NCBI GenBank assembly: GCA_947364045.1
Contig: CANARN010000014.1
Coordinates: 1-41,017 of the forward strand
Reading direction: 5' to 3'
Origin: an uncultured Clostridia bacterium
GTDB taxonomy: Bacteria; Bacillota; Clostridia; Oscillospirales; Acutalibacteraceae
DNA length: 41,017 nt
Part shown: piece by piece, positions 1 to 41,017 of the stretch
How the letters are laid out: each line of letters begins with the position of its first letter
How positions within the stretch are numbered: position 1 is the first letter of the stretch
The notes under the pieces: generated by a model
The model's input: the letters and a program-made list of their open reading frames with translations, nothing else
Told to the model about the DNA's origin: nothing
Databases searched by the model: none
Position numbers and translations under genes: made by a program

Positions 1-2
1 AG

Positions 3-632
3 CAAGCCAAAGCTCTCTATAAAGATTGGTTTTTTGATTTTTCTCCCTTTTCAACTGAAGGTAATCTTCCTGATGGCTGGCATCTTGGGACAGTCGGCGA
101 TATTATTCAGCTTCACGACTCTAAACGAGTACCTCTTTCTGGTTCAGAAAGAGATAAAATGGAGAAAATATACCCTTACTACGGTGCTACATCTCTGATG
201 GACTATGTTGACAATTACCTTTTTGACGGCATTTACCTTTTGCTCGGAGAAGATGGCACAGTTGTTGATAGCTTAGGTTTCCCAATTCTTCAATATGTCT
301 ATGGACAATTTTGGGTTAATAATCACGCTCACATCATAACAGGAAAAGAGGGCTTTTCGGTTGAGGAATTGTATCTGTTCTTCAGCCTAACAAATATTAA
401 ATCAATCGTTACCGGAGCGGTTCAACAAAAGGTTAGCCAACAAAACCTAAAGAAAGTACCGGCAATCATACCAAGCAAGAAAGCTTTGAGTGCATTTGAT
501 GATTTGATTCAACCAGTATTTGCTCAAATCCGCAACTTAAGAGATGAAAATGCCCACTTAGCAGACTTGAGAGATATCCTTTTACCACGTTTGATGTCCG
601 GCGAGCTTGATGTCTCCAACATCGAACTCTAA
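3..632 (+). CDS. hsdS: HsdS C-terminal cassette, cut by the window edge
   Basis: Part of a type I restriction-modification specificity subunit, which carries DNA target recognition for the HsdM/HsdR complex. The frame is open to the window edge and begins inside the central conserved HsdS region (QAKALYKDWFFDFSPF), followed by one target-recognition domain. It ends in the usual C-terminal conserved segment (LLPRLMSGELDV). The first ATG, at 159, lies inside the domain and is not a credible start. It converges on the HsdS half at 629-1177, with stop codons overlapping by 4 bp. This arrangement fits a silent cassette that becomes expressed when inversion joins it to an N-terminal half. The recombination site itself should lie just left of base 1. 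Confidence 0.85.
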   Translation, partial: QAKALYKDWFFDFSPFSTEGNLPDGWHLGTVGDIIQLHDSKRVPLSGSERDKMEKIYPYYGATSLMDYVDNYLFDGIYLLLGEDGTVVDSLGFPILQYVYGQFWVNNHAHIITGKEGFSVEELYLFFSLTNIKSIVTGAVQQKVSQQNLKKVPAIIPSKKALSAFDDLIQPVFAQIRNLRDENAHLADLRDILLPRLMSGELDVSNIEL

Positions 633-1177
633 GCCGCTAAATTATTGTTTACCTCCGTATTTTTTCTTATTTTTTCATCCAAACTTGAGAGGATATCTAC
701 AATACCATCCTGCTGCGGGCGCGGTGGAATTGGCACCGGCATTCCTCCGAGGGCTTGAGCGTTGATGTTTCCTCGTGTGCTTCCTGTATTAAAGGAGTGA
801 ATCCATCCCTTATATGCGTTAGACATACAATAATACTTTACATATTTAGGATTCACTTTGTTTGGATCAATGCTGAACTTGATAAGGAATCCGGCGTACA
901 CAAATTCTCCGTCTGTTCCATCATAAAAGTAGTTCCGACCGGTGCTTGCTCCGGTTCGAGCAAACACTATGTCGTTTGGCTTCAATAGATATTGAGATGC
1001 TTTCTCATCATCAACCGATTTCAAATCAGCCATATTGAGCGTTCCGTCATCCCGAATGTCCGTGATGCGAAGATATGTATATAAATCTTCAGAGCGTTCA
1101 ACTGCTGATGCTCCGATTCCGTATGAACCACGTCCGTCCACAGATAGTGAAGCTAAAGTCGCATTCTGAATTTCCAT
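629..1177 (-). CDS. hsdS: HsdS N-terminal half (single target-recognition domain)
   Basis: A 182-residue HsdS fragment with one recognition domain and the start of the central conserved helix. It ends abruptly at NNNLAA followed by TAG. A full HsdS is about 400 residues with two recognition domains, so this is half a subunit. It follows the recombinase gene by 12 bp and has a plausible ribosome site (AGGACGG), so it is probably co-transcribed with it. The last codons match the end of the other half gene (NENLAA) and mark the crossover point. It may act as a half-size HsdS or simply be a donor module. Confidence 0.82.
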   Translation of the reverse strand: MEIQNATLASLSVDGRGSYGIGASAVERSEDLYTYLRITDIRDDGTLNMADLKSVDDEKASQYLLKPNDIVFARTGASTGRNYFYDGTDGEFVYAGFLIKFSIDPNKVNPKYVKYYCMSNAYKGWIHSFNTGSTRGNINAQALGGMPVPIPPRPQQDGIVDILSSLDEKIRKNTEVNNNLAA

Positions 1178-1189
1178 TATGTCACCGTC

Positions 1190-2176
1190 CTAACCTATAT
1201 ATTTCCTATGAGCCGTTTTCACATTGCTCTGTTTAACCATTGCGTACTGCAAGGTCGTATCTATCCGTTGATGCCCAAGGAGCCGCTGAAGCTGCTCAAT
1301 AGGCATTCCTTTATCAATAGCCATCGTCGCCAGCGTCCGCCGAAATTTATGCGGATGCACTTTCGGGATGTTCAGTCGCCTGCCCATCTCACGGAGCCGA
1401 TGTTCGATACCGCCAATCTGTATCCGTTCATGCGGAGCCCTCAATGTTACGAACAGGGCGGGATTCTCATCCATCCGGCTGTCGAGATATTCCTGCAGAT
1501 GCAGCTTGGCTCTTGCGTCAAAGTACACAATCCGCTCCTTGTCACCCTTGCCGAACACCACGCATTCCCGTTCCGCAAAGTTGATATCTTCGCGGTTCAA
1601 AAGAACCATCTCGCCGACACGCATTCCCGTTGAAGCCAGCATATCGATCATTGCCAAGTCCCGCAGTTCCTCACAGTTATCACGCATCTTCTCCAAGTCC
1701 TCATCCGAGTAGGTCCCTTTGATGCTGCTTGCCGTTTTCACCTTATGAATACGGCGGACGGGGCTTTTTACGATGTAGTCCTCATCCTCCAGCCATGAAA
1801 AGAAGCTGGACAGGATACGGCGGATGTTGTCAATCGTTACCCGACTCGACTGGTTCTTGTTCTGATACTCGGTGAGGTATGTCCGCAAATCCTCTGTAAG
1901 AATATGTCGGACATTCTTGCCGAGAGATGAGACCATCGCGTCAATCGTGGTCTGATAATACTTTAGCGTCTTTTCCGAGCATCCCTCGATCCGCTTGGCG
2001 GCTATGAACATTGCTACAAGGTCATTGCTATCGTCCTCCTCCGGCTTAACCTCTGCGCCGGTCACTTCGTAGTGAAAGAGCGTTTGCTCCATCACCTGTC
2101 TCAACTGTTTCAGTTGTGCATTGTCGAGGTAGGGCAACATCTGCTGCATAACCTCCGTCATCAGTTCCTGTTTCAT
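1190..2176 (-). CDS. Tyrosine recombinase, likely HsdS invertase
   Basis: A 328-residue XerC/D-like phage integrase. The N-terminal SAM-like domain covers roughly residues 55-140 and the catalytic domain follows. The catalytic residues are recognisable: Arg in STGMRVGEM, the HxxR box in HPHKFRRT, His in LLGHQRID, and the terminal Tyr in TTLQYAMV. The start at 2176 is chosen for AGGAG seven bases upstream; an upstream ATG at 2218 in the same frame lacks this. It sits between inverted hsdS pieces, the usual place for the enzyme that shuffles recognition domains. Substrate choice is inferred from this context. Confidence 0.88.
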   Translation of the reverse strand: MKQELMTEVMQQMLPYLDNAQLKQLRQVMEQTLFHYEVTGAEVKPEEDDSNDLVAMFIAAKRIEGCSEKTLKYYQTTIDAMVSSLGKNVRHILTEDLRTYLTEYQNKNQSSRVTIDNIRRILSSFFSWLEDEDYIVKSPVRRIHKVKTASSIKGTYSDEDLEKMRDNCEELRDLAMIDMLASTGMRVGEMVLLNREDINFAERECVVFGKGDKERIVYFDARAKLHLQEYLDSRMDENPALFVTLRAPHERIQIGGIEHRLREMGRRLNIPKVHPHKFRRTLATMAIDKGMPIEQLQRLLGHQRIDTTLQYAMVKQSNVKTAHRKYIG

Positions 2177-2261
2177 GTCGTTTCTCCTTCTATTGGTATT
2201 TCCAGAGAACGACATCAACGGCAGTTCCGTTGGCTTTACTCTCGCCGTTGGTGAGAGTTAA

Positions 2262-2924
2262 TCGCATTTAAACGAGAATTTACTTCAGCAGGCGCAGAGC
2301 ATTTTCGCCCAAGAGTTTCTCTTGCTCAATGGCATTCCTGATGGATGGCAGGAAAGCTCTTTACTTGGTATTGCCGACTACCTTAACGGTCTCGCCATGC
2401 AAAAGTATCGCCCCAAAGATGATGAACAAGGTCTACCTGTTCTTAAAATCAAGGAACTGCGCCAAGGCTCCTGCGATTCCAACAGCGAATTATGCTCACC
2501 TTCCATCAAGCCAGAGTACATTGTCCATGACGGCGATGTAATATTCTCATGGTCGGGCAGCCTCCTTGTTGATCTTTGGTGCGGAGGAACTTGTGGTTTG
2601 AATCAGCATCTATTCAAAGTCACATCCTCCACCTACGATAAATGGTTCTATTACGCATGGACAAACCATCATCTGCAAAAATTCGCTGCTATCGCTGCGG
2701 ACATGGCCACGACGATGGGACATATCAAACGCGAAGAACTGGCAAAAGCAAAAGTGCTTATTCCTTCGCAGTCCGACTATGACCGCATAGGTGGTCTGCT
2801 TGCTCCTCTGTACGACCTTGTTATAGGAAATCGTATAGAGAACCGTAAACTTGCATCCCTGCGCGATGAGCTGCTTCCTCAGCTTATGTCAGGACAGCTT
2901 GATGTTTCGGAGGTGTCACTATGA
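2262..2924 (+). CDS. hsdS: Silent HsdS C-terminal cassette without its own start
   Basis: The frame opens just after an in-frame TAA (2259-2261) and begins with the central conserved helix (NENLLQQAQSIFAQEF), then one recognition domain, then the C-terminal conserved segment (LLPQLMSGQLDV). There is no credible start codon; the TTG at 2322 lies inside the domain. Inverting 2269-3146 would place it in frame after the HsdS half at 3124-3699 and give about 402 residues, the normal HsdS length. Its stop overlaps the ATG of the small ORF at 2921, so the two form a unit that moves together. Confidence 0.85.
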   Translation, partial: SHLNENLLQQAQSIFAQEFLLLNGIPDGWQESSLLGIADYLNGLAMQKYRPKDDEQGLPVLKIKELRQGSCDSNSELCSPSIKPEYIVHDGDVIFSWSGSLLVDLWCGGTCGLNQHLFKVTSSTYDKWFYYAWTNHHLQKFAAIAADMATTMGHIKREELAKAKVLIPSQSDYDRIGGLLAPLYDLVIGNRIENRKLASLRDELLPQLMSGQLDVSEVSL

Positions 2925-3146
2925 CAGAAAAGGAATTGAAAATCCCATTTAATGCTCCGTTACATGAGCAAGACACCGATTCTCAGACTTTTGGATGCCG
3001 CCAAAACAATCCAGATATCTGCGGTAACAATGGTCTATCTGATATCTGTGCCTTTGCAAGCAAGGATGGGATTTGCCGAAAACCATCCCGCGCATGGAAG
3101 AAACAGTATCATAAGCTCAAAGGTTAAGCCGCTAAATTCTCGTTTA
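2269..3146. repeat. Invertible segment bounded by 14-bp inverted repeats
   Basis: TAAACGAGAATTTA occurs at 2269-2282 on the plus strand and at 3133-3146 on the minus strand. It lies at the same codons (NENL) of the HsdS central helix in both hsdS pieces. Recombination between the copies would flip the cassette and the small ORF and restore a full-length hsdS. A related but diverged sequence (AACAATAATTTA, minus strand, about 637-648) ends the other half gene. Confidence 0.75.
2921..3127 (+). CDS. Small four-cysteine protein coupled to the hsdS cassette
   Basis: A 68-residue ORF whose ATG overlaps the stop of the hsdS cassette (ATGA), indicating translational coupling. It has four cysteines at 26, 34, 43 and 52, spaced 7, 8 and 8 residues apart, and a basic Trp-containing tail (RAWKKQYHKLKG). 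The even Cys spacing suggests a small metal-binding or Fe-S fold, but I cannot assign a family with certainty. Because it travels with the cassette, it would be expressed from the hsd promoter only after inversion. Confidence 0.6.
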   Translation: MTEKELKIPFNAPLHEQDTDSQTFGCRQNNPDICGNNGLSDICAFASKDGICRKPSRAWKKQYHKLKG

Positions 3147-3699
3147 TCTCATTATTAAGTTCGATTTTGTCATCAATAGGCTTTATATATGAAACTATCT
3201 CCCTTTGCACATCTAACGAAGGAATGACTACACTCATTCTTTTAATATCGGCAATAGTAACGTGACCTAAGCCTGTTGTTTGTTTGTTGGTTGCAATTTG
3301 AGTAAAATGTGGTTTCAGATTTTTCATCAAAAAATAGAAATAATCTCTATCGACAATCTTTTCGTCGGGTGTCACCTTAAATATGTGCTGATTAAGCCAC
3401 CCTTCGTCAAGATTAAATCTAAAAATATCTATCGATGTCTGTGGGTTCCCTGACCACGAAAACAGTAAATCGCCTTTACACAAGTGGACATCTTCAGAAA
3501 ATGTATGTTGTGTGTATGCAGTTGTTCCTCCGATTCCATTATTCAACTCTGCTATTTTAATTACAGGCACACCGGTTTCACAAAAATTGATTTTCTTAAA
3601 AGCCAATCCGTTTTTCCAAGTTGCAAGTTCAAAAAGTGAATATCTTTTTCCATCCACAGAAGACTTAATATTGTATAAGCTATTGTCATCAAAGTTCAT
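3124..3699 (-). CDS. hsdS: HsdS N-terminal half currently expressed with hsdM
   Basis: A 191-residue HsdS piece with one recognition domain, ending NENLAA then TAA exactly at the inversion site. The start at 3699 overlaps the end of hsdM by 11 bp and has GGGGA upstream, so it is translated with hsdM. The frame extends to 3756, but those extra codons lie within hsdM. In the orientation shown the hsdM operon makes only a half-size specificity subunit. Half HsdS proteins of some type I systems can dimerise and remain functional, but activity here is unknown. Confidence 0.85.
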   Translation of the reverse strand: MNFDDNSLYNIKSSVDGKRYSLFELATWKNGLAFKKINFCETGVPVIKIAELNNGIGGTTAYTQHTFSEDVHLCKGDLLFSWSGNPQTSIDIFRFNLDEGWLNQHIFKVTPDEKIVDRDYFYFLMKNLKPHFTQIATNKQTTGLGHVTIADIKRMSVVIPSLDVQREIVSYIKPIDDKIELNNEINENLAA

Positions 3700-5194
3700 A
3701 TCCAATCGTCCCCAGTTTCTTGCGGATTTCGTCCTCCAGTTCGTGGGACTTTGCAAACATCTCCGAAAGCTCAGAAGTAAGGCGAGTCATCTTTTCTTCA
3801 AACGGTTCGCCGTCGTCCTCGACTTCTTCAATACCAACATATCTGCCCGGTGTCAGAATGAAGTCCTGCTTTTCGATTTCTTGAAGGTCGGCAACAGCAC
3901 AGAAGCCTTTTACATCTTCAAGCGTTCCGTCTTGGAAAGCGGTAAATGTATCTGCCAACTTCTGAATATCGTCATCGGTAAAATCTCTGTGCTTGCGGTC
4001 AACCATATAACCCATTTTACGAGCGTCGATAAACAGAGTTTTACCCTTTTGCTTCTTGTTCTTTGAAATGAACCAAAGTGTTACAGGAATCGTGACACTG
4101 TAAAATAACTGAGTCGGCAGGGCAACAATACCTTCCACAAGGTCGGCTTGAATGATGTTCTTTCTAATATCGCCCTCGCCGCTTGACTGAGAGGACAAAG
4201 CACCGTTTGCAAGCACAAGACCGATTTTTCCGTTAGGGGCAAGGTGGTGTATCATATGCTGAATCCATGCGTAGTTGGCATTACCGGCAGGCGGTGTTCC
4301 GTATTTCCATCGAACATCGTCTTTGAGTTTATCCTGTCCCCAGTTGGAAAGATTGAACGGCGGATTTGCCATAATAAAATCCGCTTTCAATGTGGGGTGC
4401 AAATCGTTGAAAAATGTATCCGCCTGATACGGTCCGAAATCTGCGTCAATGCCACGAATAGCCATATTCATCTTTGCCATCTTCCAAGTATCGGCGTTGG
4501 ATTCTTGACCGTAAACGGCAATTTCTCCGCGCTTTCCACTGTGTGCCTGAATGAACTTTGCACTCTGCACGAACATACCGCCCGAACCGCAACAAGGGTC
4601 ATATACACGGCAGTTTTTGAACGGCTTTAAGATAGCAACAATGGTTTTAACAATGCTTGCAGGCGTGTAGAACTCACCGCCCTTAACACCTTCGTAAGCG
4701 GCGAACTGCTGAATACAATACTCATAAGTTCTGCCAAGCAGGTCTTTGCTTTCCTCAGTGTCGCCCATATCCATATTGGTGAAAAGGTCAACAACATCTC
4801 CCAAAACGCGCTTGTCCAAATCGGGACTTGCATAGTTTTTCGGTAATACATTTTTAAGAGTAGTATTTTCCTTTTCGATGGCTCTCATAGCGTCATCGAT
4901 AACCGTACCAATTTCGGGAGTATGAGCAGATGAAGCAATTTTGCTCCAACGAGCATCCTCCGGCACGAAGAAGATATTATCTTCTACATAGGCATCTCTG
5001 TCATCTTCAAAGCCGTCGCCTTCTGCAACAAGCTCTTGATAACGCTTTTCAAACGCACTTGATATGTAACGTAGGAAAATAAGACCTACGATAACTTTTC
5101 TGTATTCCGCTGCGGGGATATGCCCCCAAAGGACACACGCTGCATCCCATATTTGTTTTTCAAAGCCGATATTGGCGTTATTTCCGATTGCCAT
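3689..5194 (-). CDS. hsdM: Type I restriction-modification DNA methyltransferase HsdM
   Basis: A 501-residue adenine-N6 methyltransferase subunit that uses S-adenosylmethionine. After the helical N-terminal HsdM domain come the AdoMet motif DPCCGSGGM and the catalytic motif IV NPPFN (in FIMANPPFNLSNW). The GEFYTP motif before the AdoMet site is also typical. Length is normal for the family. The start at 5194 has GGGAG seven bases upstream. It lies downstream of the Fic gene (29-bp gap) and overlaps the hsdS half, so regulator, Fic, hsdM and hsdS appear to form one operon. No hsdR is in the window. Confidence 0.96.
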   Translation of the reverse strand: MAIGNNANIGFEKQIWDAACVLWGHIPAAEYRKVIVGLIFLRYISSAFEKRYQELVAEGDGFEDDRDAYVEDNIFFVPEDARWSKIASSAHTPEIGTVIDDAMRAIEKENTTLKNVLPKNYASPDLDKRVLGDVVDLFTNMDMGDTEESKDLLGRTYEYCIQQFAAYEGVKGGEFYTPASIVKTIVAILKPFKNCRVYDPCCGSGGMFVQSAKFIQAHSGKRGEIAVYGQESNADTWKMAKMNMAIRGIDADFGPYQADTFFNDLHPTLKADFIMANPPFNLSNWGQDKLKDDVRWKYGTPPAGNANYAWIQHMIHHLAPNGKIGLVLANGALSSQSSGEGDIRKNIIQADLVEGIVALPTQLFYSVTIPVTLWFISKNKKQKGKTLFIDARKMGYMVDRKHRDFTDDDIQKLADTFTAFQDGTLEDVKGFCAVADLQEIEKQDFILTPGRYVGIEEVEDDGEPFEEKMTRLTSELSEMFAKSHELEDEIRKKLGTIGYEL

Positions 5195-5223
5195 ATGTTT
5201 CTCCCTTTCTTTGCAATAACGAT

Positions 5224-5829
5224 TTACAATTCTTCAGTCTTAAATGTCGTATATCCCTCGTAATAGTAGCTGTGGTCGATGCCTTTCATATAGACTTCAC
5301 GGCTGTTGATATCATCAGTTAAGGCATTTTTAAGGATGTGCTTGATTTCGATATCCTTAATCGGACTGCGTTCCATTGCGAGTAGGTAATCCTCTTTATC
5401 AACCTGACTCCAATCGACTACTTTTCCAATCTCTTTCTTTAAAATGCAGTCGAGCCATATGCGTGTACTTCTGCCGTTACCTTCACGGAAAGGATGGGCG
5501 ATGTTCATTTCCACATACTTTTCGATGATTTCATCAAAAGTGGACTGCGGCATTTTATCAATGTTTGCAAGTGCCGCTTCCAAATACATCAGAGGAGCAA
5601 AGCGAAAGTTGCCTTTTGAAATATTTACAGTGCGAAGCTCTCCGGCAAAGAAATAAATATCGTCAAACAGATATTTATGAATCGCTTTCAGTGATTCGAA
5701 TTTACCCGCCTCTAATTTATCGAGAACACCATTTTCAAAAAGCTCAATTGCTTTCTTTTTGCTGATTCTTTCTTCTGCTTCGGCAAGCTCCGGAGCAGAA
5801 GTAATTCCTAATTTATTTTCCAACACCAT
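5224..5829 (-). CDS. Fic/Doc family protein (probable AMP-transferase)
   Basis: A 201-residue protein with the complete Fic signature [12 protein letters not shown], which carries the catalytic His and the phosphate-binding loop. Most Fic proteins transfer AMP to a hydroxyl on a target protein; the target here is unknown. The start at 5829 has a GGGGG-type ribosome site and lies 1 bp after the stop of the XRE gene, so the two are co-translated. No inhibitory helix motif is obvious within the protein. The operon position between a regulator and hsdM suggests a link to the restriction system, for example as an addiction or defence accessory; that role is inferred. Confidence 0.9.
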
Positions 5830-5830
5830 A

Positions 5831-6052
5831 TTATTTATCCCCCTTTGTTTCATCGGGGATAAACTCCATAATATCATCCACACCGCAATTGAGAGCGGCA
5901 CAGATTTTGCCGAGGGTTTCGACAGTAACATTCTCGCCCTTGCTCATTTTGGTAATGGTGTAATTGCTTATCTCGGCAACTTTTGCAAGGTCTTTTTTCT
6001 TCATATCGTGGTCAATTAAAAGTTTCCAAAGTTTTTTATAACTGACAGCCAT
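5831..6052 (-). CDS. Small XRE-family transcription regulator
   Basis: A 73-residue Cro/C1-type helix-turn-helix protein. The DNA-binding region runs from about residue 8 to 62 ([20 protein letters not shown]... followed by [13 protein letters not shown]). The start at 6052 is preceded by GAGGTG at good spacing. It is the first gene of the Fic-hsdM-hsdS operon and probably controls that promoter, as controller proteins of restriction systems do. Its target was not identified. Confidence 0.85.
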
Positions 6053-6090
6053 AAAATGCACCTCAACAAGGGATATAATTTAACAAATAT

Positions 6091-6119
6091 AGTATATCAC
6101 ATCAGTCGCATTTTTGCAA
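6091..6119 (-). promoter_or_regulatory. Probable sigma-A promoter of the XRE-Fic-hsd operon
   Basis: On the minus strand, TTGCAA (6119-6114) and TATACT (6096-6091) are separated by 17 bp. They lie about 40 bp upstream of the XRE start codon. Confidence 0.6.
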
Positions 6120-6170
6120 TAAAAAATATAGCGTTAACAGTATTTAATTTCAAAAAGTCTGTAAATTTAA

Positions 6171-6199
6171 TTGAAAGTTCTTATAGTCTATGATATAAT
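6171..6199 (+). promoter_or_regulatory. Sigma-A promoter of the DUF5677-like gene
   Basis: TTGAAA (6171-6176) and a perfect TATAAT (6194-6199) are spaced by 17 bp, 29 bp upstream of the ATG at 6229. Confidence 0.75.
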
Positions 6200-6228
6200 A
6201 TTTGTATCAATTAAAAGAGGATTTTTCT

Positions 6229-6633
6229 ATGAACAATTCACTTCCGCCAATCAATCCAAATATGTTTAATCCAAATATAATAAACGAAGAAACTAATAAA
6301 ACCTTAAAGCAATTATTTAAAGGTAAAATAAACGGTAGCTTCTTAATAAAAATAAAAAGTGCCGTTATTATTAAACTTAGTACACAGCTTTTGGAATATT
6401 ATAATTTCCATTTTGATAGCGAAAGAATTGTTACAGGACGCGATGAAACTCCTGAATATGATATATGTCGAACGATTGTCGGATTACACCGTCATCACTC
6501 TATATTTCTCACAAAGGAAGAAATTCGTAACAACGAAAAAAGTGAATCATATCAAAAACAGTTAGTTGAAGAAACAATAGAAAAAATTAAACTTCGTCAA
6601 TACGGCAGTGCATTTTCCGCAAAAAGCAACTAA
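6229..6633 (+). CDS. N-terminal part of a split DUF5677-like gene
   Basis: A 134-residue ORF with a good promoter and an AGAGGA ribosome site; the ATG at 6229 is preferred over the upstream TTG-type start. It has no recognised domain and is rich in Lys, Ile and Asn. It ends at 6633, just after the run AAAAA (6621-6625). Reading one base back at that run continues without a stop into the next ORF (KKQLIIGDEFLYFPV), which itself lacks a good start. I think the two ORFs are one gene with a frameshift, natural, programmed or from sequencing. Confidence 0.55.
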   Translation: MNNSLPPINPNMFNPNIINEETNKTLKQLFKGKINGSFLIKIKSAVIIKLSTQLLEYYNFHFDSERIVTGRDETPEYDICRTIVGLHRHHSIFLTKEEIRNNEKSESYQKQLVEETIEKIKLRQYGSAFSAKSN

Positions 6634-6674
6634 TAATCGGTGATGAATTTCTGTATTTTCCTGTTCCTTATGAG

Positions 6675-7415
6675 TTGTTTGCCATGTGCATGAAATCTAT
6701 CGTATTGCTGAATAATAGTTCCGATCGGTTGGCTGTTAATTATGGCGACATAGTAAGCAACGCTTTATCTGCCTTAGCTTTGATGGAAAACAACTTTCTC
6801 AGCAATGCCTATCCTCTATGCCGAGGTATGATTGAGTTGTACATAAAAACGCTTATTCTGCAAAAGCATCCAGAGGCTATAGAGTCTTATGCTGAATTTA
6901 GTGACTTTGAGATAGAACAATCTTGTTGCAGCCAAAAATATCCTGAGGAATTTAATAAACTATATGAGCAACGGAGAAATCAATCGTCCAAAAGCAGGGT
7001 CGATTATTTGCACTATGGTTGGCTTGACAGCATATTAGCTTACAATTCAACATCTAACCACAGATACTCAATATACGGAATATTTGATTATTTAGAAAGC
7101 GAAGCCAACGGCAAACAAATTGATTCTTTAAAAGATATAAAACGTCTGTACAAAATGTGTCACGGCTATACGCACGGGAGTGCAATACATGTTAAATATC
7201 CATTACTGCAATATTTTGAAATATCTATGATGCTTTATTATGTTGTAAGAAATGTTTTTACTGAAATCTGCAATATAAGTAATATTGACATTCCCGATAA
7301 TGAACCTAATATTGCGGAAATTGTAGATCGAGATTTCGCTATTCTCAAAGAGCAATACCGTATTCGCTCAACAGAAAATTTTGATTTATATTATGGATTA
7401 AGTAATTCTAAATAA
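6675..7415 (+). CDS. DUF5677-like protein, C-terminal part of a split gene
   Basis: A helical protein resembling DUF5677 proteins, judged by the segment ALALMENNFLSNAYPLCRG followed by MIELYIKTLIL and a later HGYTHGSAIHVKYPL segment. DUF5677 has no established function. The frame is open upstream to about 6620, and the only starts are weak (TTG at 6675, no Shine-Dalgarno), so it is probably produced with the 6229-6633 ORF by a -1 shift, or it is broken. The low GC content and lack of neighbouring partners suggest horizontally acquired DNA. Confidence 0.5.
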   Translation: MFAMCMKSIVLLNNSSDRLAVNYGDIVSNALSALALMENNFLSNAYPLCRGMIELYIKTLILQKHPEAIESYAEFSDFEIEQSCCSQKYPEEFNKLYEQRRNQSSKSRVDYLHYGWLDSILAYNSTSNHRYSIYGIFDYLESEANGKQIDSLKDIKRLYKMCHGYTHGSAIHVKYPLLQYFEISMMLYYVVRNVFTEICNISNIDIPDNEPNIAEIVDRDFAILKEQYRIRSTENFDLYYGLSNSK

Positions 7416-7425
7416 TACTATTTTA

Positions 7426-7452
7426 CCACATGACTTTGTGTGTTGTGCGGCG
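7426..7452. repeat. Left copy of 27-bp direct repeat flanking the redox island
   Basis: The core CACATGACTTTGTGTGTTGT followed by a CGGCG box matches 17334-17360 at 26 of 27 positions (G at 7447, T at 17355). The copies are 9.9 kb apart in the same orientation and bracket the redox cargo and the mobile-element remnants. This would fit attachment-site or element-end remnants. Confidence 0.6.
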
Positions 7453-7598
7453 GAAATGACTTTTCCAATGCAACCGCAAACAGCCTTTCTCTTACGCAAT
7501 ATTACGATTGGCTGAGCAGAGCCGAACAAGCAAGAAATGCATACCTTGCTGGCAAAATATCAGCAGAAGAAGCACTTGAAATTATTACAGTGGAATGA
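7434..7598 (+). pseudogene. ORF remnant next to the left direct repeat
   Basis: An open stretch of 54 codons begins inside the direct repeat and ends at a TGA (7596-7598). Its second half is protein-like (YYDWLSRAEQARNAYLAGK, then ISAEEALEII). There is no convincing start codon. It is probably the tail of a gene carried by a mobile element. I do not recognise the family. Confidence 0.35.
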
Positions 7599-7602
7599 AA
7601 AA

Positions 7603-7649
7603 AACAGCGAACGAAACCAGCTTTAATTGATTTTGTTCGCTGTTATTTT
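7603..7649 (+). terminator. Rho-independent terminator
   Basis: A perfect 10-bp stem, AACAGCGAAC (7603-7612) with GTTCGCTGTT (7635-7644), is followed by ATTTTG. It lies downstream of the ORF remnant. Confidence 0.65.
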
Positions 7650-7688
7650 GATTTAGTAGATTTCAACATTTACTCATGCAGGAAAACT

Positions 7689-8194
7689 TTGATATATATT
7701 TTTACCCACGAGCCTTTCTTTTCCTTTGATGTAATCTTACCGAAAAGGAGCTTTCCGGCGTCCATCAGGCGAGCAAATATTACATTATCCTGCTTTGGTA
7801 TGCAGAATATGCAGTTTGTGGATTACTACCGCCAATATGCCGATGAGGATAGCGAAGAAAGCCGGGAAGAAGTTGCCGAGACTAAACATCCGAAACAGAA
7901 AAACTGTTTTTCACATTGGAACGAGCTGAAGCAGTAATGGAGGCGTTTGAAAATCTGAATTACCGTGAACGGGCAATAGTTTCCGCACATCTCGGCTTTT
8001 GCATGGAATGTTATTCCACCGTGTATTATGATAACGAGGATTTGAACGAGAATGGCAAGCCAAAAAGGAAGTCATTGCCTAAAGAAGCATTTATAGATAT
8101 AGCAATAGATCACAGCTTGGCTTCGCCGGATACCGCAGACAAAACTTATCGCAAAGCATTACAGAAAATGAAAGAAAAGCTAAAAGATATATAA
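7689..8194 (+). pseudogene. Broken sigma-factor-like gene of mobile-element origin
   Basis: Two frames read as one decayed protein. The first (7689-7937) ends near residues DEDSEESREEVAE. The second, open from about 7880 to 8194, reads LNYRERAIVSAHLGF and ends with a helix-turn-helix-like SPDTADKTYRKALQKMK, similar to region 4 of sigma-70-like proteins carried on Firmicute integrative elements. No start with a ribosome site is present for the second frame. The family assignment is from remembered similarity and is moderate only. Confidence 0.45.
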
Positions 8195-8321
8195 AGAAAA
8201 TCCGATTATATGTATATGCAGCGGATATTATGATGAAACAGCACTTACTTAGTATCTGATTTATAATGAATAAAAGCAGTTGACACGAAAAAGATGAACA
8301 GTTAAAGAATCATATTATTTT

Positions 8322-8352
8322 AAGGCGTAGTAAAAAGTCCTCCGCCTTTTTA
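8322..8352 (+). terminator. Terminator ahead of the ccdA operon
   Basis: AAGGCG (8322-8327) pairs with CGCCTT (8343-8348), followed by TTTT. It ends just before the regulatory palindrome at 8353 and isolates the redox operon from upstream transcription. Confidence 0.5.
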
Positions 8353-8394
8353 TGTGATAACATCACGGAAAGCGGTAAGGAAATTCGATAAAAT
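8353..8394 (+). promoter_or_regulatory. Crp/Fnr-type operator and promoter of the ccdA operon
   Basis: The palindrome TGTGATAACATCACG (8353-8367) is followed 22 bases after its first 14 by a -10 box, TAAAAT (8389-8394). There is no good -35, as expected for an activator-dependent (class II) promoter. The palindrome centre is near -41 from the expected start. The same box with the same spacing recurs at 10708 and 14717. Confidence 0.75.
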
Positions 8395-8426
8395 AACACT
8401 ATAAGCTGACGAAAGGAATTCGACGC

Positions 8427-9092
8427 ATGAATTATATCATTACATTTTTAGAGGGGATAATCTCCTTTATATCACCGTGTATGCTACCGATGTTACCTAT
8501 TTACATTTCATATTTTGCGGGGCAAAGCAAAAACGTTGATAACAAAAATCCCAAGATGATATTTAAGGTTATTGCCTTTGTGGTGGGCTTTACGGTTGTA
8601 TTTACGGCTCTCGGGCTTTTCTCGGGAACGCTTGGAAAACTGCTTTCCGAATATCAAGCAATCATAAATATAGTTTCCGGCGTTATTGTAATATTGTTCG
8701 GCCTTTCTTATTTGGAGGTTTTCCGCATTCCGTTTTTTAAGGGAATGAATAAGGGTTATAAAGTAACGGGAATTGCATCGGCTTTTTTATTCGGAGCAAT
8801 TTATTCCATCAGTTTAACCCCTTGCGTTGGAGCTTTTCTCGGCTCTGCACTCATGCTTGCTTCAAGCGCAGGCGGTGCTTTAAAAGGTGCAACATTATTG
8901 CTGACATATTCCCTGGGATTGGGCATTCCGTTTATATTTTCCGCAGTGCTGCTCGATAAGCTATCGGGAGCCTTTACCTTCATCAAAAAACATTATAAGG
9001 TAATCAATTTGGTTAGCGGTATTTTATTGATAATAGTCGGACTTGCAATGGCATTTGGACTTTTAAATTCACTTTTGGCTATTACTATGTGA
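8427..9092 (+). CDS. ccdA: CcdA-type transmembrane thiol transporter
   Basis: A 221-residue integral membrane protein of the CcdA/DsbD-beta family, which passes reducing equivalents from cytoplasmic thioredoxin across the membrane to outward-facing thiol proteins. Six hydrophobic segments are visible. The two reactive cysteines are Cys18 in the first helix (ISPCMLPMLP) and Cys133 in the fourth (SLTPCVGAF). The start at 8427 has GAAAGGA upstream. It begins an operon with a TlpA-like thioredoxin, an FTR-like protein, a ferredoxin and a NapH-like protein, so its electron donor may be unusual. Confidence 0.93.
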   Translation: MNYIITFLEGIISFISPCMLPMLPIYISYFAGQSKNVDNKNPKMIFKVIAFVVGFTVVFTALGLFSGTLGKLLSEYQAIINIVSGVIVILFGLSYLEVFRIPFFKGMNKGYKVTGIASAFLFGAIYSISLTPCVGAFLGSALMLASSAGGALKGATLLLTYSLGLGIPFIFSAVLLDKLSGAFTFIKKHYKVINLVSGILLIIVGLAMAFGLLNSLLAITM

Positions 9093-9101
9093 GGTGAGAA
9101 A

Positions 9102-9662
9102 ATGAAAAACAAGGTATGGATTATAATTGCAGTCACATTTGTTGCGATTATGATACTTGCGGCAGTGCTATATCCGAAGCTTTCGGAAAAGTATTCTACT
9201 GATGAAAAGCAGAATAACGCTTCTTTTGAAAATGTGGTTCAAGCGGATGATTTCACTGTTTATGATTCGGAAATGAATAAAGTAAAACTTTCAGATTACT
9301 TTGGCCAACCAATTGTCATAAACTTTTGGACATCTTGGTGCGGCCCATGTAAGTCCGAGCTTCCGGCATTTGATGTGATGTACGAAAAATACGGTGATGA
9401 GGTCGTATTTATGATGATAAATCTCACCGACGGATATAACGAAACAGTAAACGGTGTCAAAGAATTCGTACTTGACAGCGGCTACAGTTTCCCCGTATAT
9501 TACGACATCGAATATAACGCCTCTAATACCTACGGCGTTCGCTCTATTCCTCAAACCGTATTGATCAATGCAGACGGTTCGCTTTATGATACACGAGTTG
9601 GTGCCATGAGCGAAGTTGTTTTGGAAAATTATATTAAGCAAATGATAGGAGAAGAACAATGA
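9102..9662 (+). CDS. Membrane-anchored TlpA/ResA-like thioredoxin
   Basis: A 186-residue protein with an N-terminal membrane anchor (about residues 5-24) and an extracellular AhpC/TSA-type thioredoxin fold. The active site is WCGPC (Cys80 and Cys83), and the cis-Pro loop is visible at RSIPQTV. Such proteins reduce disulfides outside the membrane and take electrons from CcdA. It has GAGGTG upstream, follows ccdA by 9 bp and overlaps the next gene by 4 bp. No cytochrome c gene is nearby, so a role in oxidative repair or sulfur chemistry is more likely than cytochrome maturation (inferred). Confidence 0.92.
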   Translation: MKNKVWIIIAVTFVAIMILAAVLYPKLSEKYSTDEKQNNASFENVVQADDFTVYDSEMNKVKLSDYFGQPIVINFWTSWCGPCKSELPAFDVMYEKYGDEVVFMMINLTDGYNETVNGVKEFVLDSGYSFPVYYDIEYNASNTYGVRSIPQTVLINADGSLYDTRVGAMSEVVLENYIKQMIGEEQ

Positions 9663-9856
9663 AAATCAAATTAAATCCCGATACGGAAATTGTCAACACC
9701 ATAAAAGAAGGACTGAAAAAGACAGGCGGTTACTGCCCTTGCCGCAGAGAAAAAACAGATGATACCAAGTGTATGTGCAGGGAATTCAAAGATCAGATCG
9801 CCGATCCCAATTTCGAAGGCTTTTGCCACTGTATGCTCTACTACAAGGAAAAGTAA
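9659..9856 (+). CDS. Small ferredoxin:thioredoxin/disulfide reductase-like protein
   Basis: A 65-residue protein with six cysteines in three CxC pairs: CPC (26, 28), CMC (38, 40) and CHC (56, 58). This is the layout of the catalytic subunit of ferredoxin-thioredoxin reductase, whose [4Fe-4S] cluster and redox disulfide convert ferredoxin electrons to a dithiol. The Cys spacing (12 and 16 residues between pairs) differs from the plant and cyanobacterial enzyme, and the protein is much shorter. It overlaps tlpA by 4 bp and precedes a ferredoxin gene, which supports a ferredoxin-to-thiol role. No FTR variable subunit is present. Confidence 0.8.
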   Translation: MKIKLNPDTEIVNTIKEGLKKTGGYCPCRREKTDDTKCMCREFKDQIADPNFEGFCHCMLYYKEK

Positions 9857-9915
9857 TATCAGCATCAAATACCGTAATAAAATATAATAAGCTAATTTTA
9901 ATCGGAGGAATAAGT

Positions 9916-10119
9916 ATGGCGTCTAAACGATATGCGACCGTAGATAAAAGAATTTGCGTTGCCTGCGGTGCCTGTGAAAACATTTGCCCGTTAGGGGCGA
10001 TAAAGGTACATAAAGGATGTTTTGCAAAGGTTGCACAAGACAAATGCGTAGGATGCGGAAAATGCGAAAAGGTTTGCCCGGCAAACAGTATTACAATGGA
10101 AAGCAGGGTGAACATATGA
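9916..10119 (+). CDS. 2[4Fe-4S] ferredoxin
   Basis: A 67-residue ferredoxin with two cluster motifs, CVACGACENICP and CVGCGKCEKVCP. The start at 9916 is set by CGGAGGA nine bases upstream. Its stop overlaps the ATG of the NapH-like gene (ATGA). It is the likely electron carrier for the neighbouring FTR-like or NapH-like proteins. Confidence 0.95.
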   Translation: MASKRYATVDKRICVACGACENICPLGAIKVHKGCFAKVAQDKCVGCGKCEKVCPANSITMESRVNI

Positions 10120-10712
10120 AAACAAAGAAAAAGCATTGGTACGACTATTTATGGATATGGTCCATTGTATATTTTGCACTCGGTTTTTTCAATATTCTGT
10201 TTGCTTGGCTCGGTATGGTTGATTTTCTGTTGCCGCTCATACTCGCTGCATTTGGCGGTAACAAGTTTTTCTGCAACCACCTTTGCGGCAGAGGGCAACT
10301 CTATTGTAAGCTGGGCGGAGATCTTAAATGTTCCCGAAACAAGCCAACACCGAAATGGATGGCATCCAAATGGTTTCGATATGGTTTTCTGATATTTTTC
10401 CTTGCCATGTTCGGCAATATGGTTTTTCAGACCTACCTTGTGGCAAGCGGTTCGGAAAATCTGCGTGAAGCAATCAAACTGTTTTGGACATTCCGTATTC
10501 CGTGGGGATGGACATATTCGGGAAGTATATTCCCGGATTGGGTGGCACAGTTCAGCTTCGGATTTTACAGCCTGATGCTCACATCGCTTCTAATCGGTCT
10601 TATTGTTATGATTTTCTTTAAGCCGAGAACGTGGTGTGCTTTCTGTCCGATGGGAACAATGACACAGGCCATCTGCAAATTAAGGAACAGAAAAGCAATA
10701 AGCGATAAGTGA
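10116..10712 (+). CDS. NapH/CcoG-like iron-sulfur membrane protein
   Basis: A 198-residue protein with about four membrane segments and two cytoplasmic Cys motifs. The first is CNHLCGRGQLYC with a further Cys in DLKCSRNK. The second, near the C-terminus, is CAFCPMGTMTQAIC. These resemble the NapH/NosR/CcoG family, which carry electrons at the membrane. It lacks the usual terminal ferredoxin domains; the separate ferredoxin gene just upstream could supply them. The stop codon lies inside the next regulatory palindrome. Which donor it uses (quinol, ferredoxin or thiol) cannot be told. Confidence 0.8.
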   Translation: MKTKKKHWYDYLWIWSIVYFALGFFNILFAWLGMVDFLLPLILAAFGGNKFFCNHLCGRGQLYCKLGGDLKCSRNKPTPKWMASKWFRYGFLIFFLAMFGNMVFQTYLVASGSENLREAIKLFWTFRIPWGWTYSGSIFPDWVAQFSFGFYSLMLTSLLIGLIVMIFFKPRTWCAFCPMGTMTQAICKLRNRKAISDK

Positions 10713-10749
10713 TAACATCACAGAACTCTGATTTCAAATCGGTTAAAAT
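10708..10749 (+). promoter_or_regulatory. Crp/Fnr-type operator and promoter of the trx operon
   Basis: AGTGATAACATCACA (10708-10722) is followed at the same spacing as the other two copies by a -10 box, TAAAAT (10744-10749). The box overlaps the stop codon of the preceding gene, so it gives internal re-initiation of transcription rather than a separate intergenic region. Confidence 0.75.
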
Positions 10750-10781
10750 AAAGACACAATAAAACAAAGGAGGACACGAAG

Positions 10782-11087
10782 ATGTCTGTCATTAAAATTA
10801 ATAAAGAAAATTTTGCAAGTGAAGTTTTAAATTCTAATAAACCTGTACTTCTCGATTTCTATGCCGATTGGTGCGGCCCTTGCCGTATGGTGGGTCCGAT
10901 CGTATCGGAAATCGCAAATGAACGAAGCGATGTCAAAGTCGGTAAAATCAATGTGGACGAACAACCGGAACTTGCGGCACAGTTTCAGGTAATGAGCATC
11001 CCGATGCTTGCTGTAATCAAAAACGGAGAGCTCGAAAATCAGGTTGTGGGCTATAGACCGAAAGAGCAAATTGAAGCAATGCTGTAA
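10782..11087 (+). CDS. trxA: Thioredoxin
   Basis: A 101-residue cytoplasmic thioredoxin with active site WCGPC (Cys31, Cys34) and the cis-Pro segment MSIPML. A strong ribosome site (GGAGGA) precedes the ATG. It heads a thiol operon with a rhodanese and a CoA-disulfide reductase. No thioredoxin reductase gene lies in the window, so the FTR-like protein upstream is a possible reductant (inference). Confidence 0.96.
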   Translation: MSVIKINKENFASEVLNSNKPVLLDFYADWCGPCRMVGPIVSEIANERSDVKVGKINVDEQPELAAQFQVMSIPMLAVIKNGELENQVVGYRPKEQIEAML

Positions 11088-11097
11088 GGAGAAAAAG

Positions 11098-11421
11098 ATG
11101 GGACTGTTTAATTTCTTCCGCAACACCGCCGACATCAACACCGGTGTTGCGGAATACGAAACAAACGACGGCGCTGTACTGCTTGATGTGAGAACGGCAG
11201 AGGAATACCGTGACGGGCACATTGACGGAAGTGTTAATTTACCTCTTGATAGAATTTCTTCCATTGAGGACGCTGTCAAAGACAAAAACACACCGCTTTA
11301 TGTGCATTGTTACAGCGGCAGCAGAAGCGGTCAGGCTGTAGCCTATCTTAAACGAATGGGCTACACAAACGCAAAAAATATCGGAGGCATCAGCAGCTAC
11401 CGTGGAAAGGTGGTAAAATAA
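11098..11421 (+). CDS. Single-domain rhodanese
   Basis: A 107-residue rhodanese-like sulfurtransferase with persulfide-forming Cys71 in HCYSGSRSG and the typical LLDVRTAEEY strand. The start at 11098 is set by AAGGAG upstream. It ends directly before the ATG of the CoA-disulfide reductase gene, which has its own rhodanese domain. Together they suggest handling of persulfides or polysulfide. Confidence 0.93.
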   Translation: MGLFNFFRNTADINTGVAEYETNDGAVLLDVRTAEEYRDGHIDGSVNLPLDRISSIEDAVKDKNTPLYVHCYSGSRSGQAVAYLKRMGYTNAKNIGGISSYRGKVVK

Positions 11422-13113
11422 ATGAAGGTTGTAATTATAGGCGGTGTTGCAGGCGGTGCTACTGCGGCGGCGAGAATACGCAGGCTTTCGGAACAAGCGG
11501 AAATCGTTGTTTTTGAGCGTTCGGGATTTATCTCCTATGCCAACTGCGGTCTGCCGTACTACATCGGCGGCACCATTGAAGATGAAAATGAGCTGACCTT
11601 GCAGACTCCCGAAAGCTTTTGGGAACGGTTCAGAGTTAAAATGCATGTACATCATGAGGTTACGGTAATTCATCCTGAAAGCAAAACCGTCACCGTAAAA
11701 AATCTTGAAAACGGCAAAGTCTTTACCGAGAGCTACGACAAGCTACTTCTCTCTCCCGGCGCAAAGCCGATAAAGCCCGGCTTTGACGGCATTGACAGCG
11801 ATAAGATATTCACCCTCCGCACCGTTGAGGATACATTGAAAATTAAAAAATATACTGACGAGCAAAATCCCAAATCGGCTGTTGTCGTTGGCGGCGGGTT
11901 TATCGGTATCGAGGCTGCGGAAAACCTGCGTGACCTTGGAATTGATGTGACTCTGGTAGAAGCCGCAGACCAGCTTATGGCTCCCTTTGACGGAGATATG
12001 GCTTCGTTTATTCATGCCGAAATCCGCAAAAACGGTATCCATCTGATGCTTGATACTATGGTGGAGGGCTTTGCCGATGCCGATTGCGGTATTGATGTAA
12101 GGCTCAAAAATGCTCCGACACTTCATTCCGATATGGTTGTAATGGCAATCGGCGTCGCTCCCGAAACCACACTTGCAAAAGATGCGGGCTTAGAACTTGG
12201 CATTAAAGGCAGTATTGCGGTCAATGACAAAATGGAAACATCTATACCTGACATTTATGCGGTTGGAGATGCGGTTCAGATCAAAAATTTTGTAACGGAT
12301 AAGGACACACTCATCTCTCTTGCCGGACCTGCAAACAAGCAAGGAAGAATTGCCGCCGACAACATTTGCGGCGGTGACAGTCATTACACAGGCGGTCAAG
12401 GCAGTTCTGTTATTAAAATATTTGATATAACTGCCGCTGCTACCGGTATTAACGAAAAAATGGCAAAATCCCTTGGTATTGCCGCAGATAAGGTCATTCT
12501 ATCTCCCATGAGCCATGCAGGATATTATCCCGGCGGTAAGATTATGACCTTAAAGGTGTTGTTCGAGAAAGACACATATCGTCTGCTCGGGGCTCAAATT
12601 GTAGGCTTTGAAGGCGTCGATAAACGGATAGATGTACTTGCAACCGCTATCCGTGCCGGAATAAAAGCATATAAACTTACAGAACTTGACCTAGCCTATG
12701 CTCCGCCGTATTCCTCCGCAAAGGACCCTGTGAATATGGCAGGCTATATGATTGAAAACATGAAAAACGGCATTGTAAAGCAATGGTATTATGAGGAAGA
12801 TGAAACACTTCCCCGTGACGGCAGTGTAACACTGCTTGATACCCGCACGCCAATGGAGTACAGCATGGGTCATGCGGACGGATTCATCAATATTCCCGTT
12901 GACGAGCTACGGGAACGCTTGGATGAGCTTGACAAAAGCAAGCCTGTGTATGTCATATGCCAAAGCGGATTGAGAAGCTATATCGCAAGCAGAATTTTAA
13001 TGGGAAACGGTTTTGATGCCTATAACTTTGCCGGCGGATTCCGTTTTTATGACGCAGTCCGCAATGATAAAGCATTAAATAAAAAATCCACTCCCTGCGG
13101 AATGGATGATTAA
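11422..13113 (+). CDS. cdr: CoA-disulfide reductase fused to rhodanese
   Basis: A 563-residue flavoprotein of the CoADR-RHD type. The N-terminal FAD motif is GGVAGGATAAARIRR, and the redox-active Cys42 lies in SYANCGLPYYIGG. The NAD(P)H motif is VVVGGGFIGIEAAENL. The C-terminal rhodanese domain starts at about residue 465 and has Cys513 in VICQSGLRS. These enzymes reduce CoA disulfide, CoA persulfide or polysulfide. The gene ends its operon before a strong terminator. Its length is normal for the fused family. Confidence 0.93.
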   Translation: MKVVIIGGVAGGATAAARIRRLSEQAEIVVFERSGFISYANCGLPYYIGGTIEDENELTLQTPESFWERFRVKMHVHHEVTVIHPESKTVTVKNLENGKVFTESYDKLLLSPGAKPIKPGFDGIDSDKIFTLRTVEDTLKIKKYTDEQNPKSAVVVGGGFIGIEAAENLRDLGIDVTLVEAADQLMAPFDGDMASFIHAEIRKNGIHLMLDTMVEGFADADCGIDVRLKNAPTLHSDMVVMAIGVAPETTLAKDAGLELGIKGSIAVNDKMETSIPDIYAVGDAVQIKNFVTDKDTLISLAGPANKQGRIAADNICGGDSHYTGGQGSSVIKIFDITAAATGINEKMAKSLGIAADKVILSPMSHAGYYPGGKIMTLKVLFEKDTYRLLGAQIVGFEGVDKRIDVLATAIRAGIKAYKLTELDLAYAPPYSSAKDPVNMAGYMIENMKNGIVKQWYYEEDETLPRDGSVTLLDTRTPMEYSMGHADGFINIPVDELRERLDELDKSKPVYVICQSGLRSYIASRILMGNGFDAYNFAGGFRFYDAVRNDKALNKKSTPCGMDD

Positions 13114-13119
13114 AAGAAT

Positions 13120-13156
13120 AAGCGCTGAGAATTCCATTTTGAGAAGCTCAGCGCTT
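13120..13156. terminator. Bidirectional terminator between cdr and the Crp/Fnr gene
   Basis: A 10-bp stem of AAGCGCTGAG (13120-13129) and CTCAGCGCTT (13147-13156) lies between convergent genes. Confidence 0.75.
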
Positions 13157-13163
13157 TGCTTTA

Positions 13164-13820
13164 TCAATCTATAATTTTTTCAAGACCTTTTTTATCTGTA
13201 ATAATAATTATTCCCCGAGATAATGAAATAAGACCCTCGTTAACAAAATATTTCAGCATTCGCGTTACAACTTCACGTGGGCTGCCGAGGTGGTTGCCGA
13301 TTGTTTCGTGGGTGATTTTAAGAATGTTAGTGCCTTCGATGGTTGCCTCATTCAAAAGAAAATCAGCAAGTCTTTTATCAAAGCTTTTCCACATCACTTG
13401 GTCTATCAGCCACATTACATCTGAAAATCGACTTGCCATAACTTCGTTTGTGTAATTGGCAAGCGGTGCGGAAACATCCATAATATTTTTGTAAACTTCT
13501 GATGGGATGACTAAAACCTCAGTTTCCTTTTCAGCAGTAATGGTAATATCAAACTGAATGCTGTTCATAATGCAGGATGCGGAGAACAGGCAAATATCAC
13601 GCTCAAAAAGGCGGTACATCGTAATCTCTCTGCCATCATCGGATATGGTAAAAGCACGAATTTGACCGGATAGCACAAGGAGCAGTCCCGTACAATTCTG
13701 CGAACCATTATGCAAAAGTTCACCCTTGCCGAATTTACGAACAAAAGATGAACTTGTAAGCGTGTCTTGCTGTGATTTCGTCAATTTATCAAATACCGGT
13801 AAGTATGTTAGGTAATTCAT
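13164..13820 (-). CDS. Crp/Fnr-family redox regulator
   Basis: A 218-residue regulator with an N-terminal cyclic-nucleotide-binding-type domain, a long dimer helix and a C-terminal winged helix-turn-helix. The recognition helix reads SPREVVTRML. Its R-E-x-x-x-R pattern matches the CRP residues that read TGTGA, so it is a good candidate for the TGTGATAACATCACA boxes of this island. There is no FNR-type four-Cys cluster, but Cys77 and Cys83 (ICLFSASC) could act as a thiol switch. The start at 13820 has AAGGAG upstream. It is transcribed divergently from the DUF134 gene. Confidence 0.9.
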   Translation of the reverse strand: MNYLTYLPVFDKLTKSQQDTLTSSSFVRKFGKGELLHNGSQNCTGLLLVLSGQIRAFTISDDGREITMYRLFERDICLFSASCIMNSIQFDITITAEKETEVLVIPSEVYKNIMDVSAPLANYTNEVMASRFSDVMWLIDQVMWKSFDKRLADFLLNEATIEGTNILKITHETIGNHLGSPREVVTRMLKYFVNEGLISLSRGIIIITDKKGLEKIID

Positions 13821-13848
13821 AAGTAGCGTCTCCTTTTTTCGTACTTTA

Positions 13849-13914
13849 AGTATAGCATAATTTCGGGCATATGTCAATAAAGTTATTGACATATGCTCGA
13901 AACGGCGTTATACT
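13849..13914. promoter_or_regulatory. Symmetric divergent promoters with a shared palindrome
   Basis: Leftward promoter: TTGACA (13877-13872), 17 bp, TATACT (13854-13849). Rightward promoter: TTGACA (13886-13891), 17 bp, TATACT (13909-13914). A perfect palindrome with 14-bp arms, GCATATGTCAATAA (13867-13880) and TTATTGACATATGC (13883-13896), covers both -35 boxes. One bound protein could therefore shut both genes. The DUF134 protein or the Crp/Fnr protein is the likely binder. Confidence 0.8.
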
Positions 13915-13932
13915 ATGTGATGAGGTGATGAA

Positions 13933-14712
13933 ATGCCAAGACCGACGAAATGCCGCCGAGTGTGTTATTTCCCTGAAGTTCTTGAATTTTCTCCAACGGG
14001 AGCAGTGAGCGGGGAGCCAATTGTTTTGACAGTTGATGAGCTTGAAACCATACGACTGATTGACAAAGAAAATTTAAGCCAAGAAGAATGCGGGGCACAA
14101 CTCGGCGTAGGCAGAACAACCGCACAGAAAATCTATGAAACCGCAAGGAAAAAGATAGCAGACGCACTTGTGCTTGGCTGCGCACTGAAAATTGAGGGCG
14201 GCGAGTTTCAGCTTTGCAGCGGCAGTGCAGACTTTTGCTATAAAAAAGACTGTATCAAACGACAAATTCAAAAAGAATACAAAACAGAAAAAGGAGCAAA
14301 TATTATGAGAATCGCAGTAACTTACAAAAACGGAAAAATCTTTCAGCATTTCGGTCACACCGAGCAATTCAAATTGTACGATATTGAAGACGGCAAGGTC
14401 ATTAAAACAGAGCTTATAGATACCAACGACTCCGGCCACGGTGCATTGGCCGGCGTACTCTCCGCTGTAAAAGCAGATGTACTTATTTGCGGCGGTATTG
14501 GTGGTGGCGCACAAATGGCACTGGCAGAAAACGGAATAAAGCTATACGGCGGCGTTAGCGGCAATGCCGATGAGGCGGTAAATGCTTTTGTTGCCGGCAA
14601 TCTTGCCTTCAATCCCAATGTGCAGTGTGAGCACCACGATCATGAACACGGTGGGGAACCCCATACCTGCGGCGACCACGGCTGCGGTCACGGGCATTGC
14701 GGGAATCATTGA
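13933..14712 (+). CDS. DUF134 DNA-binding domain fused to NifX/NafY-like domain
   Basis: A 259-residue fusion. Residues 1-124 are a DUF134/UPF0251 protein with a helix-turn-helix (LSQEECGAQLGVGRTTAQ) and Cys-containing ends. Residues 125-259 begin MRIAVTYKNG and form a dinitrogenase Fe-Mo-cofactor-type (RNase-H-like) domain, followed by a His/Cys-rich tail (HHDHEHGG, then CGDHGCGHGHCG). A strong ribosome site (AAAGGAG) and ATG at 14305 lie exactly at the domain junction, so a separate second product is possible. No nitrogenase genes are present; a metal or Fe-S regulatory role is inferred. It follows a sigma-A promoter at 13886-13914. Confidence 0.88.
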   Translation: MPRPTKCRRVCYFPEVLEFSPTGAVSGEPIVLTVDELETIRLIDKENLSQEECGAQLGVGRTTAQKIYETARKKIADALVLGCALKIEGGEFQLCSGSADFCYKKDCIKRQIQKEYKTEKGANIMRIAVTYKNGKIFQHFGHTEQFKLYDIEDGKVIKTELIDTNDSGHGALAGVLSAVKADVLICGGIGGGAQMALAENGIKLYGGVSGNADEAVNAFVAGNLAFNPNVQCEHHDHEHGGEPHTCGDHGCGHGHCGNH

Positions 14713-14716
14713 GAAA

Positions 14717-14758
14717 TGTGATAACATCACAGAATTGTAATCTGAAATATGCTATTAT
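14717..14758 (+). promoter_or_regulatory. Crp/Fnr-type operator and promoter of the rubredoxin operon
   Basis: The perfect palindrome TGTGATAACATCACA (14717-14731) is followed by TATTAT (14753-14758) at exactly the spacing seen at 8353 and 10708. No -35 box is visible. Confidence 0.75.
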
Positions 14759-14779
14759 TCGGCTAAAGGAGGCGTTAAT

Positions 14780-15397
14780 ATGAAGCAATATATTTGTACG
14801 GTCTGCGGATATATCCATGAAACCGACGACGAATTGCCCGATGATTTCAAGTGTCCGCTTTGCGGTGCGGGTAAGGACGCTTTTGTGCTGAAAGAGGAAA
14901 CCCCTAAAGCAGAAACAATCCTTGAAAAGCCGCATACAGAAAAAGAATTATCCCCAATGGAGATGAGCATCATTTGCTCCAATCTTGCAAGAGGGTGCGA
15001 AAAGCAGTATATGCCTGAAGAATCTGAAAATTTTAGAAAACTTGCAGACTTCTTCCGTCAAAAAGCAGAACCTGTCAGCAATGCAGGCACAGAGGCACTG
15101 CTTGAATTGATTAATCATGATATTTCGGTAGGATTTCCTTACGGAAAAGCAGCTGCAGAAGAGCGGCCCGACCGTGGCGCACTTCGCTGTCAGGTGTGGG
15201 CAGAAAAGGTAACAAGAATGTTGCAGTCACTTCTCACCCGATATGAGGTTGAGGGTAACAAGATGCTTGAAAACACAGGTGTGTATGTCTGCACAGTCTG
15301 CGGATTTGTATTCGTTGGCGATGCGCCGCCTGCGCTTTGTCCCGTCTGTAAAGTTCCTGCGTGGAAGTTTGAAAAGATAGAAGGAGATGCAAGATAA
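14780..15397 (+). CDS. Two-rubredoxin-domain protein
   Basis: A 205-residue protein. The N-terminal rubredoxin domain has CTVCGYIH and [12 protein letters not shown] helical middle segment of about 120 residues follows, then a second, shorter rubrerythrin-type rubredoxin knuckle with CTVCGFVF and [11 protein letters not shown]. Each would hold one Fe(Cys)4. It probably delivers electrons to the rubrerythrin or desulfoferrodoxin encoded next. The ribosome site is AAAGGAGG. It overlaps the next start by one base (TAATG). The function of the middle region is unknown. Confidence 0.85.
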
Positions 15398-16542
15398 TGG
15401 CAGATAAATATGCGGTACGAAACTTAAGACTTTGCACAAAAGACTGTCTTTGCCTTTATGTTTGCCCTACCGGCGCTGCTGATACGGAGAACAGTATTAT
15501 TGATCCAGATAAGTGTATCGGCTGCGGCGTATGTGCCGAGGCATGTCCTTCGGGCGCTATCTCTATGATGCCCAAGGAGTTACCTCCACAGCAACCCAAA
15601 ACGGAGCAAGTAACCGAAGCTTTGCGTGTTCTTGCTCAAAGCAAAGCAAAAGCTGAAATCATAGCTTCTCAGCTGCCCGATACACTTTCGGAGGCGGTAG
15701 CAAAATCGTCCCGACTTATGGCAGAAGACCTTTGCCGGGAAGCAGGCTATATGCTTCCGCAAAGCGCCAACACAAAAGAATTTTTAGAGCAGATAAAATC
15801 CTATCCCGATATTCCGATAGATGTAGTGGAAGCATTGCTCCATAACATTAATTTCAATGAAAATACAGCAAAGAAAGAGGTAACGAAAATGGCAAAATGG
15901 AAATGCACCGTATGCGGTTATATTTACGAGGGAGATACTCCTCCCGAAACCTGCCCTGTCTGCAAACAGCCGAAAGAAAAATTCGTAAAGCTTGAGGAAG
16001 AATCCAAGAATCCCTATGCCGGCACCAAGACTGAAAAGAATCTTTGGGAAGCATTTGCAGGCGAATCTCAGGCAAGAAACAAGTATACATACTTTGCTTC
16101 TGTTGCAAAGAAAGCAGGCTTTGAACAGATTGCAGCACTTTTCCTGCAGACTGCCGAAAATGAAAAGGAACATGCGAAACTGTGGTTTAAGGCTCTCGGC
16201 GAGCTTGGTGACACTGCCGAAAACCTGCTCCATGCAGCAGAAGGCGAAAACGCCGAGTGGACGGATATGTATGACCGTATGGCAAGAGAAGCTGATGAAG
16301 AAGGCTTCCACGATTTAGCCGAACAGTTCCGTGGTGTTGCCGCTATTGAGAAAGCACATGAGGAAAGATACCGTGCGCTTCTTAAGAATGTTGAAACCAA
16401 AGCAGTATTTGAAAAGTCCGGCGTAACAGTTTGGGAATGCCGCAACTGCGGACATATCGTTGTTGGTACTACGGCTCCCAAAATTTGTCCTGTATGTAAG
16501 CATCCGCAGGCCTATTTTGAAGTTCGTAAAGAAAATTATTAA
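15397..16542 (+). CDS. Ferredoxin-rubredoxin-rubrerythrin-rubredoxin fusion
   Basis: A 381-residue fusion. Residues 1-60 hold ferredoxin-type clusters, the second a clear [12 protein letters not shown] and the first atypical ([12 protein letters not shown]). After a helical linker, a rubredoxin knuckle begins at about 167 ([15 protein letters not shown]). The rubrerythrin diiron domain follows, with ligand segments [17 protein letters not shown] and [10 protein letters not shown], and then a final rubredoxin domain ([15 protein letters not shown]). It should reduce hydrogen peroxide to water. An in-frame ATG at 15889 with AGAGGT upstream starts exactly where a normal rubrerythrin begins, so a 217-residue free form may also be made. 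Confidence 0.88.
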
Positions 16543-16554
16543 GGTGAACGAAAA

Positions 16555-16935
16555 ATGAGAGAAAAGTTTTATATTTGCCGCCATTGCGGTAATTTGATCG
16601 GTCTTATTCACGATGCAGGGGTTCCCATGATGTGCTGCGGACAGAAGATGGAGGCGCTGGTTCCTAACACCATCGAAGCAGCGGGAGAAAAGCACTTGCC
16701 TTTTGTGAATTTGGAAGACGGTTCTGTTTATGTAAGGATCGGCGAAACAATGCATCCGATGACTGAGGAACATTATATTCAGTGGATTTACCTTGAAACG
16801 GAGAACGGAGGTCAGCGAAGAGCCTTTAAACCCGGCGATACACCGGAAGCTACTTTCTGCACCGGCGAAGATAAACTCATTGCAGTTTATGCTTACTGCA
16901 ACCTCCACGGACTTTGGAAAACTGAAATCAAGTAA
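16555..16935 (+). CDS. dfx: Desulfoferrodoxin (superoxide reductase)
   Basis: A 126-residue 2Fe superoxide reductase that turns superoxide into peroxide without making oxygen. The N-terminal desulforedoxin centre has Cys8, Cys11, Cys27 and Cys28. The catalytic iron site has Lys46-His47, His67, His73, Cys115 and His118, all present. It ends the rubredoxin-rubrerythrin operon, so electron donor, superoxide reductase and peroxidase are made together. A strong terminator follows. Confidence 0.97.
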   Translation: MREKFYICRHCGNLIGLIHDAGVPMMCCGQKMEALVPNTIEAAGEKHLPFVNLEDGSVYVRIGETMHPMTEEHYIQWIYLETENGGQRRAFKPGDTPEATFCTGEDKLIAVYAYCNLHGLWKTEIK

Positions 16936-16940
16936 AAGTA

Positions 16941-16974
16941 AAATCGCCTGCCAAACCATTTTGGCAGGCGATTT
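16941..16974. terminator. Strong terminator after desulfoferrodoxin
   Basis: A perfect 15-bp stem, AAATCGCCTGCCAAA (16941-16955) with TTTGGCAGGCGATTT (16960-16974), has a 4-base loop. The gene on the other side is convergent, so it may work both ways. Confidence 0.85.
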
Positions 16975-16985
16975 GTCATATCTAT

Positions 16986-17201
16986 TTAATTATATATAAG
17001 TTCAGCGTTTACAAGTTCTGTTGCTCGATTACGGATATTGTTCATCTGCCCAACCCACTCCATTTGATTTTCAACTTTAAGTGCTTCGGTTACACCTTCA
17101 CGCTTTGCCATCTGTTTAACAAGCCGAAAAAGCATATCCTCTGCCTGCTTATCAATATCGGCAAGGTAACTGTTCAGCTTTCCGCTTGTCAGTAAGTTCA
17201 T
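16986..17201 (-). pseudogene. tnpV: Truncated TnpV (transposon-encoded protein)
   Basis: The 71 residues match the C-terminal two thirds of TnpV as I know it from Clostridial transposons: NLLTSGKLNSYLADIDKQA at the start and EWVGQMNNIRNRATELV at the end. The family is normally about 115-130 residues and starts upstream of this point. Here the frame meets a stop a few codons upstream and no ribosome site is seen, so the N-terminal third is lost. It marks the right side of the redox island as mobile-element DNA. Confidence 0.75.
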
Positions 17202-17333
17202 AGCATTACAGAAGATTAGTTAGTCAATTTTCAATAGTTTATATTGAAAGGATTCAGATTTATGAATTGCACAAATATTATACTTTAAAATAAAGCAATA
17301 GTCAATCTTGAAAGGTATATTACATTTAATGTC

Positions 17334-17360
17334 CCACATGACTTTGTGTGTTGTTCGGCG
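17334..17360. repeat. Right copy of 27-bp direct repeat flanking the redox island
   Basis: Matches 7426-7452 at 26 of 27 bases in the same orientation. Sequence similarity fades on both sides, so the repeat is sharply bounded. Confidence 0.6.
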
Positions 17361-17773
17361 TAACCGGGGTTTGATTTTGCAATGACAAATGGGTGGAATT
17401 ATGGTGAAAATCGGTCTTGTTCTATGATAAGTTCTAATAATTGCCTTTAGAATTTTATTAGAACTCGGGGAAAAGTGCCGTTCCTTTGCGACATTGATTT
17501 TGCCACGGTTTTAGGGTCGGAAAAGTCAAAAAAGCCTTGAAAACACGGCGTTTTCGGGGTTCTCGCATCTGCCGTTATCTTCCGTCAAATTCCGCTAACT
17601 TCTGTTTTGCGTGAATGACTCGAAATGCTGTGTACGTAAAGTACCTAATGGTTTGAATTTCTAACTCTCCATCGCATTAAAACATTTGTTTTTTACGAAT
17701 ACTCCATTTTTGTTTTAAAAAGCACGTCCCACGCCTGAAACGGCCTTTACAAATAATGATTTTCACACAACCC

Positions 17774-17803
17774 AAACCGCTTGAAAAACAAGCGGTTTTT
17801 TGA
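17774..17803 (+). terminator. Terminator-like hairpin before the K+ channel gene
   Basis: AAACCGCTTG (17774-17783) pairs with CAAGCGGTTT (17789-17798), followed by more T residues. No upstream plus-strand gene is evident, so it may end an unrecognised transcript. Confidence 0.6.
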
Positions 17804-17860
17804 TACAATATTATAAAATTTTAACTCTTTAATTTTACAATAAATTAGGTAGTGTCACTT

Positions 17861-18574
17861 ATGAGAAAAAGAATATATGAAATTATTTCCACATCAGACG
17901 GAAACGATAAATTAAGTTCAATTTATGACATTTTTATGATGTCAGTTATCATCATAAGTTTAATTCCGCTTGTATTTAAACAGTCATTTATTGCATTTGA
18001 CATCATTGATAAGGTTTGCGTATGTATTTTTATTATTGACTATTTACTCAGGTGGGTTACAGCAGATTATAAATTTTCCAAAAGCAGAGTAACATCTTTT
18101 CTGCGCTATCCGTTTTCGGTAATGGCAATCGTAGATTTAGTTTCGATTCTACCTTCGATTACAGTTTTGAATCAAGGCTTCAAATTATTGCGACTTTTAA
18201 GGCTGTTTCGGGCTTTACGAGTTTTTCGGGCATTCAAGCTTTTTCGCTATTCAAAAAATGCACAAATTGTCGCTAATATTTTCAAGAAGCAAAAAGGACC
18301 TCTCAGCTACGTACTGATACTTGCTATCGGGTACATTATTATATCTGCATTGATTGTTTTTAATGTTGAACCTGATTCTTTCAATTCGTTTTTTGACGCT
18401 GTCTATTGGGCGACAGTTTCTTTAACCACAATGGGATACGGCGATATTTACCCCGTTACTCAAATCGGTAGAATTGTAACGATGATATCCTCCATTTTCG
18501 GTATCGCAATCGTTGCTCTGCCTGCGGGCATTATCACTGCAGGATATATGGACGAGATTAATAATATAAAATAA
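17861..18574 (+). CDS. Voltage-gated potassium channel
   Basis: A 237-residue six-helix channel subunit. The S4 voltage sensor is a regular series of Arg/Lys every third residue (KLLRLLRLFRALRVFRAFK). The selectivity filter is TMGYGD in the pore loop before S6. It should form tetramers passing K+ in the cytoplasmic membrane. There is no cyclic-nucleotide or RCK domain. The ATG at 17861 is preferred over the GTG at 17852 because AGG lies at usable distance. The next gene is 57 bp downstream and may be co-transcribed. Confidence 0.93.
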   Translation: MRKRIYEIISTSDGNDKLSSIYDIFMMSVIIISLIPLVFKQSFIAFDIIDKVCVCIFIIDYLLRWVTADYKFSKSRVTSFLRYPFSVMAIVDLVSILPSITVLNQGFKLLRLLRLFRALRVFRAFKLFRYSKNAQIVANIFKKQKGPLSYVLILAIGYIIISALIVFNVEPDSFNSFFDAVYWATVSLTTMGYGDIYPVTQIGRIVTMISSIFGIAIVALPAGIITAGYMDEINNIK

Positions 18575-18631
18575 TTTTAGATTAAGAGTACAATAGTAAA
18601 CAATTTAATTAACTGAAAGAAGTAATTTAAT

Positions 18632-19111
18632 ATGGGATTTATGAATTCATATAAACGGCTTGACAATCTTTGTAAGGATATGAACAGCAAAGGCGTTTCA
18701 GGCTATCTTGAAGATATGGAGCGTAATCCGAACGGAAATTATTTTATCGCCGATTGGAAAAATGATTACAAAACGCTTAAGCACTACCGATATATCCGAA
18801 ATAAAATTGCGCACGATAATTATGCTGAAGAGGCTAATATGTGCTCGGAGGAAGATACTGTTTGGATTGAAAACTTTTACCGGCGTATACTAAACCGAAG
18901 TGACCCCCTGGCTCTTTACAGAGAAGCTACTAAACCTAAACCTGTTCAAACAAAGCCTGAACATACTGAAATATCAGAAATGCCTATTAATACTTCAGAT
19001 TGTAACCGCGTTTTTACATCATTTGACATATTAAAACATTTTTTACCTATATTGATACCGCTTGCAGTTATTGCAATTGTCTTAATTGTTATAATTCTAT
19101 TTTTCTTATAA
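18632..19111 (+). CDS. Membrane-anchored protein of unknown function
   Basis: A 159-residue protein with a soluble N-terminal region of about 95 residues, a Pro/Lys/Thr-rich linker and one C-terminal membrane helix (about residues 137-158). The soluble part contains RYIRNKIAHD, which resembles the RN-x-x-x-H region of HEPN-type helical domains, but the similarity is short. A tail-anchored protein with the N-terminus in the cytoplasm is likely. I do not recognise a family with confidence. Confidence 0.7.
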   Translation: MGFMNSYKRLDNLCKDMNSKGVSGYLEDMERNPNGNYFIADWKNDYKTLKHYRYIRNKIAHDNYAEEANMCSEEDTVWIENFYRRILNRSDPLALYREATKPKPVQTKPEHTEISEMPINTSDCNRVFTSFDILKHFLPILIPLAVIAIVLIVIILFFL

Positions 19112-19132
19112 TACATATATTACACTATAAAA

Positions 19133-19162
19133 AATGCAGTCGAGCAATCGGCTGCATTCTTT
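19133..19162. terminator. Terminator between convergent genes
   Basis: AATGCAG (19133-19139) pairs with CTGCATT (19152-19158), followed by CTTTC on the plus strand; an A-run on the other side serves the minus strand. Confidence 0.6.
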
Positions 19163-19177
19163 CGTTAATAAATATTA

Positions 19178-19624
19178 TTATTTGCTTTCGCACCAGTGAT
19201 GAAGCTTCGGAATTTGCTCTTCAAAATATGCCCTTGCCTGCTCTTTCGGGAAGCTTTCGTTTGACATATGCTCTGTTAGGAAATTTATCAGCACATCAAT
19301 ATCTTTATAGACAAAATCTCCGTCAGTGTAGCACCATTTGCAGTATTCTTCATTAAAAGTGCCGTCAGGCTCTCGGCTTATTGTACTGTCATCAAGGGGC
19401 ATTCCGCAGCATTGGCAAATAAGACTTCGTGGCGAGCCTAAAAGCGTGTTGATTGAAACGTCAAACAGCTTTGAAAGGATTTTAAGCGTTTCCGTATTGG
19501 GGACAGAGTCGCCGGACTCCCATTTTGAAACTGCCTGCCGTGTTACAAAGGCTTTTTCGGCAAGCTCATCCTGAGTAAGATTATTTTTCTTTCGCAGTTC
19601 AAGTAAAATTTCTTTAGTTTCCAT
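19178..19624 (-). CDS. XRE regulator with zinc-ribbon C-terminal domain
   Basis: A 148-residue protein. Residues 1-65 form an XRE helix-turn-helix (LTQDELAEKAFVTRQAVSKW). Residues 70-148 form a putative zinc-ribbon domain with CQCCGMPL and YCKWCYTDG. The ATG at 19624 has GAGGTG eight bases upstream. This combination is common in Firmicutes as a local repressor; its target is not known. Confidence 0.85.
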   Translation of the reverse strand: METKEILLELRKKNNLTQDELAEKAFVTRQAVSKWESGDSVPNTETLKILSKLFDVSINTLLGSPRSLICQCCGMPLDDSTISREPDGTFNEEYCKWCYTDGDFVYKDIDVLINFLTEHMSNESFPKEQARAYFEEQIPKLHHWCESK

Positions 19625-19715
19625 ATTTTTCACCTCGCAAACAGTATATAACGACGACTGTAATTATGCAAGCAACCGTCAGTTGCTTTTAATTTCTGTA
19701 TTTTCCTTTTTCTTC

Positions 19716-19750
19716 GGCTTGCAGCCCGTTACAAACTGCAAGCCTTTTTA
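19716..19750 (+). terminator. Plus-strand terminator between two minus-strand genes
   Basis: GGCTTGCAG (19716-19724) pairs with CTGCAAGCC (19736-19744), followed by TTTTTATTT. No plus-strand gene precedes it; the T-run is on the plus side only. It may end a short antisense or small RNA. Confidence 0.55.
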
Positions 19751-19854
19751 TTTACAGCTTCTGCAGACCGAACAAAGCCTGATTTTCGTACGACATACGG
19801 TATTTAAAATGCATAAAATTCCAATAATCAAGCAAAAGCACATAATACTTTGCT

Positions 19855-20490
19855 TTAAAATTTAAGCTTGACGCCCAATAAATACACTAAATCCGCCATT
19901 TGAGACGAATCTATTACCGCACCCTTTATATCTTCCGCTGAAATTACAATTCCCTCAATTTTACTGCTTGATAAATCTACGCCTTTTAAGCTTGTTTTGA
20001 AGAAATTTGCCTGAGTTAAATCTGCATTTTCAAAATAAATATTCTTAATTTTGCTTTCTTGAAAATAGCTGTTTTTAAGCGCTGTGTTTTTGAACAGAAT
20101 ATTCTCAATGCTTGCAAGGCTTAAGTTCAAATAGCCCGCATTGGTATAGGAAAATGTAACATTTAACAGCCTGTTTTCCGCAAAACTGCACCCGGAAATT
20201 TTGCAGTTATTAAATTCGCATCTGATAAAAGAAGATGAAAGAAACTGCGTATTTGAGAAATTGCACTGTTCAAATATCACATCGCTGAATGAAGCCTTTT
20301 CTAAATTTCCGTTTTGCAGGCTTATACCGCTGAATCTGCAATGCTCAAATTCAATTTCATATAGATTAAGGTTATCGCATTTTTCTTTTTCAAAATTACA
20401 AAAGCTTATTTTTTCATCTTCAAACAGGTCGCACAAGCGCTTATTTCTCAGTGCTTCGCTTTGAATGTTTCTCGGCTTTAAAATATTCAA
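19855..20490 (-). CDS. Pentapeptide-repeat protein
   Basis: A 211-residue protein made largely of degenerate pentapeptide repeats with a large residue (F, L or I) every fifth position (for example FEHCRFSGISLQNGNLEKAS and ANFFKTSLKGVDLSSSKIEG), so it should fold as a right-handed quadrilateral beta helix. There is no signal peptide. Some members protect gyrase; nothing here shows that role. Confidence 0.88.
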   Translation of the reverse strand: MNILKPRNIQSEALRNKRLCDLFEDEKISFCNFEKEKCDNLNLYEIEFEHCRFSGISLQNGNLEKASFSDVIFEQCNFSNTQFLSSSFIRCEFNNCKISGCSFAENRLLNVTFSYTNAGYLNLSLASIENILFKNTALKNSYFQESKIKNIYFENADLTQANFFKTSLKGVDLSSSKIEGIVISAEDIKGAVIDSSQMADLVYLLGVKLKF

Positions 20491-20583
20491 CTGTTTTCTC
20501 CTAAGTTAAAAAATTATAAAAATATTGTAACATATTACCTTATTTGTTTCAACGATTATGATGGCTAAAATCAAAAAACATTA

Positions 20584-20613
20584 TTGACAAAATGATTTTA
20601 TATACGCTATAAT
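20584..20613 (+). promoter_or_regulatory. Sigma-A promoter of the Mn riboswitch transcript
   Basis: TTGACA (20584-20589) and TATAAT (20608-20613) are separated by 18 bp, about 20 bp before the riboswitch aptamer. Confidence 0.8.
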
Positions 20614-20634
20614 ATTTTTACAATGATATTTTCA

Positions 20635-20727
20635 CAAAGGGAGTAGCAAACACTGAAAATGCGTGTTTACTTTGCCGTCAGTACGATTAGTTTTAATCCG
20701 GCTTTGTAATGAAATTGCGAGACTTTG
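20635..20727 (+). ncRNA. yybP-ykoY (manganese) riboswitch aptamer
   Basis: The conserved elements occur in order. P1 is CAAAG (20635-20639) with CTTTG (20723-20727). The GGGAGTAGC loop strand follows. P2 is AAACAC with GTGTTT. GCCGTCA starts the second arm, which pairs GCCG with CGGC. The closing helix GTAATGAAATTGC leads into CGAGAC. This family binds Mn2+ and usually turns genes on. Confidence 0.88.
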
Positions 20728-20757
20728 CTGTTATTTTTAACGGCAGGGTCTCTATTT
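20719..20757 (+). terminator. Riboswitch expression-platform terminator
   Basis: GAGACTTTGCTGTT (20719-20732) pairs with AACGGCAGGGTCTC (20739-20752) with three G-U pairs, followed by TATTTTT. Its 5' arm uses the 3' strand of riboswitch P1, so the two structures exclude each other. Confidence 0.82.
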
Positions 20758-20921
20758 TTATATTTTAATAATTTTTATATTGCATACAAAGATTGATAAC
20801 AGGTAATACTGTCGTTAAAAAGTATGCATTACGGCAAGGAAACACTTAATATATATATAAATATACTGTATGTATTAAAACGAAAGGAAAATACGGGCAA
20901 AAAATCCGTATAAAAAAAAGA

Positions 20922-22544
20922 ATGAATATCAATCAGTTTATTATGTTTGCCGTAAGGCTGCTTGCAGGCACGGGAGTTTTTCTTGTAGGAGTTCACCTTC
21001 TCACATCAAACATTGAACAGCTTGCGACCGACAGAATTAAATCCATTTTCGGCAAAACTGCCGAAAAAAAGCTGACTAACGTAGCCATAGGCACTGCCGC
21101 CACGGCGCTTATTCAAAGCTCGGGAGTAACAACTGTACTTATAGTCGGCTTTGTAAACGTCGGTATTGTAAATCTTTATCAGGCAACGGCTATGATAATG
21201 GGCGCAAATATCGGAACAACCGTAACGGCTCAAATTGCCGCTCTCAGCGCATTTCCCGTTACTACTTATGTTCAGGCGAGCGTATTTATAGGCATTTTGA
21301 TAAATATGCTGTGCAAAAGCGAAAGAATTAAAAAGGCCGGCTTAATTGTATCAGGCTTGGGGCTTATTTTTATCGGACTTTCGATCATGTCAGACGCTAT
21401 GAAAGTGCACAGCGATGCAATACAAATTTTATTTGAGAATGTTAAAAATCCGTTTTTGCTTTTCTTAATAGGAATTCTGCTTACAGCATTGGTACAGTCA
21501 AGCTCCGCAACTACTTCAATAATTATCGCCATGTCCGTTGCGGGACTTACAATCGGCACAGGCGGAAACGAAGTGCTGTATATTATTCTCGGCACAAATA
21601 TCGGTTCCTGCGTTACTGCTCTTATGTCCTCGTTAACGGCAGGCACAAACGCAAAGCGAGCAAGTCTTATTCACCTGCTGTTTAACTCCTTCGGTTCCGT
21701 TATATTCTTCATTTTGCTTATGCTCGTACCTGATTTTACAGAGCTTACCTTCAGAAAATGGTTCGCCTCCCCTGCAACGCAAATAGCTATGTTCCACACA
21801 TTTTTCAACGTCACCTGCACGGTTATTTTTCTGCCCTTCTGCAATATGTTTGTAAAAATATCGCAGGCGCTTATAAAGGATAAAACAGATGAAAAGAAGG
21901 CGTCAAACCTTGATGACCGTATTCTCTCCTCCCCGTCGCTTGCAATTTCGCAGCTTGAAAATGAAACAATACTTTTAGCCGAACAGTCTATGAAAGCGTT
22001 CAGAACGGCATACAGGTCATTCGACACCAAAGACAGAACGCTTATTGAAGCAGTGCAAAATCAGATAAATAAATGCGATAAAACTTACAACTCCATCGTA
22101 AGCTATCTTATCCGCCTGTCCGCGCAGAGCGAACAGCTTGCAGACGAAAAAATCATATCAAATATTCACAGCAACGTGAGCAATATTATGAGAATTGCGG
22201 AAATAGCCGACAACTTTACAAAATACACCGTAAGCTCCATTGAAAATGATTTTACTTTTTCAAAGGATGTCCGCCGTACTGTAAACGATATGATAAACGC
22301 CGTAGAAGAGCTTTATTCAATTACAAAGCAAGTTATTTCGGAAAAGGACGCTTCACTTATACCGAAAGCTGACGCTGTTGAAAACAGAATAGACAATTTC
22401 AGAAGCCGGCTTATTGACGACCATATAGACCGTCTTAACAAGGGAATTTGCAGCCCTGAAAGCAGCGGAGTATTCATTAATCTTGTTTCAAATATCGAAA
22501 GGCTCGGCGACCATTTGACGTATATTATTTACACTGTTAAATAA
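20922..22544 (+). CDS. Na+/Pi cotransporter family protein with PhoU-like tail
   Basis: A 540-residue membrane protein of the NptA/YjbB type. Two inverted Na/Pi-cotransporter repeats carry the QSS motifs IQSSGVTTVL and VQSSSATTSI. A cytoplasmic PhoU-like helical region follows (about residues 350-540). The family moves phosphate with sodium, often outward in bacteria. It is the first gene after a Mn2+ riboswitch, an unusual partner for this family. A small hairpin (ATACGG/CCGTAT) sits just before the ATG, and no ribosome site lies at normal distance; GAAAGGA is about 40 bases upstream. Confidence 0.9.
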   Translation: MNINQFIMFAVRLLAGTGVFLVGVHLLTSNIEQLATDRIKSIFGKTAEKKLTNVAIGTAATALIQSSGVTTVLIVGFVNVGIVNLYQATAMIMGANIGTTVTAQIAALSAFPVTTYVQASVFIGILINMLCKSERIKKAGLIVSGLGLIFIGLSIMSDAMKVHSDAIQILFENVKNPFLLFLIGILLTALVQSSSATTSIIIAMSVAGLTIGTGGNEVLYIILGTNIGSCVTALMSSLTAGTNAKRASLIHLLFNSFGSVIFFILLMLVPDFTELTFRKWFASPATQIAMFHTFFNVTCTVIFLPFCNMFVKISQALIKDKTDEKKASNLDDRILSSPSLAISQLENETILLAEQSMKAFRTAYRSFDTKDRTLIEAVQNQINKCDKTYNSIVSYLIRLSAQSEQLADEKIISNIHSNVSNIMRIAEIADNFTKYTVSSIENDFTFSKDVRRTVNDMINAVEELYSITKQVISEKDASLIPKADAVENRIDNFRSRLIDDHIDRLNKGICSPESSGVFINLVSNIERLGDHLTYIIYTVK

Positions 22545-22618
22545 ACTGCCGCCGCTTAGCCCTCAATGTATATTATCCGTTTTTACGGAAAAAATGATAT
22601 ATATTCGGAGGGTTAAAA

Positions 22619-23293
22619 ATGGATATTATCAAGGTTATTTTAACATCGTTTTTCTCAGCTTTAATACTTTTTATTATTGCAAAAATTATGGGACACCGCC
22701 AGGTTTCTCAGCTTGATTTTTTTGATTATATTACAGGTATAACCATAGGCTCTATTGCCGCTGAAATGGCAACTGAGCTTGAAAAGCCGTGGATGCCCGC
22801 AATAGCTATGATAGTTTACGGTATAATTGCGTTTTCTCTCAATCTTATTACAAGCAAATTTCCGAGAACGCGCAAATATATCAACGGCTCACCCGCAATT
22901 CTTATGAACAACGGAAAGCTTTACCGCAAAAATATGAAAAAAGCCAAGCTTGATTTAAGCGAATTTCTTATGATGTGCCGTGAAGAAGGATATTTTGATT
23001 TAAATGATATTCAAACGGCTGTTTTTGAAAATAACGGCAAGCTCACCGTTCTGCCGAAAAGCCTGAACAGACCCGCAACTCCTGAGGACTTAAAGCTCAA
23101 CCCGAAAGAAGATAACATCAGCACCGAAATTATAATGGACGGACGTATTCTTGAAGAGAACCTAAAAAGAATGGGTCTTGATTTAACGTGGCTCAGTAAA
23201 CAGCTTAAATCGCAGGGCTACAGAAATGCAAAGGAAATATATCTCGGCCTTTGCGATAAAGACAATCAGTTGTCTTTGTTTGCCTTACAGTAA
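22619..23293 (+). CDS. DUF421 (YetF-type) membrane protein
   Basis: A 224-residue protein with three N-terminal membrane helices, the conserved KIMGHRQVSQLDFFDYITGI segment and two cytoplasmic DUF421-type alpha/beta units. The length and motifs fit the YetF/YdfS family of Bacillus, whose members occur in sporulating Firmicutes and have no firmly known reaction. It has CGGAGGG before the start and follows the Na/Pi gene by 74 bp with only a weak hairpin between. Confidence 0.9.
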   Translation: MDIIKVILTSFFSALILFIIAKIMGHRQVSQLDFFDYITGITIGSIAAEMATELEKPWMPAIAMIVYGIIAFSLNLITSKFPRTRKYINGSPAILMNNGKLYRKNMKKAKLDLSEFLMMCREEGYFDLNDIQTAVFENNGKLTVLPKSLNRPATPEDLKLNPKEDNISTEIIMDGRILEENLKRMGLDLTWLSKQLKSQGYRNAKEIYLGLCDKDNQLSLFALQ

Positions 23294-23308
23294 GAGGTGA
23301 AAATCAGT

Positions 23309-24610
23309 ATGAAGTCTTTATGGCATTACACGGCATTGTGCGGCAGTTTTCCCGAATTAAAGCAAAATATTCAGACCGATATTTTAGTAATCGGCGGCGG
23401 ACTTTCGGGACTTTTATGCGCACATTTTCTGAATAAAGACGGCGCTGACGTTACAGTTGTCGAGTCAAACAAAATATGCGGCGGAATAAGCGGAAACACA
23501 ACGGCAAAAATTACATCTCAGCACGGTCTTATTTACAGTAATTTGATTAAGCGCTTCGGTGTTCAAAAAGCAAAGCTTTACCTTGAGGTTAACAATTCAG
23601 CAATAGTCGAATACCGCAGAATGTGCGCCGATATTGACTGCGATTTTGAAGAAAAAGATGCTTATGTCTACGCAAGAAGTGACATTTCTAAGCTAAAAAA
23701 AGAGTCAGAGGCGCTGAATATTTTAGGCTTTAATACGGATTTAGTTACTGACACTCCCCTGCCGTTTTCCGTAGCAGGCGCAATACGCTTTAAAAATCAG
23801 GCGCAGTTTAACCCGCTTAAATTTGCCTATTCGGTTTCAAAAGGCTTGAAAATTTACGAGCACACCAAGGTGCGTGAGCTAAAGGGCAATGTCGCAGTGA
23901 CCGATATGGGCAATATTACGGCAAAGAAAATAATAGTTGCAACGCATTTTCCGTTTATCAATAAGCACGGAAGTTATTTTATGAAACTTTATCAGGACCG
24001 CTCTTACGTTATTGCGCTCGAAAATGCACCGAATGTTGACGGAATGTATATTGACGAAGAGGAGCGCGGACTTTCATTCAGAAATTACGGAAATTTGCTC
24101 TTGCTTGGTGGCGGCGGTCACAGGACGGGCAAAAAGGGCGGAAATTATGATGAATTGCGAAAATTTGCAAAAAAGTATTATCCGCAGGCAAAAGAAAAAT
24201 ACTTCTGGGCGGCGCAGGACTGTATGACGCTTGACGGCATTTCTTATATAGGACATTATTCGGCGCGCACAAAAAATATGTTTGTCGCAACGGGCTTTAA
24301 CAAATGGGGAATGACTTCGTCAATGGCTGCGGCAAAAATTCTTTGTGACATAGTGCAAGACAGAAGCAACAAATATGCAGAGCTTTTTTCACCGTCAAGA
24401 ACTGTTTTGCGACCTCAGCTTATCTGCAATGCTTTTGAATCGGTCTGCGGGTTACTGTCAATCGGCACTAAACGGTGTCCGCACCTCGGCTGCGCTTTAA
24501 AATGGAACAGCGCAGAACACACATGGGACTGCCCATGCCACGGCTCGCGCTTTAATGAAAACGGAAAACTGCTTGATAACCCCGCAACAGGAAATTTGAA
24601 AAGGAAATGA
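23309..24610 (+). CDS. FAD-dependent oxidoreductase with C-terminal Rieske domain
   Basis: A 433-residue protein like Bacillus YhfW. The DAO-type FAD motif is VIGGGLSGLLCAHFL near the N-terminus. The C-terminal Rieske [2Fe-2S] domain has both ligand boxes, CPHLGC and CPCHGSRF. The substrate is probably an amine or amino acid, but none is shown. The start at 23309 is preferred because AAGAGG lies about 10 bases upstream; a GTG at 23297 is also in frame. It follows the DUF421 gene by 15 bp and probably shares its transcript. Confidence 0.9.
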   Translation: MKSLWHYTALCGSFPELKQNIQTDILVIGGGLSGLLCAHFLNKDGADVTVVESNKICGGISGNTTAKITSQHGLIYSNLIKRFGVQKAKLYLEVNNSAIVEYRRMCADIDCDFEEKDAYVYARSDISKLKKESEALNILGFNTDLVTDTPLPFSVAGAIRFKNQAQFNPLKFAYSVSKGLKIYEHTKVRELKGNVAVTDMGNITAKKIIVATHFPFINKHGSYFMKLYQDRSYVIALENAPNVDGMYIDEEERGLSFRNYGNLLLLGGGGHRTGKKGGNYDELRKFAKKYYPQAKEKYFWAAQDCMTLDGISYIGHYSARTKNMFVATGFNKWGMTSSMAAAKILCDIVQDRSNKYAELFSPSRTVLRPQLICNAFESVCGLLSIGTKRCPHLGCALKWNSAEHTWDCPCHGSRFNENGKLLDNPATGNLKRK

Positions 24611-24689
24611 ATATGAGCCTCATAAGAGGTATATAAAAACTATAAAATATTTTTATATAAACTTGGAACTTCCGCTTGGGATTCATCAT

Positions 24690-24711
24690 CGGCGGGCGTG
24701 GAAACCCGCCG
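24690..24711. repeat. Short GC-rich hairpin, REP-like
   Basis: CGGCGGG (24690-24696) pairs with CCCGCCG (24705-24711) in an otherwise AT-rich gap. It resembles dispersed intergenic hairpins of gut Clostridia. Only one copy was noticed in this window. Confidence 0.35.
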
Positions 24712-24723
24712 CTACAGATATAA

Positions 24724-24761
24724 AAAAGCTGAAACTCACATTTTTGTGAATCTCAGCTTTT
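24724..24761. terminator. Bidirectional terminator between convergent operons
   Basis: AAAGCTGA...CTCACA pairs with TGTGAATCTCAGCTTT around a T-rich loop, with A and T runs on both sides. It separates the Rieske flavoprotein gene from the fucosidase gene. Confidence 0.75.
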
Positions 24762-24780
24762 ATCTTTTTACATATTATTT

Positions 24781-26190
24781 TCAGTAAAGCTCAATTTTCT
24801 TCAAGGTCGCAATCCGTCTGTATGACGTAATTTTAACCTTGATTCTACGCGTTTTAATAGGTTTAAAACAACAAATGCGCTTTGCGCCTATTGTTTCGCC
24901 TGAGGCAATTTTTGTAAAGCCGTTATCCGTTTCCGCAAAAATTTCAAAGCTTTCGATTTGCTGACCTGTTTCAATATTTTCACACAGAACAGCTTTATCA
25001 ATTCTGATGCTTTCTTTAAATTCAAGGGTTATTTCAGGGGTGTCATCCTCTTCTCCGCACTGCCAGAAGCCGTCCTTTGAAATAACATTTAACGCCCTGT
25101 TTCCGTCTGTTTCCGAGGATGCTGTTACATCAGCATTTACGGCTGAATTCTCAGAAAATTCCGCTCTGAGCCTGTCACCCAATTTTCTTAAAACACGTAC
25201 ATCGCTCTTTGCAATAAGCCCGTTTTTATCAGGCGGAATATTAAGAAGAAACGCTGAATTTCCTCCTACCGTTCCGTAATAAATATCCATAAGCTTTTTA
25301 ACGGATTTTACACGGAAATCCTGAGATTTATGGTAAAACCAACCCGGTCTTATTGACACGTCCGTTTCGCAAGGGTACCAAATAAAATTTTTAATGCCGT
25401 CTATTATTTCTCTGCTGCCCAAATCACTTGACATACTGTCTATTTTCTTTGAAAAAGCTTTATCGTCTGTTTGCTGTGAACGCTCTGCGGTATACTCCTG
25501 ATTACCGATAAACGACGGTACTACGCTCCATTCGGCAGAACGGTATTTACCTGCCTCGTTCCCGCACCAGCGAACATCGGGACCGCAAATATTCAGTACG
25601 GCATCAGGCTGTTTTTCTCTTATTAAAGTAAAATATCTGTTCCAATCGTAAACCTGCTTTTTGCCGTTTTTCCCCTCGCCGCAAGCGCCGTCAAACCAGA
25701 AGCAGAAGATTTCGCCGTAGTTTTCTGCAAGCTCTGTAAGCTGATTTACAAAATAATCGTCATACGCCTTACCCTGACCGTAGGTTTTTTCGTGTCTGTC
25801 CCACGGAGATAAATAAACGCCGAATTTAATGCCGTATTTTTTACAGGCGTCGCTGACCTCTTTTACAACGTCGCCCTTACCGTTTCTGAACGGACTGTTT
25901 TTAACCGAATAATCCGTATATTTACTCGGCCAAAGGCAGAACCCGTCGTGATGCTTGCAGGTGAGAATTAAAGCTCTCATACCTGCATTTTTAATTTCCT
26001 TTACCCACTGTTCTGCGTCAAGTTTCTTGGGATTAAACAAAGACGGGGCGGCGTTACCGTCCCCCCATTCTTTTCCTGTAAATGTGTTAGTGCCGAAATG
26101 GCAGAAAGCATAAAATTCAATTTTCTGCCACTGAAGCTGTCTTTTTGACGGGGTTACCCTTGACGCAAGAACGAGCGACTCATTCTGCAT
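24781..26190 (-). CDS. GH29 alpha-L-fucosidase, intracellular
   Basis: A 469-residue glycoside hydrolase that releases terminal L-fucose. The TIM barrel covers about residues 15-340, with the family motifs FCHFGTNTFT, CKHHDGFCLW and the nucleophile Asp167 in FWFDGACG. The last 120 residues form a discoidin-like (F5/8 type C) domain. No signal peptide is present, so it acts on imported sugars. The ATG at 26190 overlaps the end of the DUF1667 gene by 11 bp and has no ribosome site; a TTG lies at 26202. Reinitiation from the upstream gene is likely. Confidence 0.92.
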   Translation of the reverse strand: MQNESLVLASRVTPSKRQLQWQKIEFYAFCHFGTNTFTGKEWGDGNAAPSLFNPKKLDAEQWVKEIKNAGMRALILTCKHHDGFCLWPSKYTDYSVKNSPFRNGKGDVVKEVSDACKKYGIKFGVYLSPWDRHEKTYGQGKAYDDYFVNQLTELAENYGEIFCFWFDGACGEGKNGKKQVYDWNRYFTLIREKQPDAVLNICGPDVRWCGNEAGKYRSAEWSVVPSFIGNQEYTAERSQQTDDKAFSKKIDSMSSDLGSREIIDGIKNFIWYPCETDVSIRPGWFYHKSQDFRVKSVKKLMDIYYGTVGGNSAFLLNIPPDKNGLIAKSDVRVLRKLGDRLRAEFSENSAVNADVTASSETDGNRALNVISKDGFWQCGEEDDTPEITLEFKESIRIDKAVLCENIETGQQIESFEIFAETDNGFTKIASGETIGAKRICCFKPIKTRRIKVKITSYRRIATLKKIELY

Positions 26191-26542
26191 TGTTTGTGGC
26201 AACTATGTCAACTCCTGTTCCCAAAACATTTTTAATTACAACATCTCCGATTTTAACGGGCGCTTTAACTGACGCTTGGTTTATGACCTTCATACAGTCA
26301 AACATCATTCCTTTAGGTACAGGACCTGCGGATTTAACGGGAACAACATAAGCCTTGCCGCCCTCAACCCGTACAGTAGTAGTGAGCGAACGTGTGGGAG
26401 CGGTACATTCGCTTCTCGCATAAGCGTCGCCGCGCTTACAGGTGTTGCCTGTAACCTCCAAGACCTCGCCGCCATCGCCGAGTGTAACCGTAATACCGCA
26501 GCCTAAAGGGCAGGCTACGCAAACAAGCTCTCTTTTTTCCAT
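26180..26542 (-). CDS. DUF1667 protein
   Basis: A 120-residue protein with an N-terminal four-Cys set (CVACPLGC, then TGNTCKRGDAYARSEC) likely to bind a metal or Fe-S cluster. DUF1667 genes commonly follow the pair of flavoproteins found just upstream, often in glycerol-3-phosphate type loci. It starts 4 bp after the previous stop. It is probably a small electron-carrying or scaffold subunit. Confidence 0.92.
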   Translation of the reverse strand: MEKRELVCVACPLGCGITVTLGDGGEVLEVTGNTCKRGDAYARSECTAPTRSLTTTVRVEGGKAYVVPVKSAGPVPKGMMFDCMKVINQASVKAPVKIGDVVIKNVLGTGVDIVATNNAE

Positions 26543-26546
26543 AATC

Positions 26547-27800
26547 TTACGCCTCCACTCTTACGGTAATAACAGAATCTTTCGGAAGATTTGCAATTAC
26601 ATCTTTTTTAATTAAAACATATTCCATTTCACCGGGGCAAAGCTTTTTCTTTTTCTTGGAAAGAATTGTTTCACCGTTTGCTTCTACAACTATTGAAGCA
26701 TTGGTATAAACTGCGCCGACACGGAAATAAAGCTTAACATCTGTATCCGTTTCACGGTTAATTCTCTGCGGTACTATGTAACGTACGCCGTTTATACCGT
26801 TTGTCCCGATGCAGTCTCCGCTTATCTTTTCGCCTTTAATGAATTTTGCCGCGCCCAAGCCTGCAATCTGGCTTTCCTCTGTTACATAGTCAACAAGGTC
26901 ATGTACCTGCAAAACATTTCCGCAGGCAAATACACCCTTATGCTCTGTTTCACGGTATTCGTCAACCTTAGGACCGTTTGTTATGCGGTCAAGCGTAAGA
27001 CCTGCATTTTTTGAAAGCTCATTTTCGGGGATAAGACCAACGGAAAGCATCAGCGTATCGCATGGAACATATTCTGCCGTTTCGGGAATAGGCTGTAATT
27101 TTTCATCAACCTTTGCTATTGTAACTCCCTCAAGCCTTTCTTTGCCGTGCGTTGCGACAACGGTGGTTGAAAGCTTAAGCGGAATGTCAAAATCCTCAAG
27201 ACACTGAACAATATTTCTTGTAAGTCCGCCGGAATACGGCATAAGCTCGCAAACCATTTTAACCTTTGCGCCCTCTAAAGTCATTCTTCGCGCCATAATA
27301 AGACCTATATCTCCCGAGCCTAAAATTACAACCTCGTGACCGGGCATATAACCGTCAATATTAACATATTTCTGAGCCGTACCTGCGGTCATAATTCCTG
27401 CGCCTCTTGAGCCTGCAATTGAAAGAGCGCCTCTCGGTCTTTCTCGGCAGCCCATTGCAAGAACTACGGCTTTAGCTGAAATTTTAAGAAGTCCGTCCGT
27501 TTTATTTACAGCGGTAACGGTGTTGTCATCTGCGATGTCAAGCACCATTGTGTCTGTTTTTACAACAATATTTGTATCCTCCAAAAGCTTTATAAATCTG
27601 CCTGCATATTCAGGGCCTGACAGCTCTTCGCCGAAATAATGCAGACCGAAGCCCGTGTGAATACACTGTTCAAGAATACCGCCGAGAGTTTCGGCGCGTT
27701 CAAGAACAACAATTTTTTCAATACCCTCTTCAGAAGCTTTAAGCGCCGCCGCCATCCCTGCAGGACCGCCGCCGACTACTGCTAAATCAAAATTTGTCAT
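26547..27800 (-). CDS. FAD/NAD(P)-dependent oxidoreductase
   Basis: A 417-residue pyridine-nucleotide-disulfide-type flavoprotein. The FAD motif is VVGGGPAGMAAALKA, the second nucleotide motif is VILGSGDIGLIMARRM, and a CxH-type site is seen at LEQCIHTGFG. The last 85 residues form an extra beta-rich domain. With the GlpA-like and DUF1667 proteins it should form a complex that moves electrons from a hydroxy substrate to NAD(P) or another carrier. The start at 27800 has GAGGTG. Confidence 0.9.
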   Translation of the reverse strand: MTNFDLAVVGGGPAGMAAALKASEEGIEKIVVLERAETLGGILEQCIHTGFGLHYFGEELSGPEYAGRFIKLLEDTNIVVKTDTMVLDIADDNTVTAVNKTDGLLKISAKAVVLAMGCRERPRGALSIAGSRGAGIMTAGTAQKYVNIDGYMPGHEVVILGSGDIGLIMARRMTLEGAKVKMVCELMPYSGGLTRNIVQCLEDFDIPLKLSTTVVATHGKERLEGVTIAKVDEKLQPIPETAEYVPCDTLMLSVGLIPENELSKNAGLTLDRITNGPKVDEYRETEHKGVFACGNVLQVHDLVDYVTEESQIAGLGAAKFIKGEKISGDCIGTNGINGVRYIVPQRINRETDTDVKLYFRVGAVYTNASIVVEANGETILSKKKKKLCPGEMEYVLIKKDVIANLPKDSVITVRVEA

Positions 27801-27810
27801 CTTCCGCACC

Positions 27811-29238
27811 TCACTTTGTCCTCTCATAAATAATCTTTGACTCGCCGCCGAATTTTGTTATTTCATTCATCGGAACGCCGAGTTCTCTGGAAAGAATTTC
27901 AACGACCTTGCTTCCGCAGAAGCCGCCCTGACACCTGCCCATACCCGCTCTTGTTCTGCGCTTAACGCCGTCAACATCACGCGCGCCCGCAGGAGCCTTG
28001 ATTGCGTCAATTATTTCGCCCTCGGTAATTGTTTCACAGCGGCAAACTATTCTGCCGTATGCGGAATTTTTCTTTATAAGCTCTGCTCTTTCTTCATCGT
28101 TCATATGGCGGAAGCGAACAGGCGCTTCACGGGTTTCGGTATAAGAAGACTTTTCGGTAAGATTTAATTTTTCGGAAAGAATTTCACGTACATAAACAGC
28201 TATTGCAGGGGCAGCCGAAAGACCGGGTGATTCAACACCTGCAACATTTAAGAAATGCTCGGACTTTTCGCACCAGCCGATTATGAAATCGTCGCAAACG
28301 GGATGCGCGCGAACTCCCGCAAAGGAAGTAATCGCATTTCTCTGAGAAACAATAGGCACGGATTTGAGCGCCTTTTCAACAATTTCAGCAAGTCCTTCGG
28401 GAGTTGTGGTTGTGTCGCTCTTATCCTCAATATTTTTAGCTGTCGGACCGATAAGCAGGTTCCCGTCAACCGTAGGTGTTACAAGTATTCCCTTACCCAT
28501 TTCATTGGGGCATTGGAAAATCGTATGAACAGCTAAATTGCCGACAGATTTGTCGAGCAGATAATATTCGCCTTTTCGCGGCACAAGGTCAATTGAATTA
28601 TCCCCAACCATTGACGCCAGCTTGTCTGAGAAATTTCCCGCCGCGTTTATAACAAATTTTGCCGTTATGTCGCCTGCGGTTGTTTTAAGCGTATAAGCCT
28701 CGCCTTGCTCAATAGCCTCTACCTCGCAGTTACGGATAAACTCTACGCCGTTTGTAACAGCATTTTCAACTGCGGCAATTGTAAGCTCATAAGGACAGAC
28801 AATTCCTGCGCTTTCGCAAAGAAGCGCGCCGACAGCCTTTTCACTGATGTTCGGTTCAATTCTGCGAAGCTCGTCACGGTCTATTACCGAAAGACCAGGG
28901 ACACCGTTTTTAATACCTCTGTCAAAAAGCACTTTAATATGCTCCATTTCAGAGTCTGAAAAAGCAACTACCAAAGAACCGTTGTTTTTAAACGGAACGT
29001 GGAGCTTTTCACAAACCTTCGGCATCAAAGCCGTACCCTTAACATTAAGCTCTGCCTTCAGCGTACCGTTCTGCGCGTCAAAGCCGCCGTGAACAATAGC
29101 GCTGTTTGCCTTTGTAGTACCCATTGCAACGTCATTGCACTTTTCAAGCAATGCAACTGAAATGTTGAATCGGCTCAGCTCTCTGGCTATCAGTCCGCCG
29201 ACAACGCCTGCGCCTACAACTGCGACATCGTAAGTCAT
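27811..29238 (-). CDS. GlpA-like FAD-dependent dehydrogenase with BFD-type [2Fe-2S] domain
   Basis: A 475-residue DAO-family flavoprotein. The N-terminal FAD motif is VVGAGVVGGLIARELS. The C-terminal 90 residues hold a BFD-like [2Fe-2S] region with CRCETITEGEI and later GRCQGGFC. This architecture is that of anaerobic glycerol-3-phosphate dehydrogenase subunit A and related 2-hydroxyacid dehydrogenases. AAGGGG precedes the ATG. It is the first gene of a four-gene minus-strand operon ending with a fucosidase; L-2-hydroxyglutarate or glycerol-3-phosphate are possible substrates. Confidence 0.9.
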   Translation of the reverse strand: MTYDVAVVGAGVVGGLIARELSRFNISVALLEKCNDVAMGTTKANSAIVHGGFDAQNGTLKAELNVKGTALMPKVCEKLHVPFKNNGSLVVAFSDSEMEHIKVLFDRGIKNGVPGLSVIDRDELRRIEPNISEKAVGALLCESAGIVCPYELTIAAVENAVTNGVEFIRNCEVEAIEQGEAYTLKTTAGDITAKFVINAAGNFSDKLASMVGDNSIDLVPRKGEYYLLDKSVGNLAVHTIFQCPNEMGKGILVTPTVDGNLLIGPTAKNIEDKSDTTTTPEGLAEIVEKALKSVPIVSQRNAITSFAGVRAHPVCDDFIIGWCEKSEHFLNVAGVESPGLSAAPAIAVYVREILSEKLNLTEKSSYTETREAPVRFRHMNDEERAELIKKNSAYGRIVCRCETITEGEIIDAIKAPAGARDVDGVKRRTRAGMGRCQGGFCGSKVVEILSRELGVPMNEITKFGGESKIIYERTK

Positions 29239-29381
29239 AAAATACCCCTTCTTTTTCTTTCAAACACACTGTCTGTATCTGAAAATATTTTAACAGGAGT
29301 TATTATAACATATTTGACAGAAAATTAACATAGTTTTTATGTCATTTTATAGTTATTTTTCATCTATCTAATAGATATTTT

Positions 29382-30086
29382 TTATCTATTCAATGTTTTC
29401 ATCTTATCGCCAAGCCGTTTCAGTATTTTTTTCTCAAGACGGGATATATAGCTTTGAGAAATTCCGAGGTTATCAGCCACCTCACGCTGTGTCAATTCTT
29501 TTCCGCCGCTGAGTCCGTAACGCATATCAATTATTGTTTTTTCTCGGGGCGTCAGCGTTTCAATTACTTTTCTTAAAACCCGTTTTTCGTCCTCTGACTC
29601 AATTTCGCCGTCAATTTCGTCTGCCTGACTTCCCAAAACGTCAGAAAGCATCAGTTCATTTCCGTCCCAATCCACATTCAGCGGCTCATCGAGAGACACC
29701 TCCAGCTTTTGTGATGAAATTTTGCGAAGATACATAAGTATTTCATTTTCAATACATCTTGAAGCGTATGTAGCAATTTTTGTATTTTTCTGAGGCGAAA
29801 ATGTGTTGACAGACTTAATCAGCCCTATTGTGCCGATTGAGATTAAATCCTCCAGCGCTATTCCCGAGCTTTCAAACTTTTTAGCGACATAGACAACCAG
29901 GCGAAGATTATGCACTATAAGCTCATCTCTCGCTCTTTCGCTGCCCTCTGCCATAAGCTCAATCAGCTCATCTTCTCTCTCCTTGCTGAGCGGTTCGGGA
30001 AGCGACAGTGTGCCGTCCAGATAAAAAATATCTTTTTTAAACAGCTTTACAAACAGTTTCTTAAACAGATTTTTTAATTTTTTCAT
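29382..30086 (-). CDS. sigE: Sporulation sigma factor SigE
   Basis: A 234-residue sigma-70 family factor for early mother-cell genes. It has an N-terminal basic, amphipathic pro-sequence (KKLKNLFKKLFVKLFKKD), region 2 (LEDLISIGTIGLIKSVNTF, ATYASRCIENEILMYLR) and region 4 with a helix-turn-helix (LTQREVADNLGISQSYISRL). The ATG at 30086 has GGGAG and lies within the end of spoIIGA (26-bp overlap), the classic pair. The longer frame to 30200 is the spoIIGA shadow. Confidence 0.96.
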   Translation of the reverse strand: MKKLKNLFKKLFVKLFKKDIFYLDGTLSLPEPLSKEREDELIELMAEGSERARDELIVHNLRLVVYVAKKFESSGIALEDLISIGTIGLIKSVNTFSPQKNTKIATYASRCIENEILMYLRKISSQKLEVSLDEPLNVDWDGNELMLSDVLGSQADEIDGEIESEDEKRVLRKVIETLTPREKTIIDMRYGLSGGKELTQREVADNLGISQSYISRLEKKILKRLGDKMKTLNR

Positions 30087-30879
30087 AATTTTCTCCCAAC
30101 AAATCGGGGCAAAGCAAAATATCACAGTCCTGCGGAATACTTTCGCCGCGTCCCAAATAAATATTATGTATTTCTTTTTCCATAAAAACAGCTCCGTCAA
30201 GGCGAAAAGCAGTCATTATTCCCTCTCCCCCCACCGTTGTAACAGGAATAATTCTTTCTTTCGGATTTCCGCCTGCCGAATACATTTTTTTGTAAATTTT
30301 TTCCCCTGTCACAATTACGGGAGCAAAGGAAAACGGTTCTTTAAGGTTATTGCCCGTGTCCATAAAGCCTCGAAGCGTAACGTTCTCATCTCCTGAAATG
30401 AGAGTTATCGGGTAATACTGCTTTTCCGGTTTTTTCTTATCGGTAAGCCTTAAAATCAGGGAAATTACGGCATATGATATTACGGTACAGACCGTTAAAA
30501 ATGTTATATCAATATCAAAATATACCGTACCGTTTGAATAAATCATTAAATCCGTATCAAATAACATATATGCAGCAAAGCAAATTCCCGAAAAAACTGC
30601 GCTGATAATAAAAAGCCACACACATTTTTTTATGTACGCCTTTGAGGATACAAACGGAAACGCAATTAAAATCATTAACGCCGCCGTAATAAATTTCAGT
30701 AATGTAATTAAAAATCCGATATTGAGGAAAACAAGCAGCGAGGATATTCCGCCTGCCAAAGCTCCTAAAACCAGTCTATACCGTTTTGCCTGTGCTCCCG
30801 TTATCAGTTTTACTCCCAGCAGCATAAAATAGTTTACAAGCGTATTTATTATTAACAGCACATCAACATAAACCGTCAA
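30061..30879 (-). CDS. spoIIGA: SpoIIGA, sigma-E processing protease
   Basis: A 272-residue protein with five N-terminal membrane helices and a cytoplasmic aspartyl-protease domain with the active-site motif GFMDTGNNL. It cleaves the pro-sequence of SigE after a forespore signal. The best start is the TTG at 30879, with GGAGGTG six bases upstream, giving MTVYVDVLLIINTLVNYF, close to other SpoIIGA N-termini. The frame runs further upstream through another TTG. Confidence 0.94.
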   Translation of the reverse strand: MTVYVDVLLIINTLVNYFMLLGVKLITGAQAKRYRLVLGALAGGISSLLVFLNIGFLITLLKFITAALMILIAFPFVSSKAYIKKCVWLFIISAVFSGICFAAYMLFDTDLMIYSNGTVYFDIDITFLTVCTVISYAVISLILRLTDKKKPEKQYYPITLISGDENVTLRGFMDTGNNLKEPFSFAPVIVTGEKIYKKMYSAGGNPKERIIPVTTVGGEGIMTAFRLDGAVFMEKEIHNIYLGRGESIPQDCDILLCPDLLGENYEKIKKSV

Positions 30880-30904
30880 GCAATACACCTCCCTCAACTA
30901 AAAA

Positions 30905-30948
30905 ACCTGACACCATTATACAATGATGTCAGGTATATTTTTTGTCAT
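30905..30948 (-). promoter_or_regulatory. Possible spoIIG-type promoter overlapping a terminator
   Basis: On the minus strand ATGACA (30948-30943) and TATAAT (30920-30915) are separated by 22 bp, the unusual spacing known for the Spo0A-dependent spoIIG promoter of Bacillus. The TATAAT lies in the loop of a hairpin, ACCTGACA (30905-30912) with TGTCAGGT (30927-30934), followed by T residues, which should terminate ruvX transcription. No clear 0A box was found. Confidence 0.5.
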
Positions 30949-30961
30949 TTTGTGGGTCAGC

Positions 30962-31369
30962 TCAAAGGGTTTTAAGATATTCCTCCAAAATAAGCACAGC
31001 CGAAACTGCGTCAACAATATTCTTTCTTTTCTTGCCCCTTACGTCATTACTGTTCAGTATTCCGTGGGCTGAAACGGTAGTTAAACGCTCGTCACGGAAA
31101 ACAACGGGTATGCCTGTCGCTTTCTGAAGCTCTTCGCCGAATTCACGGCAATTATCAGCGCGAAAGCCGTATGAGCCATCCATATTTCTCGGCATTCCGA
31201 CACAAAAGCGTTCCGCTTTACGCGTCCTTGCTATTTCGGCAATTTCTGAAATCAGCCTGTCTCGGTCGCGTTCTTTAATAACGCATACGGGAGAAGCGAG
31301 CATTTGCAGCTTGTCACAGGCGGCTATCCCCGTTCTTGCATCGCCGTAATCAACTGAAATAATTACCAT
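30962..31369 (-). CDS. ruvX: Holliday junction resolvase-like RuvX/YqgF
   Basis: A 135-residue RNase-H-fold protein with the first catalytic Asp in ISVDYGDARTGIA, the segment FCVGMPRNMDGS, FRDERLTT, and the final Asp in NIVDAVSAVLILEEYL. The usual length is about 140. Family members are proposed to act in rRNA processing or recombination. It starts 8 bp after the PBP gene's stop. Confidence 0.95.
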   Translation of the reverse strand: MVIISVDYGDARTGIAACDKLQMLASPVCVIKERDRDRLISEIAEIARTRKAERFCVGMPRNMDGSYGFRADNCREFGEELQKATGIPVVFRDERLTTVSAHGILNSNDVRGKKRKNIVDAVSAVLILEEYLKTL

Positions 31370-31377
31370 ATTAAAAT

Positions 31378-33642
31378 CTATTCTCCCTCAGGCTTCGGCG
31401 ATGGGTCTGTCACAGTCACAGGCGGCGCGCTCGTCGAAGGCTCAGTCGGTTTTTCAGCCGAGGTCGGCTCGTCAGTTGGCTTTGATGTCGGCTCGTCAGG
31501 GTCTTTTTCGTCATTAGGCTTCACACTTCCGCCTTTACAGCCTGCACACGTTGCAGGGAGATTGGACATTTTGTACCAGCCGACACCTGTTGACGTGCAG
31601 GAGCTGCTTGCCAAAAGACCCGTCCTGTTGCAGTAAGTACGCTGAACTACCTTATCTGAGAACTGGTCAAAGGATTTAGCTGCAAGTCCCTCATGAACTT
31701 TGTCCATAACGGTTTTAAATATTCGTCCCGCAGGGCTTCCGCTTGCCATAATCTGTTTATTATAATCATAACCGAACCAAACAGCAGCAATGTAATAGGG
31801 AGTACCCGCTACGCACCAACGGTCGAAGTTATTGGTAGTAGTACCCGTTTTGCCGAAGGTGGTAAAGCCTTTAACACCGTAGCCCCTTGCAGTACCGGCA
31901 GAACCTGTAAATACCGTTCTGAGCATTTGGTTCATAATGTATGAGGTTTCAGGTGAAATTATCTGTTCGGGTTCAGAATTCGATTTCAGAACAATGTTCT
32001 CGCCTGAGCTGTCCGTTACCTCATAATAGCAATAGGGCTTGTAATATTTACCGCCGTTTCCGAAAGAAGCAAACGCCGCCGCCATTTCAAGAGTGGTTGC
32101 TCCTCCGTTTGTACCGCCCGTTGCAAGAGGAGACGGAGTATAACGGTCACTGTTGCTGAAGGTAGAAATGTGGAACGTGTCCGTAACAGAGCCGTAGCTC
32201 TTCTCAAAGCCCATCATCATAAGTATTTGAGCAGGAACGGTGTTATATGAAATTGAAAGCGCATACTGCGCGGTTACATAAGAATTAGGAGAACCGGGGT
32301 CACCGCCGTAGTTGTCGGGCCAAATTTTACCGTCCCACATAATTCCGTAGTTTTTAATTTTAGAGGACCACGTAATAAAGTTATTTTCAATAGCGGGAGC
32401 GTAAATGGACAAAGGCTTAATTGAAGAACCCGGCTGTCTTACAGCTGAAACTGCGCGGTTATTTGAACGGTTTTCGGTTTTTTCGCCCGCTCCGCCGCAA
32501 ATTGCAACAACTCTTCCGCTGTAATCCATAATTGTGATTGCAGACTGCGAGGCGTCCTTCGGGTCTTTTACTGCTTCAGTCGGGAAATTTTTACGGTGAG
32601 TATAAACGTCCTCAACAATATCCTGAATTTTAAGGTCAACTGCTGAGTAAATTCTAAGACCACCGGAATAAACCATTCTTGTCGCTTCGTAATTTGAATA
32701 CCCTGCCGCCTTTAAATCTTTGATTACAGACGAAATTACATAATCAACATAATAGCTCCAGATTTCATTTTCGTTTGTAAGCTCTTTGTCAATATTTTCA
32801 TTTGACGGAACGTAATCAGGACTGTTTGTAAAAATCAGCTTATAATTAACTGCTTCTTCATACTGCTCCTTGGAAATCATATTCTGCTCAAGCATCATCC
32901 TAAGGCACATTTCCTGACGTTCTTTATTGTTTTTAGGATTTATGAGCGGGTCATATTTACCCGGATACTGCGTAATAGCAGCCAAACAGGCGCACTCTGC
33001 AAGATTTAAATCCTTAACGTCTTTGCCGAAATACTTCTCGGCAGCTGTTTTAACGCCGTAACAGCCCTCGCTCAAATAAATTGTATTAAGGTATGCCTCC
33101 AAAATTACCGGCTTGTCATAATACTTTTCGAGATTTAATGCCGAAAGAATTTCGTTATATTTTCGGTTTATTGTTCTGCCGCTTTCACCGGTAAGGTTTT
33201 TAATGAGCTGCTGAGTAATTGTTGAACCGCCCTGCTTAAAGCCCGACGCAGTAACACCGCCTATTGTTCTTATCCAGTCAACGCCGCTGTGCTTTTCAAA
33301 GCGTTTATCCTCAAGAGCAACAAATGCCTTGCCAAGCCATTCAGACATTTTTTCTTTTTCAACCCACACTCTGTTTTCCGAGCCGTGAACACGTACAAGC
33401 TCAACAGGGTTGTTACTCTCGTCATAAGCGTAAATAATGGTTGTCTGGTCTTGATTTTGCTTGTAAAAGTCAAGGTCGATAATGCGATCGCCTCCCACTG
33501 TTTTAATTACATTATGCAAAACATAAGAACAGCAGATGACGCCTATCATTACAAAAGTAAAGCAAACGGCTAAAAACGCCAAAAGACCTTTTCTTTCTTT
33601 AAGCGGTTTTCTGTTAATAGATTTTGAAGTCTTTTTTCTCAT
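31378..33642 (-). CDS. Class A penicillin-binding protein (PBP1A type)
   Basis: A 754-residue bifunctional cell-wall synthase. After a basic N-terminus and one membrane helix (about residues 20-42) comes the GT51 glycosyltransferase domain with catalytic Glu in VALEDKRFEKHSG and GGSTITQQL. The transpeptidase domain has SxxK in QPGSSIKPLS, SxN in ISYNT and KTG in FGKTGTTT. The last 45 residues are a Pro/Thr/Ser/Glu-rich tail. The start at 33642 has GGAGGA. It is transcribed with ruvX. Confidence 0.95.
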   Translation of the reverse strand: MRKKTSKSINRKPLKERKGLLAFLAVCFTFVMIGVICCSYVLHNVIKTVGGDRIIDLDFYKQNQDQTTIIYAYDESNNPVELVRVHGSENRVWVEKEKMSEWLGKAFVALEDKRFEKHSGVDWIRTIGGVTASGFKQGGSTITQQLIKNLTGESGRTINRKYNEILSALNLEKYYDKPVILEAYLNTIYLSEGCYGVKTAAEKYFGKDVKDLNLAECACLAAITQYPGKYDPLINPKNNKERQEMCLRMMLEQNMISKEQYEEAVNYKLIFTNSPDYVPSNENIDKELTNENEIWSYYVDYVISSVIKDLKAAGYSNYEATRMVYSGGLRIYSAVDLKIQDIVEDVYTHRKNFPTEAVKDPKDASQSAITIMDYSGRVVAICGGAGEKTENRSNNRAVSAVRQPGSSIKPLSIYAPAIENNFITWSSKIKNYGIMWDGKIWPDNYGGDPGSPNSYVTAQYALSISYNTVPAQILMMMGFEKSYGSVTDTFHISTFSNSDRYTPSPLATGGTNGGATTLEMAAAFASFGNGGKYYKPYCYYEVTDSSGENIVLKSNSEPEQIISPETSYIMNQMLRTVFTGSAGTARGYGVKGFTTFGKTGTTTNNFDRWCVAGTPYYIAAVWFGYDYNKQIMASGSPAGRIFKTVMDKVHEGLAAKSFDQFSDKVVQRTYCNRTGLLASSSCTSTGVGWYKMSNLPATCAGCKGGSVKPNDEKDPDEPTSKPTDEPTSAEKPTEPSTSAPPVTVTDPSPKPEGE

Positions 33643-33787
33643 AAACTTCCTCCGAAATAAACCGAAAACTTGCATTTTAAGTTTACATATAATGGTATTG
33701 TAGCATAAAAATCCAAAAATGTTTAGTATTTTTTGAAATTTTTAATAAATTGTAATCAGATTGTAATAATAAAACCGAGGTGACATT

Positions 33788-34093
33788 ATGAAAAAAACAA
33801 TTTTTCTTTGTTTCGGGCTGTTTGCCGTTGTTTTGCTGTGCATTTTTTTACCTAAAAAAAGTATGAGCAAAAGAATTGCCGAAAATACATCATATAGCAT
33901 TTCAAGCCGCTATACACTGCGTGAATACGAAGGACAAATCGCCGTTTTTTCAGATGACAGCGAAATGCCCGTTAAGGTGTTCGACACCGCCGTTTCAGCC
34001 CTTCCGCAAAGCGACAGAGAGCAATTAAAGCTTGGAATTACCGTTGAAACTCCCGAAGAGCTGCAGAAGCTTATTGAAGATTTTACGGGATAA
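33788..34093 (+). CDS. BofC C-terminal-domain-like membrane protein
   Basis: A 101-residue protein with an N-terminal membrane helix (residues 4-22) and a domain resembling the BofC C-terminal region (LREYEGQIAVFSDDSE, TAVSALPQSDREQL). BofC in Bacillus restrains SpoIVB signalling for sigma-K activation; here only the short domain is present. It is divergent from the PBP gene and its stop directly abuts the stop of the glycosidase gene, with no gap. It uses GAGGTG before the ATG. Confidence 0.75.
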   Translation: MKKTIFLCFGLFAVVLLCIFLPKKSMSKRIAENTSYSISSRYTLREYEGQIAVFSDDSEMPVKVFDTAVSALPQSDREQLKLGITVETPEELQKLIEDFTG

Positions 34094-36799
34094 TCACTTT
34101 ATAACTATTTCGTATTCTTTTGTCTGTCCGTCAAGTGTAATTTCGATTGCACTTTCGTCACGCAATACAAATGGTATTTCTTTTCCGTTTACAAAAACGG
34201 TATAATCGGAATTATCTCCGTTCATTACCGCCAGAACAGAGAATTTTTCACCGTCACCGTAATAAGTGATTTTACAGTTAAGGGCAGTATTGTCCTCATT
34301 AAAATCAGCATAATTTACAAATGTATCAAGACCTGCGGTAAGTGTACCCTGCTTGTAATAAGCGTTTGTCCAAATGCTTACGGGCGTTGAAAGTCCGCCG
34401 AAATTATGAAACCAGCCGCCGCGCTCCGTTTCAATATTTATCATTTCAAAGGTGTAATAAGAGTATTCAACCTCTTTTTTCCAAATATCTATCGCAGTTC
34501 TGGCAATTTTATAGGCGAAATCGGTTTCGCCCAAATCGAGCATTGTTTTCCATACAAACCATTGGTGTGCCATCCAAACATTTCCGTTCCAATAACCGTT
34601 TGTAACGTAATACGAAGCTGAGCGGTCAACTGCGCTTATTCCCACGGGAGTAAACATTTCCTTTTCGCTTTTAAGGTGCGACAGAATTCGTTCTCTTTGC
34701 TCTTTTGTGACCGCGCCTGCAATTATCGGGTAAATGCCGTCCATTGTTTTGTCAAGATTTTCGCCGTTATCTGTTTTATACTGACGCTCAAAATTGCCCT
34801 CGCTGTCGTGAATTACATACGAAAAATATCCTGACTCTTCGTCCCAAGAATATTTTTGAAGAGCATCTGTCCTTTTTTCAATATCGGCTAAATATACCTT
34901 TTTATCCTCTTCAAGTCCCAGAACATCCGCAACTATGTAAAGAAGCTTTGCGCACCTTATCACCTGCGAGGTGGATATTACGGGAGCGGTCTTCCTTTGA
35001 ATTACATCTTTATACATCTGCTTTTGCGGCGGCAAATCGTCCATACCGCTGCAATTGTAAAAATAATCAAAGGTTGTTGTTAACCCTGTATTGAATTTAT
35101 CTGTCACAGAACCGTTTATTTTCCCTGCAAGAAAATCGTAAAACAGTTTAACTCTCGGGTAATATTGCAACAGCTTTTCTTTATCGTTATTTCTGCAAAG
35201 CATTTCAAAATACTGATAAATATGCGTGGGTACAGGACTGCCGTGAAGCAAAAACGCATAATCGGGATTGTCCGCACAGCTTAAATATGTGTCAAGAATA
35301 TAGTCAGCCATTTTGGGAGCATATTCGAGCATACCAAGCCCTATAAAGCCCGAATCCCACGTGTAAAATGAGTCCCAACGCTTGCCGGGTGTATGGTGAA
35401 TTACATATTCGCCGTGGCGGTAAAGCGGATAAACCGTATTCTGAAGAACCGCTGACCGCAAAAGCTGATTTGAAAATTCGTATTTTTTACCCGCTTTGTT
35501 AAGTGACGGCTTTTGAAGTGAATTTACTGCATTTTCATAAATTTTCTCATATTCACCGACTGTTAAATACTCTGTTTCGCCGAACGACAGTACGGCGTAC
35601 TCCGTGTGAGTCGTGTTCGGGTCAATGTAAATTGTATGGACAACGGTATTGTGGTAAAACCCTTCGTCCGAATGTTTTTCTGAGAATGAACCTGAAAAGG
35701 TTTCAAGCATATTTTGAAAGCTCTCATCCGGCTGAGAAATTCTCGCCGTGGGGCTGTCCTCAAGACAACCCGTAGGGAAATCTCTGAACCGTGTAGAAGA
35801 ATTAAAGGTGCGAAGGTTAAATTCGCCGTCTGTTCCGTCATATTTATATGATACTTTTTTACCGATTTCTGCTTCGCAAATTTTAATTTTGGGAACAAAA
35901 TTATGCTTTTCTTCGGTTATTTCAATAGCTTCTCCGCTTTCGCAAACAGCCAGAAAATCAAGCTCAATTCCGCCCGTACCCTTTGAAACAAAATTAAAAA
36001 TATTGTCCCCCTGCGCAATGCTTAACGGGAATTTAACAATATTCATACTGTCACTTTCGGAAAAAACAATATCTTTTCCGTTAAGGGTAAATTCCGCATT
36101 TTTACCGTCAGTTGTCCTGTATCTTACAAAAAGTACAGGATTTGCGAAATTTTCTTTAATGTCGGCGGAGTATGAAACAGCGTCGCCTTTTTCTGCTCCG
36201 AACGGCGTGAATTTCTGTAAAATATAACGGTTGCCGTCTCTGTCGCCCAGTCCCCTGTGTCCGCAGAAGCGGTCGTCAAAAAATTCACCCTTTTTCATAG
36301 CGTCATGGGTCTGTCTGTCCCACGGGCGCGCCGTTGCGTAGTCATAAGAAATATAATCAAGCGCGTCAATATAAACACACTTTTCAGGCAAAATAGGTGT
36401 TGACGAAAAAACGCTCGGATATTCAATTGCAGAGAACAGATTTAAAAGACAAATCTGCTTCATCTCGGTATTATTGAAAAACTTTGTACGGATAAGAACG
36501 CTTTCTTCCCCAAGCTTTGTAAATGAAACATCGGCATAAACACGGTCTTTCCATTCAAGGTCACAACGGTATGAATAAAAGCTGTAATCAGACGCTGCTT
36601 CCCAAGGGTGAACGCCCACCGGAACGGTAACATTCGGAACACGTGAATCCGCATTTTCAATTGCAGGACTTACAACGCAGTCAAATCTTACTCCCTTTTC
36701 TTTTTTGTGGTCGGTAATTCTTGAAATACCGCTGTATTTTTTAGAATACGGACCCCAAACGCCCATTAAATCAATCATTTTTTTGCTTACAGATTTCAT
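34094..36799 (-). CDS. Large GH63/MGH1-like glycoside hydrolase
   Basis: A 901-residue cytoplasmic protein without a signal peptide. The N-terminal 400 residues are beta-rich. From about residue 450 an (alpha/alpha)6 barrel follows, recognised by RWDSFYTWDSGFIGLG, KTMDGIYPIIAG and YWNGNVWMAHQWFVW, motifs shared by GH63, GH37 and related glucosidase/trehalase-like enzymes. The substrate is not evident. A short beta domain closes the protein. GAGGTG precedes the ATG. It lies alone between a BofC-like gene and sigK. Confidence 0.82.
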   Translation of the reverse strand: MKSVSKKMIDLMGVWGPYSKKYSGISRITDHKKEKGVRFDCVVSPAIENADSRVPNVTVPVGVHPWEAASDYSFYSYRCDLEWKDRVYADVSFTKLGEESVLIRTKFFNNTEMKQICLLNLFSAIEYPSVFSSTPILPEKCVYIDALDYISYDYATARPWDRQTHDAMKKGEFFDDRFCGHRGLGDRDGNRYILQKFTPFGAEKGDAVSYSADIKENFANPVLFVRYRTTDGKNAEFTLNGKDIVFSESDSMNIVKFPLSIAQGDNIFNFVSKGTGGIELDFLAVCESGEAIEITEEKHNFVPKIKICEAEIGKKVSYKYDGTDGEFNLRTFNSSTRFRDFPTGCLEDSPTARISQPDESFQNMLETFSGSFSEKHSDEGFYHNTVVHTIYIDPNTTHTEYAVLSFGETEYLTVGEYEKIYENAVNSLQKPSLNKAGKKYEFSNQLLRSAVLQNTVYPLYRHGEYVIHHTPGKRWDSFYTWDSGFIGLGMLEYAPKMADYILDTYLSCADNPDYAFLLHGSPVPTHIYQYFEMLCRNNDKEKLLQYYPRVKLFYDFLAGKINGSVTDKFNTGLTTTFDYFYNCSGMDDLPPQKQMYKDVIQRKTAPVISTSQVIRCAKLLYIVADVLGLEEDKKVYLADIEKRTDALQKYSWDEESGYFSYVIHDSEGNFERQYKTDNGENLDKTMDGIYPIIAGAVTKEQRERILSHLKSEKEMFTPVGISAVDRSASYYVTNGYWNGNVWMAHQWFVWKTMLDLGETDFAYKIARTAIDIWKKEVEYSYYTFEMINIETERGGWFHNFGGLSTPVSIWTNAYYKQGTLTAGLDTFVNYADFNEDNTALNCKITYYGDGEKFSVLAVMNGDNSDYTVFVNGKEIPFVLRDESAIEITLDGQTKEYEIVIK

Positions 36800-36872
36800 T
36801 TTGCACCTCTAAGAACAAATTTAACATATTGTATCAAATTTAAGGTGCTATTGCAACAAAAAAATCGTCTTT

Positions 36873-37565
36873 TTACTTACCGTCAAACATTTTTCTAAGC
36901 TCCGAAAGAGCTTTCTTTTCAATTCTTGAAACATAAGAACGCGATATTCCGAGCTTCTGCGCAACCTCACGCTGAGGAAGAGGCGTTGTATCGTAAAGTC
37001 CGTAACGCATTACAAGAATTTGACGCTCTCTGGGGTCAGACAGCCTGTTTAAATACCGATACAGCTTTTCGGAGCGCATTTTTAAATCCACCTCGTCAAA
37101 AACCGTGCTTTCACTGTAAATTATATCTGTAAACGTAAGCGGATTTCCCTCAGAGTCCATATCAATAGGCTCATTCATTGAAACATCCTTTTCCGTCTTT
37201 TTCTTTGCCCTGAAATGCATAAGAATTTCATTTTCAATACAGCGTGAGGCATAGGTCGCAAGATGTGTGCTTTTAGTGTTGTCAAAGCTGTCAATGCCTT
37301 TTATCAGACCTATGGTGCCGATTGAAATAATATCGTCCTGATCGGAATAATTCGCATAATATTTTTTAACGATGTGAGCTACAAGCCGCATATTGTGTTT
37401 TATCAGCTTTTCCCTCGCATTTCTGTCCCCTTCCTCCTGAAACGCTCTGAGCGCCTCTTTTTCATCTTTGGCGGACAGCGGCTTCGGGAAGGAGTTTCCC
37501 GAAGTTAAATGGAGCATAAAATAAAGTAAATTCTGCGAAATCGTCTGTAATAAATGTATAAACAA
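36873..37565 (-). CDS. sigK: Sporulation sigma factor SigK
   Basis: A 230-residue late mother-cell sigma factor. It has a hydrophobic pro-sequence (LLQTISQNLLYFMLHLTSG), then SFPKPLSAKDE, region 2 (DDIISIGTIGLIKGIDSF, YASRCIENEILMHFR) and region 4 (LPQREVAQKLGISRSYVSRI). The gene is continuous and not split by a skin element. The best start is the TTG at 37565 with GAGGTGG at close spacing; the frame runs upstream to 37649 without a ribosome site. It differs from SigE by the longer linker KKKTEKDVSMNEPID. Confidence 0.93.
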   Translation of the reverse strand: MFIHLLQTISQNLLYFMLHLTSGNSFPKPLSAKDEKEALRAFQEEGDRNAREKLIKHNMRLVAHIVKKYYANYSDQDDIISIGTIGLIKGIDSFDNTKSTHLATYASRCIENEILMHFRAKKKTEKDVSMNEPIDMDSEGNPLTFTDIIYSESTVFDEVDLKMRSEKLYRYLNRLSDPRERQILVMRYGLYDTTPLPQREVAQKLGISRSYVSRIEKKALSELRKMFDGK

Positions 37566-37638
37566 AAAAACCACCTCTGTCAAAGGTATGACAAAGGCGG
37601 CTGTAATTTGCAAGTCCCGAAAATATTTTGTTTTGTAT

Positions 37639-38523
37639 TTATATTTCAATCAATTCGTAATCGGTTGTGCCGAAGCCGAGAGCCTCGGCGGCTTCCACGG
37701 TGTGTACGCCGTGGAGTGATTCAAGACGCTCAAGGAAATGCTTTTGACCTGCGTCATCCGTTGCTTTATAAATTAAATCTATGCAAGCCTTGTCAATAGC
37801 GACAGGGTCCAGGGACGACAAAATACCGATGTCCTTCATACACGGGTCTTCGGCGACAGCACAGCAATCACAGTCCACCGAAAGATTTTTCATTACGTTG
37901 ATATATGCAATTTTTCCGTCAAAGAAATTTACAACGGACTGCGCCGCATCTGACATAGATTCAAGGAATAAATCCTGTTCTGCCATATGCTCCCATACAA
38001 TTGACTGGTCATCTGTAAAGCCTGCGGAGTGAATGAGCGACTTGCCCCTGCTTGAAGCACAGCCGATAGAGAGCTGTTTCAGCGCTCCGCCGTAGCCGCC
38101 TGCCGGGTGACCCTTAAAGTGTGACAAAACGAGCATTGAGTCGTAATTTACAATATTTTTGCCCACCGAATTTGACTTTAACACCTTGCCGTTCGGAATC
38201 TGGAGCTCCAAATCGGGTCCCTCAGCATCCAAAAGGTCAACGGTGAAATATTTGTCCCATTCATGCTCTGAAATGAGCTTTTTATGCTTTTCGGTTGAAT
38301 TTCTTGCGCCGTCATAAGCCGTGTTACATTCAACAACCGTGCCTTTTACCGTATCAATAATCGGTTTCCAAAAAAGAGGCTTTAAAAAATTCTGATTGCC
38401 CTTTTCGCCCGAATGAAGCTTAATTGCAACATTTCCGCTTAAGGTTACGCCGAGATTTTTATAAAGTTCCGTCACCTTTTCAGGCGTAATTTCTCTTGAA
38501 AAATATACTTTTGATTTGTCCAT
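37639..38523 (-). CDS. DUF362 domain protein
   Basis: A 294-residue protein of the DUF362 family (SHFKGHPAGGYGGALKQLSI; LDPVAIDKACIDLIY). A Cys group, CDCCAVAEDPC, may bind an Fe-S cluster, but the classical ferredoxin motif of longer family members is absent. Its function is unknown. The start at 38523 has AGGAGG. The gene is followed by sigK after about 70 bp. Confidence 0.88.
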   Translation of the reverse strand: MDKSKVYFSREITPEKVTELYKNLGVTLSGNVAIKLHSGEKGNQNFLKPLFWKPIIDTVKGTVVECNTAYDGARNSTEKHKKLISEHEWDKYFTVDLLDAEGPDLELQIPNGKVLKSNSVGKNIVNYDSMLVLSHFKGHPAGGYGGALKQLSIGCASSRGKSLIHSAGFTDDQSIVWEHMAEQDLFLESMSDAAQSVVNFFDGKIAYINVMKNLSVDCDCCAVAEDPCMKDIGILSSLDPVAIDKACIDLIYKATDDAGQKHFLERLESLHGVHTVEAAEALGFGTTDYELIEI

Positions 38524-38572
38524 ATTTAAAAGTCCTCCTGTGTTAGTAAACTGCATTTTAATTCATACTATC

Positions 38573-39265
38573 TTAAAAATAATGCTGACAATAATCTTTT
38601 AAATAAGTCAAAATATAGGGATTAAATTCAACGGGATTTTTTAGATTTTGATTGATTAAATTGTGCCATTTAGAATAATTTTTATAATCATAAATACATT
38701 CTTTTGCGTCTTTTTTTGCACCCTCATCCATCAATCTTATAATTTCCTCTATATCCTCCGGATTTTCTTTCGGCAACTCACCGTTTAATATTTCGACAGT
38801 TACTTGCATAATCTCATCATCTCTCATAATATGAGAATAAAGTAAGCTTGCTTCAATTTTTTCAAAATACGGAAATACATAAGTTTCTATCTGTTTTTTT
38901 AATTCAAGCATACACTCATCAATTTCTTCTTGGGTTTCCCCATATTGCACCCAACCATCCGGTTTAGGAAATCCGTTTGGTTTCATTAAATAAGAAATAT
39001 CGCTTATATGCCCAATAAAATCACATGGCTGTCCATTTAACCAATTATGATTATAACCAACGCCACACCCTGTAATAGACAATTGATTATAAGGCAAACC
39101 TTCTCTTTGAAAATCTATATAAGCATAAAGTCCATTACCGATTTCTCTCTTAAATATATAAAACATTCCCTTTGTACGCATTAACTCATACGACGAAAAA
39201 TAGGATTTCATCATTTCTATTAAATACGGTTTAATTTGAATTTTTTTAGTATATTTGTTTTTCAT
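38573..39265 (-). CDS. Hypothetical protein
   Basis: A 230-residue soluble, acidic protein with no signal peptide or membrane helix. I see no family motif. The N-terminal half is aromatic-rich and beta-like (YIFKREIGNGLYAYIDF), the C-terminal half helical. It overlaps the kinase-like gene by 20 bp, so it is translated from the same messenger, but lacks a strong ribosome site. Confidence 0.75.
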   Translation of the reverse strand: MKNKYTKKIQIKPYLIEMMKSYFSSYELMRTKGMFYIFKREIGNGLYAYIDFQREGLPYNQLSITGCGVGYNHNWLNGQPCDFIGHISDISYLMKPNGFPKPDGWVQYGETQEEIDECMLELKKQIETYVFPYFEKIEASLLYSHIMRDDEIMQVTVEILNGELPKENPEDIEEIIRLMDEGAKKDAKECIYDYKNYSKWHNLINQNLKNPVEFNPYILTYLKDYCQHYF

Positions 39266-39836
39266 ATTTTTTGTTCCAATCAGTCAATACAATTTCACAT
39301 TTATCTTTAATATTAAATTCGCTGAAATATTTTTCTTCCATAGGTATCCATTTGCTGAAAAATGCATCGGCGTTATCCTTATTTCTCCGCAATACACGCT
39401 CTTTTTGCGTACTCCCGTCAATATCAAGAAAAATATGTAAATCATAAAACGGAAAAACGCATGGGTGGCAGGAATATGAGCCTTCAACCACCGTTATTAT
39501 TTGAGGATTTACACTCTGACCTGCCGAAAATGAACCGTTTTGACAGTTGTACTTCGAATAAACATAATGCTCGCCGTTTTTTATCGGAGTCAAAACTTCG
39601 GAAATAAGCCTTTCAAAATCAATATTTCCGCCGCTTCGTGCCATTCTTTCTTCCGTGCGCTTAGTGACAGGCAAAAAGAAATCGTCAATGTGAATAATAT
39701 CGCAGTTCACATTTTCCGACAAAATTTTTGCGAGCGTTGTTTTGCCTGCGGCGCACCTGCCGTCTATTGCTATTATTTTGTGCTCATTCAGTTTTTCCCA
39801 TTCACAAAGAAGTGAAATAAGTTCAAACTTTTTCAT
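39246..39836 (-). CDS. Uridine-kinase-like P-loop protein
   Basis: A 196-residue P-loop kinase with Walker A GRCAAGKTT, IIHIDDFFLP as the acidic second motif and VVEGSYSCHP. This matches the uridine/pantothenate/phosphoribulokinase superfamily. Its start overlaps the ECF gene by 14 bp with AGGA upstream. Next to a vitamin-type transporter, it may phosphorylate an imported nucleoside or cofactor precursor; the substrate is unknown. Confidence 0.85.
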   Translation of the reverse strand: MKKFELISLLCEWEKLNEHKIIAIDGRCAAGKTTLAKILSENVNCDIIHIDDFFLPVTKRTEERMARSGGNIDFERLISEVLTPIKNGEHYVYSKYNCQNGSFSAGQSVNPQIITVVEGSYSCHPCVFPFYDLHIFLDIDGSTQKERVLRRNKDNADAFFSKWIPMEEKYFSEFNIKDKCEIVLTDWNKKYEKQIY

Positions 39837-40380
39837 ACTCTTTTTTCCTGAACGGCACTAAATGCGTACGGTTGAGAAGAAGCATAACGGCAGGAATCAA
39901 AGTTAACTGAAGAATTATTCCCGGAATTGCAGACGTAAAATGAGCCGCAATAAATGCCGAAAGCGTATAGGAATTGCCCTTTATACCTAACAAAATAATA
40001 TTAGCAAGACCCGAAACCGCTCTGCCTGCAACCATAGCGATTAAAAGGCAACGGTAAAGAGATTTAATGCACTGCCATTTTGCATGGGAAAATAAAAATC
40101 CGACAAAAAAGCCGTATGCGGCAAGCTCAAATGCCATTGCGAGAGCCGTTGGGTACAGCGGCGGCATACCGAAAATGAGAGAACGAATTATAGGTGTAAT
40201 AAAGCCGATAACAGCGCCGTACTGCCAGCCGCAAATAAGACCGCACAAAAGCACAGGTAAGTGCATAGGTAAAAGCATTTTACCTATTACCTGAATTTGA
40301 CCCGTAAGGAAGGGCAAAACAAGCGCTAAACCTAAAAACATAGCCGAAAGAGTAATATTTTTAATTTCTTTGCTTTTCAT
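39823..40380 (-). CDS. ECF transporter S component
   Basis: A 185-residue membrane protein with about six helices. The N-terminal helix contains the alanine-motif region (SAMFLGLALVLPFL), followed by MHLPVLLCGLICGW and ITPIIRSLIFGMPP, typical of ECF substrate-binding subunits. It needs a shared EcfA-A'-T module, not in this window. The start at 40380 has GGAAG; a second ATG lies at 40386. The ligand is unknown. Confidence 0.87.
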   Translation of the reverse strand: MKSKEIKNITLSAMFLGLALVLPFLTGQIQVIGKMLLPMHLPVLLCGLICGWQYGAVIGFITPIIRSLIFGMPPLYPTALAMAFELAAYGFFVGFLFSHAKWQCIKSLYRCLLIAMVAGRAVSGLANIILLGIKGNSYTLSAFIAAHFTSAIPGIILQLTLIPAVMLLLNRTHLVPFRKKEYEKV

Positions 40381-40512
40381 ATACATCACTTCCATATTTT
40401 ACATTTTATCAACCGAAAAAACAATTGTCAATAAAATGCAGATTTCATTTAATAAAATTTAAATTTCATATACAACAATTTTTCTGTTGAAACAAGGATG
40501 TAGGTTAATACA

Positions 40513-40541
40513 TTGACAGAGCAAAAAAATACAGATATAAT
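40513..40541 (+). promoter_or_regulatory. Sigma-A promoter of the second Fic gene
   Basis: Consensus TTGACA (40513-40518), 17 bp and TATAAT (40536-40541) lie 28 bp before the ATG at 40569. Confidence 0.85.
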
Positions 40542-40568
40542 ATTCAGTAACATAAATGAGGTGATATG

Positions 40569-41017
40569 ATGCAGGATAAATTTGCAATGACTCAAAAAGA
40601 TAATATTGAAATTGCTAAGAGAACTTTGGTAGATGCGATATATAAAAGCGCTAACCTTGAGGGAATTGCAGTAACATACGCACAGACGATAGATGTTCTT
40701 AATAACGTGAACGTAGCATCATTAAAACCGTCTGAAATAAATAAGGTTTTTTGCCTTCGTGATGCATGGCATTATATATTAGACCACGTAAATGATGATA
40801 TGAATTTAGCGTTTATTGAAGAAATTCACGCTTTGGTTGCACGTGCAGACGTTGAATATTACGAATTAGGCAGAATACGTACAAGCGACGTCCTCATAAG
40901 CGGCACAATGTGGCGCCCTGAGATTCCCGATGCAGAACAACTGCATACGGAAATGATGGAAATAATGAAAATGCCGTGTAACACTGACAAAGCATTAACG
41001 CTTATGCTTTGGATTAT
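40569..41017 (+). CDS. Fic family protein, 3' end outside the window
   Basis: 149 codons are visible. The reading LRDAWHYILDHV, EIHALVARADVEYYELGRIR and SGTMWRPEIP matches the region upstream of the HPFxxGNGR core in Fic proteins, which should lie just past the window edge. The ATG at 40569 is chosen over 40566 because GAGGTG is then 5 bases away. It differs clearly from the Fic protein at 5224-5829. It has its own strong promoter. Confidence 0.7.
   Translation, partial: MQDKFAMTQKDNIEIAKRTLVDAIYKSANLEGIAVTYAQTIDVLNNVNVASLKPSEINKVFCLRDAWHYILDHVNDDMNLAFIEEIHALVARADVEYYELGRIRTSDVLISGTMWRPEIPDAEQLHTEMMEIMKMPCNTDKALTLMLWI

Follow-up and report, generated by a model that had tools for sequence, protein, structure and literature searches.

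The 41,017-nucleotide stretch of clostridial DNA analysed here (the window), from a gut-type anaerobe, carries a gene cluster for which we give about even chances to the following reading: a redox-defence island, in which ferredoxin would donate electrons to a 65-aa homologue of the catalytic chain of ferredoxin:thioredoxin reductase (mini-FTR) and the latter to thioredoxin, with CcdA and a TlpA-like protein forming a rare membrane branch. The electron-transfer steps are deduced from sequence and gene order. An earlier note on the same DNA described a tight operon of five genes, for CcdA, the TlpA-like protein, the FTR-like protein, ferredoxin and a NapH-like membrane protein. All five were confirmed at their places (Table 1), with 4-bp overlaps between tlpA and ftr and between fd and napH, albeit the span 8427..10712 is one gene short: trx comes next, followed by genes for a rhodanese and a CoA-disulfide-reductase-like (CoADR) protein, and the palindrome found before ccdA recurs in front of these three. 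The five genes as one indivisible set were ruled out, as ferredoxin and the NapH-like protein make up a separate pair. A near-identity plasmid search with positions 8300-10800 of the window gave no match.

Table 1. Features of the putative redox-defence island in the window
Feature	Position	Strand	Remarks
Palindrome GTGATAACATCAC, candidate operator, before ccdA	8354..8366	+	Perfect copy; TAAAAT (8389-8394) ends 34 bp from centre
CcdA, 221 aa, DsbD_TM	8427..9092	+	Pfam; C18 and C133 conserved
TlpA/ResA-like membrane-anchored thioredoxin-fold protein	9102..9662	+	WCGPC, C80/C83
Mini-FTR, 65-aa FTR catalytic-chain homologue	9659..9856	+	CPC-X9-CMC-X15-CHC
2[4Fe-4S] ferredoxin	9916..10119	+	Pfam; adjoins NapH-like gene
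NapH-like (Fer4_5) membrane protein	10116..10712	+	Fer4_5 31 bits, cut-off 22
Palindrome copy 2, before trx	10709..10721	+	TAAAAT (10744-10749), same 34-bp offset
Thioredoxin, WCGPC	10782..11087	+	TIGR01068 115.4 bits, cut-off 96.8
Single-domain rhodanese	11098..11421	+	Pfam
CoA-disulfide-reductase-like flavoprotein, C-terminal rhodanese domain	11422..13113	+	TIGR03385 517.2 bits, below cut-off 578.8
Crp/Fnr-family regulator	13164..13892	-	Pfam; candidate regulator of three palindromes
DUF134 + Nitro_FeMo-Co (NifX/NifB-type) protein	13933..14712	+	Pfam
Palindrome copy 3, before rubredoxin-like gene	14718..14730	+	TATTAT (14753-14758), same offset
Rubredoxin-like	14780-15397	+	
Fer4-rubrerythrin protein	15397-16542	+	
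Desulfoferrodoxin	16555-16935	+	

Mini-FTR, thioredoxin and TrxB

The mini-FTR matches PF02943 at 24.2 bits, barely above the cut-off of 22. Nevertheless, when 18 sequences were aligned, that of the window among them, 25 positions were invariant, including all six cysteines, which are arranged as CPC, CxC and CHC in 18/18 rows, and hhalign related the mini-FTR to longer clostridial FTR-chain proteins (95.2%, E 2.6e-8, both alignments being shallow). The 9/15 spacing of the cysteines is kept in 46 of 52 mini-FTR loci; other spacings occur in three phage-type loci, and the motif was unmatched in three loci with weak hits (G260, G115 and G138). We regard the mini-FTR as a homologue of the FTR catalytic chain, with a predicted [4Fe-4S] cluster. 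A PDB search with the alignment profile (A2) returned no FTR, its sole match being a chance-level methyltransferase (E 0.6), and a Pfam scan of 20 window proteins gave no match to FtrV. Counts based on PF02943 were rejected as a sufficient measure of distribution, because profile A2 finds mini-FTRs in 38 of the 393 genomes of the class, whereas Pfam finds 32, six of them with long FTRs.

In 29/52 loci a same-strand thioredoxin gene is found no more than 3.5 kb from the mini-FTR gene, and in 26/52 no more than 50 bp from it; CcdA is near in four only, and all four also have trx (several of the 52 loci stop at contig ends, which hides neighbours, and ORF ends were set mechanically). Thioredoxin is thus the likelier direct acceptor, and the earlier idea that the FTR-like protein reduces CcdA directly is not supported by these neighbourhoods. 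The thioredoxin of the window is likely the direct partner of the mini-FTR, which probably recharges it from ferredoxin. The proposal of ferredoxin as the donor fits the adjacent fd gene, an enriched absence of TrxB, and phage and archaeal parallels; among 14 viral mini-FTR loci, eight carry both nrdD- and nrdG-like genes upstream.

With a match at E<=1e-40 scored as presence, 10/38 mini-FTR genomes (8 families) have no TrxB, against 28/355 others (Fisher p 0.0014, uncorrected for shared ancestry and with absences resting on incomplete assemblies; for G260, absence was judged from the matches listed). Overlaps of TrxB, CcdA and mini-FTR between genomes were counted by reading match tables. Something else can fill the role of TrxB, since 28 of the 38 genomes of the class lacking it also lack a mini-FTR. 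The NADPH motif HRRxxxR was read by eye, mostly in the best TrxB hit alone: of 33 mini-FTR genomes, six have it in an examined copy and 14 lack it, while TrxB is absent from 11, one case is partial and one was left unexamined; the corresponding figures for 23 other genomes are ten with, ten without, one without TrxB and two unexamined. The earlier note set the relay against the usual route from NADPH through TrxB. This contrast is weak in the window genome (G000; assembly 96.82% complete), since its two strong TrxB homologues lack HRRxxxR, although both keep a GxGxxA-like motif. The two homologues could reduce thioredoxin.

Palindromes and the ferredoxin-NapH-like pair

The palindrome GTGATAACATCAC occurs in three perfect copies in the 2.01-Mb assembly, one each ahead of ccdA, of trx and of the rubredoxin-like gene, and no further copy with one mismatch was found in that assembly. 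When up to two mismatches were allowed, 2/100 shuffles of the window reached three matches; the three real ones are perfect; the -10-like hexamers beside them (Table 1) were read by eye. The positions of the three copies suggest that the units behind them form one regulon in this genome. The Crp/Fnr-family protein encoded in the island is a candidate regulator that may bind the palindrome. L061 has similar sites in front of ccdA and trx, the one before ccdA at the same 73-bp offset; the sole site in G436 (L068) has one mismatch and lies ~380 bp before ccdA, and the loci of G127 (L054) and L092 have none with up to one mismatch. Generic scans for promoters (15 against a shuffle mean of 13.6) and terminators (4 against 5.2) did no better than chance.

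The NapH-like protein was assessed on the best 80 of at least 518 NapH-like loci, in which L115 and L017 represent one assembly. A ferredoxin gene accompanies the NapH-like gene in 80/80, while CcdA is nearby in six and FTR in 15, and 26 of 28 Crp-family ORFs of these loci carry the pattern C-x(1-3)-S[AS][SA]-C. Fer4_5 was detected in 23/23 aligned rows and is the sole Pfam domain of the window protein; as no nap gene was found among the 20 window proteins scanned, we name the protein NapH-like only. Its C53, C57, C174, C177 and C187 are invariant in the 23 rows and fall on the K/R-rich side, which is presumably cytosolic. The NapH-like protein is not relay-specific.

CcdA-TlpA and competing readings of the island

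CcdA (DsbD_TM, PF02683; 79.5 bits, cut-off 27.1) has a membrane cysteine pair, C18 and C133, invariant in 4/4 aligned rows. The TlpA-like protein (AhpC-TSA; 74.4 bits, cut-off 26) has one N-terminal hydrophobic segment followed by WCGPC; it does not reach the NCBIfam cut-off for either ResA or StoA, and we therefore claim no TlpA/ResA subfamily. A general link between mini-FTR and CcdA was rejected: besides the few shared loci, CcdA is rarer in mini-FTR genomes (7/38 against 161/355 others, p 0.0016, uncorrected for shared ancestry and based on incomplete assemblies; the search profile was built from the window's own clade, so that distant CcdAs may be missed). The gene order ccdA-tlpA-ftr, on whose recurrence the earlier note had staked its proposal, does recur, but rarely, in 4/393 genomes of the class from four families (the window genome; G127, G321 and G436, of families other than the window's), and also in three MAG loci (L079, L089 and L092). 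This gives inferential support to the step from CcdA to TlpA put forward in the earlier note; we see CcdA-TlpA as a rare membrane branch, by which reducing power might reach the cell surface.

We picture the island as follows. Reduced ferredoxin (PFOR is encoded in the genome; 1710.8 bits) would feed single electrons to the [4Fe-4S] mini-FTR, which in turn would reduce the neighbouring thioredoxin at its disulfide. The latter would serve cytosolic clients and, in the window lineage, also pass electrons to CcdA, the membrane pair of which would hand them to the CxxC of TlpA outside; TlpA may then reduce envelope disulfides or oxidised proteins, its supposed targets. The NapH-like protein, an Fe-S protein of the membrane, would partner ferredoxin on the cytosolic side and stand outside the thiol relay, and the island is probably under its own Crp-family regulator. 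More tentatively, at somewhat less than even confidence, we propose that some Clostridia use a minimal 65-aa ferredoxin:thioredoxin reductase in place of TrxB, and that in one lineage of CcdA this enzyme drives a relay of Fd, mini-FTR, Trx, CcdA and TlpA, here under a dedicated Crp-family regulon, for surface redox repair without NADPH.

Alternatively, the mini-FTR may serve cytosolic thioredoxin and its clients alone, CcdA-TlpA being a pair of the usual clostridial sort that came to share the locus and is fed by any reduced thioredoxin. We consider this possible, if on the whole doubtful. Most trx-linked mini-FTR loci (25/29) have no CcdA nearby; six loci of Oscillibacter, Faecalibacterium and Hominifimenecus (L086, L113, L117, L119, L127 and L133) carry FTR-Fd-NapH-Trx-CoADR without a CcdA hit within 7 kb; and in G015/UBA7212, an assembly with a gap, ftr, fd, napH and trx are kept although most of ccdA is gone, as is the half of tlpA with the CxxC. 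TlpA, moreover, adjoins CcdA in all of the 30 best-scoring CcdA loci, and FTR is present in only four of them. What a merely joined pair fits less well is the 4-bp overlap of tlpA and ftr in the window, the contiguous ccdA-tlpA-ftr-trx retained in G127, which has no TrxB, and the concentration of the association in one CcdA clade: all seven FTR-linked CcdAs fall in a clade of ten (support 100/99), and no FTR lies within 1.5 kb in the 24 CcdA rows outside it.

The direct route of the earlier note, from mini-FTR to CcdA bypassing thioredoxin, is very unlikely in our judgement, for besides the prevalence of thioredoxin over CcdA beside the mini-FTR, in the pneumococcal model it is cytosolic thioredoxin that feeds CcdA (PMC3914529); on its side are the gene order, as each of the seven FTR-linked loci has ftr immediately behind tlpA, and the separate palindrome copy before trx in the window. 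It is also improbable that the island is a sulfane-sulfur/persulfide system, in which the rhodanese, the CoADR-rhodanese and thioredoxin would act on persulfides and CcdA-TlpA would bring reducing power to extracellular polysulfide. The rhodanese and CoADR-rhodanese genes are indeed contiguous with trx, and recur in L061, L068 and L092; however, most FTR-trx pairs of the 52-locus set have no rhodanese hit nearby, and the third palindrome precedes the rubredoxin-like/rubrerythrin/desulfoferrodoxin unit, a sign of defence against oxygen and peroxide.

Known systems and meaning for strict anaerobes

The plant and cyanobacterial FTR shares with the mini-FTR the family PF02943, six cysteines as CPC / CxC / CHC and a thioredoxin neighbour, and differs in its catalytic chain of ~13 kDa and a cysteine spacing of 16/8. 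PDB 4tpu (deposited molecule name Rubredoxin), which we take to be the ferredoxin:disulfide reductase (FDR) of Methanosarcina acetivorans, is like the mini-FTR a homologue of the FTR catalytic chain; it has 173 aa and, by pairwise alignment, a spacing of ~14/12, and the pairwise match is weak (E 0.034, residues 4-63), ranking below an unrelated repeat protein. The archaeal FDR is described as acting on a non-canonical Trx and not on canonical ones (PMC6262447), which counts against the reading preferred here, the thioredoxin of the window being canonical WCGPC. Plant-type FTR is heterodimeric, with a variable subunit reported to be exclusive to oxygenic phototrophs (PMC9025218). In Clostridia, ferredoxin-dependent thioredoxin reduction is known from the flavin enzyme FFTR, a TrxB-like flavoprotein differing in fold and family from the mini-FTR; neither 'FTR' nor 'CcdA' turns up in the main text of the clostridial thioredoxin survey that treats it (PMC10880999). 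The CcdA-Etrx-MsrAB2 pathway of Streptococcus pneumoniae serves oxidative-stress repair, a TlpA-like protein at the surface receiving the electrons of cytosolic thioredoxin by way of CcdA. It is modelled as driven by NADPH/TrxB, and the account consulted mentions no FTR, ferredoxin or NapH-like part (PMC3914529). MsrAB was not found among the 20 window proteins scanned. A flavinylation survey presents PF12801 as a multi-helix Fe-S membrane protein, modular with varied partners; the NapH-like modules it covers have an FMN-binding domain or partner (PMC8238504), whereas the window protein has Fer4_5 only and is paired with ferredoxin.

Ferredoxin metabolism is the basis of many strict anaerobes; to our knowledge, how those that depend on it maintain a reduced state of thioredoxin and of their surface upon oxygen exposure has been little studied. 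If the reading preferred here is true, a few small proteins and three promoters of similar build would suffice for a direct test of a ferredoxin-driven envelope pathway. An Fe-S enzyme of 65 residues that takes over from TrxB could also account for part of the Clostridia without a recognisable TrxB, ten of the 38 such genomes having a mini-FTR.

Gene content of the island and identity of the mini-FTR

All five genes described in the earlier note, encoding CcdA, a TlpA-like protein, an FTR-like protein, a ferredoxin and a NapH-like protein, are present in the window, and the identities of CcdA and the TlpA-like protein are unambiguous. The observation of the gene set was sound, but the island had been closed too early, as the proposed span ends short of the thioredoxin gene (trx). 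A rhodanese gene and a gene for a CoA-disulfide-reductase-like (CoADR) flavoprotein with a rhodanese domain (TIGR03385, 517.2 bits, under the cut-off of 578.8) also lie 3' of the five genes on the same strand. Beyond them are a Crp-family gene on the opposite strand, a DUF134/Nitro_FeMo-Co gene and a rubredoxin-like/rubrerythrin/desulfoferrodoxin unit.

Coordinates of the features discussed
Feature	Sequence	Position	Strand
ccdA, tlpA, ftr, fd and napH	window	8427..10712	+
mini-FTR gene (65 aa)	window	9659-9856	+
trx	window	10782-11087	+
Crp-family regulator gene	window	13164-13892	
13-bp palindrome GTGATAACATCAC, three copies	window	8354, 10709, 14718	
Flavodiiron-type and mini-FTR genes	L073	2056-3473	
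TrxB-like and anaerobic ribonucleotide reductase genes	L163	3177-6525	
Incomplete ccdA-tlpA region (G015/UBA7212)	L017	7361-7790	

The FTR-like protein, hereafter mini-FTR, passed the threshold for the catalytic chain of ferredoxin:thioredoxin reductase (PF02943) narrowly, with 24.2 bits against a cut-off of 22. Six cysteines were invariant in all 18 aligned sequences, the window counted in; in FTRs, four cysteines are cluster ligands and the remaining two form the redox pair. Profile comparison aligned the mini-FTR with longer FTR-chain proteins of Clostridia (hhalign probability 95.2%, E 2.6e-8, from shallow alignments). The cysteine motifs are separated by 9 and 15 residues in the window mini-FTR, whereas the spacing is 14 and 12 in the longer clostridial proteins, roughly 14 and 12 in PDB entry 4tpu (from the alignment) and 16 and 8 in canonical FTRs.

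PF02943 was matched by 8 of the 59 relatives and by 32 of the 393 genomes of the class (6 of the 32 being long FTRs), the window genome included in both counts, and the clostridial mini-FTR profile matched 38 of the 393 at E<=1e-12. Of 52 mini-FTR loci, which cover all 38 of these genomes and further relatives and include three weak matches without the motif, 29 have a same-strand thioredoxin gene no more than 3.5 kb away, and in 26 the distance does not exceed 50 bp; CcdA and NapH-like genes were each nearby in four. At one locus (L073), the last 4 bp of a flavodiiron-type (ODP plus flavodoxin) gene overlap the mini-FTR gene, which adds a further neighbour linked to oxygen defence.

The ferredoxin-NapH-like pair and a shared palindrome

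The NapH-like protein had at least 518 relatives in a genome-wide scan. Among the best 80 of these, a ferredoxin gene stood alongside in all 80, and FTR, thioredoxin and CcdA genes occurred within 6 kb in 15, 25 and 6, respectively; a C_GCAxxG_C_C-type protein (one representative Pfam-named) was a further frequent neighbour (20/80). These counts indicate that ferredoxin and NapH-like genes form a widespread two-gene module. Six named loci of Oscillibacter, Faecalibacterium and Hominifimenecus carry FTR, ferredoxin, NapH-like, thioredoxin and CoADR genes in a row with no CcdA match, and such rows support the adjoining ferredoxin as the probable FTR donor. Because the conserved cysteines C53, C57, C174, C177 and C187 of the NapH-like protein were placed on the cytosolic side (hydropathy windows and K/R spread, by eye), it is unlikely that this protein alone carries electrons across the membrane.

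No copy of GTGATAACATCAC other than the three in the window was found in the whole 2,014,542-base assembly at up to one mismatch, and a reversed control pattern gave 0 matches there. When the window alone was shuffled, 2 of 100 shuffles reached three matches at up to two mismatches. At all three copies, -10-like hexamers picked by eye (TAAAAT, TAAAAT, TATTAT) end 34 bp from the palindrome centre, a distance that matches class II activator sites of Crp/Fnr proteins. Similar palindromes lie 5' of both ccdA and trx in a locus of another family (L061), again 73 bp from the start codons. Sites of this kind also occur in L079, L081, L082, L083, L089 and L017/L115. None was found at up to one mismatch in L054 (G127) or L092, and the sole similar site in L068 (G436) has one mismatch and lies about 380 bp 5' of ccdA; these results speak against the palindrome as a general rule. 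In 26 of 28 Crp-family ORFs of NapH-like loci, the motif C-x(1-3)-S[AS][SA]-C recurs (CLFSASC in the window regulator), which would possibly suit a thiol sensor or switch.

A restricted link to CcdA

The earlier note proposed that electrons pass from ferredoxin through the FTR-like protein to CcdA and TlpA across the membrane. TlpA adjoins CcdA at every one of the class's 30 best-scoring CcdA loci, and a mini-FTR does so at four (G000, the window genome, and G321, G436 and G127). A tree built from 34 CcdA sequences places all seven FTR-linked CcdAs in a single 10-member clade (support 100/99); outside it, FTR linkage within 1.5 kb was seen for 0 of 24 sequences. Four of the seven are closely related and the tree requires three changes of the FTR-link label, so it is compatible with both gain and loss within the clade. 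In G127, ccdA, tlpA, ftr and trx are contiguous and TrxB is absent, and this genome is the clearest candidate to run an envelope relay on ferredoxin. CcdA is rarer in mini-FTR genomes (7/38 vs 161/355 others, p 0.0016, shared ancestry uncorrected), and the evidence against a general mini-FTR/CcdA link is as clear as that for the CcdA branch. In G015/UBA7212, ccdA is mostly missing and tlpA lacks its CxxC half, and ftr, fd, napH and trx are kept; this loss is to be read cautiously because the contig carries a run of N inside napH. The proposed relay is plausible in a few lineages, and its direct step from FTR to CcdA is unlikely. Among the titles and abstract openings listed from a literature collection with few subscription papers, none shows a mini-FTR/CcdA system.

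Thioredoxin as the probable partner of the mini-FTR

TrxB matches (E<=1e-40) were found in 355 of 393 class genomes. Such a match was absent in 10 of 38 mini-FTR genomes, distributed among eight families, vs 28 of the 355 genomes without a mini-FTR (Fisher p 0.0014), in 9 of 36 after two doubtful members were removed (p 0.0033), and in 11 of 33 vs 1 of 23 in a smaller set (p 0.0098), shared ancestry being uncorrected throughout. Conversely, 28 of the 38 genomes without TrxB lack a mini-FTR. The window genome encodes two strong TrxB homologues, both with a GxGxxA-like motif and both without HRRxxxR at the NADPH site. GxGxxA and HRRxxxR separate NADPH-type from other TrxBs, according to PMC10880999; the two homologues are therefore atypical, and may or may not be of the NADPH type. 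One of them adjoins an anaerobic ribonucleotide reductase gene (L163), and the C-terminus of this gene's product weakly matches thioredoxin.

On viral contigs, 14 loci with a phage-type mini-FTR were scanned (L262 and L263 are near-copies). Genes resembling nrdD and nrdG, labelled by NCBIfam matches of the phage-type queries under the curated cut-offs, both lie upstream in eight (L258-L260, L262-L265, L267), nrdD-like without nrdG-like in two more, and a glutaredoxin-like gene in six. This gene order suggests that phages may encode an electron source of their own for making deoxynucleotides anaerobically. Distant mini-FTR relatives (32-35% identity), annotated 'putative ferredoxin-thioredoxin reductase', also occur in the Bacteroides crAss-like phage crAss001 and relatives. 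The class III ribonucleotide reductase of Methanosarcina barkeri reportedly receives electrons from a ferredoxin:disulfide reductase (FDR; a title cited in PMC6262447), and this agreement, by analogy, supports the mini-FTR as a probable ferredoxin:disulfide reductase for thioredoxin-fold partners. According to PMC6262447, NTR and FDR reduce thioredoxins of M. acetivorans, though not the canonical ones, and a simple transfer of the FDR role to the canonical thioredoxin of the island is therefore disfavoured.

Reduced ferredoxin should be available in the window genome, as it encodes pyruvate:ferredoxin oxidoreductase. The most likely chain would run from ferredoxin through the mini-FTR to thioredoxin, which may in turn serve cytosolic clients as well as CcdA-TlpA. 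What emerges more broadly is a minimal clostridial FTR with thioredoxin as its likely partner.
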